A program made the position numbers and the translations under genes. From contig JAIESX010000001.1 in the NCBI GenBank assembly GCA_019745555.1, positions 248,001 to 312,000 on the forward strand: a stretch of 64,000 nucleotides of DNA, written 5' to 3'. Below are positions 1-64,000 of the stretch, in pieces. The notes under the pieces are model-generated. The model worked only from the letters and a program-made list of their open reading frames with translations, was not told the origin of the DNA and ran no database searches. How positions within the stretch are numbered: position 1 is the first letter of the stretch; every line of letters starts with the position of its first letter. The DNA comes from Burkholderiaceae bacterium (GTDB lineage Bacteria > Pseudomonadota > Gammaproteobacteria > Burkholderiales > Burkholderiaceae_C).

Positions 1-789
1 GCCGGCCAGCGGCGCCACGAAGGCCAGGCGCAGGCGGCCCTGGCCGTCGCGCCAGGGTCCGGCGCGACGCGGCTCGCCCACCGTCAGCGCGCGCAGGATT
101 TCCAGGTGCAGGGTGGGCTCGGTGTAGGGCGCATCGTCGGGGCGGCTCAGCAGGCGGTCGGGCTCGTTGCTGTCGAAGGCGCGACGGCCCTGGGCGTCGA
201 CGATCTCGATGTGCGGGAAGACGGCGCGCGAGTCCTTGACGAAACTGGCCAGGAACTGCTGCAGGCGCAGCGCGGAAGTCGGATCACCTCGCTCCCGCCA
301 CAGCAGCCACTGTTGCCGCAAAGAAAAGGAGCGCTGGGCCCAGGCGGCATCGGACAGGCGCTCCTGGTGCCAGGTCCATAGCTCGCGCGACTTCGACTCG
401 GAGATGGCCAGCAGCTGGGTGTAGGCTTTTCCCTTTTCCTCGCGCAGGCCGTTCCATATTGCCAGTACCACCAGCGCGACGATGGCTGCCGCAAGCAATG
501 CGAAGATGGCCAGCGGGCGGCGCCGCAGCGCCGCCCGGTCCGCCACGGATTCGGTCGGCTGGACCTCGCCGCGCAGCATGACGTAGAGCAGGGCCGAGGT
601 GACCGCCACGAAAACCCAGCCCTTGACCGTGCTGGCCAGCAGGATCAGCGACGGGTCATTGAACAGCCAGTCCACCAGCTGGTCCGACAACAGGATCCAG
701 AGCGCCGCGAAGCAGGCATAGACCAGCACCACGGTGATGGCCCGGCGCGGACCGCGGGCTGCAGGGCGGGAGGCCGGAGGCTGGTTCAT
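1..789 (-). CDS. Membrane-anchored signalling protein, N-terminal part (cut by window start)
   Basis: The frame is open from an ATG at 789 to the window edge, giving 263 residues with no stop. The protein starts with a short basic segment, then a membrane helix (about residues 18-37) containing ALWILLSDQLVDWLF, and a second hydrophobic stretch in KGWVFVAVTSALLYVML. This pair is typical of the N-terminus of PAS/GGDEF or sensor-kinase proteins in proteobacteria. A third helix (IFALLAAAIVALVVLAIW) leads into a soluble, probably periplasmic, sensor region. The output domain lies outside the window, so cyclase, phosphodiesterase and histidine kinase all remain possible. It lies 10 bp downstream of the D-lactate dehydrogenase gene on the same strand and may be cotranscribed. 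Confidence 0.7.
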   Translation of the reverse strand, partial: MNQPPASRPAARGPRRAITVVLVYACFAALWILLSDQLVDWLFNDPSLILLASTVKGWVFVAVTSALLYVMLRGEVQPTESVADRAALRRRPLAIFALLAAAIVALVVLAIWNGLREEKGKAYTQLLAISESKSRELWTWHQERLSDAAWAQRSFSLRQQWLLWRERGDPTSALRLQQFLASFVKDSRAVFPHIEIVDAQGRRAFDSNEPDRLLSRPDDAPYTEPTLHLEILRALTVGEPRRAGPWRDGQGRLRLAFVAPLAG

Positions 790-799
790 GCAGCTGTGT

Positions 800-2227
800 T
801 TATAACGCGAAGATCTTGCCCGGGTTCATGATGTTCTGCGGGTCCAGCGCGCGTTTGATGGTGCGCATCATGTCCACCGCGCCGGCGCCGGCCTCATCGA
901 CCAGGAAGCCCATCTTGTGCAGGCCTACGCCGTGCTCGCCGGTGCAGGTGCCGCCGAGACGCAGCGCGCGCTGCACCAGCTGGTGGTTGAGCTGCTCGGC
1001 CAGGGCGCGCTCGGCCGCGCTGTCGGGGTCGATCAGGTAGCCCATGTGGAAGTTGCCGTCGCCTACGTGGCCGACCATGAAATAGGGGATGCCGCTGGCC
1101 TCGACCTCGGCCACGCTCTCGACCACGGCGGTGGCCAGCTGCGAGATGGGCACGCAGGCATCGGTGGTGATGGCGCGGCAGCCCGGGCGCGACTGCAGGC
1201 CCGCGAAATAGGCCATGTGGCGCGCATTCCAGAGGCGGGTGCGCTCCTCGGGTGTGCTGGCCCACTCGAAGGCCTGGCCGCCGAACTCGGCGGCGATCTC
1301 CTGCACGGTCTCGGCCTGCTCCTGCACGCCGGCGGGCGAGCCGTGGAACTCCATCAGCAACATGGCTTCTTCTCGCAGGCTGAGCTTGGAGTGGGCGTTG
1401 ACGGCGCGCACGGTGTTGGCGTCGATCAGCTCCACGCGCGCGATCGGTATGCCCATCTGGATGATCTGGATGGTGGTGCGCACCGCGGCCTCGATGCTGG
1501 GGAAGGAGCAGACGGCCGCCGAGATGGCCTCGGGCAGGGGGTAGAGCTTGAGCGTGATCTCGGTCATCACGCCCAGCGTGCCTTCGCTGCCGACGAAGAG
1601 GCGCGTGAGGTCGTAGCCTGCGCTGCTCTTCTTGGCGCGGGTGCCGGTTCGGATCACCTCGCCGCTGGCCGTGACGACTTCCAGCGCCAGCACATTCTCA
1701 CGCATGGTGCCGTAGCGCACGGCATTGGTGCCGGAAGCGCGCGTGGCGCACATGCCGCCCAGGCTGGCGTCGGCGCCCGGGTCGATGGGGAAGAAGAGCC
1801 CCGTGTTCTTGATCTCGTCGTTGAGCTGCTTGCGCGTCACGCCGGGTTGCACGGTGACCGTCAGATCCTCGGCGTTGACCGAGAGCACCTTGTTCATGCG
1901 GCTCACGTCCACGCTGATGCCGCCCTCGATGGCCAGCAGGTGGCCTTCGAGCGAGGAGCCCACGCCATAGGGGATCACGGGCACGGCGTGCTGGCTGGCC
2001 AGGCGCACGGCCTCGGCCACCTCGGCCGTGCTTTCGGCAAAGACCACGGCCGCAGGCGGCGGCACGGTGGTGTAGGCCGATTCGTCGCGGCCGTGCTGCT
2101 CGCGCACGGCCAGGGCGGTGGAGCAGCGCTCGCCGAAGCGGGCCTTGAGGGCCTCGACCAGGGCCGAGGGTACGGGGCGCTGGTGCGCCTCGGGCTGCAG
2201 CTGGCTGGAAGACGTGGGTGCGTTCAT
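800..2227 (-). CDS. dld: FAD-linked D-lactate dehydrogenase (cytochrome-type, LDHD family)
   Basis: This 475-residue flavoprotein is expected to oxidise D-lactate, or a related D-2-hydroxy acid, to the 2-oxo acid and pass electrons to the respiratory chain. The N-terminal FAD_binding_4 domain shows PYGVGSSLEGH and a GADASLGGM..ASGTNAVRYG region; the C-terminal FAD-oxidase domain carries VGHVGDGNFH and GEHGVGLHK, the metal/substrate motifs of LDHD-type enzymes. Glycolate oxidase GlcD usually has DGNLH there, so I prefer lactate. The ATG at 2227 is chosen because GGAGAG lies just upstream and the conserved domain begins shortly after; an upstream in-frame extension would run into the divergent cobalamin adenosyltransferase gene. 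Substrate is inferred from family motifs only. Confidence 0.8.
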   Translation of the reverse strand: MNAPTSSSQLQPEAHQRPVPSALVEALKARFGERCSTALAVREQHGRDESAYTTVPPPAAVVFAESTAEVAEAVRLASQHAVPVIPYGVGSSLEGHLLAIEGGISVDVSRMNKVLSVNAEDLTVTVQPGVTRKQLNDEIKNTGLFFPIDPGADASLGGMCATRASGTNAVRYGTMRENVLALEVVTASGEVIRTGTRAKKSSAGYDLTRLFVGSEGTLGVMTEITLKLYPLPEAISAAVCSFPSIEAAVRTTIQIIQMGIPIARVELIDANTVRAVNAHSKLSLREEAMLLMEFHGSPAGVQEQAETVQEIAAEFGGQAFEWASTPEERTRLWNARHMAYFAGLQSRPGCRAITTDACVPISQLATAVVESVAEVEASGIPYFMVGHVGDGNFHMGYLIDPDSAAERALAEQLNHQLVQRALRLGGTCTGEHGVGLHKMGFLVDEAGAGAVDMMRTIKRALDPQNIMNPGKIFAL

Positions 2228-2342
2228 GGTGCTCTCCGGGCAGACGACCCTGCGGCGGGCAGGGTGGGGAATAATGTCCCGATTGTGCGCCCGGAAGCGG
2301 TCCGGGTGCTGTGAGTCCTCATTCTCTTCCAAGGTTGCCAAG

Positions 2343-2900
2343 ATGGGAAATCGCCTGACACAGATCGCCACCCGCACGGGGGACCAGGGTACGACCGGCC
2401 TGGGTGACAACCAGCGCGTCTCCAAGAACAGTCTGCGCGTGCACGCGATGGGCGAGGTGGACGAGCTCAACTCCCACATCGGCCTGCTGCTCTGCGAGGA
2501 GATGCCCGCCGACGTGCGCACTCTGCTGGTGGAGATTCAGCACCAGCTTTTCAATCTGGGCGGCGAGCTGTCCATCCCCGGCTACGAGCTGCTCAAGCCC
2601 GAGGCCGTATTGGCCCTGGACCAGGCGCTGGCGACCTACAACGAGCAGCTGCCGCGCCTGCAGGAGTTCATCCTGCCCGCGGGCTCGCGCGCCGCAGCCC
2701 AGGCGCACGTCTGCCGCACCGTGGCGCGCCGTGCCGAGCGCGCCCTCGTGGCCCTGGGCAACGAGGAGGCCATCAAGGATGCCCCGCGCCAGTACCTCAA
2801 CCGCCTCTCGGACCTGATGTTCGTGCTGGCACGCGTGCTCAACCGCATGAATGGCGGCGACGATGTGTACTGGAAGAGCGAGCGCATGCAGCAGGGCTGA
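2343..2900 (+). CDS. pduO: Cob(I)alamin adenosyltransferase, PduO type
   Basis: This 185-residue enzyme transfers the adenosyl group of ATP to cob(I)alamin to make coenzyme B12. The N-terminal ATP-binding motif TRTGDQGTTGLGD (about residues 10-22) and the C-terminal helix with QYLNRLSDLMFVLARVLN are family signatures, and the length is normal. It is divergent from the D-lactate dehydrogenase gene across about 115 bp. The window also encodes cobalamin-dependent methionine synthase, but that enzyme uses methylcobalamin, so this gene more likely serves an adenosylcobalamin enzyme elsewhere. Confidence 0.9.
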   Translation: MGNRLTQIATRTGDQGTTGLGDNQRVSKNSLRVHAMGEVDELNSHIGLLLCEEMPADVRTLLVEIQHQLFNLGGELSIPGYELLKPEAVLALDQALATYNEQLPRLQEFILPAGSRAAAQAHVCRTVARRAERALVALGNEEAIKDAPRQYLNRLSDLMFVLARVLNRMNGGDDVYWKSERMQQG

Positions 2901-3213
2901 GCGCCTGGGGTTGCTGCTCGGCCTGCTGCTCACGGCGCCGTCATTGCTGGCCGCCACGGCCCGCTACCGCTGCGAGGCGGTTTACCTGCCGGCGCGCAGC
3001 ACCTGGGTGCGCAACGTGGAGATCGAGCATGACGCCCGTCGCGTCCTGGCCCTGCGCATCGACGGCGTGCCGGTCCACAGTTTTGCGGTCGACGGCACCG
3101 TGCTCCGTACCGCGCTGGACAACGAGCGCATCGTGCTGAATACGGCGAGCGGTCGGTGGCAGAGCGATTTCCGGGGCCTGGCCCAGGCGCAGGGACGCTG
3201 CGATCGCGAATGA
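2863..3213 (+). CDS. Small secreted hypothetical protein
   Basis: Not recognised. The frame encodes about 116 residues from the ATG at 2863 (an ATG at 2851 would add four). It overlaps the 3' end of the adenosyltransferase gene in another frame, which suggests translational coupling. A hydrophobic stretch GLLLGLLLTAPSLLAATA looks like a signal peptide with cleavage near ATA. The mature part of about 85 residues is rich in short beta-like segments and has two cysteines (RYRCEAVYL near its start, GRCDRE at the C-terminus) that could form a disulfide in the periplasm. No function can be assigned. Confidence 0.6.
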   Translation: MCTGRASACSRAERLGLLLGLLLTAPSLLAATARYRCEAVYLPARSTWVRNVEIEHDARRVLALRIDGVPVHSFAVDGTVLRTALDNERIVLNTASGRWQSDFRGLAQAQGRCDRE

Positions 3214-3234
3214 AAAAACCCGCCGGAAGGCGGG
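3213..3234 (-). terminator. Rho-independent terminator of uraA
   Basis: Read on the minus strand, a perfect 6-bp GC stem (CCCGCC / GGCGGG) with a 4-nt loop is followed by six T residues, 22 bases after the uraA stop codon. The plus strand has no T tract, so it serves uraA and not the small secreted protein gene. Confidence 0.85.
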
Positions 3235-3255
3235 CTGATCTGAAGGGAGCGTCGC

Positions 3256-4542
3256 TCAGCGCTTGCGGTTCAGCAGTGCGTACAGCAGGATGGCGCCGAA
3301 GGTCGCGGTCCCGATGCCGCCCAGCGCAAACTGGCCAAACTTCAGCGTGAAGTCACCCGTGCCCAGCACCAGGGTGATGGCGGCGACGATGAGGTTCTTG
3401 TTCTCGCTGAAGTCCACCTTGTTGTCGACCCAGATCTTGGCGCCGGCAATCGCGATCAGGCCGAAGACCACGATGGACACGCCGCCCATGACGGGCAGGG
3501 GGATGGCCTGGATCACGGCGCCGAACTTGGGCGAGAAGCCCAGCAGCACGGCGATGGCCGCGGCCACGACAAAGATGGCCGTGGAGTAGATCTTGGCCGC
3601 GGCCATGACACCGATGTTTTCGGCGTAGGTGGTCACGCCCGTGCCACCGGCCGAGCCGCTGACCATGGTGGCCACGCCGTCGCCGATGAAGGCCTTGCCC
3701 ATGTACTGGTCCAGGTTCCTGCCCGTCATGGCCGTCACGGCTTTGATGTGGCCCAGGTTCTCGGCGACCAGGATGATGGCCACGGGGGCGATCAGCAGCA
3801 TGGCGTTGGCCTCGAACACCGGGGCGGCGAAGTTGGGCAGGCCGAACCAGGCGGCGTTGGCGATGCCGCTGAGATCCATGGGCTTGCCCAGACCGAAGCC
3901 GTTGGTGAGGATGGCGTAGATGATGGAGGCGACGATCAGGCCGACGAGGATCAGCAGGCGCTGGACCATGCCCTTGGTGAGCACAGCCACCAGGCCCACG
4001 CTGACGAAGGTGACGAGCTGCATCCAGGAGTCGAAGTTGCTGGCCGCCATGTTCTTGACGGGGATGCCGGCGAGGTTCAGGCCGATCACGGCCACCACAG
4101 CGCCGGTAACGACCGGGGGCATGAAGCGTTCGATCCAGCCCGTGCCGATGGCCTGGACGATGACGCCGATCAGCGTGTACACCACGCCGCAGGCGATGAT
4201 GCCGCCCAGGGCCACGCCGATGTTGGCGTTGGCACCCTTGCCAGCGTAGGCCGTGGCCGCGATCACCACGCCGATGAAGGCGAAGCTCGATCCCAGGTAG
4301 CTCGGCACCTTGCCCCCCGTGATGAAGAAGAAGATCAGCGTGCCGATGCCGCTCATCAGGATGGCGATGTTGGGGTCGAAGCCCATGAGGATGGGGGCGA
4401 GCACGGTGGCGCCGAACATGGCGATCACGTGCTGCACGCCCATGACGGCCGTCTGCGGCCAGGGCAGGCGCTCGTCGGGGGCGATCACGCCACCCTGCTG
4501 CAGCACGCTGGCGTTCTTTTCGGTCCATTGAAACAGACTCAT
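3256..4542 (-). CDS. uraA: Uracil permease (NCS2 family)
   Basis: This 428-residue inner-membrane symporter should import uracil. It is hydrophobic throughout with NCS2 features: GVQHVIAMFGATVLAPILMG near the start, the GSSFAFIGVV loop, and a conserved glutamate in LVAENLGHIKAV. The start at 4542 is preceded by AAGGAG at good spacing. It is transcribed divergently from upp (uracil phosphoribosyltransferase), so uptake and phosphoribosylation of uracil are encoded side by side; that neighbourhood favours uracil over xanthine as substrate. A strong hairpin terminator follows the gene. Confidence 0.9.
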   Translation of the reverse strand: MSLFQWTEKNASVLQQGGVIAPDERLPWPQTAVMGVQHVIAMFGATVLAPILMGFDPNIAILMSGIGTLIFFFITGGKVPSYLGSSFAFIGVVIAATAYAGKGANANIGVALGGIIACGVVYTLIGVIVQAIGTGWIERFMPPVVTGAVVAVIGLNLAGIPVKNMAASNFDSWMQLVTFVSVGLVAVLTKGMVQRLLILVGLIVASIIYAILTNGFGLGKPMDLSGIANAAWFGLPNFAAPVFEANAMLLIAPVAIILVAENLGHIKAVTAMTGRNLDQYMGKAFIGDGVATMVSGSAGGTGVTTYAENIGVMAAAKIYSTAIFVVAAAIAVLLGFSPKFGAVIQAIPLPVMGGVSIVVFGLIAIAGAKIWVDNKVDFSENKNLIVAAITLVLGTGDFTLKFGQFALGGIGTATFGAILLYALLNRKR

Positions 4543-4674
4543 GCGGGGACTCCTTGAAAACGGGGGTGCCGCGATGCTAAGTGGGCGGGGACACGCCGTC
4601 CAGCGCGGACGTGGCAGGGCGCAAAATACGGCAAGATTCGCGTTGTTTTTCAACCTCTCGCAGGATTCCCGAAC

Positions 4675-5328
<654 letters not shown>

Positions 5329-5348
5329 CAACGCCCCGCCGCCCGGCC

Positions 5349-5837
<489 letters not shown>

Positions 5838-5953
5838 AACCTGCAGGTTTTCACGCAATTCCGGTCGGTGTCGTCGGCAACATGGGCGACTGAGCGCGCG
5901 CGGCTGCGAATTCGGTTAATCTGGGCGCCACATCATGGACGAGGGGGTGCGAC

Positions 5954-6979
5954 ATGAGCGGGCGCAGGGGGTTTCTCATGCGGGCCGGGCAGCTGGCGGC
6001 GGCCTGGGCCGGACCAGGCCTGGTGCACGCCAGTGTGGTGCAGCGCGTGACACTGGCCGTGCCCGGACCGGGCAACCTGCTCTTTCTGCCACTCGCCCTG
6101 GCGCCGCGCATCGGCGCCGACCGTGCCGAGGGCTTGAGCTTTGACATCCTGCATGTCGGGGGCGGCCCCCAGGCCATCCGCTCGATGCTGGAACTCAACT
6201 GTGACTTCGCCGCCGCCGGGCTGTCGGCGCTGGCCCTGCAAAGACACAACGGCAAGCCGGTGCGCTGCATCGTGGGCATGACGCGTGTTCCCGCCTACAC
6301 CTTGCTGGTGCGCAGCGATCTCCGTGCCCAGGTGCGGCAGATCTCCGACTTGCGCGGCCGGGTCGTCGGGGTCAAGGGCCATGTGCCCGGCGGGCGCTCG
6401 ACCTCCCAGCTCTTTGCCGAGTATCTCCTTACGCTGGCTGGCGTCGCGCCAGACCAGGTCAATTACGTGTCGGCGGGCCAGTCCTACGACAGCCAGCACG
6501 CGGCCCTGGCTTCGGGCGCTGTCGATGCGGTGATCGCTGACGAGCCCTTCGCGACGCGGCTGGCCACACAGCAGGTCGCTTTCGTGCTGGCGGATTACCA
6601 TGACATCGAGACCACGCGCCGCCTCATGGGCGGGCTCTTCCTCAATGCCGTGCTGGGCACGCGGGAGGATGTGGTGGCCCAGCGGCCCGAACTCGTGGGC
6701 CAGGTGGTGCGCACGGTGCAACGCAGCCTGGCCTGGATCGGCGGACACACGGCTGAGCAGATGGTCGAGGCGCTCGCACCGGCCCAGGCCGAGGAGCGCG
6801 CCACCTTGCTGGCAGTCCTTCGGCGGCGCAAGACCATCTATGCTCCCGACGGGCGTTTTGTCGGAGAGCAGCTGGCGGCGGTGCAGCGTTTCCTTTATGC
6901 CACCGAGCCGGCGATGAAGTCCCAGGGCTTCCGCCTGGACAGCCTGATCGAGGCCCGCTGGGCCGGACGTACTTCCTGA
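5954..6979 (+). CDS. Periplasmic solute-binding protein, NMT1/SsuA-like
   Basis: This 341-residue protein has a Tat-like signal (GRRGFLMRAG followed by a hydrophobic stretch ending VHA) and a periplasmic-binding fold of the NMT1/THI5/SsuA type: an SMLELNCDFAAAG segment, ISDLRGRVVGVKGHVPGG, and GAVDAVIADEPFATRL are typical of that group. No ABC permease or ATPase gene is near. The next gene, 15 bp downstream on the same strand, encodes a membrane PAS-GGDEF-EAL protein with a large periplasmic region. I infer that this protein is a ligand-sensing partner for that signalling protein and not a transport component. The ligand is unknown. Confidence 0.82.
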   Translation: MSGRRGFLMRAGQLAAAWAGPGLVHASVVQRVTLAVPGPGNLLFLPLALAPRIGADRAEGLSFDILHVGGGPQAIRSMLELNCDFAAAGLSALALQRHNGKPVRCIVGMTRVPAYTLLVRSDLRAQVRQISDLRGRVVGVKGHVPGGRSTSQLFAEYLLTLAGVAPDQVNYVSAGQSYDSQHAALASGAVDAVIADEPFATRLATQQVAFVLADYHDIETTRRLMGGLFLNAVLGTREDVVAQRPELVGQVVRTVQRSLAWIGGHTAEQMVEALAPAQAEERATLLAVLRRRKTIYAPDGRFVGEQLAAVQRFLYATEPAMKSQGFRLDSLIEARWAGRTS

Positions 6980-6994
6980 GGCCGGGCCAGGACG

Positions 6995-9736
6995 ATGGCA
7001 TCGCCCGCGCTTCCTCCGCCCCCAGCTGACCGCGACTCCGCCGGGCGCGGCCAGCCCACCCCCTACAGCTTGCAGCGCCAGCTCGTCGTGCGCTTTGCCC
7101 TGGTCTTCCTGCTGGTTACCTTCAGCGGCAGCCTGCTGGTGCTGCTGGGCTACCAGACCCTGGCGCAGCAGACCCAGAAGCGCAGTGCCGACGAGGCCGC
7201 GCAGTATGTGGCGCGCCGGTACCAGACGCAGCAGGACTACTGGGTACGCAATGCCGACGAGGTGAAGGCGCAGATCGACTACATGCGGGTCTTCGCCGGC
7301 CAGGATATGCGCGGCAACTGGCTGCGTCTGCGGGCCTATTTCGCCGCGCTCGAGGGCAAGCTGGACCGCTTTCCGTCCGGTGCGGTACTCGATCCGGGCG
7401 GGCAGCCGGTGTTCCATTACGGGCCCGAGGGCGAGGCCTTGCAGCGCCGCTTCATGGCTGACGCCACGCTGCCGCGCTGGTTTCACAGCGAGGCGCGCCG
7501 CACCCTGTATGAGATGGTTTCCGTGCCTCTTTGGCTGGGGCGCCAGGGGCAAGGCCGCCTGGTGCTGCTGCAGCCGGTGGACAACGGCGTGCTGCGCCAG
7601 CTCGGCACGCAGGACACGCGCCTGTACCTGGTCCATGAAGGGCGGGTACTGGCCAGCACCGGCGGGGTGCAGGATTATGCGAAACAGCTTGCGACAGACA
7701 TCAGCGGCCCGATCGACGATGAGCATGGCCAGCGGTACGAGCAGCGCGTGGTACCGCTGTTCGAGGCCGGGGGGCCGAACTTGGTCTTGCAGCAGAGGGT
7801 CGTGCGGGTGCTCTCGCCGCCGCTGGTGCTGGCCGGCAGCTTTGCGCTGCTGGCCCTGCTGGCGGCCGTGCTCTGGCTGGTGCTGGGGCGCTGGGCCAGC
7901 CGCCTGGCCGAGCGCGTGGCGTCGCTGCGCAGCGCCAACGCCCGCTTCGCGCGCGAGCACGTGCTGAGTCCGGCGGTGGAACGGGCCCTGGCCCAGGCCC
8001 AGACTGAGCCCGACGAGATTGGCGAGGTGGCCGTGGCCAGCCGCACGCTGATGCAGAGCGTGCTGCAGCACGACGAGGAACATTTTGCCCATCTGCAGAC
8101 CCTGGACATGCTGGAAGAGGGCGTGGTGGAACTTGCCCCCGACGGCCGCTACCTGCGCGCCAGCCCGGGCTGGGCGCGTCTGGCGGGCATCGAGCTGCAG
8201 CCCGGCGCGCTGATCTTCGACCACATCCATCTGGAGGATGTGGAGAACCTGCGACACCAGTTCCTGCAGCTGGCCGAGGGCGAGAAGAACAGCCTGAGCG
8301 GGCGCCTGCGGCTGCGCCGGCCTGATGCCAAAGAGCTGTGGATCGAATACCGCTTCATCTGTGGCACGCGCCGCGGCGGCAGCGTGCGCGGGGTGCTGCG
8401 CGACATCACGCAGAGCTACCAGCTTGAGAAGCACGTGACCCACATGGCCCTGCATGACGCGCTCACGGGCCTGCCCAACCGCGTGCTGCTCGAGGATCGC
8501 TGCAAGATGGCCCTGCGCAGCGCCGAGCGCAACAACCTGACCGTGGCCCTGGGCTTCCTGGACCTGGACCACTTCAAGCATGTCAACGACCAGTTCGGTC
8601 ACAAGACCGGCGACGAGCTGCTGGTGACGCTGGCCACGGCCATGCGCAAATGCCTGCGCGCCGGTGACACGCTGGCACGCTGGGGCGGCGACGAGTTCGT
8701 CGTGCTGCTGCCCGATCTCGGCAGTCAGGCCGATGCCGAGGACGCCATTGCCAAGCTGGCGGCCGTCTGCCAGTCGCCCATCCTGATCGGCGACACCGAG
8801 TTCAACGCCACCTTCAGCATGGGCGTGGCGCTGTACCCGGCCGATGCCAAGAACGTCGAGACCCTGTTGTCGCAGGCGGATCGTGCCATGTTCGCGGCCA
8901 AGCAGCAGGGGCGCAACACCGTGCGCTTTTTCGCCGAGATCGCCCAGCGCGAGGAGGACCGCAAGGCCCTCTACATCCAGAACCGTCTGGCCACGGCCAT
9001 CCGCGAGGGCCGCATCCGCACCTGGTTCCAGCCCATTGTGGACGCGCAGACCCGCCGCGTGGTCAGCTGCGAGGCGCTGGCGCGCTGGCATGACGAGACC
9101 TATGGCTGGGTCTCGCCCGCCACTTTCGTGCCCATGGCGGAGAACCTGGGTCTGATCCGCGAGATGGGCCAGCAGGTCTGGAGGCAGGCCATCGAGAGCC
9201 TGCATCGCTGGCGCGAGCGCGGACTGGACATGCGCATCTCGGTCAACGTCTCGCGGCGCCAGCTCTTCACACCGACTTTCACGGCCGATCTGCTGGAGGA
9301 CTTGGATCGCCTGGCCATCCCGGTGTCGGTCGTCGACCTGGAGATCACCGAGAGCGTGGCCATGGAGGACGCCGAGCACACCGAACGGCGCCTGGCCGAG
9401 CTGTCGGAGGCGGGCTTCGGCATCGCCATCGACGACTTCGGCACCGGCTACTCCTCGCTCTCGCAGCTGCACGACATGCCGGCGAGCAAGATCAAGATCG
9501 ACGTGTCCTTCGTGCGCCGGGCCCAGACCGAGCAGGGCAGCCAGCTGATCCAGGCGGTGGTCAAGATCTCCTCGGCCTTTGGCCTGCAGACCGTGGCCGA
9601 GGGGGTGGAGAGCGAGGACATCGCCCGCGTGCTCACCGGCCAGGGTGTGACCCTCCTGCAGGGCTACCACTTCGGCAAGCCCATGAGCGCCGAGGACTTC
9701 GAGCGTTACCTGGCCGACAACTTCAGTGCGGTCTGA
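6995..9736 (+). CDS. Membrane PAS-GGDEF-EAL c-di-GMP signalling protein
   Basis: This 913-residue protein has a membrane helix near residues 28-52, a periplasmic region of about 220 residues, a second helix near 272-297, a HAMP-like linker, a PAS domain (about 370-480), a GGDEF domain (motif GGDEF at 564-568, inhibitory RAGD at 555-558) and an EAL domain (EAL at 693-695, then NVS, EITES, DDFGTGYSS, KIDVSFV, VAEGVE and QGYHFGKP). All catalytic motifs are intact, so both synthesis and breakdown of c-di-GMP are possible; which dominates cannot be read from sequence. The gene directly follows a periplasmic binding protein gene, suggesting that the receptor controls it. Confidence 0.93.
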   Translation: MASPALPPPPADRDSAGRGQPTPYSLQRQLVVRFALVFLLVTFSGSLLVLLGYQTLAQQTQKRSADEAAQYVARRYQTQQDYWVRNADEVKAQIDYMRVFAGQDMRGNWLRLRAYFAALEGKLDRFPSGAVLDPGGQPVFHYGPEGEALQRRFMADATLPRWFHSEARRTLYEMVSVPLWLGRQGQGRLVLLQPVDNGVLRQLGTQDTRLYLVHEGRVLASTGGVQDYAKQLATDISGPIDDEHGQRYEQRVVPLFEAGGPNLVLQQRVVRVLSPPLVLAGSFALLALLAAVLWLVLGRWASRLAERVASLRSANARFAREHVLSPAVERALAQAQTEPDEIGEVAVASRTLMQSVLQHDEEHFAHLQTLDMLEEGVVELAPDGRYLRASPGWARLAGIELQPGALIFDHIHLEDVENLRHQFLQLAEGEKNSLSGRLRLRRPDAKELWIEYRFICGTRRGGSVRGVLRDITQSYQLEKHVTHMALHDALTGLPNRVLLEDRCKMALRSAERNNLTVALGFLDLDHFKHVNDQFGHKTGDELLVTLATAMRKCLRAGDTLARWGGDEFVVLLPDLGSQADAEDAIAKLAAVCQSPILIGDTEFNATFSMGVALYPADAKNVETLLSQADRAMFAAKQQGRNTVRFFAEIAQREEDRKALYIQNRLATAIREGRIRTWFQPIVDAQTRRVVSCEALARWHDETYGWVSPATFVPMAENLGLIREMGQQVWRQAIESLHRWRERGLDMRISVNVSRRQLFTPTFTADLLEDLDRLAIPVSVVDLEITESVAMEDAEHTERRLAELSEAGFGIAIDDFGTGYSSLSQLHDMPASKIKIDVSFVRRAQTEQGSQLIQAVVKISSAFGLQTVAEGVESEDIARVLTGQGVTLLQGYHFGKPMSAEDFERYLADNFSAV

Positions 9737-10628
9737 GCGAGGGGTTGACGAAGCGCGTGACCTCGGCGCGCACGGCTCTGTCCTGCAGCAGCTTCATGTG
9801 GCCTAGGCCTTCGGTGCTGACGAGTTGCGCACCGGCGATGGCGCACGCATAGGCCTGGCCGTCGGCGTGGCCGTTGATGCGGTCGCCGCGGTCATGCACG
9901 ATCAGCGTGGGCACGGTAATGCGCGGCCCCACGACCGGCGGCTCGAACTGCGGCATCAGGATGGCCTCGCGCGCCTCGATGCGCTGCTGCATGGCGCCAC
10001 GCGTGCGCTCGCTCAGGCCGAACAGGCGCGCGAACAGCCGCGTGTATTCGTAAGGCGAGGCCGGCGGCGCCAGCAGCACCAGGCGCTGCAGCGCCAGCCC
10101 GCGGCTGGTCGCGTAGGCCGCCGCGTTGGCGCCGAGTGAATGCGCCACCACGGCCTGCAGGTCCAGACCCTGCGCCTGCAGGCGCGCGGCGACGTACTCC
10201 AGCGCGCGGGCGAACTGCGGCAGATTGCTGGTGCGGCCGGCGCTGCGGCCGTGGGCCGGCATCTCCAGCAGCAGCACCTGCAGGCCTGCCTGCCCCAGGG
10301 TCTCGGCCAGCGGCAGCATCTGCCCCGCGTGGCCGCCCCAGCCATGGACCAGCAGCACGGCCGGCGCGCGCGGGTCGGCGTGGCCGTCGCGGTAGAGCGT
10401 GAGGCTGGCGCGCTCGAAGGGCCAGCGCTCGTGCGCCCAGTGCGCGGGCCAGGGCCGGCCGCGGCGCAGCCAGCGCGGCGGCAAGGGTGTGCCGAAAAGG
10501 CGCAGGGCCGCGCGCACGGCCAGGGCTGGCCAGAGCTGCTGGGTCAGGGCCAGGCCCAGGCGCGTCAGGCGCAGGACCGGACCCTGGCCGTAGTAGCTCG
10601 CGGCCGCTGTCGGGGGGCTGGAGGACAT
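9723..10628 (-). CDS. Alpha/beta hydrolase
   Basis: This 301-residue protein has the alpha/beta-hydrolase pattern: HGWGGHAGQM (oxyanion region), nucleophile elbow VVAHSLGANA (first Gly of GxSxG replaced by Ala), acid in IVHDRGDRI and histidine in TEGLGHMKLL. Substrate cannot be told. I chose the ATG at 10628 because GAAAGGA lies six bases upstream; the ATG at 10634 would leave no spacing to it. It ends overlapping the 3' end of the convergent GGDEF-EAL gene by 14 bp. A 37-residue membrane peptide is encoded just upstream, and both lie behind a palindromic operator shared with the neighbouring TetR gene. Confidence 0.85.
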   Translation of the reverse strand: MSSSPPTAAASYYGQGPVLRLTRLGLALTQQLWPALAVRAALRLFGTPLPPRWLRRGRPWPAHWAHERWPFERASLTLYRDGHADPRAPAVLLVHGWGGHAGQMLPLAETLGQAGLQVLLLEMPAHGRSAGRTSNLPQFARALEYVAARLQAQGLDLQAVVAHSLGANAAAYATSRGLALQRLVLLAPPASPYEYTRLFARLFGLSERTRGAMQQRIEAREAILMPQFEPPVVGPRITVPTLIVHDRGDRINGHADGQAYACAIAGAQLVSTEGLGHMKLLQDRAVRAEVTRFVNPSLRPH

Positions 10629-10639
10629 GGCCATTCCTT

Positions 10640-10753
10640 TCAGAAAAAGATCCAGTCGCGATTGCTGCGCGGGATGCCGCGCAGCGACGCCAAGGCGGCG
10701 TACACGCCGCGCAGCACGAGGTAGACGGCCAGGCCGGTCAAGATCATCCACAT
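10640..10753 (-). CDS. 37-residue membrane micropeptide
   Basis: A short frame (ATG 10753, stop 10640) encodes a peptide starting MWMILTGLAVYLVLRGVY and ending with a polar, aromatic tail containing IPRSNRDWIFF. It has one hydrophobic helix followed by basic residues. AAGGAG sits at ideal spacing before the ATG, and the stop is 11 bp before the hydrolase start, so it looks like the first gene of a two-gene operon. The palindrome at 10767-10784 lies 13 bp upstream of its start codon. I know no function for it. Confidence 0.65.
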   Translation of the reverse strand: MWMILTGLAVYLVLRGVYAALASLRGIPRSNRDWIFF

Positions 10754-10766
10754 GATGGCTCCTTTC

Positions 10767-10784
10767 TTCGCACGATCGTGCGAA
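10767..10784. promoter_or_regulatory. Perfect 18-bp palindrome, probable TetR operator 1
   Basis: TTCGCACGATCGTGCGAA is a perfect inverted repeat placed immediately upstream of the ribosome-binding site of the micropeptide-hydrolase operon. Its core (GCACGAT..GTGCGAAA) recurs upstream of the adjacent tetR gene, so it is very likely bound by that regulator. Confidence 0.75.
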
Positions 10785-10827
10785 ATATGGGCGGGAAGAA
10801 ATGCAGGGTGCGAAACATGATCGGAAT

Positions 10828-11436
10828 TCAGGCGAGGTAGCTGGTGCGCAGGCGTTGCCAGCTGGCCGCCGCGCGGGCCGGGGCCGAAGGGTCGCGCAGG
10901 AAACGCGCGTCGTGCAGCAGGCCGATGGCCAGACCGTAGATCTCGCCCACGAGCTGTTCGGGCACGGTATCGGCGCGCAGGTGACCGGCCTCGACGCTCT
11001 GCACCACGGTGCGGCGCAGTGCCGCACGCCAGCGCGTGATCTCCTGCAGCAGGAAGTCACGCAGCTCGCCTTCGCGGTCGTCGAGCTCGAAAGCGGCGGC
11101 GCTGTAGATGCAGCTGTTGTGCGGCTCGGGGCGCGCCAGGCGCGCGAGCCAGCGCTCGACGATGGCGTCCAGCCGCGGCAGGCCCTTGGGCTGCTGCATG
11201 GCCGGCACGAAGACCTCGGCCAGAAAACGGCGCCCGAACTCCTCGATCACCGTTTTCTGCAGGGTCTCACGCGAACCCACGCGCGAGAAGACGCCGCTCT
11301 TGGACAGACCCACACGGTCGGCCACGGCCTGCAGCGTCAGGGCTTCCAGTCCTTCGGCGGCGACCAGGTCCATGCCGGCGCCAATGATGGCGGCACGGGT
11401 CAGTTCGCTCTTGGCGGTCTTGGTGTCGGGCGTCAT
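10828..11436 (-). CDS. TetR family transcriptional regulator
   Basis: This 202-residue protein has an N-terminal helix-turn-helix (about residues 15-60, with LTLQAVADRVGLSKSGVFSRVGSRETLQKTVIEEF) and a ligand-binding C-terminal domain ending WQRLRTSYLA, similar to TetR C-terminal domain families in Burkholderiales. An imperfect palindrome lies 9 bp before its start and a perfect one lies downstream, before the micropeptide gene. I infer autorepression and repression of the micropeptide-hydrolase pair. The first operator also lies in the region shared with divergent acetoacetyl-CoA synthetase, which might be co-regulated. Inducer unknown. Confidence 0.9.
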   Translation of the reverse strand: MTPDTKTAKSELTRAAIIGAGMDLVAAEGLEALTLQAVADRVGLSKSGVFSRVGSRETLQKTVIEEFGRRFLAEVFVPAMQQPKGLPRLDAIVERWLARLARPEPHNSCIYSAAAFELDDREGELRDFLLQEITRWRAALRRTVVQSVEAGHLRADTVPEQLVGEIYGLAIGLLHDARFLRDPSAPARAAASWQRLRTSYLA

Positions 11437-11445
11437 GATGACAAA

Positions 11446-11465
11446 TTTAGCACGATTGTGCGAAA
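11446..11465. promoter_or_regulatory. Imperfect palindrome, probable TetR operator 2
   Basis: TTTAGCACGATTGTGCGAAA shares the GCACGATyGTGCGAAA core with the perfect palindrome at 10767-10784. It lies 9 bp upstream of the tetR start codon, between tetR and the divergent acetoacetyl-CoA synthetase gene. Confidence 0.7.
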
Positions 11466-11550
11466 TGTCAAGCGCGCCGGTACGGGGTCCTACGGACAGG
11501 GGGCGGTGCTAGAGTGAACGCAGAACAAGACAGTGCACGAGGCAGGAGAC

Positions 11551-13683
11551 ATGCAAGCCCCCTACATCCCCCAGGTCCGGCTGTACCGCGACTGGCTGCG
11601 CGCCCAGCGTGGCCTGGATTTTCAGGACTACGACGCGCTCTGGCGCTGGTCGGTCACCGACCTCGACGCCTACTGGCAGAGCATCTGGGACTGCTACGGT
11701 GTCCATTCGCCCACGCCGCACAGCGCCGTGCTGGCCGAGAATCGCATGCCGGGCGCGCGCTGGTTCCCCGGTGCGCAGCTCAACTACGCGCAGCAGGTGC
11801 TGCGGCACGCGCAGCCCGCGCACGCGGCGGGTTTCCCGGCCATTGTCAGTCATGATGAGCGCAGTCTGGCGGCGGGCGAGCCGGCGCGTGAGCTGGCCTG
11901 GCCCGAGCTGCAGCGCCAGGTGGCCTCGCTGGCCCTGCACCTGCAGGCACAGGGCGTGGGCAAGGGCGACCGCGTCGTCGCCTACCTGCCCAATGTGCCC
12001 GAGACCATGGTGGCTTTCCTCGCCGTGGCCAGCATCGGTGCCATCTGGAGCCTCTGCGCGCCCGACATGGGCACGGCCGCGGTGCTGGACCGTTTTCGCC
12101 AGATCGAGCCCAAGGCCCTGATCGCCTGCAACGGCGTGCGCTACGGCGGACGTGAGACGGACCGGCGCGACGCCGTGGCCGAGCTCTGCGCGGCCCTGCC
12201 CACGGTGCAGCATCTCGTGGTTCTGCCCGTGCTCGACCTGCCGGCCCGGTCGGTACGCGCGGGCGTGAGCGTCGTCCCCTGGGCGCAAACCGTGACGCGC
12301 GACGATGCGCGTACCGCGGTCTTCAAGCCCCTGAGCGTGCCCTTCGACCACCCGCTCTGGGTGGTTTATTCGAGCGGCACCACGGGCCTGCCCAAGCCCA
12401 TCGTGCACGGGCACGGCGGCATCCTGCTCGTGGCCCTGGCCTTCACGCTCAACACCGACATCGGCTGCAGCTACGCGCCCAACAGCTGGGGCGAGCGCTT
12501 CCACTGGTACAGCTCCACCGGCTGGGTGATGTGGAACTGCCAGCTCGGCGGCCTGCTCACGGGCACCACGGTCTGCATCTACGACGGCAGCCCGGGCGGT
12601 GCCACGGTGGACACCGCGGGCCACAAGCTGGCGCCGGACTGGACCACGCTCTGGCGCTTCGTCGCCGACACGCGCAGCACCTACTTCGGCGCGGGGGCGG
12701 CCTTCTTTGCGAACTGCATGAAGGCCGGCGTCGATCTGCGCCAGTGTGGCGATCTCACGCGCGTGCGCGCCCTGGGCTCCACCGGTTCGCCGCTGTCCGA
12801 AGACGTGCAGCGCTGGACCAACGCGCAGATGCGGCGCGTCAATCCGCGTGCCGGCGGCACGCTGAAGCAGCCGGGCGACATCTGGTGGTCCAACATCTCC
12901 GGCGGCACCGATTTCGCGGGCGCCTTCATCGCCGGCTGCCGCGAGCTGCCGCAGGTCCCGGGCGAGATGCAGTGCCGCGTGCTGGGCTGCGCGGTCGAGG
13001 CCTGGGACGAGCAGGGCCAGCCCGTGACGGATGCCGTGGGCGAACTGGTCTGTACGCAGCCCATTCCCAGCATGCCGCTGTATTTCTGGGGCGACGCGGA
13101 TGGCCGGCGTTACCTCGGCAGCTATTTCGACATGTACCCGGCGGGCCACGGGCGCAAGCCTGGTGGCGGCGATGCCGATCCCGAGGTCGGGCCGGCCTGG
13201 CGCCATGGCGACTGGCTGCGCATCACCGCCCGGGGTGGCTGCATCATCTATGGCCGCAGCGACGCCACCATCAACCGCCACGGCCTGCGCATGGGCACCA
13301 GCGAGCTCTACAGTGCGGTGGAAGCCCTGCCCGAGGTGCTGGACTCCCTGGTGGTGGATCTGGAGTATCTGGGGCGTGAGAGCTATATGCCGCTCTTCGT
13401 CGTGCTGCGTCCGGGTCACTCACTGGATGCGGCGATGAAGACGCGGATCAACGACGCGATCAAGAAGGCGCTGTCGCCGCGCTTCGTGCCCAACGAGATC
13501 CTGGCCGTGGCCGAGATCCCGCGCACGCTCAGCGGCAAGAAGCAGGAGTTGCCGATCAAGAAGCTGCTGCTGGGTCAGCCGCTGGAGAAGGTGGTCAACC
13601 GCGATGCCATGGCCAACCCGGCCAGCCTGGGCTGGTACGTGGAATTTGCACGGCACTATGCCGCACGGGTCGCGCAAAGCTGA
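11551..13683 (+). CDS. aacS: Acetoacetyl-CoA synthetase (acetoacetate-CoA ligase)
   Basis: This 710-residue ANL-superfamily enzyme activates acetoacetate to acetoacetyl-CoA with ATP. Visible motifs are the P-loop YSSGTTGLPKPIVHGHGG, the long AacS-specific stretch FHWYSSTGWVMWN, the adenylate motif YGRSDATINRHGLRMGTSE, and the catalytic lysine in TLSGKKQELPIKK. An N-terminal YAQQVL.. region matches the acetyl-CoA-synthetase-type N-domain. I chose the ATG at 11551, preceded by AGGAG at short spacing; a GTG at 11533 is an alternative. It is divergent from tetR. The role is probably use of ketone bodies or polyhydroxybutyrate breakdown products. Confidence 0.93.
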   Translation: MQAPYIPQVRLYRDWLRAQRGLDFQDYDALWRWSVTDLDAYWQSIWDCYGVHSPTPHSAVLAENRMPGARWFPGAQLNYAQQVLRHAQPAHAAGFPAIVSHDERSLAAGEPARELAWPELQRQVASLALHLQAQGVGKGDRVVAYLPNVPETMVAFLAVASIGAIWSLCAPDMGTAAVLDRFRQIEPKALIACNGVRYGGRETDRRDAVAELCAALPTVQHLVVLPVLDLPARSVRAGVSVVPWAQTVTRDDARTAVFKPLSVPFDHPLWVVYSSGTTGLPKPIVHGHGGILLVALAFTLNTDIGCSYAPNSWGERFHWYSSTGWVMWNCQLGGLLTGTTVCIYDGSPGGATVDTAGHKLAPDWTTLWRFVADTRSTYFGAGAAFFANCMKAGVDLRQCGDLTRVRALGSTGSPLSEDVQRWTNAQMRRVNPRAGGTLKQPGDIWWSNISGGTDFAGAFIAGCRELPQVPGEMQCRVLGCAVEAWDEQGQPVTDAVGELVCTQPIPSMPLYFWGDADGRRYLGSYFDMYPAGHGRKPGGGDADPEVGPAWRHGDWLRITARGGCIIYGRSDATINRHGLRMGTSELYSAVEALPEVLDSLVVDLEYLGRESYMPLFVVLRPGHSLDAAMKTRINDAIKKALSPRFVPNEILAVAEIPRTLSGKKQELPIKKLLLGQPLEKVVNRDAMANPASLGWYVEFARHYAARVAQS

Positions 13684-13719
13684 CACAAGAGTGCGGGACC
13701 GCCGGATAATCCGCGCACC

Positions 13720-14865
13720 ATGGTCCACACCCCGACCCTGCTGCTCATCAACGTGCTGGTCACGGCGACGTTGGCCCTGAGCCTGGGGGCGGTGTCTTCA
13801 CGCGCGCAGCGTGACGGCCTGTTCTGGTGGGCCGCGGCGCTGGCGACCCACACCGTGGCCTACACACTCTACGGCCTGCGCGGTGTGGCCCCGGACTGGG
13901 CCTCGGTGCTGCTGGCCAACACCCTGCTCGCGGCCTATTTCGCCCTGATCCTGGAGGGCCTGTTCCAGTTCCAGCAGCGCATGCCCAGCCGCGCGCTGAT
14001 CTGGGGCCCGGTGCTATTGCTGCCCTTGCTGCTGACCGCGCTGCTTGACCAGATCCAGGCGCGCGTGGTCGTGGTGGGTGTCCTGTTCTCTGCGCAGGCC
14101 GTCTACACCGTGCACGTGCTGCTGTTGCGTCGACAGGAAACACCCGGCCGCGGGCAGTACTTCGTCATGGCGGCCTATGGCGTGCTGATCGTGATGATGC
14201 TGGGCCGTGTGGCGCTGAGTTTCACCGGCGGTCTGCGGCTGGGCTCGATCACCGACTCCAATGTGACCCAGGCCGCGACCTTCGTGCTGGCCACCCTTTG
14301 CCTCATCCTCATCAGCCTGGGTCTGGTGCTCATGACCAAGGAGCGGGCCGACGCCCGCAACCGCCGCCTGGCCCTGCAGGATGACCTGACCGGCCTGCAC
14401 AACCGCCGCTTCATCTTCGAGGTGCTGGGTCAGCAGCTGGCACTGGCCGAGCGTCATGGCTGGCCCCTGGCGCTGCTGATCGTCGACGTGGATCACTTCA
14501 AGCGTATCAACGACACCCATGGCCACCTGATCGGCGACCAGGTGCTGCGCGAGCTCGCGGCCTGCATCCGCAGCCGTCTGCGCGCCCAGGACATCGCCGG
14601 GCGCTGGGGCGGCGAGGAGTTCATCGTACTGCTGCCCGACACGGACGCCAAGGGTGCCACGGTGCTGGCCGAAGACCTGCGCCTGGCCGTGCAGCAGCTG
14701 CGTTGCCTGGACCCGCAGGGCCAGCCCTTGCCGCTCACCGTGAGCATCGGCCTGCACGCCGAGACGCAACCCAAGAGCGGCCAGCGCGACGAGCTGCTGG
14801 CCGCCGCGGACCGGGCCATGTACCAGGCCAAGCAGAATGGCCGCAACCGTATCGAGCAAGCCTGA
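13720..14865 (+). CDS. Membrane diguanylate cyclase (GGDEF)
   Basis: This 381-residue protein has about six N-terminal membrane helices (residues 1-210) with short loops and a C-terminal GGDEF domain. The active-site motif is GGEEF (297-301), and an inhibitory I-site RAQD (288-291) is present at the correct five-residue spacing, so an active, product-inhibited diguanylate cyclase is expected. The N-terminal domain has no soluble sensor, so the signal is probably sensed in the membrane. A GATAAT hexamer ends nine bases before the ATG and no Shine-Dalgarno is visible. Confidence 0.92.
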   Translation: MVHTPTLLLINVLVTATLALSLGAVSSRAQRDGLFWWAAALATHTVAYTLYGLRGVAPDWASVLLANTLLAAYFALILEGLFQFQQRMPSRALIWGPVLLLPLLLTALLDQIQARVVVVGVLFSAQAVYTVHVLLLRRQETPGRGQYFVMAAYGVLIVMMLGRVALSFTGGLRLGSITDSNVTQAATFVLATLCLILISLGLVLMTKERADARNRRLALQDDLTGLHNRRFIFEVLGQQLALAERHGWPLALLIVDVDHFKRINDTHGHLIGDQVLRELAACIRSRLRAQDIAGRWGGEEFIVLLPDTDAKGATVLAEDLRLAVQQLRCLDPQGQPLPLTVSIGLHAETQPKSGQRDELLAAADRAMYQAKQNGRNRIEQA

Positions 14866-14867
14866 GT

Positions 14868-15764
14868 TCAGGCCGCCGCGTCTTGCAGCCAGGCCGCAAA
14901 ACGGGCCAGCGCGGGCCGCGGCTCGCCGCGTTCGGGCAGCACCAGCCAGTAGCTGCGCCCGCTCTTGAGCGGACGCGGGCAGGCCACCACCAGTTCGCCA
15001 CGCGCGAGTTCGGGTTCGATCAGCAGGCGCGGCACCAGGGCCAGGCCCAGGCCTTGCGCTGCCGCGGCGGCCGTCATGGAGTAGAGCTCGTAGCGCGGGC
15101 CGGAGAGCGCCGCGGGCGCCTCGACGTCCATGGCCTCGAACCACTGGCGCCAGGCCTCGGGGCGCGTGCTCTGCTGCAGCAGGGGCAGGGTTGCCAGGTC
15201 GCGCGGCTGCAGGCGTTTGCGCGTACCCAGCAGCGCAGGTGCGCAGACGGGCACCACCTCTTCCTCGATCAGCATCGTGGCGCGTGTGCCGGCCCAGTTG
15301 GCCACCTGTTCGGCCGTGCCCGAATAGAGCGCGGCGTCGAAGCTGGTGTCGGCGAAGAGGAAGGGGCGGGTGCGCGTCTCGATGTGCACCAGCAGCTCCG
15401 GGTGTGCGGCGGCCAGCGCCGGCAGGCGGGGCATCAGCCACCGGGTGGCGAAGGTGGGCACGGCGGCCAGGCTGATGCTGCCGGCCGCGCCCTGGCGCGA
15501 CATGGCGTCCAGGGTGTCGCGCTCCAGCGCCTGCAGGCGCGGCGCGATCTGGCGCGCGTAATCCGCACCTTCGGGCGTCAGTGCCACGCCATGGCGCGTG
15601 CGGCGGAACAGGGCCAGGCCCAGATAGGCCTCGAGCGCACCAATCTGACGCGAGACGGCGCTCTGCGTCAACGCCAACTCCTGGGCGGCGCGCGTGTAGC
15701 TCTCGTGCCGGGCGGCGGCATCGAAGCAGGCCAGGGCCTGGAGGGAAGGGATCTTGCGGCGCAT
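14868..15764 (-). CDS. gcdR: LysR regulator, probably of the glutaryl-CoA dehydrogenase genes
   Basis: This 298-residue LysR-type regulator has an N-terminal helix-turn-helix (RAAQELALTQSAVSRQIGALEAYLGLALFRR at about residues 26-56) and a periplasmic-binding-like effector domain of the GcvA type. It is divergent from gcdH across 160 bp, the usual LysR arrangement, and gcdR-gcdH-CoA-transferase clusters are known from Pseudomonas and relatives. On that ground I infer that it activates glutarate/lysine catabolism genes. It converges tail-to-tail with the diguanylate cyclase, with two bases between the stops. Confidence 0.85.
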   Translation of the reverse strand: MRRKIPSLQALACFDAAARHESYTRAAQELALTQSAVSRQIGALEAYLGLALFRRTRHGVALTPEGADYARQIAPRLQALERDTLDAMSRQGAAGSISLAAVPTFATRWLMPRLPALAAAHPELLVHIETRTRPFLFADTSFDAALYSGTAEQVANWAGTRATMLIEEEVVPVCAPALLGTRKRLQPRDLATLPLLQQSTRPEAWRQWFEAMDVEAPAALSGPRYELYSMTAAAAAQGLGLALVPRLLIEPELARGELVVACPRPLKSGRSYWLVLPERGEPRPALARFAAWLQDAAA

Positions 15765-15832
15765 GGTGTGCGGAAGCTACACAAATGAAACGGGGCTGTC
15801 GAATGGCAGAAGACGGTGATCAGCCAGTCACA

Positions 15833-15847
15833 GATGAGATTTCATCA
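15833..15847. promoter_or_regulatory. Candidate LysR box between gcdR and gcdH
   Basis: GATGA-GATT-TCATC is an inverted repeat, embedding a T-N11-A motif (TGAGATTTCATCA, 15835-15847). It lies about 80 bp upstream of gcdH and about 70 bp upstream of the LysR gene, the expected location for the regulator's recognition site. Confidence 0.45.
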
Positions 15848-15924
15848 TATCTCGATGCGAAATTCTCGTTTGCGGGTGCAGGAGGCGGGGCGTACGATGC
15901 AGGCAGTTTTTCAGGAGCACGACC

Positions 15925-17118
15925 ATGGCCAAGGCCGCCTTTCAATGGAATGACCCCTTTCTGCTCGACCAGCAGCTCAGCGACGACGAGCGCATGGTGC
16001 GCGACGCCGCAGCCGCCTACTGCCAGGACCGCCTGGGTGCACGTGTGCTCGAAGCCTTCCGCCACGAGAAGACCGATCCGGCCATCTTCCGCGAGATGGG
16101 GGCGCTGGGTCTGCTGGGCCCGACCATCCCCGAGCAATACGGCGGCCCGGGTCTGAACTACGTGGCCTACGGCCTGATCGCGCGCGAGGTGGAACGCATC
16201 GACTCGGGTTACCGCTCGATGATGAGCGTGCAGTCTTCCCTGGTCATGGTGCCGATCAACGAGTTCGGCAGCGAGGCGCAGAAGCAGAAGTTCCTGCCCA
16301 GACTCGCCACGGGCGAATGGATCGGCTGCTTCGGCCTGACCGAGCCCGACCACGGCTCCGACCCCAACTCCATGGCCACCCGCGCCTACAAGACCGCGGG
16401 CGGCTACCGCATGGTGGGCAACAAGATGTGGATCTCCAACAGCCCCATTGCCGATGTCTTCGTGGTCTGGGCCAAGGAAGTCAGCGAGAGCGGCGCCGTG
16501 GGCCCGATCCGCGGCTTCGTGCTCGAAAAAGGCATGAAGGGCCTGTCTGCGCCGGCCGTGCATGGCAAGGTGGGCCTGCGCGCCTCCATCACCGGCGAGA
16601 TCGTGATGGACAACGTGTTCTGCCCCGAGGAGAACGCCTTCCCCGAGATCCAGGGTCTCAAGGGCCCCTTCACCTGCCTGAACTCGGCGCGTTACGGCAT
16701 CGCCTGGGGGGCCCTGGGTGCGGCCGAGGACTGCTGGTTCCGCGCACGCCAGTACGTGCTGGACCGCAAGCAGTTCGGCCGCCCGCTGGCCGCCAACCAG
16801 CTGATCCAGAAGAAGCTGGCCGACATGCAGACGGAAATTGCACTGGGCCTGCAGGGCTGCCTGCGCCTGGGCCGCATGAAGGACGAGGGCACGGCCGCGG
16901 TGGAGATCACCTCCATCCTCAAGCGCAACTCCTGCGGCAAGGCGCTGGACATCGCGCGCCTGGCCCGCGACATGATGGGCGGTAACGGCATCAGCGACGA
17001 ATTCGGCGTGGCGCGCCATCTCGTGAACCTCGAGGTGGTCAACACCTACGAGGGCACGCACGACATCCATGCGCTCATCCTGGGTCGCGCGCAGACCGGC
17101 ATCTCGGCCTTCAACTGA
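15925..17118 (+). CDS. gcdH: Glutaryl-CoA dehydrogenase
   Basis: This 397-residue acyl-CoA dehydrogenase oxidises and decarboxylates glutaryl-CoA to crotonyl-CoA, feeding electrons to ETF. Family features include [30 protein letters not shown], and the active-site [10 protein letters not shown] in which Glu376 is the expected catalytic base. CAGGAG precedes the ATG. The downstream CaiB/BaiF CoA-transferase gene begins 7 bp after the stop, and a divergent LysR gene is upstream, so the three form a glutarate/lysine degradation module. Confidence 0.95.
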
Positions 17119-17125
17119 AGCGGCC

Positions 17126-18376
17126 ATGAGCGACAAGCCCGCCGCACTGCCGCATCTCAAGGTGCTGGACCTGTCCCGCGTGCTCGCGGGCCCCTGGTGC
17201 ACCCAGATCCTTGCCGACCTGGGTGCCGACGTGGTGAAGATTGAGCGCCCGGGCAGCGGCGACGACACGCGCCACTGGGGGCCGCCCTTCCTGAAAGACG
17301 CGCGAGGGCATGACACGGAGCACGCGGCCTACTACACCTGCGCCAACCGCAACAAGCGATCCATCACCGTGGACATCGCCAAGCCCGAGGGCCAGGCGCT
17401 GATCCGCCGGTTGGCCGAGCAGAGCGATGTGCTGGTGGAGAACTTCAAGGTCGGCGGGCTCGCGCATTACGGACTGGATTACGCGAGCCTCAGGCAGGTG
17501 AACCCCAAGCTGATCTACTGCTCGGTCACCGGCTTCGGCCAGGACGGCCCTTACGCCGAGCGCGCGGGCTATGACCTGATGGTGCAGGCCATGAGCGGCA
17601 TGATGAGCATCACGGGCCGTCCGGACGATGTGCCCGGTGGCGGCCCGCAGCGCGTGGGCGTGGCGCTGACCGACATCTTCACCGGCGTCTACGCGGCCAC
17701 GGCCATCCTGGCGGCGCTGGAGGTGCGGCACCGCACGGGCGAGGGTCAGCACATCGACATGTCCCTGCTCGACGTGGGCATGGCCATCCTGGCCAACCAG
17801 GCCGGGGGCTTCCTCAACACCGGCAAGGTGCCGCAGCGCCAGGGCAACAGCCACCCCAGCCTCGTGCCCTACCAGGACATGCCGACGAAAGACGGTGCCA
17901 TGCTGCTGGCCATCGGCAACGACGGGCAGTTCGCGCGCTTCTGCGAGGTGGCGGGCCAGCCGGCCCTGGCGCAGGATGCGCGCTATGCCACCAATCCGCA
18001 GCGCGTGGCGCACCGCGAGGAGCTGGTGCCGCAGCTCATGGCCATCACGCGCACCCGGACCACGGCCGAATGGATTGCCGCGCTCGAGCACCACGCCGTG
18101 CCCTGTGGCCCGATCAACGACATCGGGCAGGCCTTTGCCGACGCGCAGGTGCGTTCGCGCGGCCTGGCGATCGAGCAGCCCCGTTCCGCCAAGGCGCTGG
18201 CGGCCGAAGGCGTGCCCGCCATCCGCAGCGTAGCCAGCCCGTTGCGCCTGAGCGCCACCCCGCCGGTGCTGCACCGCGCACCGCCCACGCTGGGCGAGCA
18301 CACGGACGAGGTGCTGGCCGAACTCGGGCTGGATGCGGCACGCATTGCCGCCCTGCGCAGCGCGGGCGTCGTCTAA
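17126..18376 (+). CDS. gcdG: CaiB/BaiF CoA-transferase, probably glutarate-specific
   Basis: This 416-residue type III CoA-transferase has the family opening LKVLDLSRVLAGPWCTQILADLGADVVKIERPG, the NRNKRSITVDI and SVTGFGQDGPYAERAGYDLMVQAMSG segments, and a closing hydrophobic/polar domain with HYGLDYASLRQVNPKLIYC. Because it directly follows gcdH, I infer that it makes glutaryl-CoA from glutarate and a CoA donor such as succinyl-CoA, like human SUGCT. Sequence alone does not fix the substrate. The ATG at 17126 is the first that leaves gcdH intact. Confidence 0.88.
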   Translation: MSDKPAALPHLKVLDLSRVLAGPWCTQILADLGADVVKIERPGSGDDTRHWGPPFLKDARGHDTEHAAYYTCANRNKRSITVDIAKPEGQALIRRLAEQSDVLVENFKVGGLAHYGLDYASLRQVNPKLIYCSVTGFGQDGPYAERAGYDLMVQAMSGMMSITGRPDDVPGGGPQRVGVALTDIFTGVYAATAILAALEVRHRTGEGQHIDMSLLDVGMAILANQAGGFLNTGKVPQRQGNSHPSLVPYQDMPTKDGAMLLAIGNDGQFARFCEVAGQPALAQDARYATNPQRVAHREELVPQLMAITRTRTTAEWIAALEHHAVPCGPINDIGQAFADAQVRSRGLAIEQPRSAKALAAEGVPAIRSVASPLRLSATPPVLHRAPPTLGEHTDEVLAELGLDAARIAALRSAGVV

Positions 18377-18387
18377 GGCCTTTCGCC

Positions 18388-18741
18388 CTAGTGCGCCTTG
18401 CTGCGTGCGGGCCGCGTGGCCCGCACGGCTGCGGCCAGCGCCAGCTGACCCCATTCGGTCATGGCCCGGACGTCGTCGTAGACCTCCGTCGGCGCCTCGT
18501 AGTACATGAGCTGCACGGTCCTGCCACGCGCCTGGTACTGGAAGCGTTGCAGGCCCGCGGCTTCGAAACGCGGCTGGCTCCGGACATCGGCCTTGAAGTA
18601 GAGCTGCTCGTCCGCGATGATGGCGATGAACAGGCCGTTGCAGTACAGGCCGTGGCCACCGAACATGGCCCGGGCCCTGATCTGGCCCAGCCCCGCCATC
18701 TGTCCGATGACGAAGTCCAGAAATTCGCTGCGCTGCGGCAT
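18388..18741 (-). CDS. TfoX N-terminal domain protein
   Basis: This 117-residue protein consists of a TfoX_N domain alone: RARAMFGGHGLYCNGLFIAIIADEQLYFKAD and FQYQARGRTVQLMYYEAP are the family hallmarks. Full-length TfoX/Sxy activates competence genes in gammaproteobacteria; solo TfoX_N proteins in betaproteobacteria have no clear role. The C-terminus is basic (RATRPARSKAH). It converges with the CoA-transferase gene, with 11 bp between stop codons. The ATG at 18741 fits the domain start. Confidence 0.85.
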   Translation of the reverse strand: MPQRSEFLDFVIGQMAGLGQIRARAMFGGHGLYCNGLFIAIIADEQLYFKADVRSQPRFEAAGLQRFQYQARGRTVQLMYYEAPTEVYDDVRAMTEWGQLALAAAVRATRPARSKAH

Positions 18742-18874
18742 GACCTGTGGCTCTCTGGGGCTACTCGGGGCTGGGGCTCTGGGCGGACTATAACGAGAGC
18801 GCGCCGCGCCACCTAGGTGACAGCCGGGGCTGGCGCCGCGTCGCACAATGCATTCGCACTACAAGGAGACAAGC

Positions 18875-19864
18875 ATGGGAATCTCGCGCCTCAACCGCCG
18901 CCAGCTCATCACGCGCAGCGCCGCACTCGCCGCTGTGCCTGCCCTGGTCAGCCCCTGGGCCCTGGCCCAGGACAAATACCCCAATCGCCCCATCACCCTG
19001 ATCGCCCCCTGGCCCACGGGCGGCAGCAGCGACGCGGTGATGCGCGCCTTCGGCGAGGCCGCGGGTCGCGCACTGGGCGGCACGGTGATCGTGGAGAACA
19101 AGCCGGGTGCCGGTGGCACCTTGGGTGCGGCGGCCATGGTGCAGGCCAAGCCCGACGGCTATCTGCTCACGCAGCTGCCGCTGGGCATCTACCGCATCCC
19201 GCACATGCAGAAAACCAGCTTCGACCCGGTCAAGGACATCACCCACATCGTCTGCCTCACGGGCTACACCTTCGGCCTGGCTGCCCGGCCTGATGCACCC
19301 TACAAGACGCTCAAGGAGATGGTGGCCTATGCCAAGGCCAATCCGGGCAAGGTCAACTACGGCCACACCGGCACGGGCACCACGCCGCACCTGGCCATCG
19401 AGGAGTTCGCGTCCAAGGCCGGCATCGTGCTGCAGGACATCCCCTACAAGGGCTCGGCCGAGATCCTGCAGGCCATCCTGGGCGGTCACATCCCGCTCAT
19501 GAGTGGCACCACCGAGTTCGCGCCCCATGTCGTGGCCGGCAAGCTCAACCTGCTGGCCACGCTGGGCAGCAAGCGCAACAAGGCCTTCCCCGATGTGCCC
19601 ACGGTCAAGGAAAGCGGCTGGGACACGGTCACCGAATCGCCCTTCGGCATCGGCGGCCCGAAGAACATGGACCCGGCCCTGGTCAAGGTCATCCACGACG
19701 CCTTCCGCCAGACGCTGGAAGACCAGCGCGTGCAGGACACGCTGGACAAGTTCTACATGCCCACGATCTACATGAGCACGGCCGAGTACACGGCCTATGC
19801 CGAACGTACCTTCGCGGCCGAGAAGGCCACGATCGAGCGTCTCAAGGCGGCGGGCAAGATCTGA
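18875..19864 (+). CDS. Bug/TctC family periplasmic tripartite-tricarboxylate receptor
   Basis: This 329-residue protein has a Tat-like signal (RRQLITRSAALAAVPALVSPWALA) and the Bug fold: PNRPITLIAPWPTGGSSD, VIVENKPGAGGTLGAAAM and NYGHTGTGTTPHLAIEEF form the ligand pocket. Bug proteins bind carboxylates or other small acids for TctAB transporters, but no tctA/tctB genes are in the window, so this is an orphan receptor of unknown ligand. AAGGAG at good spacing supports the ATG at 18875 over the one at 18848. Confidence 0.9.
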   Translation: MGISRLNRRQLITRSAALAAVPALVSPWALAQDKYPNRPITLIAPWPTGGSSDAVMRAFGEAAGRALGGTVIVENKPGAGGTLGAAAMVQAKPDGYLLTQLPLGIYRIPHMQKTSFDPVKDITHIVCLTGYTFGLAARPDAPYKTLKEMVAYAKANPGKVNYGHTGTGTTPHLAIEEFASKAGIVLQDIPYKGSAEILQAILGGHIPLMSGTTEFAPHVVAGKLNLLATLGSKRNKAFPDVPTVKESGWDTVTESPFGIGGPKNMDPALVKVIHDAFRQTLEDQRVQDTLDKFYMPTIYMSTAEYTAYAERTFAAEKATIERLKAAGKI

Positions 19865-19880
19865 ACGGACGCCGGCCCAT

Positions 19881-20777
19881 TCAGGCGGGCCGGCGGTTCA
19901 CCAGCACGATGCCCAGCGCCACCAGGGCCAGTGCGGCCAGCAGGCTGGGCGTGATGGGCTCGCCCAGCCAGAGTGCGCCGAAGAGCAGGGCGAACAAGGG
20001 CGTGAGGAAGGCGAAGGCCGAGATCTTGGTCGCCGGGTAGCGGCCGAGCATCCACATCCAGACCAGATAACTCGCGAAGGCACCCACCACGGTCTGCAGC
20101 AGCAGTGAAGTGAGGCCAAAGGCGCTGAACTGCAGCGTCCAGGTCTCGCCCAGCGCCAGCGAGAGCCCGGGCAGCACCGCGGCGCTGACCGCCACCTGGT
20201 AGAACAGCAGCTTCTCGGCCGGGCAGCGCACGAGGCTGCTGGCGCGGATGGTCACCGTGGTCAGGCCCCAGGCCAGGCCGGCCGTCAGGGCCAGCAGGTC
20301 ACCAAGCAGCTGCCCGTCGCTCCCCGGCGCCACGAAGCTTTCGCGCATGGCAAACACCAGTGCGAGGAAGGCCAGTCCCAGGCCCAGCCACTGCAGGGCC
20401 CGCAGGCGCTCGGCACGCACGAGCAGCGGCAGGAACAGCGCCACCCAGAACGGCGAGGTGTAGAGAAACACCGTGAGGCGGGAGGCCGTGGTGTATTGCA
20501 GACCGATGTAGAGGCAGGCGAACTCGGCGGCGAAGAGTGAGCCCGCCAGCAACCCGGGCCAGAGCGTGCCGTCGCGCGTGAACAGCGACACGCCGCGCCA
20601 GCGGCACCACAGCATCAGCAGCGCCGTGGCGCCGATGAAGCGCAGCGCGGCCTGGTAGATCGGCGGCAGCTCGGGCAGCGTGGCCTTGACCAGCACCTGC
20701 TGGAAGCCCCAGAACATGCAGCAGGCCAGCAGGATGCCGGCAGCCACACCATCGAGGTGGTCCTTGCGCTGGCTCAT
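19881..20777 (-). CDS. EamA/DMT family transporter
   Basis: This 298-residue inner-membrane protein has ten predicted helices in two EamA repeats (FWGFQQVLVKATLPELPP early in repeat one; AGLAWGLTTVTIRASSL opening repeat two; LTPLFALLFGALWLGEPIT near the end). Members export amino acids or other metabolites, or carry nucleotide-sugar-like substrates; this one's substrate is unknown. It starts seven bases after the stop of the flavin reductase gene on the same strand, so the two are probably one operon. Confidence 0.88.
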   Translation of the reverse strand: MSQRKDHLDGVAAGILLACCMFWGFQQVLVKATLPELPPIYQAALRFIGATALLMLWCRWRGVSLFTRDGTLWPGLLAGSLFAAEFACLYIGLQYTTASRLTVFLYTSPFWVALFLPLLVRAERLRALQWLGLGLAFLALVFAMRESFVAPGSDGQLLGDLLALTAGLAWGLTTVTIRASSLVRCPAEKLLFYQVAVSAAVLPGLSLALGETWTLQFSAFGLTSLLLQTVVGAFASYLVWMWMLGRYPATKISAFAFLTPLFALLFGALWLGEPITPSLLAALALVALGIVLVNRRPA

Positions 20778-20784
20778 CGCAGGA

Positions 20785-21303
20785 TCAGAGCGGATGTTCG
20801 GCGTAGAACTTGCCGCCGTGGAAGAGCAGGGGCGAGGCGTCGGGCCGGTGGGTGCAGCGCTCGACCTCGCCGACGAAGATCACGTGGTCGCCTTCTTCGT
20901 AGCGGCTGCGGTTGTAGCACTCGAAGGTGGCGGCTGCGCCGGCCAGCAGCGGGGCGCCGGCCACGCCCGGACTGTGGACCACGTCGGCCCAGCGGTCCAC
21001 GCCCTTGGCGGCGAAGCGCTGGGCCAGCGCCTGCTGGTCGGCGGCCAGCACATTGATGGCGTAGTGCGAGCCGGCGCTGAACACGGCCATGGAGCCGGCG
21101 GCACGCGCCAGACTCCAGAGCACCAACGGGGGGGACAGCGAGACCGAGTTGAAGGAGTTGGCCGTCAGGCCCACGAGCTTGCCGTTGGCGGCGCGGGCGG
21201 TGACGATGGTGACCCCGGTGGCAAACATGCCCAGGGCGGCGCGGAACTCGGTGGGGGTGAAGCTGGGCGCCTGGGCGCGCCGCTCCGTGGAGGCGACGGA
21301 CAT
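20785..21303 (-). CDS. Flavin reductase family protein (FMN-binding split barrel)
   Basis: This 172-residue protein has the flavin-reductase domain: FRAALGMFATGVTIVTARAANGKLVGLTANSFNSVSLSPPLVLWSL is the FMN-binding signature and FECYNRSRYEEGDHVIFVGEVERC the second half. Such proteins supply reduced flavin to two-component monooxygenases or act as stand-alone NAD(P)H:flavin oxidoreductases. No partner oxygenase is adjacent. An alternative ATG at 21327 would add eight residues; neither has a strong ribosome-binding site. The M14 peptidase gene is divergent upstream. Confidence 0.85.
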   Translation of the reverse strand: MSVASTERRAQAPSFTPTEFRAALGMFATGVTIVTARAANGKLVGLTANSFNSVSLSPPLVLWSLARAAGSMAVFSAGSHYAINVLAADQQALAQRFAAKGVDRWADVVHSPGVAGAPLLAGAAATFECYNRSRYEEGDHVIFVGEVERCTHRPDASPLLFHGGKFYAEHPL

Positions 21304-21382
21304 GGTGGCAATGTACCTGAAACGCATGGCCCTGACGGCGCCGGGCGCATGGCGGCCGTGCCTTGCGCAATAGAATGGTCCG

Positions 21383-22231
21383 ATGCGTTTCCGGAATAGC
21401 CTGGTGGCTGCCGTCGCGGCGTGGACGTTCACGCTGGACGCCGTCGCCCATGATCGCCCCTGTGGCGAGTTTTTCTCCCGTCTGCCCAATGTGAGCTGGG
21501 CCCTGTGCCAGAACGCCCAGTTGCAGGCCAGCGAGGGCCGCAGCGTGCGCGGCCGCATGATCTATGTGCGCGATGTGCAGCCCGTGGCGCCGCGCCTGCG
21601 TGTGCTGGTGATCGGCGGCATGCATGGCGACGAGCTGTCCTCGGCGGCGGTGGCCTTGCACTGGATCCGTCTGGCGCAGGCCGAGCCCGATCAGGTGCAC
21701 TGGCGCTTCATCCCGGCGCTCAACCCGGACGGCCTGTTCGACCTGCCCGCGCGGCGCGTGAACGCCAATGGCGTGGACCTCAACCGCAACTTCCCCACGC
21801 CCAACTGGGAGCGCGACGCCAGCTACTACTGGGAGGTGCGCACGCGCAAGGACCCGCGGCGCTTTCCCGGGCGCCAGCCGCTGAGCGAGCCCGAGACCCG
21901 CTACCTGCACGACGAGATGATGCGCTTTAGGCCCAATCTCATCGTCAGCATCCATGCACCCTACGGCATCCTCGATTTCGACGGGCCTACGACGCCACCG
22001 CGCCGCCTGGGTCGCCTCTACCTCGACCAGCTGGGTGTGTTTCCGGGCTCCCTGGGTAATTACGGGGGTGTGCACAAGGGCATGCCTGTGGTAACTATCG
22101 AGTTGCCGAGCGCGCGCCTCACACCACGCAATGTGGAGATCCAGCGCATGTGGACCGATCTGCGCGACTGGATGGGCGTGACGCTCGCTGGCGCGGACGC
22201 TGCTGGTCAGGAGCCGGCCGTGCGCCGCTGA
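21383..22231 (+). CDS. Secreted M14-type zinc carboxypeptidase (MpaA-like)
   Basis: This 282-residue protein has a signal peptide (LVAAVAAWTFTLDAVA) and an M14 fold: zinc ligands in GGMHGDE and in SIHAPYG, the NPDGLFDLPARRVNANGVDLNRNFPTPNW substrate segment, and the catalytic glutamate in TIELPSARL. The closest described type is murein peptide amidase MpaA, acting on peptidoglycan peptides, though MpaA itself lacks an export signal. TAGAAT ends six bases before the ATG and there is no Shine-Dalgarno, suggesting a leaderless transcript. An EAL-domain gene follows 23 bp later. Confidence 0.82.
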   Translation: MRFRNSLVAAVAAWTFTLDAVAHDRPCGEFFSRLPNVSWALCQNAQLQASEGRSVRGRMIYVRDVQPVAPRLRVLVIGGMHGDELSSAAVALHWIRLAQAEPDQVHWRFIPALNPDGLFDLPARRVNANGVDLNRNFPTPNWERDASYYWEVRTRKDPRRFPGRQPLSEPETRYLHDEMMRFRPNLIVSIHAPYGILDFDGPTTPPRRLGRLYLDQLGVFPGSLGNYGGVHKGMPVVTIELPSARLTPRNVEIQRMWTDLRDWMGVTLAGADAAGQEPAVRR

Positions 22232-22254
22232 AACGAGGAACAGGAGAGCACAGG

Positions 22255-23028
22255 ATGCTGGAACAGAGGAACTTTCGCAAGATCGGCTGCGCCGAATGCG
22301 TGGCTGGCGCCGGCCTGGGCTTCGACTTTGCCATGGCGTTCCAGCCCATCATCGACGCGACCACACACAAGGTCTACGCCCAGGAGGCACTGGCGCGAGG
22401 CCCCCGGGGCGAGCCGGCCGGCGAGGTGTTCCGCCATGTCAACGAAGACAACCGTTACGCCTTCGACCAGGCCTGCCGCGTCAAGGCCATCCAGCAGGCG
22501 GCGGAGCTCCGGGTCGATTCCTACATCAGCATCAACTTCATGCCCAACGCGGTGTACCGTCCCGAGCTGTGTATCCGCACCACCATCGAGGCGGCCGAGA
22601 CCTACCACTTCCCGATCCGCCAGATCATCTTCGAGTTCACGGAGAACGAGTACATCACCCACCTCGACCATGTGCGCGACATCGTGCGGCACTACAAGGA
22701 GCGGGGCTTCCTCACGGCGCTCGATGATTTCGGCGCGGGTTACGCCGGACTGAACCTGCTGGCCGAGATCCAGACCGACCTGGTCAAGCTGGATATGGCC
22801 CTGATCCGCGGCGTGGACCGGGATCCGCGCCGTCGCGCCATCGTGGGCGCGATGATGAGCTTGTGCCGCGAACTGGGCACACGGGTGATCGCCGAGGGTG
22901 TCGAGACGCGCGAGGAATACCTCGCGCTACGCGACCTCGGCGTGGAGCTGTTCCAGGGGTATTACTTTGCCCGGCCGGCATTTCGCGCGCTAGCCGGGCT
23001 GCCCGCAGCGGCCGTGTACGACCGCTGA
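22255..23028 (+). CDS. Stand-alone EAL c-di-GMP phosphodiesterase
   Basis: This 257-residue protein is a single EAL domain with motifs QEALARG (EAL at 44-46), INFMPNAVY, FEFTENE, DDFGAGYAGL, VKLDM, IAEGVET and QGYYFARP, so phosphodiesterase activity on c-di-GMP is expected. A short N-terminal extension holds two cysteines (C12 and C15, C-A-E-C), a possible redox or metal site. The ATG at 22255 has CAGGAGAGCACAGG upstream. It is 23 bp downstream of the M14 peptidase gene and probably cotranscribed. Confidence 0.9.
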   Translation: MLEQRNFRKIGCAECVAGAGLGFDFAMAFQPIIDATTHKVYAQEALARGPRGEPAGEVFRHVNEDNRYAFDQACRVKAIQQAAELRVDSYISINFMPNAVYRPELCIRTTIEAAETYHFPIRQIIFEFTENEYITHLDHVRDIVRHYKERGFLTALDDFGAGYAGLNLLAEIQTDLVKLDMALIRGVDRDPRRRAIVGAMMSLCRELGTRVIAEGVETREEYLALRDLGVELFQGYYFARPAFRALAGLPAAAVYDR

Positions 23029-23042
23029 GGCGGGTGCGCTGC

Positions 23043-23465
23043 TCAGCGCACCAGCAGCACGGGCACGCCGCAGTTGGCGATCACCTGGGTGGCGACCGAG
23101 CCCATCACGAGGTTGCCCAGCGAGCCGTGGCCGTGCGAGCCCATGACCAGCAGGTCGTACTTGCCGGATTCGGCAACCTTGGCGATGGTCTCGCCGGCGT
23201 GGCCAACCTTCCAGCTGCTCTTGGCCTCGATGCCATGACGGGCCAGGAACTTGGACACCGGGCCCAGCACCTTCTCGGACTCTTCAGAGTAATACTTGTC
23301 GACTACTTCCTTGCCCACAGCGGCGCGCGCGCGAGGGGGCAGGGTGGGTTGCACCGTCAGGATGGTGTAGCTGTTGTCGGCGCCGAACAGGCTTTCGTGC
23401 GTGGCCAGGTAGGCCAGCATCTTCTTGGTGTATTCGCTGCCGTCGACGGCCAGAAGAATCTTCAT
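23043..23465 (-). CDS. Universal stress protein (UspA family)
   Basis: This 140-residue protein has the single-domain Usp fold: MKILLAVDGSEYTKKML at the start and the ATP-binding loop MGSHGHGSLGNLVMGSVA (GxxG-N9-GS) near the end, indicating the ATP-binding subclass. AAGGA precedes the ATG at 23465. A palindrome matching the CRP/FNR-type pattern TTGA-N6-TCAA is centred about 66 bp upstream, suggesting control by oxygen or a related signal. Confidence 0.92.
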   Translation of the reverse strand: MKILLAVDGSEYTKKMLAYLATHESLFGADNSYTILTVQPTLPPRARAAVGKEVVDKYYSEESEKVLGPVSKFLARHGIEAKSSWKVGHAGETIAKVAESGKYDLLVMGSHGHGSLGNLVMGSVATQVIANCGVPVLLVR

Positions 23466-23524
23466 GGAGGGGTCCTTTCTTGTCTCGGTGACTCCGGAGT
23501 GTATCGGCGCGACTGCAGGATCGA

Positions 23525-23538
23525 TTGACCGCGGTCAA
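23525..23538. promoter_or_regulatory. FNR/CRP-type palindrome upstream of the usp gene
   Basis: TTGACCGCGGTCAA is a perfect 14-bp palindrome of the TTGA-N6-TCAA form recognised by FNR/ANR-class regulators. It is centred 66 bp upstream of the universal stress protein start codon and 19 bp beyond the stop codon nearest end of the next LysR gene's coding strand, so it can only serve the usp gene. Confidence 0.6.
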
Positions 23539-23550
23539 AAAGAAGGGGTA

Positions 23551-24504
23551 TTACTTATCCCGCTGTTGTGGCTGACGCGACAGCACCTCGCGCAGCCAGG
23601 CATGCGCGCCGCTGTGCTGCAGGCGGCGATGCCACAGCGCGTCCACGTGCACCGCCGGCACGGCGAAGGGCAGCTCGCGCAGAACCAGCTGGTCGGCGAT
23701 GCCGGTGACGCTGACGAAATGACGCGGCAGCACCGTGAGCAGGTCCGAGCCGGCCACCACCCGGCCCGCCGTGAAGAACTGGTTGACCGTGAGGACGATG
23801 TGGCGTTGCCGGCCCAGGCCGGCCAGGGCCTCGTCAATGAAGCCATAGGGCCGGCCCGAGAAGCTCACCAGCAGGTGGCGGGCGGCGCAGTAGCGATCCA
23901 GCGTGAGCTCTTCCCTTGCCAGCGGATGGTCCCGGCGCATCACGCAGACATATTGGGTCAGGTAGAGGCGCTGGTGCTCGAAGGGCACGGTCTCGCCCGC
24001 CTGGGCCTGGGCGGTCAGGCCGGCAAGGACAGCGGGAAAGTAACCCACCGCCAGGTCGGCTGCTTCCTCGTCCAGCAGACGGCGCGGGTCGCGCGTGGTC
24101 AGCGGCACGACGCGGATGGTCACGCCCGGCGCTTCGCGGTCCAGAGCCTGGACCAGGCCGGGGATGAGCTCGGCGGCCGTGGCGTCGGCCATGGCCAGCA
24201 CGAAGGTGGTGTTGGCCTCGGCGGGGACGAAACTGCCGGGCGCCAGGGTCTCCTGCAGCTGGCGCAGGGCCTGCTGCACCGTGGGCCACAGGGCCAGGGC
24301 GCGCGGGGTCGGCTCAAGGCCCTGGCCGCTGCGCCGCAGCAGCTCGTCATCCAGAGCCTCGCGCAGGCGCCGCAGCGCATTGCTGACGGCAGGCTGTGTG
24401 AGTGCCAGCTTGCGCGCGGCCTTCGTCAGGCTGCGTTCGGTCATGACCTCGTTGAAGACCCGCAGCAGGTTGAGATCGAGGGTACGAAAGTTCAGTCCGG
24501 CCAT
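23551..24504 (-). CDS. LysR family transcriptional regulator
   Basis: This 317-residue LysR-type protein has LNFRTLDLNLLRVFNEVMTERSLTKAARKLALTQPAVSNALRRLRE at the N-terminus, the NodD/NahR/LeuO-like subgroup in which the helix-turn-helix follows DLNLL. The effector domain has VLAMADATAAELIPGLVQAL. It is divergent from a small membrane protein gene across an AT-rich 117 bp region, which is the likely control target. The ATG at 24504 matches the conserved start; an upstream ATG at 24543 would lie in the promoter region. Confidence 0.88.
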   Translation of the reverse strand: MAGLNFRTLDLNLLRVFNEVMTERSLTKAARKLALTQPAVSNALRRLREALDDELLRRSGQGLEPTPRALALWPTVQQALRQLQETLAPGSFVPAEANTTFVLAMADATAAELIPGLVQALDREAPGVTIRVVPLTTRDPRRLLDEEAADLAVGYFPAVLAGLTAQAQAGETVPFEHQRLYLTQYVCVMRRDHPLAREELTLDRYCAARHLLVSFSGRPYGFIDEALAGLGRQRHIVLTVNQFFTAGRVVAGSDLLTVLPRHFVSVTGIADQLVLRELPFAVPAVHVDALWHRRLQHSGAHAWLREVLSRQPQQRDK

Positions 24505-24553
24505 GGCGCCCAATATATCACCAGCATGAATATTTAATATCAAAAATATAAAG

Positions 24554-24582
24554 TTGAATCACACTAGTGAAAACCCTAGCAT
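24554..24582 (+). promoter_or_regulatory. Candidate sigma-70 promoter for the 180-residue membrane protein
   Basis: TTGAAT and TAGCAT are spaced by 17 bp in a markedly AT-rich stretch, ending 39 bp before the ATG at 24622. This is a plausible housekeeping promoter; the neighbouring AT-rich repeats GAATATTTAATATC could bind the divergent LysR regulator. Confidence 0.45.
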
Positions 24583-24621
24583 TCATCCCATCGCAGCAAA
24601 TCATTTCTTCTGGAGGTTCCC

Positions 24622-25164
24622 ATGAGCAACAGTTTCGTTCACCTTAAGTATTCGACCAGCCACCCCGGTGTGGAGCGCTTCGAGCGTGTGGTCAACGCCG
24701 CTGACGGCCTGCGCAAGGGTTGGACCGCAACCCGCGGTCTGGCGGGCGTGCTGCTGGCTGCCATGGTGGCCACGCTGGTGGTGCTGGCCGACCAGCTGAT
24801 GGACACTTGGGCCGACGGTCATCTGATGGCTGCTTGGCTGTTGATGTGGGTCATCGGGTTCAGCGCCCTGGCCCTGCTGGCCCCGACGGCCCGCAGCTTG
24901 GCCGCCCGTGTGATGACCGGTCTGGATGGCTGGTCCCAGAATGTGGCCCGCCGCCGTGCCGACGAGCGTCTCTGGGATCTGGCGCGCAAGGACTCCCGCG
25001 TGATGGCGGACATCCAGGCCGCTGCCAGCCGTAGCGAAGACGGCAACAGTGGTGGCACCGGCGGCGACGCCGGCCCGAGCGAGCCCGTCACCGTGACCCG
25101 CACGCTGCGCCCCGAGATTGCCGCCCGTCTGAAGCGCCTGAGCCGTCGCATCTGGAACGAATAA
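24622..25164 (+). CDS. Conserved-looking membrane protein of unknown function
   Basis: Not recognised. This 180-residue protein has a polar N-terminus (about 38 residues), two membrane helices near residues 40-58 and 70-90 (LAGVLLAAMVATLVVLADQL and AAWLLMWVIGFSALALLAP), then a basic cytoplasmic-looking region (VARRRADERLWDLARKDSRV), a Gly/Ser-rich linker (residues about 135-148) and a basic end (RLKRLSRRIWNE). GGAGG at good spacing precedes the ATG, and a strong terminator follows, so it is a well-expressed single-gene unit, divergent from a LysR gene. Confidence 0.78.
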   Translation: MSNSFVHLKYSTSHPGVERFERVVNAADGLRKGWTATRGLAGVLLAAMVATLVVLADQLMDTWADGHLMAAWLLMWVIGFSALALLAPTARSLAARVMTGLDGWSQNVARRRADERLWDLARKDSRVMADIQAAASRSEDGNSGGTGGDAGPSEPVTVTRTLRPEIAARLKRLSRRIWNE

Positions 25165-25186
25165 GCGTCACTGCTGCGTTCATGCC

Positions 25187-25217
25187 AAAAGCCACCGCAT
25201 GCGGTGGCTTTTTCTTT
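25187..25217 (+). terminator. Rho-independent terminator
   Basis: A 12-bp stem (AAAAGCCACCGC / GCGGTGGCTTTT) with a tiny loop is followed by TTTTTCTTT, 22 bp after the stop of the 180-residue membrane protein gene. Because of the A/T flanks it could also work in the opposite direction, but no minus-strand gene ends here. Confidence 0.9.
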
Positions 25218-25370
25218 GCACGAAGTTTCCGGAACCTGCGAGTCTGCAGGACAATAGGCCTATGTGCAGTGGCGCGGCACCAGGGCGGCTGTCCATGACA
25301 GTTGCGGCCGCAAGCGATACAGAGTTTTTACAGAGTGCCTTCACCCTTCAATCGAACCCTGTTCACACAG

Positions 25371-25997
25371 ATGCCGCCGAGCATCGTGATCACCGAGCCC
25401 GTCCCCCGCTGGAAGGTTTGGGCCCAGTTTCTGTTCAAGTTCCTGTTCTTGCTGCTGCTGTGCGCCGCCAGCTTCTATGCCGGCATGCGCTACCAGCAGC
25501 TGCGCCCGGCAGACCTGCTTTCGGCGACCCCGTCCCCGGCCGAACCGGTACCTGCGCTACCGCCGACGCAAGCAGAGGTGCCGCCCGTCGCCGCTCCGGC
25601 CGAGGATCTGCTGGCACCGCGGTCGGTCGACGGCCTGCGCGTGCAGTCGTTCAAGGTTGTGCGTGACGGCAGCGCGGCCGGCCAGCTGCTCTATGAGTTC
25701 GAACTGGCCAACAGCGGCCGGCTGTTCGAGGGGCGCTATGAGTTCCTGTTCTTCGGCCTGCAGGACGGGCGTCCGCAACAGTGGGTGTTTCCCCCCGAAG
25801 GTGAACCCAACGGCGGGCGTTTCCGCATGCGCGTGGCCAGCTATGTGAAGACCAGCGGCAGGATCCAGCTGCCCCCGGGCCTGCAGCCCCAGGCGGTCGT
25901 CGTCCAACTACAAGAGCCAAACGGCCTGCGCGCGAGCCGGGGGCTGACCTTTGCTGAGTCGGCGCCAGCACCGGTGGCGCCTCACAACGGACAGTAG
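25371..25997 (+). CDS. Single-pass membrane protein with periplasmic beta domain, unknown
   Basis: Not recognised. From the ATG at 25371 it is 208 residues: a short cytoplasmic part, one helix (FLFKFLFLLLLCAASFYAG), a Pro/Ala-rich linker of about 40 residues, then a domain of about 120 residues with alternating hydrophobic residues (VQSFKVVRDGSAAGQLLYEFELANSG, YEFLFFGLQDG) that looks all-beta. Upstream in-frame GTG (25335) or TTG (25302) starts are possible and no start has a clear Shine-Dalgarno. The LLYEFELAN pattern resembles DUF-type proteins near membrane stress genes, but I cannot name a family. Confidence 0.65.
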   Translation: MPPSIVITEPVPRWKVWAQFLFKFLFLLLLCAASFYAGMRYQQLRPADLLSATPSPAEPVPALPPTQAEVPPVAAPAEDLLAPRSVDGLRVQSFKVVRDGSAAGQLLYEFELANSGRLFEGRYEFLFFGLQDGRPQQWVFPPEGEPNGGRFRMRVASYVKTSGRIQLPPGLQPQAVVVQLQEPNGLRASRGLTFAESAPAPVAPHNGQ

Positions 25998-26013
25998 CCG
26001 GATCCACAAGTAC

Positions 26014-26049
26014 AAAGCACAAGGGGGACACATGTCCCCCTTGTGCTTT
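26014..26049. terminator. Long hairpin between convergent genes
   Basis: A 17-bp perfect inverted repeat (AAAGCACAAGGGGGACA and its complement) separated by two bases lies between the stops of the beta-domain protein gene (+) and pckG (-). It lacks a long T tract on either strand, but its position and strength suggest a bidirectional terminator or mRNA-end stabiliser. Confidence 0.65.
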
Positions 26050-26062
26050 CAGGGCGTCCCGC

Positions 26063-27940
<1,878 letters not shown>

Positions 27941-27997
27941 CGGGGGCTCCTGTCATTCATGACTCTGGGGCGGCGCGGCCTGCCGCCGGTGCGGGCC

Positions 27998-28036
27998 ATT
28001 GTAGGGATTCGCCCCCGTGTTACAGCCGGGTTACAG
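27998..28036 (-). promoter_or_regulatory. Candidate pckG promoter with PhoB-like direct repeats
   Basis: Reading the minus strand, CTGTAAC-CCGG-CTGTAAC (28036 to 28019) is a direct repeat with 11-bp period, followed 15 bp later by TACAAT (28003 to 27998), about 57 bp before the pckG start. The geometry is that of OmpR/PhoB-class response-regulator sites placed over a weak -35. The rest of the 27,941-28,247 gap shows no further gene or strong structure. Confidence 0.45.
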
Positions 28037-28247
28037 GCAAACTCTATGCAAAACATGCATGAGGTCATGCGACGCCTGACCGCGCCCTGGTCGGGGTGCT
28101 GCAAGGAGAAAAAGCGCAGACGAGCACACGCAAGCCGCTTGAGCCGGCGCGGTCTCTGAGTGACGCGGAGAGAGGGAGGACGGGATCCCGAGGCTGGGAT
28201 CCGGAGACGCCGGCGCTGGCCTGCAGGTGGCGGGCGCCGGGCGGCGA

Positions 28248-28376
28248 TCAGGCCATGAAGACGGCGATGAAGGCCAGCAGGAAGATCATCAGGCCGCCAA
28301 GGACGGGGATGACCACAGGTGCGGTGTGCACGATGTTCTCGATGGGGTCGGACGACTGCTGGGGCTCGTGAGACAT
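28248..28376 (-). CDS. 42-residue single-helix membrane peptide
   Basis: A short frame (ATG 28376, stop 28248) encodes a peptide with a polar start (MSHEPQQSSDPIENIVHTA) and one long hydrophobic helix (PVVIPVLGGLMIFLLAFIA) reaching the C-terminus, as in small inner-membrane subunits. AGGAA at good spacing precedes the ATG. It lies alone between pckG and the divergent AAA+ gene. The pattern D-P-I-x-N-I-V-H-T-A-P-V looks constrained, so I believe it is a real gene, but I know no function. Confidence 0.7.
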   Translation of the reverse strand: MSHEPQQSSDPIENIVHTAPVVIPVLGGLMIFLLAFIAVFMA

Positions 28377-28558
28377 GTGATTTCCTATGAGATCGGAATA
28401 ACTGCCCGGATTTTACATGGGCCAGGCAGGACAACTGCGCAGAGTGCCGTCCACAGGCCTGCGCGTCAAGCGCTATCCGCACGCCGTGCCGGGGCTTCCC
28501 AGCCCGGGGGCTCTGCGCTATCGTGAATGTGTCACGGGACCGCCATGGAGGACGTTGC

Positions 28559-30889
28559 ATGGTCAAGCGACAGTCGACAGGCCGGGCGAGCGCCCCGCTG
28601 CTGGTTTCGCCCGGTCTGCGGGAGGCGCCAGTGCTCGACCTCATGTGTTCGCATTTCGTGCTTACGCTGGTCAGCCGCATGGGCGGCACGTTCAGCGCGC
28701 GGCGAGACCTGCATGGCGTGATCGAACTCGTGGGGCGGCATCTGGTCTGGCCCCTGCCCGTGCTGGAGCGTCTGAGGGATTACCTGACGCGCCGCTGTGC
28801 CGGCAACGAGGCCTGGACCGGCCAGGAGGCCCTGGACATGGACGGCTTTCTGCTGCGCCATGGCGACTGGCGCGGTCCGTATGAGGAAAGCACTCTTTTC
28901 TACTACCTCGACGATTACGTCAAGCAGCAGCCGCGCGACCTGCCGCTGGTGCTGGGCGCCACCGCCGACTGGCTGCGACAGGCGCTGAAAAAGCAGTCCA
29001 CCCTGGTCGAGAAGAACATCGACGCGCTGGTCCATCTGCTGCAACTCAACCAGGCCGAACGTGCCCTGCTGCTCTATGGCACGCTGACGCGCTACCAGCG
29101 CGAGCTGCGCAGCCTGCTGGTGGAGTTCAAGGTCAGCAATGCCTCCGAAGCTTATGCGCTCATTGCGGAGGTCGCCGGGGTCCGGGCCGAGGAGGTCGGC
29201 GAAGCCTTGCGTACGGGGTCGCGGCTGGAGCGCATCGGTCTGGTCGACAACCTGATCTCGGAGCACAACATCACCGACCTGGCCGACCTGATGAAGGTCA
29301 GCGAGAAGCTGCCACCCGTGCTGATGCGCGAGTACCGAGACCAGGCCGAACTCATGGCGGTTTTCACCCGTCCGGCCAGCAAGAGCCGGCTCGCCCTGGA
29401 GGACTTCGCATTCGTCGCGGAGGAGGCGCAGCTGCTGAGCACGCTGTTGCGCCATGCCGTGGGCCGGCGCGAGATGGGCGTCAACGTGCTGCTCTACGGT
29501 CCACCGGGCACGGGCAAGACCGAACTGGCCAAGGTGGCCGCGCAGGCCGCAGGGCTGGAGCTGTTCGAGGTGGAGTATGCCGACCGCGACGGCAATTCTC
29601 TCAACGGTCGTGAGCGCTACCGCTCGCTGCAGATTGCCCAGGTGTTTCTCAAGGGCAGTGCCCAGGCGGTGCTGCTGTTCGACGAGGTGGAGGATGTGTT
29701 CCCGCCGATCTCCAGCGAGGCGGCCCAGCTGCTGGTGCGCGCGGAGAAGGCCGGGCCACAGCCCAGCAGCAGTGTCAGCGGCAAGGCCTGGGTCAACCAG
29801 ATCCTGGAGTCCAACCCTGTGCCTACGGTCTGGATCACCAACCGCATCGAACAGATCGATCCCGCCTTCCGGCGCCGCTTCGCCTACCACTTGGAGCTCA
29901 AGTCGCCACCCCCAGGCGCCCGCGAGGCGCTGGTGCGGCGCGCCCTGCAGAGCGTGGAGGTGTCACCGCCATTCGTGGAGCGGCTGGTCGCGCGCAAAAG
30001 CCTGACGCCGGCCCAGATCCATACGGCCGTGCGGTTCGCCGGCATGGTCTGCAGCGCAAACCCTGCTGTGCCTTCCCGGGAGGAAATGGAGGCCCTGATC
30101 GAGCGCCAGCTGCGCAATGCCGATCAGGCCCTGGGCGGAGGGCAGGACCGGGCGCGTCCGCGCGTCGCTGAGACGCACTACGATCTCGCGCTGCTCAACG
30201 TGGAGTGTCGCTTCGGTCTGGACCGCGTCGTGCAGGCCCTGCTCGCAAGGGGGCGCGGCAGCCTGTGTTTCCATGGTCCGCCCGGTAGCGGCAAGACGGC
30301 ACTGGCCGAATACCTTGCCGCCCAGATGGGCCGGCCCCTGATGATCCGCCAGGCCAGCAATCTGGTCAGCAAGTTCATCGGCGAGACCGAGGAGAACATG
30401 GCGGCCATGTTCGCCGAGGCCGAAGCCGAGCATGCGGTGCTGCTGCTCGACGAGGCCGACAGCTTTCTGCAGGACCGGCGTGGGGCCCAGCGGACCTACG
30501 AGGTCACCGAAGTCAACGAGATGCTGCAGGGCATGGAGCGGCACCAGGGCGTGTTCATCTGCACCACCAACCTCATGGACCGGATCGACCAGGCGGCCCT
30601 GCGCCGTTTCACCTTCAAGATCCGCTTCAAGCCGCTGAATGCGGACCAGCGACGCGCCATGTTCGTGGCCGAGGTGCTGGCAGGAGAGGCGCATCGGCTC
30701 CTGCCGGCCTTCGGACAAAGGCTGGACCAGCTCGACCAGCTCTGCCTGGGCGACTTTGCTGCGGTGCAGCGGCAGGCGGCCATTCTGGGCGAGGGCTTCG
30801 GCCCCGGCGAATTTCTCGACCAGCTGGAAGCTGAGCACCGCATCAAACCGGAGGTGCGCGAGCAGCGCGGCCTGGGTTTCCTGCAATAA
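28559..30889 (+). CDS. Tandem AAA+ ATPase with unique N-terminal domain, unknown function
   Basis: This 776-residue protein has an uncharacterised, mostly helical N-terminal domain (about 1-280) and two AAA+ modules. Module 1 has Walker A GPPGTGKT (314-321) and Walker B LLFDEVED (D375, E376); module 2 has Walker A GPPGSGKT (from 573) and Walker B LLLDEADS (D631, E632), followed by sensor-like CTTNLMDRID and arginine-rich ALRRFTFKI. Both sites look catalytic. Architecture recalls SpoVK/Cdc48-like remodellers, but the N-domain matches none that I recognise. GGAGG lies eight bases before the ATG at 28559. The next gene on the strand is a small charged protein 173 bp later. Confidence 0.85.
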   Translation: MVKRQSTGRASAPLLVSPGLREAPVLDLMCSHFVLTLVSRMGGTFSARRDLHGVIELVGRHLVWPLPVLERLRDYLTRRCAGNEAWTGQEALDMDGFLLRHGDWRGPYEESTLFYYLDDYVKQQPRDLPLVLGATADWLRQALKKQSTLVEKNIDALVHLLQLNQAERALLLYGTLTRYQRELRSLLVEFKVSNASEAYALIAEVAGVRAEEVGEALRTGSRLERIGLVDNLISEHNITDLADLMKVSEKLPPVLMREYRDQAELMAVFTRPASKSRLALEDFAFVAEEAQLLSTLLRHAVGRREMGVNVLLYGPPGTGKTELAKVAAQAAGLELFEVEYADRDGNSLNGRERYRSLQIAQVFLKGSAQAVLLFDEVEDVFPPISSEAAQLLVRAEKAGPQPSSSVSGKAWVNQILESNPVPTVWITNRIEQIDPAFRRRFAYHLELKSPPPGAREALVRRALQSVEVSPPFVERLVARKSLTPAQIHTAVRFAGMVCSANPAVPSREEMEALIERQLRNADQALGGGQDRARPRVAETHYDLALLNVECRFGLDRVVQALLARGRGSLCFHGPPGSGKTALAEYLAAQMGRPLMIRQASNLVSKFIGETEENMAAMFAEAEAEHAVLLLDEADSFLQDRRGAQRTYEVTEVNEMLQGMERHQGVFICTTNLMDRIDQAALRRFTFKIRFKPLNADQRRAMFVAEVLAGEAHRLLPAFGQRLDQLDQLCLGDFAAVQRQAAILGEGFGPGEFLDQLEAEHRIKPEVREQRGLGFLQ

Positions 30890-31062
30890 ACCCTTTGGAT
30901 TCAAGGCCTTAGCTGCGGCGAGGACGTTTGGCGCGTTGATTTTTATGTCCGGCTTGTCAACCGCCGGGCAGGCTGAGGCGTCATAAGCGCATGGCAAACG
31001 CCGGATGACCCGGCCGGGTCGCGGATCGCACCCGCAACCCAGGACCGCCCATGAGGACAGCT

Positions 31063-31365
31063 ATGACGACCGTACGCAAGGACATCATCAAGGTGCCGGA
31101 GAAAGGCACCTACAAGTGGCAGCTCTTCAAGCAGTGGACCGACGAGTTCCGCGACACCCAGGCCGACCATGTGGCCTACATTGCCCTGCATCTGGCCGGT
31201 GTGCTCGAGCCTTGCCGCGCCAAGTTCGACAAGCTCATGCAGCACCACCGCCAGCAGCTGCGCGACAGCTCCAAGGTCCAGCGCCACAGCCGCGCGATTG
31301 AGCGCCTGCAGAACACCATGTCTGCTGCTGCCATGTCCTACGAGAGCAGCTTCCGCCGCCACTGA
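31063..31365 (+). CDS. Small, basic helical protein of unknown function
   Basis: Not recognised. This 100-residue protein is charged and predicted mostly helical (MTTVRKDIIKVPEKGTYKWQ at the start; HRQQLRDSSKVQRHSRAIERLQ near the end), with one cysteine and several His/Arg residues at the C-terminus. No signal peptide or membrane helix. GAGGA lies five bases before the ATG at 31063, supporting this start over the ATG at 31051. It converges with recQ, with 32 bp between the stop codons. Confidence 0.6.
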   Translation: MTTVRKDIIKVPEKGTYKWQLFKQWTDEFRDTQADHVAYIALHLAGVLEPCRAKFDKLMQHHRQQLRDSSKVQRHSRAIERLQNTMSAAAMSYESSFRRH

Positions 31366-31397
31366 GCTGCGGTCCGTGGTGCCCGTCGGGCGCCGCT

Positions 31398-33257
<1,860 letters not shown>

Positions 33258-33293
33258 GGGTCCGGAGCTCCGGTCAGGCGAGGCGATGCGTGC

Positions 33294-33689
33294 TCACATC
33301 TGTTCCCAGGGCAGACCGTCGTGGCGCCAGCCGTTGAGCGTGGAGCGGCGGAACTGGTCGTCCAGATCGCCTTCGAAGCCGTGCAGCACATTGATGAGCT
33401 GGGTGTAGCCGGCGGCCTCCAGCGCCTTGCCGGCGTCGAGTGTGCGCTTGCCACTGCGGCAGAGCAAAACCACTGGACGGTCCTTCTGGCCACCGCTTTC
33501 ACGATCGACCGCGGCGACGAAGCCGGCCGGGTCGGGCGTCAGGTCCGGGTACTCGTACCAGGGGATGTTGATCACGCCGGGCGGGCGTCCGACGTAAAGC
33601 GATTCGATCTCCATGCGCACGTCGACGAAAAGCGCATCCGGCGTCTGTTGCAGGAATTCCCAGGTGTCCCGGGGCAGCAGGTGTTTCAT
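33294..33689 (-). CDS. Rhodanese-like sulfurtransferase
   Basis: This 131-residue single-domain rhodanese has the catalytic loop [11 protein letters not shown] with the persulfide-forming cysteine, and FVDVRMEIE and [10 protein letters not shown] from the fold. It may carry sulfane sulfur in the cytosol, but the acceptor is unknown. It is divergent from metH part 1. A GACAAT hexamer (minus strand) ends seven bases before the ATG with no Shine-Dalgarno, suggesting a leaderless transcript. Confidence 0.9.
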
Positions 33690-33756
33690 GCCCGCTATTG
33701 TCCCGGGTTTTGGCGGCGATCCCTTGCTGCCCGGCCGGCTTTCTACAATGGAGGGC

Positions 33757-34806
33757 ATGAAGCCGCTGAACTACACCCGCGCCCAGGCCCTGCCGGGCAT
33801 CCTGGCCCGCCGCATCGCCATCCTCGACGGGGCCATGGGCACCATGATCCAGCGCTTCAAGCTGGGCGAGGCCCAGTATCGCGGCGAGCGTTTCAAGGAC
33901 TTCCACAAGGACGTCAAGGGCAACAACGAGCTGCTGTCCCTGACGCGCCCCGACGTCATCCGCGACATCCACGAGGGCTACCTGGCCGCAGGTGCGGACC
34001 TGATCGAGACCAACACCTTCGGCGCCACCACCGTGGCCCAGGCCGACTACGAGATGGCGCACCTGGCGCGCGAGATGAACCTGGCCTCGGCCCGGCTGGC
34101 CCGCGCGGCCTGCGACAAGTACAGCACGCCCGAACACCCGCGCTTCGTGGCCGGCGCTCTGGGCCCGACGCCCAAGACGGCCAGCATCAGCCCCGACGTG
34201 AACGATCCTGGCGCGCGCAACACCAGCTTTGAAGAGCTGCGGATGGCCTACTATGAGCAGGTCGAGGCCCTGGTCGAAGGCGGGGCCGACGTGCTGCTGG
34301 TCGAGACCATCTTCGACACCCTCAACGCCAAGGCCGCGCTGTTCGCCATCGACGAGTATTTCGAGGCCTCGGGCGAGTGCCTGCCCATCCTGATCAGCGG
34401 CACCGTGACCGACGCCTCGGGCCGCATCCTCAGCGGCCAGACCGTCACGGCCTTCTGGCACAGCGTGCGCCACGCGCGCCCGCTGGCCGTGGGCCTGAAC
34501 TGCGCGCTCGGTGCGGCGCTGATGCGCCCCTACATCCAGGAACTGGCGCGTGTGGCGCCTGACACCTACATCAGCTGCTACCCGAATGCCGGCCTGCCCA
34601 ATCCCATGAGCGAGACCGGCTTCGACGAAACCCCGGACGTGACCAGCCGTCTGCTGCGCGAGTTTGCGGCCGAGGGCCTGGTCAACATCGTCGGCGGCTG
34701 CTGTGGTACCACCCCGGAGCATATCGGCGCCATCCACCAGGCGGTGGCGCCCCTGCCCACGCGCGTGCTGGGCAGCGCCGGGCCGTTCTACCGGGAAGCG
34801 GCCTGA
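33757..34806 (+). CDS. metH: Methionine synthase part 1: homocysteine S-methyltransferase domain
   Basis: This 349-residue protein corresponds to the N-terminal homocysteine-binding (beta/alpha)8 barrel of Met[34 protein letters not shown], and the zinc cysteines C249 (GLNCALG), C315 and C316 (GGCCGTTP). The pterin-, cobalamin- and AdoMet-binding domains are in a separate gene at 38,036-40,756, so methionine synthase is split. TACAAT ends seven bases before the ATG at 33757; an ATG at 33748 is an alternative. The rhodanese gene is divergent. Confidence 0.94.
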
Positions 34807-34856
34807 CCCCACGCCAGCGGGGGAATAGCGGGCGGCCCCACAATCGGGCTTCCCAT

Positions 34857-34986
34857 CAAGGGGAGTAGTCAAGCGATCCTTCCGGCGGCCAGCCGGGCCG
34901 GGTCGACGGAGTCTCCGTCAATACGCCGCCTTACCGCGGTCGGAACTCCGGTCCGGGCACCAGGCCCGGGTCTGGCAAGACCTTGC
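34857..34986 (+). promoter_or_regulatory. yybP-ykoY manganese riboswitch
   Basis: The leader of the terC gene contains AAGGGGAGTAG at the 5' end and GGCAAGACCTT at the 3' end, the conserved loop elements of the yybP-ykoY (Mn2+-sensing) class, with several GC-rich hairpins between them (for example GGACGGAGTCTCCGTC). Placement directly before a TerC-family exporter gene is the classic context for this riboswitch. Confidence 0.88.
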
Positions 34987-35019
34987 GGGTGTTGTTCAAC
35001 ACTGCAAGCGAGGTCTCTC

Positions 35020-35991
35020 ATGCAAAGCATTGCGCCACTGTGGCTGTGGATCGTTTTTGTCGCCTTCGTTCTGGCGGCGCTCTTCGTCGACTTCGTCGTC
35101 CTGCGCAAGCAGGGTGCCCATGAAGTCGGGGTCAAGGAAGCTTTCAACTGGTCCATGATCTGGGTCGGACTGAGCTTCCTCTTCAACGGACTGCTCTGGT
35201 GGGCGGTCTATGAAACTTCGGGATCACGCGAGCTCGCGCACGAGAAGTCGCTCGAGTTCCTGACCGGTTACCTGATCGAGAAGAGCCTGGCGGTCGACAA
35301 CATCTTTGTCTTCCTGATGATCTTCACCTACTTCGCGGTGCCGCCGGCCTACCAGAAGCGGGTATTGATGATCGGCATCATCGGCGCCATCGTGCTGCGC
35401 ACGGTGATGATCCTGGTCGGCAGCTGGCTGCTGACGCAGTTCCACTGGATTCTTTATGTCTTCGGCGGCTTCCTCGTGCTCACCGGCCTCAAGATGTGGT
35501 GGGCTGCGGGCAAGGAAGGCAGTCTGGACGACAACCCCGCGCTCAAGCTGCTGCGCCGCGTGATGCCGGTGAGCCGCAGCTTCGACGGCGAGAAGTTCTG
35601 GACCATCGAGAACGGCAAGCGCATCGCCACGCCGCTGCTCATGGTGGTGGCCCTGGTGGGCCTGACCGACGTGATCTTCGCGGTCGACTCCATCCCGGCC
35701 ATCTTCGCGATCACGCAGGATCCCTTCATCGTGCTCACGAGCAATGTGTTCGCCATCCTGGGCCTGCGCGCCATGTTCTTCCTGCTGCAGGCCGTGGCCA
35801 GCCGCTTCCACCTGCTCAACTACGGCCTGGCCGTGATCCTGGTCTTCATCGGCACCAAGATGATGCTGATCGATGTCTTCAAGATCCCGGTGGCTGTTTC
35901 GCTGGCGGTCGTGGTGGGCATCCTGGCTGTGACCATGTTCCTCAGCGTACGCAGCTCGTCCAGGCAGCCGTCGGGCAAGCGGGTAAGCTAA
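35020..35991 (+). CDS. alx: TerC/Alx family membrane protein, probable manganese exporter
   Basis: This 323-residue protein has about nine membrane helices and TerC signatures: FLTGYLIEKSLAVDNIFVFLMIF and ALVGLTDVIFAVDSIPAIFAIT, with acidic residues inside helices suited to metal transport. Alx-type members are linked to Mn2+ export and alkaline pH. GAGG lies upstream of the ATG and a yybP-ykoY riboswitch precedes it, so Mn2+ should raise expression. The RlmN-like gene follows 37 bp later on the same strand. Confidence 0.92.
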   Translation: MQSIAPLWLWIVFVAFVLAALFVDFVVLRKQGAHEVGVKEAFNWSMIWVGLSFLFNGLLWWAVYETSGSRELAHEKSLEFLTGYLIEKSLAVDNIFVFLMIFTYFAVPPAYQKRVLMIGIIGAIVLRTVMILVGSWLLTQFHWILYVFGGFLVLTGLKMWWAAGKEGSLDDNPALKLLRRVMPVSRSFDGEKFWTIENGKRIATPLLMVVALVGLTDVIFAVDSIPAIFAITQDPFIVLTSNVFAILGLRAMFFLLQAVASRFHLLNYGLAVILVFIGTKMMLIDVFKIPVAVSLAVVVGILAVTMFLSVRSSSRQPSGKRVS

Positions 35992-36028
35992 GGGTCTGGG
36001 GTTCGCCATCGGGCCCCTTGAACCCGCC

Positions 36029-37066
36029 ATGCAGATCGAAACCCTGCGCCGGCGCCTGCGGGCGCTGGGCGCCAACCCCCGTCACGAGCACCGTGTGCTG
36101 CGCCTGTGGTCGCAGGCGCTGCCGCAGGACCACGGCAGCCGGCCGATCGAGAACTTTCTGCCGGCCACGCTGCGCGCAGCCTTGCCCGACATCGCGCATG
36201 AGCTGGCGGAGCTGGCCCGCACCCATTCCGAGCACCCGGGCGAAGACGGCTCGCTGCGCCGTGTGGTTGCGCTCGCCGACGGCCAGCTGGTTGAAAGCGT
36301 ACACATGCCGCCAGGCCGTACGCCCGCCTTGTGCGTGTCCACCCAGGTCGGTTGTGCCGTGGGCTGCACTTTCTGCATGACGGGTACCACAGGGCTGATT
36401 CGCCAGATCGAGAGCGCCGAGATCGTGGCCCAGGTCGCGCTGGCCCGCGCCAGCCGACCGGTGCGACGCGTGGTCTTCATGGGCATGGGCGAGCCGGCGC
36501 ACAACCTGGACAATGTGCTCGAAGCCATCGACCTGCTGGGCACGGCCGGCGACATCGGCCACAAGAACCTGGTGTTCTCCACTGTCGGTGACCCGCGCGT
36601 GTTCGCGGCCCTGCCGCAAGGGCGGGTGAAGCCGGCGCTCGCGCTGTCCCTGCACACCACGCGGGCCGAGCTGCGCGCGCAGCTGCTGCCGCGCGCGCCG
36701 CGCCTCACGCCGGAGGAGCTGGTGGAGGCCGGGGAACAGTACGCGCGGCTCAGTGGCTATCCGATCCAGTACCAGTGGGCCCTGCTGGCGGGTATCAACG
36801 ACAGCGCCGAGGAGGTCGAGGGGCTGGTGCGTCTCCTGCACGGCAAGTACGCCATTCTCAACCTCATCCCTTACAACGCCGTCGACGGCCTGCCCTACCA
36901 GCGACCGACGCGCGAGGCCGCTGCCGAGATGGCGCGCCAGCTCCATCGCCGAGGCATTCTCACCAAGCTGCGCCAGTCCGCGGGGCAGGATGTGGATGGC
37001 GGCTGCGGCCAGTTGCGCGCGCGGGCCGTGAGCACCCGGCGCACGATTGCGCTGCACGCGAGATAA
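36029..37066 (+). CDS. RlmN/Cfr-like radical SAM RNA methyltransferase
   Basis: This 345-residue enzyme has the radical-SAM cysteines C109, C113, C116 (GCAVGCTFC), the RlmN/Cfr accessory cysteine C102 in LCVSTQVG and the C-terminal catalytic cysteine C326 in DGGCGQL, plus MGMGEPAHNLDNVL. All residues needed for C-methylation of an adenine in RNA are present. It is shorter than canonical RlmN (about 380), has a divergent N-terminal domain, and sits next to terC instead of the usual RlmN neighbours. I infer a paralogue whose target may be A2503 of 23S rRNA, a tRNA, or another RNA. Confidence 0.87.
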   Translation: MQIETLRRRLRALGANPRHEHRVLRLWSQALPQDHGSRPIENFLPATLRAALPDIAHELAELARTHSEHPGEDGSLRRVVALADGQLVESVHMPPGRTPALCVSTQVGCAVGCTFCMTGTTGLIRQIESAEIVAQVALARASRPVRRVVFMGMGEPAHNLDNVLEAIDLLGTAGDIGHKNLVFSTVGDPRVFAALPQGRVKPALALSLHTTRAELRAQLLPRAPRLTPEELVEAGEQYARLSGYPIQYQWALLAGINDSAEEVEGLVRLLHGKYAILNLIPYNAVDGLPYQRPTREAAAEMARQLHRRGILTKLRQSAGQDVDGGCGQLRARAVSTRRTIALHAR

Positions 37067-37207
37067 GTCCTGGCTGATGTACCGCTCGTGCGGTGGTGCA
37101 TGCACAACACTTTTCGTCGAAACGCCCCTTCGGGTTTGGAGGGCTTGCATTGCGCGTGGAAGAATCGCGCTGACTTTTTCGATTGATGTCAGCCAGGGAG
37201 GAAATCC

Positions 37208-37825
37208 ATGAAGAAGAGTTTGATCGGGCTGGCGCTCGCCTGCGCAGCCTTGGGCGCCAGTGCGGACGCGCCGCGCGTGCGTCTGTTTGCCAGCGCGGGT
37301 TACGGTTTCGGCGGCGATCCGCTGATGGAAGGCACCTGGGTCGACGGCAACGGACAGCAGACCGGGACCTGGGACCTCAAGGCCGGCAAGGGCACCGCGC
37401 TGGCGCTGGGCGCCGATCTGCGGGTGACGGACCGCTTCTCCCTTCAGGCCAGTATGGGCTATCAGCGCGAAAGCGTTGACGGGGCTGGGTCCAACTTCGC
37501 GTTTTCGCGTGTCCCGGTCGAGCTTCTTGGTTTCTACTCGCTGACTGATCGTCTGCGGCTGGGGTTGGGCGTGCGCAAGACACAGAGCGCCAAGATCCAG
37601 GGTGGCGGCACCTACGATTACATCAACGAACCCTACGAGGCCTCGGGGGGCGCCGTCATCGAGGGGCAGTATCTTTTCGGGACACCTTCCAGAACCGAGC
37701 GTGCGCCCATGTTCGGCATGTACCTGCGCTTCGTCAACGAGACTTACAAGGCACGCAGGACAGCCTGGGACGCAAAGGAGCGTAGCGGAGATCACCTGGC
37801 CTTTGGCCTGCTGTTCTATTACTGA
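37208..37825 (+). CDS. Putative outer-membrane beta-barrel protein
   Basis: This 205-residue protein has a signal peptide (MKKSLIGLALACAALGASADA), alternating amphipathic strands (VRLFASAGYGFGG, FSLQASMGYQRESV, LRLGLGVRKTQS) and the C-terminal aromatic end typical of outer-membrane barrels (HLAFGLLFYY). It should form a small barrel of about eight strands. GGAGG lies just before the ATG. I cannot assign a substrate. It is followed by a 210-bp non-coding leader with an SAH riboswitch before metH part 2. Confidence 0.78.
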   Translation: MKKSLIGLALACAALGASADAPRVRLFASAGYGFGGDPLMEGTWVDGNGQQTGTWDLKAGKGTALALGADLRVTDRFSLQASMGYQRESVDGAGSNFAFSRVPVELLGFYSLTDRLRLGLGVRKTQSAKIQGGGTYDYINEPYEASGGAVIEGQYLFGTPSRTERAPMFGMYLRFVNETYKARRTAWDAKERSGDHLAFGLLFYY

Positions 37826-37946
37826 AGGCCGGCACGCCGCGGCTCGCGGTGTGTTTCCCTTCGGAGGTCCTGGGCCTGTGGGCGCGGGACGCTCATTCAG
37901 TACCCACGCTGCCCCGTTCGTGGCCAGCGCGTAAAATCATGGCTCT

Positions 37947-38035
37947 TCCAAGGAGCGTTGCAGCAGCACCCCGGTGTTGTCAGGCTTGGATGACCCAACG
38001 ACGCTCACCTGCTTTTGTTTTCTCAGGTGAGCCGC
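37947..38035 (+). promoter_or_regulatory. SAH riboswitch with Shine-Dalgarno-sequestering switch
   Basis: The aptamer shows the SAH-riboswitch pattern: P1 TCCAAG/CTTGGA (37947-37952 with 37985-37990), conserved AGGAGCGTTGC, hairpin CAGCACC/GGTGTTG (37964-37979) and a pseudoknot GAGCGT with ACGCTC (37953-37958 with 38001-38006). The bases GCTCACCTG (38003-38011) can alternatively pair perfectly with CAGGTGAGC (38024-38032), which contains the metH ribosome-binding site. SAH binding should capture ACGCTC and so free the site: an ON switch for translation. Confidence 0.9.
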
Positions 38036-40756
<2,721 letters not shown>

Positions 40757-40859
40757 GCGCGCGGCGGTCACCCGCTTTACGCAGTTTTACAAGCCAGAGG
40801 CCCGCCCAGCCGCGGGTGCTGTCTACCATCTGAACTCGAACGCGTTAGGGAAAGAGCCG

Positions 40860-41582
40860 ATGGCTGGGCCACCGGTGTCTTCAGAACTTCAGATGAGCAA
40901 GGGTATCCAGATGAGTGAAGTGACAAGCACCGGCGCCGTGGTCGCCGGGACCAAGGGCCTGTGGGCTGCCGTTGGCGTGCTGGGCGTGGCCGTCGTGGGG
41001 CTGGGCGGTGCGCTCTACACCACCCTGCAGCCCAGGCAGGAACCGAAACCCGTCGTGAGCGAGCAGCCCGCCGCCGGGCCGGCCGCTCCTGCAGCATCGG
41101 CACCGGTGGCTGAAAAAGCCACCCCCGCTCCGGCCCCCGTGGCGCAGCACAAGCCGCGTCCGGTGCCGGTGAAGAAGCCGGCCGAAGTCCACAGCGACCC
41201 CGTGGTTGCTGCACCGTTTCCAACCCCCGTGCCCGCACCTGCCCCCGTCTGCGTCGACTGCGCCACCGTGTCCAACGTCACGCCCATCGAGCGCGAAGTG
41301 GAGACCAGCGGCACCGGCGCCGTGGCCGGCGGTGTGCTCGGCGCCATCATCGGCAATCAGATCGGCCGGGGCCAGGGCCGCGATGTGGCCACCGTGATCG
41401 GTGCCATCGGCGGCGGTGTCGCCGGCAACCAGATTGAAAAGAAGATGAAGAAAGTCGTGGCCTACCGCATCGACCTGCGCATGGACGACGGCAGCCGCCG
41501 CACGCTGGAACTCGACCGGCCCCTGGGGATTGGTGAGCGCGTGCGTTATGACGGCCAGGCCCTGCAGCCTCTGAACGGCTAG
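40860..41582 (+). CDS. Glycine-zipper 2TM domain protein
   Basis: This protein (240 residues from the ATG at 40860; ATGs at 40893 and 40911 are alternatives) has an N-terminal membrane anchor (GLWAAVGVLGVAVVGLGGALYTTL), a long Pro/Ala-rich linker (about residues 60-125), and a glycine-zipper region VAGGVLGAIIGNQIGRGQGRD..VIGAIGGGVAGNQIEKK typical of the Rickettsia 17-kDa antigen family, ending in a small beta domain (YRIDLRMDDGSRRTLELDRPLG). Probably an envelope protein. It overlaps the stop of the convergent MFS gene by four bases. Confidence 0.82.
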   Translation: MAGPPVSSELQMSKGIQMSEVTSTGAVVAGTKGLWAAVGVLGVAVVGLGGALYTTLQPRQEPKPVVSEQPAAGPAAPAASAPVAEKATPAPAPVAQHKPRPVPVKKPAEVHSDPVVAAPFPTPVPAPAPVCVDCATVSNVTPIEREVETSGTGAVAGGVLGAIIGNQIGRGQGRDVATVIGAIGGGVAGNQIEKKMKKVVAYRIDLRMDDGSRRTLELDRPLGIGERVRYDGQALQPLNG

Positions 41583-42778
41583 GTCCGGGCCCGACGCTGG
41601 GCCAGCGCGAGCGCCAGCACGCCCAGGACGCTGATGACGAGCATCAGCAACAGGCCGTGGGTGTAGGCGTCCTGGGGCGTCCACATCAGGCCCAGCAGCC
41701 AGGGCGTGGCCGCACGACCCAGTGCCATGGGCAGGCCCAGCGCACCGTTGAGGCTGGCGGCCTGCTCGCGGTCCACGTATTCGGCGACGGCCGTGCCCTT
41801 GACGATGGTGAGCATGCCGTTGCCCATGCCATAGACCACGACAAACACCACCACCAGCACGATCTGGAAAGTGCCCGACAGCGGCGCCAGCAACAGGATG
41901 AGCAGGCCCAGTGGAATCAGGCAGGGGATCAGCCGGTTGACCAGATGCAGGTTCAGGTGGCGTTCAAAGAAGAACAGCAGAGCCCGTCCCCCGACCTGCA
42001 GCAAGCCGACGGTCGCGGGTACGGCGATGACCCAGGTCTCGGTCAGACCGTAGCTGCGCAACAGACTCACCATGTGCGCCGGCAGTGCCGCGGTGACGCC
42101 CATGAGCAGCACGATGAAGACCCCGACCAGCAGATAGGGGGCGCTCAACACATGGTGGCGCAGGCCGGGCTTGGAAGTGGAGATCGGTCCGGCGCGAGGC
42201 TGGGGCGCCTGGCGCAGCACCAGCGCATGGATGGGTGCACAGACGAGCAGGTGCAGCGCGGCCAAGGGCCACAGGGCGTGGCGCCAGCCCAGGTGTGCGA
42301 TCAGCCAGGCGGTCAGCGGAAGGAAGACCGTGCTCGCCAGTCCTCCGAGAAACGTGATCACGATGATGGCGCGGCGGAAGTCGTGGGGGTAACGTCGGAT
42401 CACCACGGCAAAAGCCGGCGAGTAGAGCGTGGCGCTCAGCCCGGCGCCCAGCAGCAGCCAGACGGCGTAATACCCGGTGCGGCTCTCGGTCAGGCTGTGC
42501 AGAACCAGGCCCAAAGCCAGTACCAGCGAGCCCAGGGTCATGACAACGCGTTCGCGGCCGCTGTCGATCCATCGGCCCACGGGCCAGGCTAACAGTCCCT
42601 CCGCCAGCAGGCCCAGGCTGAAGGCCAGTGAGGCTTCCGCGCGGCTCAGACCCAGGTCCTGCTCGACGGGTTCGAGCAGCAGGCCGAAGAGATAAAAGAC
42701 GCTGCCCCAGCTGATGAGTTGGGTGAGCGAGAGCCAGCCGATCAGGGACGCATGGGGCTGGCCTGGGCGTGAGGGCAT
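41579..42778 (-). CDS. MFS transporter
   Basis: This 399-residue major-facilitator protein has twelve predicted helices, with the family's loop signature in GRWIDSGRERVVMTLGSLVL between helices 2 and 3 and VGGRALLFFFERHLN in the second half. It resembles the oxalate/formate or monocarboxylate type (MCT-like) but the substrate cannot be told. CATAAT ends six bases before the ATG at 42778 with no Shine-Dalgarno, a possible leaderless start. It faces the flavin monooxygenase gene upstream on the same strand, 31 bp away, and could be its transporter. Confidence 0.85.
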   Translation of the reverse strand: MPSRPGQPHASLIGWLSLTQLISWGSVFYLFGLLLEPVEQDLGLSRAEASLAFSLGLLAEGLLAWPVGRWIDSGRERVVMTLGSLVLALGLVLHSLTESRTGYYAVWLLLGAGLSATLYSPAFAVVIRRYPHDFRRAIIVITFLGGLASTVFLPLTAWLIAHLGWRHALWPLAALHLLVCAPIHALVLRQAPQPRAGPISTSKPGLRHHVLSAPYLLVGVFIVLLMGVTAALPAHMVSLLRSYGLTETWVIAVPATVGLLQVGGRALLFFFERHLNLHLVNRLIPCLIPLGLLILLLAPLSGTFQIVLVVVFVVVYGMGNGMLTIVKGTAVAEYVDREQAASLNGALGLPMALGRAATPWLLGLMWTPQDAYTHGLLLMLVISVLGVLALALAQRRART

Positions 42779-42809
42779 GCGCTGATTATGGGTCAGCGCA
42801 GGGACCGTC

Positions 42810-44432
42810 TCAGTGTCGGCCGGTCACCCGCTCGAGCGCATGAGCTACATCGTTCTCTGTGGATTTCCCGTCATCCACCCAGGCCACGAACTGGTCGGGA
42901 CGCACCAGGATCAGGCGGGCTTCGTAGCGCGCACGCTCCTGTTCACACGTGTCTTCGATCAGGGTCAGCGGCACCTGCAGGGCGCGCGCCGTATCGAGGC
43001 AAGCCTGGACGGTGGAGGCGTTCGCATCCAGGGCCAGCAGCGTCCAGCCCGGGCCCAGGCGGTCGTAGACGTTGTCGCCTGCCGAGAGCGTGGCCGGTGC
43101 GAGGTGATGACCCGGCCGGGCCCGGAAGCTGTGACTGCCTTTGGCACTGCCGCCGCTGGCGCCCGGGTAGTCGGCCGCGATGACGGGTGAACCTTCGTAG
43201 TGGGGTTCGAAAGCGTGGACCTCACCGACGGCGCCCAGACTCCGGGCCTGCCAGGCCTGCTCGAAGGCCGGGCGATCGCGGTCCGGTGCGTGGGCTTCGA
43301 GGAAGGCCCGGTCGGTCTCGATCGAGCGGGCGATGAAGTCGCGTGCGGTGGAGGCGAACACGCCGTGGCGTTCCTGATGGTAGGAATCGAGCAGGGCTTC
43401 GCTGCCCCAGCCTTGAAGCCGGGCTGCGAGTTTCCAGCCCAGGTTGCGTGCGTCCTCGAACCCCGTGTTGACGCCGTAACCGCCATAGGGCGGGTGGCTG
43501 TGTGCCGCGTCGCCCGCCACGAACACACGACCTGCGCGATAGCTGTCGGCCAGGGCAAAGCGCAGGTCCCAGAATCCGATGTGTTCGAAGTCCACGTCGA
43601 ACTCGGCGCCCACGGCTTCGTGCAGATAGGCCTGGAAATCGAAGTTGTCCCGGGTTGTACCCACGGGGACCGGGGCGTGGAAGAACCAGGTCGAGCCCAG
43701 ATCCACGCGGCCGAAGAACTTCCAGTAGCCCTGCAGTTCGGGCTGCAGCACGTTGTAATAGGACTTGCCGGGATAGCGTGCCAGCAGCTCGTGCAGACCG
43801 TGCGAGCGGAAGACCAGCAGCACCATCATGCGGTCGTGATCGGCCAAAGTCTGCGTGATGCCGGCCTGTGTGCGGACCAGGGAGCGGCTGCCGTCACAGC
43901 CCACGGCATAGTCGGCGCGCAAGGCGAGGCGTTGGGTGCCGTCGCGGGTGATGGCGGTGACGTGAACGGCATCCGTCTCCGCTTGCAAGGTTTCGGCGGT
44001 CCAGCCGTAGAGCACCCGCACCGAGGGCAGTTCGGCCACGCGTTTGCGAAGCACGGCCTCGGTGGCGTACTGGGGCAGACGCTCGTTGCTCTTGAAGTAG
44101 TAGGGGCGCACCAGGTCGCGCTGCAGCCAGTCGTAGGCATAGGGGCTGAGCAGGGAGCCATAAGCGGTGAGGCCGCCGATGCCGTACTCGGGCGGGATGG
44201 TGCGTGCCGCACGCAGCTGCGGCTCGGCACCCCAGAAATGGAAGTGCTCCATCGTGCGCTGCGTGAGGTTCTGGCCCTTGGGGATGGGCTGGGGCTCCGG
44301 GTGGCGCTCGATCACGGTGCACCGGATGCCGCGTTGGCCGAGTTCAATCGCCAGGCCCATGCCCACCGGGCCACCGCCGACGATGACGACCTGGGTGTGT
44401 TCGACGGAGGATGGGCTGGCGGTCTGCGACAT
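42810..44432 (-). CDS. FAD-dependent aromatic-type monooxygenase (MhpA/PheA-like)
   Basis: This 540-residue group A flavin monooxygenase has the FAD-binding VVIVGGGPVGMGLAIELGQRG, the DG-type VGCDGSRSLVRTQAG, and GDAAHSHPPYGGYGVNTGFEDARNLGWKL near the second FAD site. Such enzymes hydroxylate phenols or hydroxyphenylpropanoids using NAD(P)H and O2. The C-terminal domain looks thioredoxin-like (LLALDANASTVQACL). A LysR gene is divergent across 96 bp and an MFS gene lies downstream, giving a plausible uptake-and-degradation unit. Substrate is not determined. Confidence 0.88.
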   Translation of the reverse strand: MSQTASPSSVEHTQVVIVGGGPVGMGLAIELGQRGIRCTVIERHPEPQPIPKGQNLTQRTMEHFHFWGAEPQLRAARTIPPEYGIGGLTAYGSLLSPYAYDWLQRDLVRPYYFKSNERLPQYATEAVLRKRVAELPSVRVLYGWTAETLQAETDAVHVTAITRDGTQRLALRADYAVGCDGSRSLVRTQAGITQTLADHDRMMVLLVFRSHGLHELLARYPGKSYYNVLQPELQGYWKFFGRVDLGSTWFFHAPVPVGTTRDNFDFQAYLHEAVGAEFDVDFEHIGFWDLRFALADSYRAGRVFVAGDAAHSHPPYGGYGVNTGFEDARNLGWKLAARLQGWGSEALLDSYHQERHGVFASTARDFIARSIETDRAFLEAHAPDRDRPAFEQAWQARSLGAVGEVHAFEPHYEGSPVIAADYPGASGGSAKGSHSFRARPGHHLAPATLSAGDNVYDRLGPGWTLLALDANASTVQACLDTARALQVPLTLIEDTCEQERARYEARLILVRPDQFVAWVDDGKSTENDVAHALERVTGRH

Positions 44433-44528
44433 GGGTGGGGATGGGTCTCGGGTCTGAAGGCCCGCATTAGGCCGTGGGCCCTTGAATTAGACAAGTTTAG
44501 GTATGACATGAACTCATAAAATATCCAT

Positions 44529-45428
44529 ATGAACCTCTCCATGCGTCAGCTGCGCGCCTTTCTGCACGTGGCCCGCTCCGGCAGCTTCACGCGGGCCGCC
44601 GAGCGTGCCCATATGACGCAGGCCGGCCTGAGCATCCTGGTGCGCGAGGTCGAGCGTCAGCTGGGCGCCCGGCTGTTCGACCGGACGACCCGCGCAGTAC
44701 AGCTGACCGAGGCCGGCAAGCGCCTGGCCGTGGTGGCTGAATCGGTGCTGCGCCAGCTTGACGACGCGACGGCCGAGGTGGACGCCATCGGCCAGCTCAC
44801 ACGCCAGCAGCTGCGTATCGCGGCCACGCCCCTGGTGTCCTCGCACCTGCTGCCCCAGGTGCTGGCCCGTTTCCGTGAGAGTCACGGGGATGTGCAGGTC
44901 CAGCTCGTGGACACCAACCTGGAGAACGTGCAGGCCCTGGTCGAATCGGGTGCGGTGGACCTGGGCTTGGGCTTCTTCTTCAAGGTGGCCTCGGGTCTGG
45001 TGCGACGGCAGCTGGCGGAGTTTCCGCTGATGCGGGTCTCGCCCTCGGATACGGCGCCCGAGGGCATCGGCCGCGCGAGCTGGGCTTCGCTGCGCGCCGC
45101 GCAGCTGATCACGCTGCCCGCGGAGAACCCAATCCAGCGCGTGATCGACGCGCATCTGGACAAGCTTGGCATCGTGCACGACGACGTCCGCCCGGTGAGT
45201 TTTCTGGCCACGCAGATCTCCATGGTCGAGGCAGGCTTCGGTTCGGCCGTGATGCCGACCTTCGCGATCGCGGCCTGCCGCCACCACCGGGTTCAGCTCG
45301 ATGTGCTGGGCAGCCCGCAGGTGAAGCTGGGCTTCTATCGCGTGTCGCGCCGCGGTGTGGCAGAAGCCGAGGCCATGAAGGCCTTCGGCGAGGCCTTTGC
45401 CCGCCACCTGCCGTCCATGTCGCGCTGA
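44529..45428 (+). CDS. LysR regulator, likely of the flavin monooxygenase
   Basis: This 299-residue LysR-type regulator has a typical winged helix-turn-helix (MRQLRAFLHVARSGSFTRAAERAHMTQAGLSILVREVE) and a CysB-like effector domain. It is divergent from the FAD monooxygenase gene with an AT-rich 96-bp gap that includes ATGA-AC-TCAT near its start, so I infer control of that monooxygenase operon. A Bug receptor gene lies 152 bp downstream on the same strand. Confidence 0.88.
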   Translation: MNLSMRQLRAFLHVARSGSFTRAAERAHMTQAGLSILVREVERQLGARLFDRTTRAVQLTEAGKRLAVVAESVLRQLDDATAEVDAIGQLTRQQLRIAATPLVSSHLLPQVLARFRESHGDVQVQLVDTNLENVQALVESGAVDLGLGFFFKVASGLVRRQLAEFPLMRVSPSDTAPEGIGRASWASLRAAQLITLPAENPIQRVIDAHLDKLGIVHDDVRPVSFLATQISMVEAGFGSAVMPTFAIAACRHHRVQLDVLGSPQVKLGFYRVSRRGVAEAEAMKAFGEAFARHLPSMSR

Positions 45429-45580
45429 ACGTCGGTCTTCATCTATTGCTGAATCTTATGAATCCATGTGATTTCTGAATTTCCGCTGCTCCCGGGCGGA
45501 TGGCCTAATAGCAGCAAACCGCGCACAACGCCTTGAGCTGGCTCAGATGGTGTGCATTCAATACCCGGGCAGGAGACGAC

Positions 45581-46555
45581 ATGAACTATCAATGGATCAA
45601 GAAGCTGGCGTGGATGGCCGCCGGCATGGTGCTGTCAGGCGCGGCGTGGGCCGCCTGGCCCGAACGCGCCATCACGCTGGTCGTCCCCTACACCCCGGGC
45701 ACGGGGATCGACCTCGTGGCGCGCCAGCTTGCCGCGCGACTGCCCAAGGTGCTGGGCCAGCCCGTGATCGTCGAGAACGTGCCGGGTGCGAGCGGCAACA
45801 TCGGCAGCGAGCGTGTGGCGCGCGCTACGCCCGACGGCTACACGCTGCTGGTGCAGGTCAACACGCTGGTGATGAACAAGAGCCTGTACAAATCCCTGCC
45901 TTACGACCCGGTCAACGACTTCGCGCCCGTCACGCTCACCTCCTGGGGCACGCTTCTGCTGGTGGCCAATCCCTCGGTGCAGAAAGCCGCCACCGCCCAG
46001 CAGATGGTTGCCGCCGCGAGGGCCAAACCCGGCCAGTTGACCTATGGCACACCCGGCGTGGGCACGCCGCATCACCTGGCCATGGCCCAGCTGTTGCAGG
46101 CCAACGGCCTGGACATGCTTCACGTCCCCTACAAAGGCACGGCGGGCGCCGTGACCGACCTGCTCGGTGGCCGCCTCGACTACATGTTCCTGCCGGTGCA
46201 CGTGGCCTTGCCGCACATCACGGCGGGCAAGCTGCACGCGCTGGCAGCAGGCAGTGACCAGCGTGTGCCGCAACTGCCCCAGGTGCCGACGCTGGCTGAA
46301 GCCGGGGTCCAGACCGGCAACGTCGAGATGTGGTACGGCGTGCTGGCGCCCAAGGGCACGCCCGCCGATATCGTGGCACGCCTGGACCGCGAGATCAGCG
46401 CCATCCTGCGCCAGCCTGACCTGGCCACCGCTTTCGAGGCGCAGGGCATGACACCGGCTCCCAAAGGGACGCCTGCGGCCTTCGGCGCGCTCATCAGCAA
46501 GGACGCAGAGCGTTGGTCTGAGGTGGTGCGCAAGGGCAAGATCACGGCCGAATAA
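45581..46555 (+). CDS. Bug/TctC family periplasmic receptor
   Basis: This 324-residue protein has a signal peptide (WMAAGMVLSGAAWA) and the Bug ligand pocket: ERAITLVVPYTPGTGIDLVA, VIVENVPGASGNIGSERV, TYGTPGVGTPHHLAMAQLL. AGGAG lies six bases before the ATG. No TctAB permease genes are in the window, so it is an orphan receptor. Neighbouring LysR and flavin monooxygenase genes suggest, weakly, that an aromatic acid may be bound. Confidence 0.9.
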   Translation: MNYQWIKKLAWMAAGMVLSGAAWAAWPERAITLVVPYTPGTGIDLVARQLAARLPKVLGQPVIVENVPGASGNIGSERVARATPDGYTLLVQVNTLVMNKSLYKSLPYDPVNDFAPVTLTSWGTLLLVANPSVQKAATAQQMVAAARAKPGQLTYGTPGVGTPHHLAMAQLLQANGLDMLHVPYKGTAGAVTDLLGGRLDYMFLPVHVALPHITAGKLHALAAGSDQRVPQLPQVPTLAEAGVQTGNVEMWYGVLAPKGTPADIVARLDREISAILRQPDLATAFEAQGMTPAPKGTPAAFGALISKDAERWSEVVRKGKITAE

Positions 46556-46572
46556 GCGGCCCGATGCCCAAG

Positions 46573-46596
46573 CCCTTGCGCGCGCGCGTGCAAGGG
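46573..46596. terminator. GC-rich hairpin after the Bug gene
   Basis: CCCTTGC and GCAAGGG form a 7-bp stem with a GCGCGCGCGT loop 17 bp after the stop codon. There is no T tract, so termination efficiency is uncertain. A second hairpin, GGCGCCC/GGGCGCC (46629-46647), lies in the same gap. Confidence 0.4.
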
Positions 46597-46669
46597 CGGC
46601 GTTTATGATGCGGTGCACGCAAGGCACGGCGCCCGTTCATGGGCGCCGTCGCACTGAACGATTGCCGTC

Positions 46670-47896
46670 ATGATCACCGGTCCCGCCACGATCTCCGCTT
46701 CCACGCGCCGCTCCGTCCTCCTGCTGTCTTTCGCCACGTTCTCGAGCATGGCGGCGCAGCGCCTGTGCGATGCCATGCTGCCCGAACTCTCGCGCGAATT
46801 CTCGGCCGGTCTGGCCGAGGTGGCGCAGGTGGTGTCCGTCTTCGCCGTGGTCTACGGTCTGTGTCAGCTCTTCTACGGCCCCTTGGGCGACCGGTTGGGC
46901 AAGTTTCGCGTCGTGACCTGGGGCACGCTGGGTTGCTGTGTGGGCAGTGTGCTGGCCGTCTTCGCGGCCAGCCTGGACATGCTGGTGCTCGCACGCATGC
47001 TGACGGCGCTGGGCGCGGCGGCCATCATCCCCCTGTCGCTGGCCTGGATCGGCGACGCCGTGGCCTACGAGTTGCGCCAGGAGACGCTGGCGCGCGTGGG
47101 CCTGGGCACCACGCTGGGCATCACCGGGGGCCAGTTGCTGGGCGGAGTGTTCACCGACACCCTGGGCTGGCGCTGGGCTTTCGCCTTCATGACCCTGCTG
47201 TTCGGTGTCGTGGGTTTGCTGCTCTGGTTTGACGGGCGGCGCCAGCGCAGCGAGACGCCGCCCCTTGCGCCCCAACCCATGCCCGGTGGTCGATCCGGCT
47301 TTGTGCAGCAAGCGTTGCAGATCGTGACGGGGCGCTGGTCGCGCGTCGTGCTCATCGTGGCGCTGATCGAAGGCGCCTCCGGCTTCGGCGTGCTGGCCAT
47401 CTGGGCCTCGCACCTGCACCATGAGCTGGGGCTCTCGCTGTCGGCGGCAGGTGCCGTGGTGGCGCTGTTCGGTCTGGGCGGCATGGTCTATATGGCGGTG
47501 GCCCGCTGGCTCATTCCGCGCCTGGGCGAGCATGGCCTGGCGCGCAGCGGGGTGGCGCTGCTGGGCCTGAGCTCGCTGGTGATCGCCTTCACGCCCGTGT
47601 GGTGGCCCAGCGTGCCGGCCAGCCTGCTGGCGGGTTTCGGCTTCTTCATGTTCCACAACACCATGCAGACCAATGCCACGCAGATGGCGCCAGCGGCGCG
47701 TGGCACGGCAGTCTCCCTGTTCGCGTCCTTCCTCTTCATGGGGCAGTCCATCGGCGTGCTGCTTGCGGCCGCCCTTGTCGGCGTGCTCGGCTCCACGACC
47801 GTGATCGCGCTGGGCAGCGCGGTGCTGGTGGCGGTAGGTGTGTATTTCTCGTGGGCTCTGGGTCGCCGCGCTGTCCTCATGCAGGGCGCGGGCTGA
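46670..47896 (+). CDS. MFS transporter (drug/efflux-type)
   Basis: This 408-residue major facilitator has the 12-helix pattern and the conserved loop GPLGDRLGKFRVVTWG after helix 2, with ARMLTALGAAAIIPLSLAWIGD in helix 4-5, characteristic of proton-coupled exporters (YnfM/Bcr type). Substrate unknown. Its 3' end overlaps the convergent comM gene by 20 bp. Confidence 0.85.
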   Translation: MITGPATISASTRRSVLLLSFATFSSMAAQRLCDAMLPELSREFSAGLAEVAQVVSVFAVVYGLCQLFYGPLGDRLGKFRVVTWGTLGCCVGSVLAVFAASLDMLVLARMLTALGAAAIIPLSLAWIGDAVAYELRQETLARVGLGTTLGITGGQLLGGVFTDTLGWRWAFAFMTLLFGVVGLLLWFDGRRQRSETPPLAPQPMPGGRSGFVQQALQIVTGRWSRVVLIVALIEGASGFGVLAIWASHLHHELGLSLSAAGAVVALFGLGGMVYMAVARWLIPRLGEHGLARSGVALLGLSSLVIAFTPVWWPSVPASLLAGFGFFMFHNTMQTNATQMAPAARGTAVSLFASFLFMGQSIGVLLAAALVGVLGSTTVIALGSAVLVAVGVYFSWALGRRAVLMQGAG

Positions 47897-49403
47897 GCTG
47901 CCGGTACTGCAGCGCCTCGGCCATGTGGTCCACGTTGATGCGTGGCGCGCCGGCCAGGTCCGCGATGGTGCGTGCCACCCGCAGCGTGCGGTGCAGGCCG
48001 CGCGCCGACCAGCCCAGGCGCGCTGCCGCCGTATCCAGAAAGCGCAGCGCCGCATCGTCCGGCCGCGTGTGGCGGTCGATCTCCTGTCCGCTCAGTGCAT
48101 GGTTGGGCTGGCCCTGGCGGGCCAGGGCGCGTTCGCGCGCAGCGATGCAGCGTGCCCGAACCACAGCGGTGCTTTCTGCGGCGGTGGGTTGCAGCAACTC
48201 CCCGGCCGGCAGCGCACCGACGGGCACATGCAGATCGATGCGGTCCAGCAGCGGGCCGGACAGCCGCCCCTGGTAGCGCGCCACCTGATCCGGTGTGCAG
48301 CGGCAGGCGCGCTGGGCCGATCCCAGGTAGCCGCAAGGGCAGGGGTTCATCGCCGCCACCAGCTGAAAGCGGGCCGGGAACTCGGCCCGCCGCGCCGCGC
48401 GTGCGACGGTGATGCGGCCACTTTCCAGCGGCTCACGCAGGGCCTCCAGGGCGACTCTTGGAAATTCCGGCAGCTCATCGAGGTAGAGCACCCCGTGATG
48501 CGCCAGGGACACCTCGCCGGGCCGCGGCGGTGATCCGCCGCCCACCAGCGCCACCGCACTGGCGGTGTGGTGCGGGCTGCAGGTGGGGCGACGCCCCCAG
48601 TGCTGCAGCGCGAAGCGGCCAGCCAGGCTGGCCAGCGCCGCACTTTCCAGGGCCTCGTCGGTGCTCATGGGCGGCAGCAGGCCGGCCAGGCGCTCGGCCA
48701 GCATGGACTTGCCCGCGCCCGGCGGTCCGGTGAACAAAAGGCTGTGGCCACCGGCAGCGGCGATCTCGAGGGCACGCCTGGGCCCGGCCTGGCCCTTGAC
48801 ATCAGCGAGATCGGGGCCGGTCGTCTCCGCTTGCAGGGGGTGGGGCGTCTGGCGGGCCCAGCCCGCAGCGGGTGGGCTGTCCGGCTGGCGACCCGGCAGG
48901 AACTGCTGCACCACGTCGAGCAGGTGCGTGGCCTTGTAGATCACGCTGTCGGGGACCAGGGCGGCCTCCTCGGCGCTACCCGGCGGCAGTACGAGGGCGG
49001 TGGTGCGCCCGCGCAGCGCCAGCGCCATGGCCAGCGCACCGCGCACCGGGCGCAGCTCCCCCGAGAGCGACAACTCGCCCGCGAACTCATGGCCAGCGAG
49101 TGCCGCCGCATCGATCTGCCCGCTGGCGGCCAGGATGCCAAGGGCAATGGGCAGGTCGAAGCGCCCCGAATCCTTGGGCAGGTCGGCCGGTGCCAGATTG
49201 ACGGTGATGCGCTTGTTGTGCGGGAACTCCAGCCCGGAATTGAGAATGGCCGAGCGCACGCGCTCGCGCGCCTCCTTGACCTCGGTCTCCGCGAGGCCGA
49301 CCAGCGTGAAGCTGGGCAGGCCCGGGGCCAGATGGACTTCGACGTTGACCGCCGCCGCTTCCAGGCCCAGCAGGGCCCGACTGTGCACCAGGGACAGGCT
49401 CAT
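47877..49403 (-). CDS. comM: YifB/ComM Mg-chelatase-like AAA+ ATPase
   Basis: This 508-residue protein has the ComM N-terminal domain (LVHSRALLGLEAAAVNVEVHLAPGLPSFTLVGL), then an AAA+ module with Walker A GPPGAGKS and Walker B VLYLDELPEF, AAMNPCPCGYLGS with a cysteine-containing insert, and a C-terminal Mg-chelatase domain. ComM is a hexameric helicase for branch migration in natural transformation; most of these proteins are also conserved in non-competent bacteria. GGAGGA lies seven bases before the ATG at 49403. Confidence 0.95.
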   Translation of the reverse strand: MSLSLVHSRALLGLEAAAVNVEVHLAPGLPSFTLVGLAETEVKEARERVRSAILNSGLEFPHNKRITVNLAPADLPKDSGRFDLPIALGILAASGQIDAAALAGHEFAGELSLSGELRPVRGALAMALALRGRTTALVLPPGSAEEAALVPDSVIYKATHLLDVVQQFLPGRQPDSPPAAGWARQTPHPLQAETTGPDLADVKGQAGPRRALEIAAAGGHSLLFTGPPGAGKSMLAERLAGLLPPMSTDEALESAALASLAGRFALQHWGRRPTCSPHHTASAVALVGGGSPPRPGEVSLAHHGVLYLDELPEFPRVALEALREPLESGRITVARAARRAEFPARFQLVAAMNPCPCGYLGSAQRACRCTPDQVARYQGRLSGPLLDRIDLHVPVGALPAGELLQPTAAESTAVVRARCIAARERALARQGQPNHALSGQEIDRHTRPDDAALRFLDTAAARLGWSARGLHRTLRVARTIADLAGAPRINVDHMAEALQYRQLSPRPA

Positions 49404-49456
49404 GAGCAGTTCCTCCACAAAACGGTGCAGATCTCTTGCCTGCTTGCCCCAACTGG

Positions 49457-49473
49457 CGCACACTAATGGTGCA
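49457..49473. promoter_or_regulatory. Candidate NtrC binding site
   Basis: CGCACACTAATGGTGCA matches 13 of 17 bases of the glnA-type NtrC enhancer TGCACTAAAATGGTGCA, with its TGGTGCA half perfect. It is about 85 bp upstream of the sigma-54-type element at 49557-49571, a typical enhancer distance. Confidence 0.7.
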
Positions 49474-49556
49474 AAACTGGATGTTCATACAGTCATCATA
49501 ACGTCATGTACAGCTATACGTCTACAGGCTTGTGAGGGAAATGGCGGGCGAGTTGC

Positions 49557-49571
49557 TGGCACGGTCCCTGC
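49557..49571 (+). promoter_or_regulatory. Sigma-54 (-24/-12) promoter of torF-glnK-amtB
   Basis: TGGCACGGTCCCTGC has the GG-N10-GC core and the TGGCACG of the sigma-54 consensus. It ends 39 bp before the torF start codon, so transcription should begin near 49,582. Together with the upstream NtrC-like site it predicts nitrogen-limitation control. Confidence 0.82.
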
Positions 49572-49610
49572 TTTAGAGGTTCGTCCCTTTAACCCTTAAT
49601 GGAGTACGAC

Positions 49611-50712
<1,102 letters not shown>

Positions 50713-50740
50713 GGCTCCCACCATCAAGAGAGATACCGAC

Positions 50741-52132
50741 ATGAAAAAACTACTCATCTCCTTTGCTCTGGGGCTGGGCCTGCTGGCCGGCTCTGTGACG
50801 ACATGGGCGCAGGCTCCGGCCGCCGAAGCACCGGCGGCCGCGGCCCCCGCTGCCGAGGCGCCGGCTGCTGCTGCTCCCGCTGAAGCGGCCCCCGCGGCAC
50901 CCGTGCCCAAGGTCGACTCCGGCGACACCGCCTGGATGCTGACCTCCACCATGCTGGTCATCCTGATGACCATTCCGGGCCTGGCCCTGTTCTACGGTGG
51001 CCTGGGTCGCTCCAAGAACATGCTGTCCGTGCTGATGCAGGTCTTCGTGATCTTCTCGCTGGTCTCCATCCTGTGGGCACTCTATGGCTACAGCCTGGCG
51101 TTCGCGGGTGAGGGCAAGTTCTTCGGTTCGCTGGACAAGATCTTCCTCAAGGGCGTGACGCAGGAGACCTTCGGGGCCCTGATCACCATCCCCGAGTACG
51201 TCTTCATCGCGTTCCAGGGCACCTTCGCGGCCATCACCGTGGCGCTGATCGTCGGCTCCTTCGCCGAGCGCATCAAGTTCGCCGCCGTGCTGCTGTTCTC
51301 GGTGCTGTGGTTCACCTTCAGCTACGTGCCCATGGCCCACATCGTCTGGGGCGGCGGTCTGCTGGCGGCTGACGGCGCGCTGGACTTCGCGGGTGGTACT
51401 GTGGTGCACATCAACGCCGGTATCGCCGGTCTGGTGGGCGCCTACCTGGTGGGCAAGCGCATCGGCTACGGCAAGGAAGCCATGGCGCCGCACAGCCTGA
51501 CGCTGACCATGGTGGGTGCCTCCTTCCTGTGGGTGGGCTGGTTCGGCTTCAACGCCGGCTCCGCCGGTGCTGCCAACGCCGGTGCCGGTCTGGCCTTCGT
51601 GAACACTGTGCTGGCGACTGCCGCCGCTACCCTGTCGTGGATCACCGGTGAGGCACTGCACAAGGGCAAGGCCTCGATGCTGGGTGCCGCCTCCGGTGCC
51701 GTCGGCGGCCTGGTCGCCGTGACCCCCGCCGCCGGCTTCGTCGGCCCGATGGGCTCCATCGTCATCGGCCTGATCGCCGGCCTGGTCTGCTTGTGGGGCG
51801 TGTCCGGTCTCAAGAAGATGCTGGGTGCCGACGACGCGTTCGACGTGTTCGGCGTGCACGGCGTCGGCGGTATCGTCGGCGCCATCCTGACCGGTGTGTT
51901 TGCCGCGCAGAGTCTGGGCGGCACCGGCGGCCTGACCCCCGACACCTTCGCCATGGGCGCCCAGGTCTGGATCCAGATCAAGAGCGTGATCTTCACCATC
52001 GTCTGGTCCGGCGTGGTGTCCTTCATCGCCTACAAGCTGGTCGACCTGACCATCGGTCTGCGCGTCAGCGAAGAAGACGAGCGCCAGGGCCTGGACATTT
52101 CCTCCCACGGCGAAACGGCCTACAACCGTTGA
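50741..52132 (+). CDS. amtB: Ammonium transporter AmtB
   Basis: This 463-residue channel has a signal peptide, then an unusual 30-residue Ala/Pro/Glu repeat (APAAEAPAAAAP twice), then eleven helices: GLALFYGGLGRSKN, and the two pore histidines in VVHINAGIAGLVG and DVFGVHGVGGIVG. Product: import of NH4+/NH3. The C-terminal tail RVSEEDERQGLDISSHGETAY is the AmtB signature needed for GlnK contact. It is the third gene of a nitrogen-regulated operon. Two strong hairpin terminators follow. Confidence 0.97.
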   Translation: MKKLLISFALGLGLLAGSVTTWAQAPAAEAPAAAAPAAEAPAAAAPAEAAPAAPVPKVDSGDTAWMLTSTMLVILMTIPGLALFYGGLGRSKNMLSVLMQVFVIFSLVSILWALYGYSLAFAGEGKFFGSLDKIFLKGVTQETFGALITIPEYVFIAFQGTFAAITVALIVGSFAERIKFAAVLLFSVLWFTFSYVPMAHIVWGGGLLAADGALDFAGGTVVHINAGIAGLVGAYLVGKRIGYGKEAMAPHSLTLTMVGASFLWVGWFGFNAGSAGAANAGAGLAFVNTVLATAAATLSWITGEALHKGKASMLGAASGAVGGLVAVTPAAGFVGPMGSIVIGLIAGLVCLWGVSGLKKMLGADDAFDVFGVHGVGGIVGAILTGVFAAQSLGGTGGLTPDTFAMGAQVWIQIKSVIFTIVWSGVVSFIAYKLVDLTIGLRVSEEDERQGLDISSHGETAYNR

Positions 52133-52204
52133 TTGGGCAATGGCCGGCAGCTTGCCCTAGCAGGCAGCTGCCGGTCGTCGCAAGCGAGAGTCTCCTCTGG
52201 TTCA

Positions 52205-52240
52205 GGCCCGCAAGAGCTTCGGCTCGAGCGGGCCTTTTTT
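52205..52240 (+). terminator. Rho-independent terminator of amtB
   Basis: GGCCCGC and GCGGGCC form a 7-bp stem, with a second inner stem GAGC/GCTC, followed by six T residues, 72 bp after the amtB stop. Confidence 0.93.
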
Positions 52241-52248
52241 CCAGACAG

Positions 52249-52284
52249 GCCGGGCCAGGGCAAAACAGCCCTGACCCGGCTTTT
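52249..52284 (+). terminator. Second hairpin terminator before glcE
   Basis: GCCGGG-CC-AGGGC pairs with GCCCT-GA-CCCGGC around an AAAACA loop and is followed by TTTT. It sits nine bases after the first terminator, giving a tandem barrier between amtB and glcE. Confidence 0.75.
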
Positions 52285-52320
52285 GCCTTCAGGACCCGCG
52301 GCAACCGTTAACATCACGGC

Positions 52321-53394
52321 ATGCAGACACTGCAAGACCTCACCGAACGCGTGCGTGCCGCCGCGTCCACCGGCACCGCGCTGCGCATCTGCGGCGGTGG
52401 CAGCAAGGATTTCTACGGCCAGAGCCTGCAGGGCGAACGGCTCGACACCCGCGGCCTCAGCGGCATCGTCAGCTACGAGCCCAGCGAACTCGTGGTCACC
52501 GTGCGGGCCGGCACGGCGCTGGCCGAGCTGGAAGCGGTGCTGGCCGATCGGGGCCAGTACCTGCCTTTCGAGCCACCGCATTTCGCGCAGGACGGCGCGC
52601 GTGCAACGGTCGGGGGCATGGTGGCCGCCGGTCTGAACGGCCCCGCGCGCGCCAGCGTGGGCGCCGTGCGTGACTACGTGCTGGGCGCGCAGCTGCTCAA
52701 CGGCAAGGCCGAGCTGCTGACCTTCGGCGGCCAGGTCATGAAGAACGTGGCGGGTTACGACGTCTCGCGCCTGCTGGCCGGTTCGCTGGGCACCCTGGGC
52801 CTGATCACCGAGGTCTCGCTCAAGGTGTTGCCGCGCGCCGTGGCCGAGGCCACGCTGGTCTTCGAACTCAACGAGGCCCGCGCCCTGCAGCAGCTCAACG
52901 CCTGGGGTGCCCTGCCCCTGCCGGTCAATGCCAGCTGCTGGCACGAGGGTGCGCTCATGGTGCGCCTGCGCGGTGCCCAGGCCGCCATCGCCGCGGCGAA
53001 GAAGACCATGGGCGGGCAGGCGCTGGACGATGCCCCCGCGCACAAGCTCTGGGACGCCTTGCGCGAGCAGACGGCGCCCTTCTTCCAGCTCGGCGAGGGC
53101 GAGGCCCTGATGCGCCTGAGCGTGCCCGATACCGCGCCGCCGCTGAACCTCGGCCCCACGCTGATCGAGTGGGGCGGCGCCCAGCGCTGGCTCAAGCTGC
53201 CGCTGAGCGCAGCCAGCCAGCCCTCGCTGCCCGAAGGCCTGCCGGGCCATGCCACGCTGTTCCGTGGCGGCGACAAGAGCGCCGGCGTGTTCACGCCGCT
53301 GCCGGCGCCGCTGGACCGCATCACGCGCGAACTGAAGAAGCAGTTCGACCCGGCCGGCATCTTCAACCGCGGCCGTCTCTACCCTGACTTCTGA
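52321..53394 (+). CDS. glcE: Glycolate oxidase subunit GlcE
   Basis: This 357-residue FAD-binding subunit matches GlcE: LRICGGGSKDFYG, ARATVGGMVAAGLNGPARASVGAVRDYVLGAQLLNG and AGYDVSRLLAGSLGTLGLITEVSLKVLP, with FDPAGIFNRGRLYPDF at the end. With GlcF and the flavoprotein GlcD it oxidises glycolate to glyoxylate. glcD is not adjacent. TAACAT ends six bases before the ATG and no Shine-Dalgarno is seen. glcF follows after 18 bp. Confidence 0.94.
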   Translation: MQTLQDLTERVRAAASTGTALRICGGGSKDFYGQSLQGERLDTRGLSGIVSYEPSELVVTVRAGTALAELEAVLADRGQYLPFEPPHFAQDGARATVGGMVAAGLNGPARASVGAVRDYVLGAQLLNGKAELLTFGGQVMKNVAGYDVSRLLAGSLGTLGLITEVSLKVLPRAVAEATLVFELNEARALQQLNAWGALPLPVNASCWHEGALMVRLRGAQAAIAAAKKTMGGQALDDAPAHKLWDALREQTAPFFQLGEGEALMRLSVPDTAPPLNLGPTLIEWGGAQRWLKLPLSAASQPSLPEGLPGHATLFRGGDKSAGVFTPLPAPLDRITRELKKQFDPAGIFNRGRLYPDF

Positions 53395-53412
53395 GCTTCA
53401 GAGCCGACGTTC

Positions 53413-54639
53413 ATGCAAACCACTCTCGCGCCCGAGTTCAAGCACACCGCCGACGGCCAGGCCGCCGAGGCCATCCTGCGCAAGTGCGTGCACTGCGGCT
53501 TCTGCACCGCCACCTGCCCCACCTACCAGCTGCTCGGTGACGAGCTCGATGGTCCGCGCGGCCGCATCTACCTGATCAAGCAGGTGCTCGAAGGCGAGGT
53601 GCCTACACGCAAGACACAAGCGCACCTGGACCGCTGCCTGACCTGTCGCAACTGCGAGAGCACCTGCCCGAGCGGCGTGCAGTACGGTGCCCTGGTCGAC
53701 ATCGGCCGCAAGATCGTCGAAGACAAGGTTCAGCGCCCGAGCGGCGAGCGTTTCGTGCGCTGGGCCTTGAAAGAAGGGCTGACGTCCCCGCTGTTCGGCC
53801 CGGCCATGAAGATGGGCCAGCTTGTGCGTGGCCTGCTGCCGGCCACGCTCAAGGCCAAGGTGCCCGCGCCACAGGACGCCGGTGCCTGGCCTACGCGCAC
53901 CCATGTCCGCAAGGTGCTGATACTGGCGGGCTGTGTCCAGCCGGCCATGCTGCCCAACATCAACAGCGCCACGGCGCGCGTGCTCGACGCCGCGGGCATC
54001 CAGACCGTGGTCGCCGCCAAAGCCGGCTGCTGCGGCGCCGTCAAGTTCCACCTCAACGACCAGGCGGGCGGCAAGGCGCAGATGCGCGCCAACATCGACG
54101 CCTGGTGGCCGCATGTCGAGGCCGGCGTGGAAGCCATCGTCATGAACGCGTCCGGTTGTGGCGTGACCGTCAAGGACTACGGCCATCTGCTGCACGACGA
54201 CCCGGCCTATGCGGCCAAGGCGCAGCGCATCAGTGAACTCACCCGCGATCTGAGCGAGCTGCTGCCCGAACTCGTGCCCGCCTTGCGCGACAAGGTGCAG
54301 GCCCGGGCCGGGCAGATCGCCTTCCATCCACCCTGCACCCTGCAGCATGGCCAGAAGCTGCGCGGCGGCGTGGAGCAGCACATGGCCGCGCTCGGCTTCC
54401 AGATCAAGACCTGCCGCGTCGAGCCGCATTTGTGTTGCGGTTCGGCCGGTACCTATTCCGTGCTCAACCCCAAGCTGGCCTACGAGTTGCGCGACCGCAA
54501 GCTCGCGAACCTGGGCGAGATGCAGCCGGCGCGGATCGCCTCGGCCAACATCGGCTGCATCACGCACCTGCAGAGTGGCACCGACACGCCGGTGCGGCAT
54601 TGGGTCGAGCTGCTCGACGAAGCGCTGGCCACTACTTGA
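53413..54639 (+). CDS. glcF: Glycolate oxidase iron-sulfur subunit GlcF
   Basis: This 408-residue subunit has two ferredoxin-type clusters (CVHCGFCTATCPTY and CLTCRNCESTCPSG) and two CCG domains (KAGCCGAVKFH and LCCGSAGTYSVLNP) that bind a further Fe-S centre or pass electrons. It works with GlcE and GlcD. It overlaps the convergent LivJ-type gene by eight bases at its 3' end. Confidence 0.95.
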   Translation: MQTTLAPEFKHTADGQAAEAILRKCVHCGFCTATCPTYQLLGDELDGPRGRIYLIKQVLEGEVPTRKTQAHLDRCLTCRNCESTCPSGVQYGALVDIGRKIVEDKVQRPSGERFVRWALKEGLTSPLFGPAMKMGQLVRGLLPATLKAKVPAPQDAGAWPTRTHVRKVLILAGCVQPAMLPNINSATARVLDAAGIQTVVAAKAGCCGAVKFHLNDQAGGKAQMRANIDAWWPHVEAGVEAIVMNASGCGVTVKDYGHLLHDDPAYAAKAQRISELTRDLSELLPELVPALRDKVQARAGQIAFHPPCTLQHGQKLRGGVEQHMAALGFQIKTCRVEPHLCCGSAGTYSVLNPKLAYELRDRKLANLGEMQPARIASANIGCITHLQSGTDTPVRHWVELLDEALATT

Positions 54640-55759
54640 GCAGCTTGCCCGAGCTGCCGATCACGGTCACTTCGACATAGCGTGAGCCCACGCGGTTGTC
54701 CGGCGCGTAGCGCACGGAGGTGCCGCCCAGGTCGAAGTTGTTCATCCCTTCCATCGCCTTGATGACCTGGGCACGGGTCGGGTTCGGCCCGGCGCGACGC
54801 AGGCCTTCGACCAGCACCTTGGCTCCGAGGAAGAGCTCGAAGCTGGTGTAGTTGATCTGTTCCCCGGGCGCGTACTTCTGCAGCAGGCTCTGGTATTCGC
54901 GCACGACCGGTATCTTGGGCAGGTAGGGGTAGGGCGCCACCTGGCTGATACCCAGGCCGTGGGCGTTCTCGAGACCGGCGAGCTTGACGATCTCGGCCGG
55001 GTCCACCACCGAGATATTGAAGAGTTGTGCGCCGCCACCGGCTTCACGGTAGCGCTTGATGAAGGCCGCTGTCGGCTTGTTAACCGAGATCATGATCACC
55101 GCGTGCGCGTCCGAGGCCAGGATCTTCTTCACCGCTTCGTCCACCTTGTCGGTGTTGCGCTCGTAGGGTGCGGCTACCGAGAGCTTGAGCTGGCGCTTGC
55201 TCAGCGCCCTCTCCACGCCCTCGAGCCCCGCCTTACCGAAGCCGTCGTCCTGGTACATGACGGCCACCCGGTTCATGCCCAGGGTCACGAGCTGCTGCAC
55301 CATGTGCTCGGTCTCGTCGCCATAACCGGCACGCACGTGAAAGATCCAGGGGTTGAAAGGTGTGCGCAGGGGCTCGCCGCCGGTGTAGGGGGAGACCAGC
55401 GCCGCACCGCCTTCCCGCAGGACGTTGTCGCTGAGCAGCTTGCCGATATTGGCCGTGCCGGCAAAGCCGTAGAGCGCCAGCACTTCGGGCTTGGACAGTG
55501 CCTCGCGCGTCAGGCGGACGGTCTCGTCCACCTTGTAGCCGTCGTCGGCAACCAGCACCTTGATCTTCTTGCCGTGGATGCCGCCGGTGTCATTGATTTG
55601 TTTGAAGTAGATCTCACCACCCAGCACCATCTGCTTGCCGGTGCTGGCCAGCACACCGGACAGCGGTGCGACCTGGCTGATGACCAGCTCGCTGGCGCAG
55701 GCGACAGTTTGCAGCAGGGCCAGGGCGGCCGTGCAGAGGAAGCGCGTAGCGTGAACCAT
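54632..55759 (-). CDS. Branched-chain amino-acid type (LivJ-like) solute-binding protein
   Basis: This 375-residue type I periplasmic-binding protein has a signal peptide (FLCTAALALLQTVACA) and the peripla_BP_6 features LVISQVAPLSGVLASTGKQMVLGGEIYFKQIN and MNRVAVMYQDDGFGKAGLEGV. No liv permease or ATPase genes are nearby, so it is an orphan receptor. GGAG precedes the ATG at 55759. A CGTAG-TT-CTACG inverted repeat at 55846-55857 lies about 90 bp upstream in the otherwise gene-free 180-bp gap to the eamA stop and may be a regulator site. Confidence 0.88.
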   Translation of the reverse strand: MVHATRFLCTAALALLQTVACASELVISQVAPLSGVLASTGKQMVLGGEIYFKQINDTGGIHGKKIKVLVADDGYKVDETVRLTREALSKPEVLALYGFAGTANIGKLLSDNVLREGGAALVSPYTGGEPLRTPFNPWIFHVRAGYGDETEHMVQQLVTLGMNRVAVMYQDDGFGKAGLEGVERALSKRQLKLSVAAPYERNTDKVDEAVKKILASDAHAVIMISVNKPTAAFIKRYREAGGGAQLFNISVVDPAEIVKLAGLENAHGLGISQVAPYPYLPKIPVVREYQSLLQKYAPGEQINYTSFELFLGAKVLVEGLRRAGPNPTRAQVIKAMEGMNNFDLGGTSVRYAPDNRVGSRYVEVTVIGSSGKLLK

Positions 55760-55939
55760 GTGTGTCTCCAACGTATGTATCGTTATGCATAGAGACAAAA
55801 ACTATAGGGACGGCATCGTGTGTCAGCTGTACGGACATTCCATGGCGTAGTTCTACGTAATGGCGGTCCCGCCAGAAATCTGGTGCTTCGTGCAGATCGC
55901 AGGCGAGAGGAGGACGCCGCTGCGCGGCGGCTTCGCGTG

Positions 55940-56827
55940 TCAGTGGCTGCCTTGCGAGTCGGGCCAGGAAGCCCAGAGCGCCGCCAGCAGGATCAGTGCG
56001 CCACCGATCAGCGTGCGGGCCTGCAGTTCGGCGGCACCCATGAGCACTGACGAGACGCTGGCGAACACCACCTCGGTCAGCATGATGAGTGCCGTGGTGG
56101 CCGCCGGCAGGCGGGCCGCACCGTATTGCAGGCCGAGGTTGGCGACCAGCATGGCCGCGCTCGTGACCAGCATCAGCAGCAACCAGCCGGTGGCGGGCGC
56201 CGGGGGTGCGTAAGCCAGGCCGACTGACTGGCCCATCAGTGCCGCCGCGACCGCGAGCAGCGCGCCGCCGGCAAACATGGCGACCATGCGCGCCTCATCC
56301 GCCGTGTCCCGCAGACGCCGCAGCAGCACATTGGTCAGCGCGAAGGCCAGTCCGCCCATCAGCGCCAGCCAGTCGGGCAGGCTGGCGGGCAGCGGCCAGG
56401 GCGATTCAGGCGTCTTGAGCACGATGGCCACACCGGCCAGGGCCAGCAGCAGGCGCGCCAGGGCGCTCAGCGTGGGGCGCTCGCCCAGCAGCATCCAGGC
56501 CAGCAGCACCGACCAGACCGGCATCAGGTAGAACAGCAGCACCACGCGCACCACATCACCCACGGTCACGGCCCAGTTGAAGCCCACATTGGTCAGGCCG
56601 GCCGCCGCGAGCAGCAGCCACAGCAGCGGGTACCGCAGGAAGTGCCGCCACACACCGGGCCGCCAGGCCAGCAGGGCTGCGCAGGCCAGCGCATAGATGC
56701 CGAAGGTGGCCCACAGCGGATGCAGGCCGGCGGTCTCAAGCAGACGGAAGGGATACCAGGAGACGCCCCAGACGAAGGCATTGATCACCAGGGCCCAGGC
56801 GGCCAGTGGTGCGACCGCAGCGCTCAC
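55940..56827 (-). CDS. EamA/DMT family transporter
   Basis: This 295-residue inner-membrane protein has ten helices in two EamA repeats (NAFVWGVSWYPFRLLETAG early; GGLAFALTNVLLRRLRDT opening repeat two; LTEVVFASVSSVLMGAAEL late). Substrate unknown. It starts with a GTG whose last two bases overlap the TGA stop of the upstream dedA gene (GTGA), so its translation is coupled to dedA. Confidence 0.87.
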   Translation of the reverse strand: MSAAVAPLAAWALVINAFVWGVSWYPFRLLETAGLHPLWATFGIYALACAALLAWRPGVWRHFLRYPLLWLLLAAAGLTNVGFNWAVTVGDVVRVVLLFYLMPVWSVLLAWMLLGERPTLSALARLLLALAGVAIVLKTPESPWPLPASLPDWLALMGGLAFALTNVLLRRLRDTADEARMVAMFAGGALLAVAAALMGQSVGLAYAPPAPATGWLLLMLVTSAAMLVANLGLQYGAARLPAATTALIMLTEVVFASVSSVLMGAAELQARTLIGGALILLAALWASWPDSQGSH

Positions 56828-57441
56828 TGGCTGTGGCGGCTGGCGCGGCGGCGCTTCCACCAGTAGGCCCCGAGCCAGATGGCCAGGATGCCCAGCAGCG
56901 CGAAGATGCCATGCTGGAACTGGCGCAGCACCTCGAACATCCAGTCCCAGTTCTGGGCACCGAAGTAGCCCAGGTAGACCCAGATGGGTACGCTGATGAT
57001 GGCGGCAAAGCCGTCCATGAAGAACCACGTGGCGAAGCTCACGCGGTGGCTCATGCCGGCGGAGAAGAAGACAGGTGTGCGCAGGCCGGGCAGGAAGCGG
57101 GCCACGAACATCACCCACTTGCCGTACTTGTGAAAGGCGTCCTGCGCCTTGGCGAAACGCTCGGGCGTGAGAATGCGCCGAAAACCAGGCAGGCGCTGGA
57201 TGCGCTGGCCGTAGACCCGGCCCAGGATGAACATCAGGCCGTCGCCGATCAGCACGCCGGCCATGCCCACCGCGAACATGGTGTGCACGTTTGCATGGCC
57301 CAGGCCGGCGATCACGCCGCCGGTCACCAGGGTCACGTCCTCGGGAATCGGCACGCCGAAGCCGCAGATCAGCAACATCACGAACACGGCCAGATAGCCG
57401 TACTCGGTGAAGATGGGCATGAGAAACTCGAAGACTTCCAT
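56824..57441 (-). CDS. DedA family membrane protein
   Basis: This 205-residue protein has the DedA/VTT pattern: ICGFGVPIPEDVTLVTGGVIAG, GDGLMFILGRVYG, ARFLPGLRTPVFFSAGMS with the conserved R-F-x-P-G, and about five helices. DedA proteins are probable lipid (undecaprenyl phosphate) flippases important for envelope stability. The ATG at 57441 matches the family; longer frames extend into the alr promoter region. It overlaps the following eamA gene by four bases. Confidence 0.9.
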   Translation of the reverse strand: MEVFEFLMPIFTEYGYLAVFVMLLICGFGVPIPEDVTLVTGGVIAGLGHANVHTMFAVGMAGVLIGDGLMFILGRVYGQRIQRLPGFRRILTPERFAKAQDAFHKYGKWVMFVARFLPGLRTPVFFSAGMSHRVSFATWFFMDGFAAIISVPIWVYLGYFGAQNWDWMFEVLRQFQHGIFALLGILAIWLGAYWWKRRRASRHSQ

Positions 57442-57545
57442 GTGGGGCGGATACGAAGGCGGCCCGGATTCCGGGCCGCGCGCCAGTGTAAAGCATTTGT
57501 TTTCCAGCCCCGGCGTGGGCATATTTTGCTGGCAAACTTGCGGCT

Positions 57546-58664
57546 ATGCCCCGTCCGATCCAGGCCCTGATCCATGTCGATGCCCTGCGCCACAACCTGG
57601 CGCGCGCGCGTCAGTCCAGCCCCGATGCGCGGATCTGGGCCGTGGTCAAGGCCAATGCCTACGGGCACGGCATCGAGCGCGCCTACGAGGGCCTGCGCGG
57701 CGCCGACGGATTTGCGCTGCTGGACCTGGCCGAGGCCGAGCGCCTGCGTGCGCTCGACTGGCGCGGCCCCATCCTGCTGCTCGAAGGCGTGTTCGAGCAG
57801 CGCGACCTCGAGCTGTGCTCGCGCCTGGGCCTGTGGCACGTGGTGCACTGCGAGGAGCAGATCGACATGCTGGCCATGCACAAGACGCATGTGCCGCACC
57901 GAATCTTCCTCAAGATGAACAGCGGCATGAACCGCCTGGGCTTGCGACCCGCGCAGTACCGCTCGGCCTGGACACGGCTCAACGCCCTGCCCCAGGTGGA
58001 CGAAATCTCGCTCATGACCCACTTCAGCGATGCCGACGGTCCGCGCGGCGTGGCGGCGCAGCTGGCCGCCTTCGAAGCGGCGACGCAGGATCTTCCGGGC
58101 GAGCGGTCCTTGAGCAACAGCGCCGCCATCCTGCGCCACATGGGGCCGCAGGTGGCCGCGCGCGTGCGCTCGGACTGGGTCCGGCCCGGCATCCTGCTCT
58201 ACGGCGCCTCGCCTGACTATCCGGAACACGACGCCGCCCACTGGGGCCTGCAACCCACCATGAGCCTGCGTTCGCGCGTCATCGGCGTGCAGCAGCTGCA
58301 GGCCGGCGAGAGCGTGGGCTATGGCTCGATCTACACCGCGCCTGCGCCGCAGCGCATCGGCATCGTGGCCTGTGGCTATGCCGACGGCTATCTGCGAGCC
58401 AGTGCCGGCGGCCCCGAGCGCGGCACGCCCGTGCTGGTCGACGGCGTACGCACGCGCACCGTGGGCCGCGTCAGCATGGACCTGATTACCGTGGACCTCA
58501 CGCCCGTGCCGCAGGCCGGCATGGGCTCGGAGGTCACACTCTGGGGTCGGGCCTTGAATGGTGCCCTGCTGCCCATCGACGAGGTGGCCCAGGCCGGCGG
58601 CAGCGTGGGCTATGAGCTGATGTGTGCGTTGAGTGCCCGCGTGCCGGTAGAGGTGGCGGCATGA
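57546..58664 (+). CDS. alr: Alanine racemase
   Basis: This 372-residue PLP enzyme makes D-alanine for peptidoglycan. Lys35 ([10 protein letters not shown]) is the PLP lysine, and VGYGSIYTA carries the catalytic tyrosine. MNSGMNRLG and [10 protein letters not shown] are other signatures. Its stop codon overlaps the start codon of a degenerate HD-domain gene (ATGA), so the two are translationally coupled. Confidence 0.97.
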
Positions 58665-59872
58665 AGTACGTGCCCATCCCAATCGCCATGCTGCCCGTGG
58701 GCAAACCGCTGCCGGTCAATGTCTGGAACCCCGAGGGTGTGCTGCTGCTGCGCAAGGGCCAGCCCATCGTCTCCGAGCAGCACCGCGACAAGCTCTACGC
58801 CCACAACGCCTCCACCACCGAGAGCGAGGCCCAGGCCTGGCAGCGCTCCTATGAGCGCATGGTCCACACCTTGCTGATGGAGGGTGTGGAGGTGGAGACC
58901 ATCGCGCGCATGCCCATGCCCAGCGCGATCCGCGAACGCGACTACCACACCGGCGAGCAGCTCAACGGCGGCTGGCTGGACCTGCAGGAGGTGCTGCGCG
59001 GCATCCTCTACCAGGGCGGTCTGGCGCTCAATCCGCTCCCCCGCCTGGCCGCGCTGGAGAACAAGGTGCGCGCCCTGCTCAAGGACGACCCGGACGACAG
59101 CCTTTTCTGCCTCTTCCAGGCGCTGGCCGACAGCAGCCTGGGCTATTGCGCCACGCATGCCCTGCTCTGCGCCTGCATCTGCGAGCTCGCGGCGCAGAAA
59201 CTGGGGCTCAATGACCAGCAGCGCCAGTCCATCATGAGCGCGGCGCTGACCATGAACATCGGCATGGCGCGCGAGCAGGACGTACTGGCACGCCAGAACC
59301 ATGCGCCCACGCCCGAGCAGCGCCAGCTCATCAAGGAGCACCCGGAGCTCAGCCTCAAGATCCTGGTCTGGCTGGGCATCGAGGATGTGGAGGAGCTGGA
59401 CCTGGTGCGCTGGCACCACCAGCCCGACAGCCCCGAGGGCCTGCGGCACAACCTGACGGCGCGCCGCCTCTTGAGCATGACCGACATCTTCGTCGCCAAG
59501 ATGGCGGCCCGGCGCACGCGGGAGGCGCTTTCGCCACTGGAGTCGGCCAAGTCCATCTACCTGCAGACCGAGAAGGACGTCACCGCCTCGGTCGGTGCGG
59601 CGCTCACCGCAGCCATCGGTTTCTATCCCCCGGGCACCTATGTGCGCATGGCCAGCGGCGAGACCGCGGTGGCCGTGCAGCGCGGCCTGCGTGCCAACAC
59701 CCCCTGGGTCATCCCCATCATCGACCGCAACGGCATGCCCAGCTTCAACTACCACTGCCTGGACACGGGTGACACGGCGCACGCCATCGCCGCGCCCATC
59801 CTGTTTCGTGGCGGCAAGGTGGCAATCAATCTCGAGCGCGTGCGGCGCGCCCGCGAGAAGCTCCGCCGCTGA
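58661..59872 (+). CDS. Degenerate HD-GYP-like signalling protein
   Basis: This 403-residue protein has a mainly beta N-terminal region (about 1-60) and a central helical domain resembling HD-GYP phosphohydrolases: [20 protein letters not shown], then AALTMNIGM where the canonical sequence is [18 protein letters not shown], and [12 protein letters not shown] where HHExxDGxGYP is expected. M198 and N199 replace the catalytic H-D, so c-di-GMP hydrolysis is unlikely; a binding or scaffold role is possible. A C-terminal beta region ([25 protein letters not shown]) follows. Translationally coupled to alr. Confidence 0.8.
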
Positions 59873-59878
59873 GGCAAC

Positions 59879-60721
59879 TCAGCCCAGGCGCAGCAGCACC
59901 GCACCGGCGCAGACCAGCAGCGCCGAAGCCAGGCGCAGGCGTCCCAGCCCCTCCTTGAGCAGCAGGGCACCGATCAGCGCCGCGAAGACGATGGAGGTCT
60001 CGCGCAGCGCGGCCACGCTGGCGATGGGCGCGCGCGTCATGGCCCAGAGCACCAGGCTGTAGGCGCCCAGGGTGCCGGCTCCACCCAGCAGCAGCACGCG
60101 CCAGGCCCCAGCCGCGGGCCGCAGCGTCGCCCGGCCCCGCCACCACAGCAGGGTGGGCAGCATGAAGATCGCCGTGAGCGTGAAGAGCCAGGCCGTGTAG
60201 GCCAGCGCATGGCCGGCCAGACGCACACCCTGGCCGTCGACCACGGTGTAGAGCGCGATCACGGCGGCATTGGCCAGTGCGGCCCAGGTTGCCCCCGGGT
60301 GCTGCAGGCCCTGGCGCCAGGCGCGCCCGGCCAGCGCGAGCACGCCCGTGCAAATCAGGCCGATGCCCAGCGCACCCAGCGGTGTCGGCGTTTCGTACAG
60401 CCACAGTGCCGCGGTCGCCGCCGTGAGCACGGGTGCCGTGCCGCGCATCAGCGGATAGGCCAGGCCCAGCTCCGCCCCCTGGTAGGCACGTGCCACCAGC
60501 GCGAAATAGAGCACATGGATCAGGCCCGAAGCCAGCAGCCAGGGCCAGCTGGCCGGCGCGGGCAGGGGCAGCCACACCAGCAGCGGCAGGGACAGCAGCG
60601 CGGCCCCGCCCGCCACCTGCCACGAGGCCAGCAGCTTGTCGCCGCTGGCCCGCACCGCCGCGTTCCAGCCCGCATGCAGCAGGGCCGAGAGCAGCACGAC
60701 GGCCAGGACTTCGGTGGACAT
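59879..60721 (-). CDS. EamA/DMT family transporter
   Basis: This 280-residue membrane protein has ten helices in two EamA repeats; HAGWNAAVRASGDKL opens repeat one, and ALRETSIVFAALIGALLLKEGL closes repeat two. Members with this pattern are metabolite exporters. It converges with the HD-domain gene, with six bases between stops. A second, different EamA gene lies upstream on the same strand 70 bp away. Confidence 0.85.
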   Translation of the reverse strand: MSTEVLAVVLLSALLHAGWNAAVRASGDKLLASWQVAGGAALLSLPLLVWLPLPAPASWPWLLASGLIHVLYFALVARAYQGAELGLAYPLMRGTAPVLTAATAALWLYETPTPLGALGIGLICTGVLALAGRAWRQGLQHPGATWAALANAAVIALYTVVDGQGVRLAGHALAYTAWLFTLTAIFMLPTLLWWRGRATLRPAAGAWRVLLLGGAGTLGAYSLVLWAMTRAPIASVAALRETSIVFAALIGALLLKEGLGRLRLASALLVCAGAVLLRLG

Positions 60722-60790
60722 GTCAGTGAGCTACTGCTGGTGAGGAGCTTGAAACGTGGCGCAGCGAACGAAGGGAGCGGAGCCTGGGGG

Positions 60791-61696
60791 TCATCTTTTC
60801 CTCAGGCCCAGCGCCATGACGGCGCCGACGACGATCAGCGCGCCGGCCACCTGCACGGGCGCGATGCTCTGGCCCAGCAGGGCCCAGGCGAGCACGAGGG
60901 CGGCCACGGGCTCGACGTTCATGATGGGCGAGCTGCTCACCACGCCCAGCTTGGGTAGCAGCGTGAACATGATGGTGAAGGCCGTGCCGTAGCACAGCGT
61001 CAGCCCCGCCAGGCCCCACCAGCCGGCCGCGGCCTGCGGCAGGTGCAGGCCGCCCTGCAGCGGCAGCACCAGCAGCGCGAGCAGGCCCACGAGGGTCATG
61101 GTGACGGTGGTGCGCAGACGCCCGTCCACGCCCGCGGCCTCATGTTGCGTGCAGACCAGGGCCGCGCCGAAGACAGCCGCCGCCAGCAGTGCAAAGGCCA
61201 CGCCCGCGCCGATCTGTTGCCATTGACCGGCGGCGCCCAGGCCCGAGGTGGCACCGAAGACGTCCAGCGCCAGCGCGAGACCGATGAGCAGCACGGGCAT
61301 GGCCAGCAGCACCGCGCGCTCCGGTTGGTGGCGGTAGAACAGCCAGGCGAAGAGGGCGGTCCACAGCGGATAGGTGTTGAAGGTCAGCAGCGCCAGGGCC
61401 ACGGGCAGGCGCGCCACGGCGGCGTAGAGGCTCAGGCTCTGTACCGCGACCAGCCCGCTGATCAGCAGCAGGAAGGCGCGCTGGCGCTTTGCCACGGTGA
61501 GCGGGACGCGCTGCTGCCAGACGATGAGCCCGACGACCAGGGCCGTGATCAGGCTGCGCACCGTGACCGCGCTGGCCACGTCCAGCCCGTGGTTGAAGGC
61601 CAGCCGCGCCGCCACGTGGTTGGCACCGAAAAGGCAGGCGGTGAAGAGCAGGGTGAAGAAGGCGGCGCGGCTGGGCGCGCTGGAAACGGTGGACAT
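60791..61696 (-). CDS. EamA/DMT family transporter
   Basis: This 301-residue membrane protein has ten helices (FTACLFGANHVAARLAFNHGL early; SSSPIMNVEPVAALVLAWALLGQSI late). It is only distantly like the neighbouring EamA protein, so the pair did not arise by a recent tandem copy. It starts 25 bp after the stop of the ketopantoate reductase-like gene on the same strand and may belong to that operon. Substrate unknown. Confidence 0.85.
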   Translation of the reverse strand: MSTVSSAPSRAAFFTLLFTACLFGANHVAARLAFNHGLDVASAVTVRSLITALVVGLIVWQQRVPLTVAKRQRAFLLLISGLVAVQSLSLYAAVARLPVALALLTFNTYPLWTALFAWLFYRHQPERAVLLAMPVLLIGLALALDVFGATSGLGAAGQWQQIGAGVAFALLAAAVFGAALVCTQHEAAGVDGRLRTTVTMTLVGLLALLVLPLQGGLHLPQAAAGWWGLAGLTLCYGTAFTIMFTLLPKLGVVSSSPIMNVEPVAALVLAWALLGQSIAPVQVAGALIVVGAVMALGLRKR

Positions 61697-61721
61697 GCGT
61701 GGACGGAAAGAGACCGGGAGG

Positions 61722-62705
61722 TCAGTAAAGCTTGCGCGTGCGCGCCTGCAGGCGCGCCAGACCCAGCAGGATATCCGTGTTCGGCGTCGGCACGCCGGTG
61801 AGCGCGCCCAGCTCCTGCACCACGGTGACCAGCGCATCAAGCTCCACGGGGCGGCCCGCTTCGAGGTCCTGCAGCATCGAGGTCTTGAAGGCGCCGAGCT
61901 TGCGCGTGACCTCGTGCCGGTTCTCGGGTTGCTGGAAGATGGGGATGCCGATGCGAGCACCGATCTCCTTGGCCTCGAGCATGATGCTGGAGATGAAGCT
62001 GCGCACCAGCGGGTCGTCGAGGATCTTGTCGGTGGTGGCGCCCGTGAGTGCGCTCACGGGGTTCACGGTCATATTGCCCCAGAGCTTGTACCAGATGTCC
62101 TTCTGGATCTGGGCCGAGAGTTCGGTTTCGAAACCCGCCTGCGTGAGCAGGGCCACGAGCTGCTGCGCCCGCTCGGTCTTCTGGCCCGAGGGCTCGCCGA
62201 TGATGAGGCGGTTGCCGAAGTGATGCCGGGCCAGGCCCGGCTCCACGATCGCACTGCTGGCGTGCACCACGCCGCCGACGATGTGCGCCGCCGGAATGCC
62301 CGCGGCGATCTCGCCTTTGGGGTCGATGGCCTTGAGCTGGGTGCCGGCAAACTTGTCGCCGAAGCCCTGGAAGAACCACCAGGGCACGCCGTTCATGGCG
62401 GTGAGCACCACGGTCTGCGGGCCGAGCAGGGGCCGGATGTGGCGCGCCACCTCGGCCAGCGCCGGCGCCTTGACGGCCACGACCACCAGGTCCTGCACGC
62501 CCAGCGCCGCAGGGTCGGCGCTGGCCTGCACGGGCACGGTCAGGGTCTGCCGCTCGAACTGGCAGCGCAGGCCGTGCTGCTGCAGGGCGCTGAGCGTGGC
62601 GCCGCGCGCCACCACGCTGACCGAGCAGCCGGCCTGGCCCAGGCGCGTGCCGACCCAGGCGCCGATGGCACCGGCGCCGTAGATGCAGACCTTGCCGAAG
62701 CTCAT
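61722..62705 (-). CDS. Ketopantoate reductase family oxidoreductase (PanE-like)
   Basis: This 327-residue NADP-dependent enzyme has a Rossmann start (KVCIYGAGAIGAWVGTRLGQAG), DLVVVAVKAPAL and a helical C-terminal domain with DIWYKLWGNMTVNPVSALTG containing the catalytic lysine. True PanE (2-dehydropantoate 2-reductase) is shorter, around 290-310 residues. The location beside a dehydratase and a Bug receptor suggests a role in an acid-degradation pathway rather than pantothenate synthesis. GGAGG precedes the ATG. Confidence 0.85.
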   Translation of the reverse strand: MSFGKVCIYGAGAIGAWVGTRLGQAGCSVSVVARGATLSALQQHGLRCQFERQTLTVPVQASADPAALGVQDLVVVAVKAPALAEVARHIRPLLGPQTVVLTAMNGVPWWFFQGFGDKFAGTQLKAIDPKGEIAAGIPAAHIVGGVVHASSAIVEPGLARHHFGNRLIIGEPSGQKTERAQQLVALLTQAGFETELSAQIQKDIWYKLWGNMTVNPVSALTGATTDKILDDPLVRSFISSIMLEAKEIGARIGIPIFQQPENRHEVTRKLGAFKTSMLQDLEAGRPVELDALVTVVQELGALTGVPTPNTDILLGLARLQARTRKLY

Positions 62706-62769
62706 GTGATCTTTCCTCCCTGGCCGCGGACCGGTGCATGCCGGCCCGTGGCTTCGTGCACGCTGACCG

Positions 62770-63759
62770 TCAGGCGTCGGCGGTGAAACCGATGGACTTG
62801 ACGATGGGTGCCCACTTGGCTGTGTCCTGCTTGAGCAGCTCCACCAGCTCGGCGGGGTTGTTGGACATGGCTTCCAGGCCGAAGACGGCCAGGCCGTCGA
62901 TCACATCCTTGGAAGCCAGCGCGGTCTTGAGGGCCGAGTTCATGCGGTTCACGAGGGCCGCGTCGGCCTTCGGGGGCAGGAAGAAGGCGAACCACTCGCT
63001 GTGCGTCAGCTCCTTGAAGCCCTGCTCGGCATAGGTGGGCACATCCGGGGCGAAGCGGTTGCGCTTGCTGCCCGAGGTGGCGAGGATGCGGATCCTGCCG
63101 GTGGCCAGGTGCTGGGTGATGTCGCCGATGGGGCCACTCACCGCGGCGATCTGCCCGCCCAGCAGGTCCTGCATGGCAGGCTGGGTGCCGCGGTAGGCCG
63201 CATGCTTGAGGTCGATGCCCGCACTCTTGCCCAGCAGCGCGCCCACGAAGTGCGGCGTGGAGCCGGCGGCCGGCGAACCGAAGTTGGCCTGCGTCGGGTT
63301 GGCCTTGGCCCAGCTCACGAAGTCGGCCAGGGTCTTGACGCTGGCCGGCACCATCGGGCCGACGGCGAGGCCGAAGTCGAACACGCAGGCCAGGGTCACG
63401 GGGGTGACGTCAGCCACGGGGTCGTAGGGCAGCTTCTTGTAGATGTGCGGGTAGATGGTGAACATCGAGGTCGGCGACTGCAGCAGCGTCGTGCCGTCGG
63501 CCGGCTGACCCTTGATGAACTGGATGGCGATCTGGCCGCCGGCGCCGGTGCGGTTCTCGACCACCACGGTCTTGGCGTAGGAGCCGGTCAGGCCCGTGCC
63601 CACACGGCGGCAGGTGTTGTCGGACGTGCCGCCGGCCGCGAAGCCGGTGACGATCTTCAGCGTGTCGATCTGGGCCTGGGCCCAGGCCTGCTGGCCGATG
63701 CTGGCCAGCAGCGCGGCGGCGCCCGTGGACTGGATGAGGTGGCGGCGTTGGATGCTCAT
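62770..63759 (-). CDS. Bug/TctC family periplasmic receptor
   Basis: This 329-residue protein has a Tat-like signal (RRHLIQSTGAAALLASIGQQAWA) and the Bug pocket (LKIVTGFAAGGTSDNTCRRVG, VVVENRTGAGGQIAIQFI, NFGSPAAGSTPHFVGALL). AGGAG lies six bases before the ATG. It is encoded between a sugar-acid-dehydratase-like gene (partial) and a PanE-like gene, so its ligand may be an aldonate or related hydroxy acid, but no transporter subunits are present here. Confidence 0.9.
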   Translation of the reverse strand: MSIQRRHLIQSTGAAALLASIGQQAWAQAQIDTLKIVTGFAAGGTSDNTCRRVGTGLTGSYAKTVVVENRTGAGGQIAIQFIKGQPADGTTLLQSPTSMFTIYPHIYKKLPYDPVADVTPVTLACVFDFGLAVGPMVPASVKTLADFVSWAKANPTQANFGSPAAGSTPHFVGALLGKSAGIDLKHAAYRGTQPAMQDLLGGQIAAVSGPIGDITQHLATGRIRILATSGSKRNRFAPDVPTYAEQGFKELTHSEWFAFFLPPKADAALVNRMNSALKTALASKDVIDGLAVFGLEAMSNNPAELVELLKQDTAKWAPIVKSIGFTADA

Positions 63760-63792
63760 GTCTGTCTCCTAGTGAAGAGTGAGGTGAATTTC

Positions 63793-64000
63793 TCAGGAAC
63801 CGTCGCGCAGCCAGGTGACCGGGCCCGAGTGGGTGACCGCGCCCTGGTGGCTGGGGCGTACTAAGCGTGCATATTTTTCCAGCAGACCGCCCTGGGCGAC
63901 CCCCGTGTTTACCTTGACATCCGCCAGCCGGCGGGCGATTTCCTCGGGGCTGAGCTCCACCGTGATGCTGCGCGTGGGCGCGCGGGCGTCGATGGCGATC
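63793..64000 (-). CDS. IlvD/Edd family dehydratase, C-terminal end (cut by window end)
   Basis: Only the last 68 codons lie in the window, open through to the edge. The end IAIDARAPTRSITVELSPEEIARRLAD, GGLLEKYARLVRPSHQGAVTH is typical of the C-terminal region of dihydroxy-acid dehydratase / sugar-acid dehydratase proteins. The rest of the gene is outside the window. It is the first gene on the minus strand of a probable four- or five-gene cluster with the Bug receptor, PanE-like and EamA genes. Confidence 0.75.
   Translation of the reverse strand, partial: IAIDARAPTRSITVELSPEEIARRLADVKVNTGVAQGGLLEKYARLVRPSHQGAVTHSGPVTWLRDGS

Follow-up and report, generated by a model that had tools for sequence, protein, structure and literature searches.

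The 64-kb window, meaning the whole stretch of DNA that was analysed, carries on its plus strand a gene for a solute-binding protein (SBP; positions 5954..6979, 341 aa) and, 15 bp downstream, a gene for a membrane receptor (6995..9736, 913 aa), as a preliminary description of this DNA had indicated. The intergenic gap (6980..6994) holds an AGGA ribosome-binding-like site at 6989-6992 ahead of the receptor's ATG, and the two genes are probably co-transcribed; a scan for promoters and terminators returned none of either. A long minus-strand ORF (5933..9670) overlaps both genes and was rejected as a true gene, with codon-position scoring favouring the plus-strand genes.

The SBP has the NMT1/SsuA fold (type II SBP) and is a member of PF09084 (NMT1), which it matches at 58.8 bits against a cut-off of 20.5; its best NCBIfam match, SsuA_fam, lies below its own cut-off. 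Neither Pfam nor NCBIfam lists a PotD-type family for it, placing it outside the PotD/PotF polyamine family and bearing out the earlier remark that NspS belongs to another SBP family. An AioX-like assignment was rejected: the Phosphonate-bd profile (PF12974), which presumably corresponds to AioX-like SBPs, scores 24.4 bits, under its cut-off of 27. The protein has no hydropathy peak above 1.6, and a twin-arginine-like leader with an RR motif, read by eye from the translation (5954..6034, plus strand, end approximate), suggests export to the periplasm. The nearest solved relative, by sequence and by fold, is 3qsl, a putative exported protein of Bordetella bronchiseptica (TMt 0.87, 21% identity in the structural alignment). 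Its profile match to the SBP stops at position 270 of 340, and the C-terminal WxG stretch described below therefore lies outside it. In a plasmid collection, 224 records match, all below 60% identity; the best 15 of the 224 are SBPs of Thermus and Allomeiothermus (31-34% identical), annotated as ABC transporter substrate-binding proteins.

The receptor, also on the plus strand, begins with a transmembrane segment (residues 34-52; 7094..7150; Kyte-Doolittle peak 2.44), followed by a periplasmic sensor domain of about 225 residues (7151..7825) and a second transmembrane segment (residues 278-296; 7826..7882; peak 2.57). The 225 residues between the two hydropathy peaks agree with the periplasmic region of roughly 220 residues proposed earlier. 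Its cytoplasmic architecture had been given as PAS-GGDEF-EAL; the two enzymatic domains are firmly placed, and the PAS domain (8117..8413) is seen only below the curated cut-off (PAS_9 18.4 bits; PAS_3 22.1 bits against 25.6). In particular, the GGDEF diguanylate cyclase domain (8447..8917, 166.6 bits) has an intact GGDEF motif and RxxD I-site, and the EAL phosphodiesterase domain (8981..9682, 220 bits) has intact EAL and DDFG motifs; with the GGDEF, EAL and loop-6 motifs all preserved, the receptor is a candidate bifunctional GGDEF-EAL enzyme. Pfam lists no HAMP domain in the receptor and no family for its periplasmic domain, and across 39 members of this domain no Pfam family is matched by more than one. 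A Pfam family for the LuxQ periplasmic domain, which is assumed to exist, is not one of the six families with a match (E up to 0.1) to any of these 39 members.

Structure prediction assigns a probable fold to the periplasmic domain. The AlphaFold model (pLDDT 85.4) combines a long N-terminal helix with two PAS-like halves behind it, an arrangement that points to a dCache fold, and a Foldseek search returned 69 matches with E<=0.001, dCache-type structures among them. TM-scores by query length are modest (0.30-0.47 for the 50 matches listed, with a model that includes both transmembrane helices); among these 50, the highest TMt, 0.58, belongs to LuxQ (1zhh_B), which ranks 49 with an E of 3.2e-4. 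Moreover, a read-through model of the SBP and the receptor reached a pTM of 0.81, a value for the cognate pair only, with neither decoy nor PAE beside it, compared with an estimate of about 0.54-0.58 for domains placed independently of each other. The complex prediction called for in the preliminary description is thus compatible with docking of the SBP on the dCache domain. The pTM of this cognate-pair model speaks against a different arrangement, in which direct ligand sensing falls to the dCache domain itself and the SBP is dispensable, either scavenging or delivering the ligand or providing a second input. In favour of that arrangement, domains of the dCache type often bind ligands directly, and among the Foldseek matches the titles of solved relatives name complexes with amino acids, organic acids and other ligands.

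The distribution of the two genes bears on direct sensing as well. Among 299 other genomes of the order, separate searches for the periplasmic domain and for relatives of the SBP (E<1e-33) picked out an identical set of 13; the SBP cut was set after the data had been seen, and the next match (G016, 2.5e-33) adjoins an ABC ATPase. In receptor-led searches, 38 of 49 assessable receptors are directly preceded by an SBP of the window SBP's family: 11/14 in the order search (one of the 11 broken), 4/4 in the class search, 20/26 in the phylum search (two more receptors there lack upstream DNA) and 3/5 in the family search. In all, there are 69 distinct receptors, and 56 are paired with an SBP. The co-conservation check proposed earlier therefore comes out in favour of the pair, with the reservation that some receptors have no SBP. 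Nine receptors whose upstream DNA is available lack a preceding SBP of the family, and three others (L065, L069 and L155) have an open frame beside a broken or degraded SBP gene, possibly through assembly error; receptors of both kinds imply that the receptor may function without the SBP. With shared genomes and adjacency set against these exceptions, direct sensing by the dCache domain is judged unlikely, though the likeliest of the alternatives. Unpaired SBPs also occur: two (L062 and L064, in genomes G088 and G248) have their receptors elsewhere, and a third (L079) has 1.9 kb downstream without a periplasmic domain. No natural SBP-receptor fusion was found in 42 pair rows, six of which are duplicate contigs.

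The spread of the pair is patchy: it reaches 6 of 299 genomes drawn from the family and 27 of 398 drawn from the phylum, the window's own genome included. Such a pattern might suit neighbours that met by chance or by hitch-hiking and have no functional link; the adjacency is nevertheless retained across genera and families and with different outputs, and because of this co-conservation the chance reading is strongly disfavoured and very improbable.

Proteins of the NMT1 family are normally importer subunits, and the window's SBP could likewise serve an ABC importer, with the genes for the membrane components at another locus and adjacency to the receptor reporting shared regulation only. As stated previously, no ABC permease or ATPase is nearby: there is no match within the 64-kb window to one ATPase and one permease query, a search that may miss genes. 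Further, three pairs have weak ABC-ATPase matches in their vicinity (L093, 48 bits; L069, up to 44; L157, up to 47). Against the importer reading, the paired SBPs have their own clade and their own signatures. On the SBP tree, 35 paired and 3 unpaired SBPs form one clade (support 100/100) and 18 transporter-type SBPs fall outside it; 9 of these 18 have ABC matches within 1.5 kb, most of them scoring between 100 and more than 500 bits. A PGP signature is present in 35/35 paired SBPs vs 0/17, and the C-terminal WxG signature in 34/35 vs 0/17. In addition, the SBP stays associated with the periplasmic domain irrespective of output, and an importer origin is accordingly held to be improbable, more so than direct sensing. 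The trees and distance tests comprise 35 pairs (SBP >300 bits, domain >100 bits), a set likewise fixed after the data had been seen, with 20 later pairs left out and L069 excluded because its SBP is split. Across 18 kinase pairs, SBP distances track the periplasmic domain (rho 0.85) more closely than the kinase (0.38). For the GGDEF-EAL set the domain is not favoured (0.36, against 0.31 and 0.34; after dereplication to 9 pairs, 0.18 against 0.26 and 0.41). The window's pair belongs to the GGDEF-EAL set, and the distance test is supportive for kinase receptors only.

The outputs joined to this input differ among relatives. Across the 56 pairs, the output is a histidine kinase in 31, GGDEF-EAL in 17 and GGDEF in 8, with outputs checked by Pfam for 13 pair receptors besides the window's; hybrid kinases also occur. 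Mapped on the SBP tree, the output has switched roughly five times. Hence the conserved unit is the SBP with the periplasmic domain, not the SBP with GGDEF-EAL, and the SBP-dCache unit looks like a portable sensing module joined to different outputs. Of 25 kinase pairs that could be assessed, 8 are followed by genes for REC + GGDEF and 17 are not. That the kinase versions end in c-di-GMP as a rule was rejected: the pattern appears at 8/14 loci, but at 0/11 further ones. A broader proposal is that an undescribed portable cassette, a dedicated NMT1-clade SBP with a Pfam-less dCache exodomain, has been rewired across Pseudomonadota between direct c-di-GMP enzymes and kinases, some of the latter passing the signal to REC-GGDEF proteins, such that one kind of ligand would reach c-di-GMP by two routes. 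This proposal is tentative, and its odds were lowered from even to somewhat below even because no GGDEF gene adjoins the 11 further kinase pairs.

By analogy, the pair would work like NspS-MbaA or LuxPQ while being a member of neither. In LuxP-LuxQ (1zhh), too, an SBP goes with a membrane receptor; the predicted domain model has the periplasmic part of LuxQ among its matches, and the hybrid kinases among the pair's relatives add to the likeness. LuxP, however, represents a different SBP class, and LuxQ is a kinase. By sequence, the window's periplasmic domain has no match among PDB chains. NspS-MbaA is described from Vibrio cholerae and Sinorhizobium meliloti in the available text of PMC9993111 and PMC8967002. 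Here, too, the SBP gene lies directly upstream of a gene for a two-TM GGDEF-EAL receptor, and the periplasmic region of S. meliloti MbaA is 233 residues (PMC9993111, available text) vs 225 in the window. In contrast, NspS is PotD/PotF-like and the window SBP NMT1-like; MbaA, in the same portion of PMC9993111, has HAMP, SGDEF and no RxxD, whereas the window receptor has a weak PAS, GGDEF and RxxD; and the window pair's relatives swap output. Judged by MbaA's features as set out there, the receptor is no MbaA orthologue. The arsenite system AioX-AioS-AioR combines SBP, histidine kinase and response regulator, as do some kinase versions here, and AioR controls arsenite oxidase expression (available text of PMC5908839 and PMC4563254); in contrast, 8/25 kinase pairs are followed by REC + GGDEF genes, and Phosphonate-bd is below cut-off in the window SBP. 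In Salmonella, the periplasmic binding protein and the dCACHE domain are both required for the arginine response of the c-di-GMP protein STM1987; the SBP there is ArtI, a putative arginine-binding protein, and the available sections of PMC8846402 describe no dedicated gene pair.

Overall, the preferred interpretation, with a probability of roughly three in four, is that the gene pair constitutes an SBP-controlled transmembrane c-di-GMP receptor. The NMT1-fold SBP, presumably exported, would capture a periplasmic small molecule and, in a ligand-dependent state, dock on the receptor's dCache domain; docking, transmitted through the second transmembrane segment and the PAS domain, would shift the receptor between cyclase (GGDEF) and phosphodiesterase (EAL) states, and the state adopted would set local c-di-GMP. 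In some relatives, a histidine kinase or GGDEF on its own takes the place of GGDEF-EAL behind the same input module. For the window's pair, an NspS-MbaA-like mode remains the preferred reading, and the predicted docking is compatible with it. The suggestion that this mode extends to NMT1-like receptors is supported in part: the genes are co-conserved and co-located, and the proposal is too narrow for the family as a whole, with 31/56 outputs being histidine kinases.

Within the open-licence literature, no publication joining NMT1 with GGDEF was found, a scope that does not imply absence from print. Of the PBP-clan families occurring as domains in c-di-GMP proteins, only SBP_bac_3 is presented as studied in the available sections of PMC8846402, and further SBP families are expected to act in signalling (PMC9602780, available text). 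SBP-driven control of c-di-GMP is so far based on few studied cases. By combining one SBP-sensor unit natively with cyclases, cyclase-phosphodiesterases and kinases, this family provides natural swaps, which let one ask how docking is converted into different outputs, and it offers a clear route to a new ligand.

The gene for an NMT1/SsuA-fold solute-binding protein (SBP; 5954-6979, + strand; Pfam NMT1 match of 58.8 bits) lies 15 bp upstream of the receptor gene (6995-9736, + strand; Pfam GGDEF of 166.6 bits, EAL of 220 bits and a weak PAS), which agrees with the spacing in the preliminary description. Hydropathy places 225 receptor residues between two hydrophobic segments, and by sequence inspection its GGDEF, RxxD inhibition site, EAL and DDFG motifs are all intact. 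The nearest ORF 5′ of the SBP gene is co-oriented with it and stops at 5837, 116 bp short of it, and a convergent minus-strand alpha/beta-hydrolase ORF, beginning at 9723, overlaps the receptor's final 14 bp. A scan for promoter- and terminator-like sites found none for the pair; we infer that the two genes are co-transcribed. The window also contains a further GGDEF gene (13720-14865; Pfam 158.7 bits) and an EAL-like stretch (22336-22980). Elsewhere in this genome (2.99 Mb, 88.6% complete), locus L008 (C53) is an ORF for a PAS-GGDEF-EAL protein with a weak NMT1 match (24.7 bits) in its N-terminal part, which may represent the fusion of an SBP-like domain with a c-di-GMP enzyme; by eye, the adjoining ORF looks like a tricarboxylate-type SBP.

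Across 300 genomes of the order, including this one and scoring at most 7 candidates per genome, close SBP relatives (30-43% identity) occur in 13 other genomes at E < 1e-33, a cut of our choosing, as the next rows (E ≥ 2.5e-33, 22-33% identity) follow without a wide gap. Searched separately, the receptor's periplasmic part matches the identical 13 genomes, spread over 7 families of the order listing; the co-conservation on which the preliminary description had staked the pairing is borne out, though some receptors have no SBP. The hypergeometric probability of this co-occurrence, 5e-23, is too small because it ignores kinship and the chosen cut. The genes are adjacent and correctly ordered in 11 of the 13, including locus L069, where the SBP gene is broken; in genome G088 they lie at separate places, and in G248 an intact SBP is found elsewhere, with just a remnant before the receptor.

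Among wider searches, that of the class found 4 receptors in 3 of 368 other genomes, all with an SBP. Using a profile to which receptors located via their SBP had contributed, the family search (5 of 298 other genomes) yielded 5 receptors, 3 with an SBP, 1 with a remnant and 1 with none, and the phylum search (26 of 397 other genomes) yielded 28 places, with an SBP at 20, none at 6 and too little upstream DNA at 2. An SBP-led scan of named genomes, a set biased towards the SBP, found the periplasmic domain next in 26 of 27 loci. The closest named relatives are Curvibacter sp. UBA7973 and a Burkholderiaceae MAG (92%), followed by Hylemonella sp. LE19 (82%) and Curvibacter sp. PAE-UM (68%); more distant carriers include Sulfuricella, Gallionellaceae, Rhodocyclaceae and Magnetococcales. 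The exception, L079 (Sulfuricella), has 1.9 kb downstream without the domain; by eye, XRE-like and Mu-transposase-like ORFs lie between its SBP and the contig end. After removal of 9 duplicates, the pooled searches hold 69 distinct receptors: 56 with an SBP directly upstream (counting broken L069), 2 with a remnant and 11 without, 2 of these lacking upstream DNA. At L128, one GGDEF receptor is preceded by two tandem SBP genes of the family.

In a 56-row tree, with L001 and L062 flagged as long branches, 35 paired and 3 unpaired SBPs (L062, L064, L079) split from 18 transporter-type SBPs with 100/100 support. A PGP signature occurs in 35/35 paired versus 0/17 transporter-type SBPs, a C-terminal WxG in 34/35 versus 0/17, DGx[FL] in 31/35 versus 8/17, and EP[FAV] in 34/35 versus 11/17. 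ABC genes lie within 1.5 kb of 9/18 transporter-type SBPs; L069, L093 and L157 have weak ABC-ATPase matches nearby.

Modelled together with both TM helices, the periplasmic region (pLDDT 85.4, pTM 0.73) has 69 Foldseek matches at E ≤ 0.001; of the best 50, most come from kinases and chemoreceptors and, by our naming, are ligand-binding domains of the Cache type. The LuxP-LuxQ complex contributes LuxQ at rank 49 (E 3.2e-4), whose target-normalised TM-score of 0.58 is the highest in those 50. By sequence, no PDB chain matched the periplasmic domain, and no Pfam family was matched by more than one of 39 members. Because both window genes share one frame, the pair was folded as a read-through of the SBP's TGA (alignment of 47 rows, 6 paired). 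The model reached pLDDT 87.1, with linker 342-373 below 50, and pTM 0.81, a global score from one model of the cognate pair; by our estimate, about 0.54-0.58 would be expected if the two domains were placed independently. This score would support, though not prove, docking of the SBP on the periplasmic domain. The SBP part most resembles 3qsl (TMt 0.87), followed by pyrimidine-, taurine-, PQQ- and sulfonate-binding proteins.

Across 35 pairs, tree distances of SBP and periplasmic domain correlate with rho 0.75; in kinase receptors, the correlation with the SBP is 0.85 for the periplasmic domain versus 0.38 for the kinase domain. These values support co-evolution of the two overall and in kinase receptors. 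The GGDEF-EAL set gives no such support, at 0.36 versus 0.31 and 0.34 (16 pairs), or 0.18 versus 0.26 and 0.41 when dereplicated to 9 pairs.

The partnership can be lost, as shown by receptors that have no SBP, by SBPs left unpaired and by SBP genes that have decayed, an error of assembly being an alternative for the last. In three genomes (L155, of the same genus, L065 and L069) a degraded or broken SBP gene stands beside an open receptor frame. Receptors L058 and L063 have no adjoining SBP gene; the genome of L058 (G182) also carries a complete pair (L057), and that of L063 (G088) has its SBP at another place (L062). From the phylum search, L137, L147, L151, L152 and L153 are a divergent group of GGDEF receptors with no family SBP upstream, and possibly sense directly.

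By matches to single domain queries, the outputs of the 56 pairs are histidine kinase (31), GGDEF-EAL (17) and GGDEF (8); Pfam bears this out for 16 receptors other than that of the window, 13 of which belong to pairs. In the paired-SBP tree (35 SBPs, with flagged long branches), exchange between kinase and c-di-GMP output requires 5 steps (bootstrap 5-6), 4 of them forced by well supported branches. The first set has 14 kinase pairs with 1.6 kb or more of downstream DNA; after 8 of them come REC and GGDEF domains, as a single ORF in 6 and as two ORFs in L054 and L081; they were not found after L060, L086, L091, L092, L093 and L095. In the phylum and family set, no GGDEF domain lies within 1.5 kb downstream of 11 kinase pairs (L129, L131, L138-L144, L156, L157), L157 having one at 3.5 kb. 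The combined count is 8 of 25, and therefore the kinase versions' link to c-di-GMP is real for just part of the family. At L156, a REC-GGDEF stretch lies directly upstream of the pair. For GGDEF-type pairs, the first set offers 15 with 2.6 kb or more of downstream DNA; no GGDEF domain on the same strand lies within 1.5 kb of any of them, and L061 carries an opposite-strand GGDEF-EAL at 0.9 kb. In the later set, L132 and L134 have a GGDEF domain about 1.9 kb downstream, and L135 an adjoining one on the opposite strand. The pairs at L066, L067 and L068 each have a GGDEF-EAL gene immediately upstream, and L066's copy matches a NIT (nitrate/nitrite sensing) domain.

As described in PMC8967002, norspermidine-bound NspS favours the cyclase activity of MbaA, which is otherwise a phosphodiesterase. 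The likeness to NspS-MbaA proposed earlier extends to the working mode of SBP and receptor and not to membership: by analogy, the window pair would work like NspS-MbaA and LuxPQ and is a member of neither, because the SBP family, HAMP/PAS, SGDEF/GGDEF and RxxD differ (for NspS-MbaA, judged from PMC9993111). The kind of system is already known; what is new is that its SBPs form their own clade, that its sensor domain has no Pfam family and that outputs are swapped.
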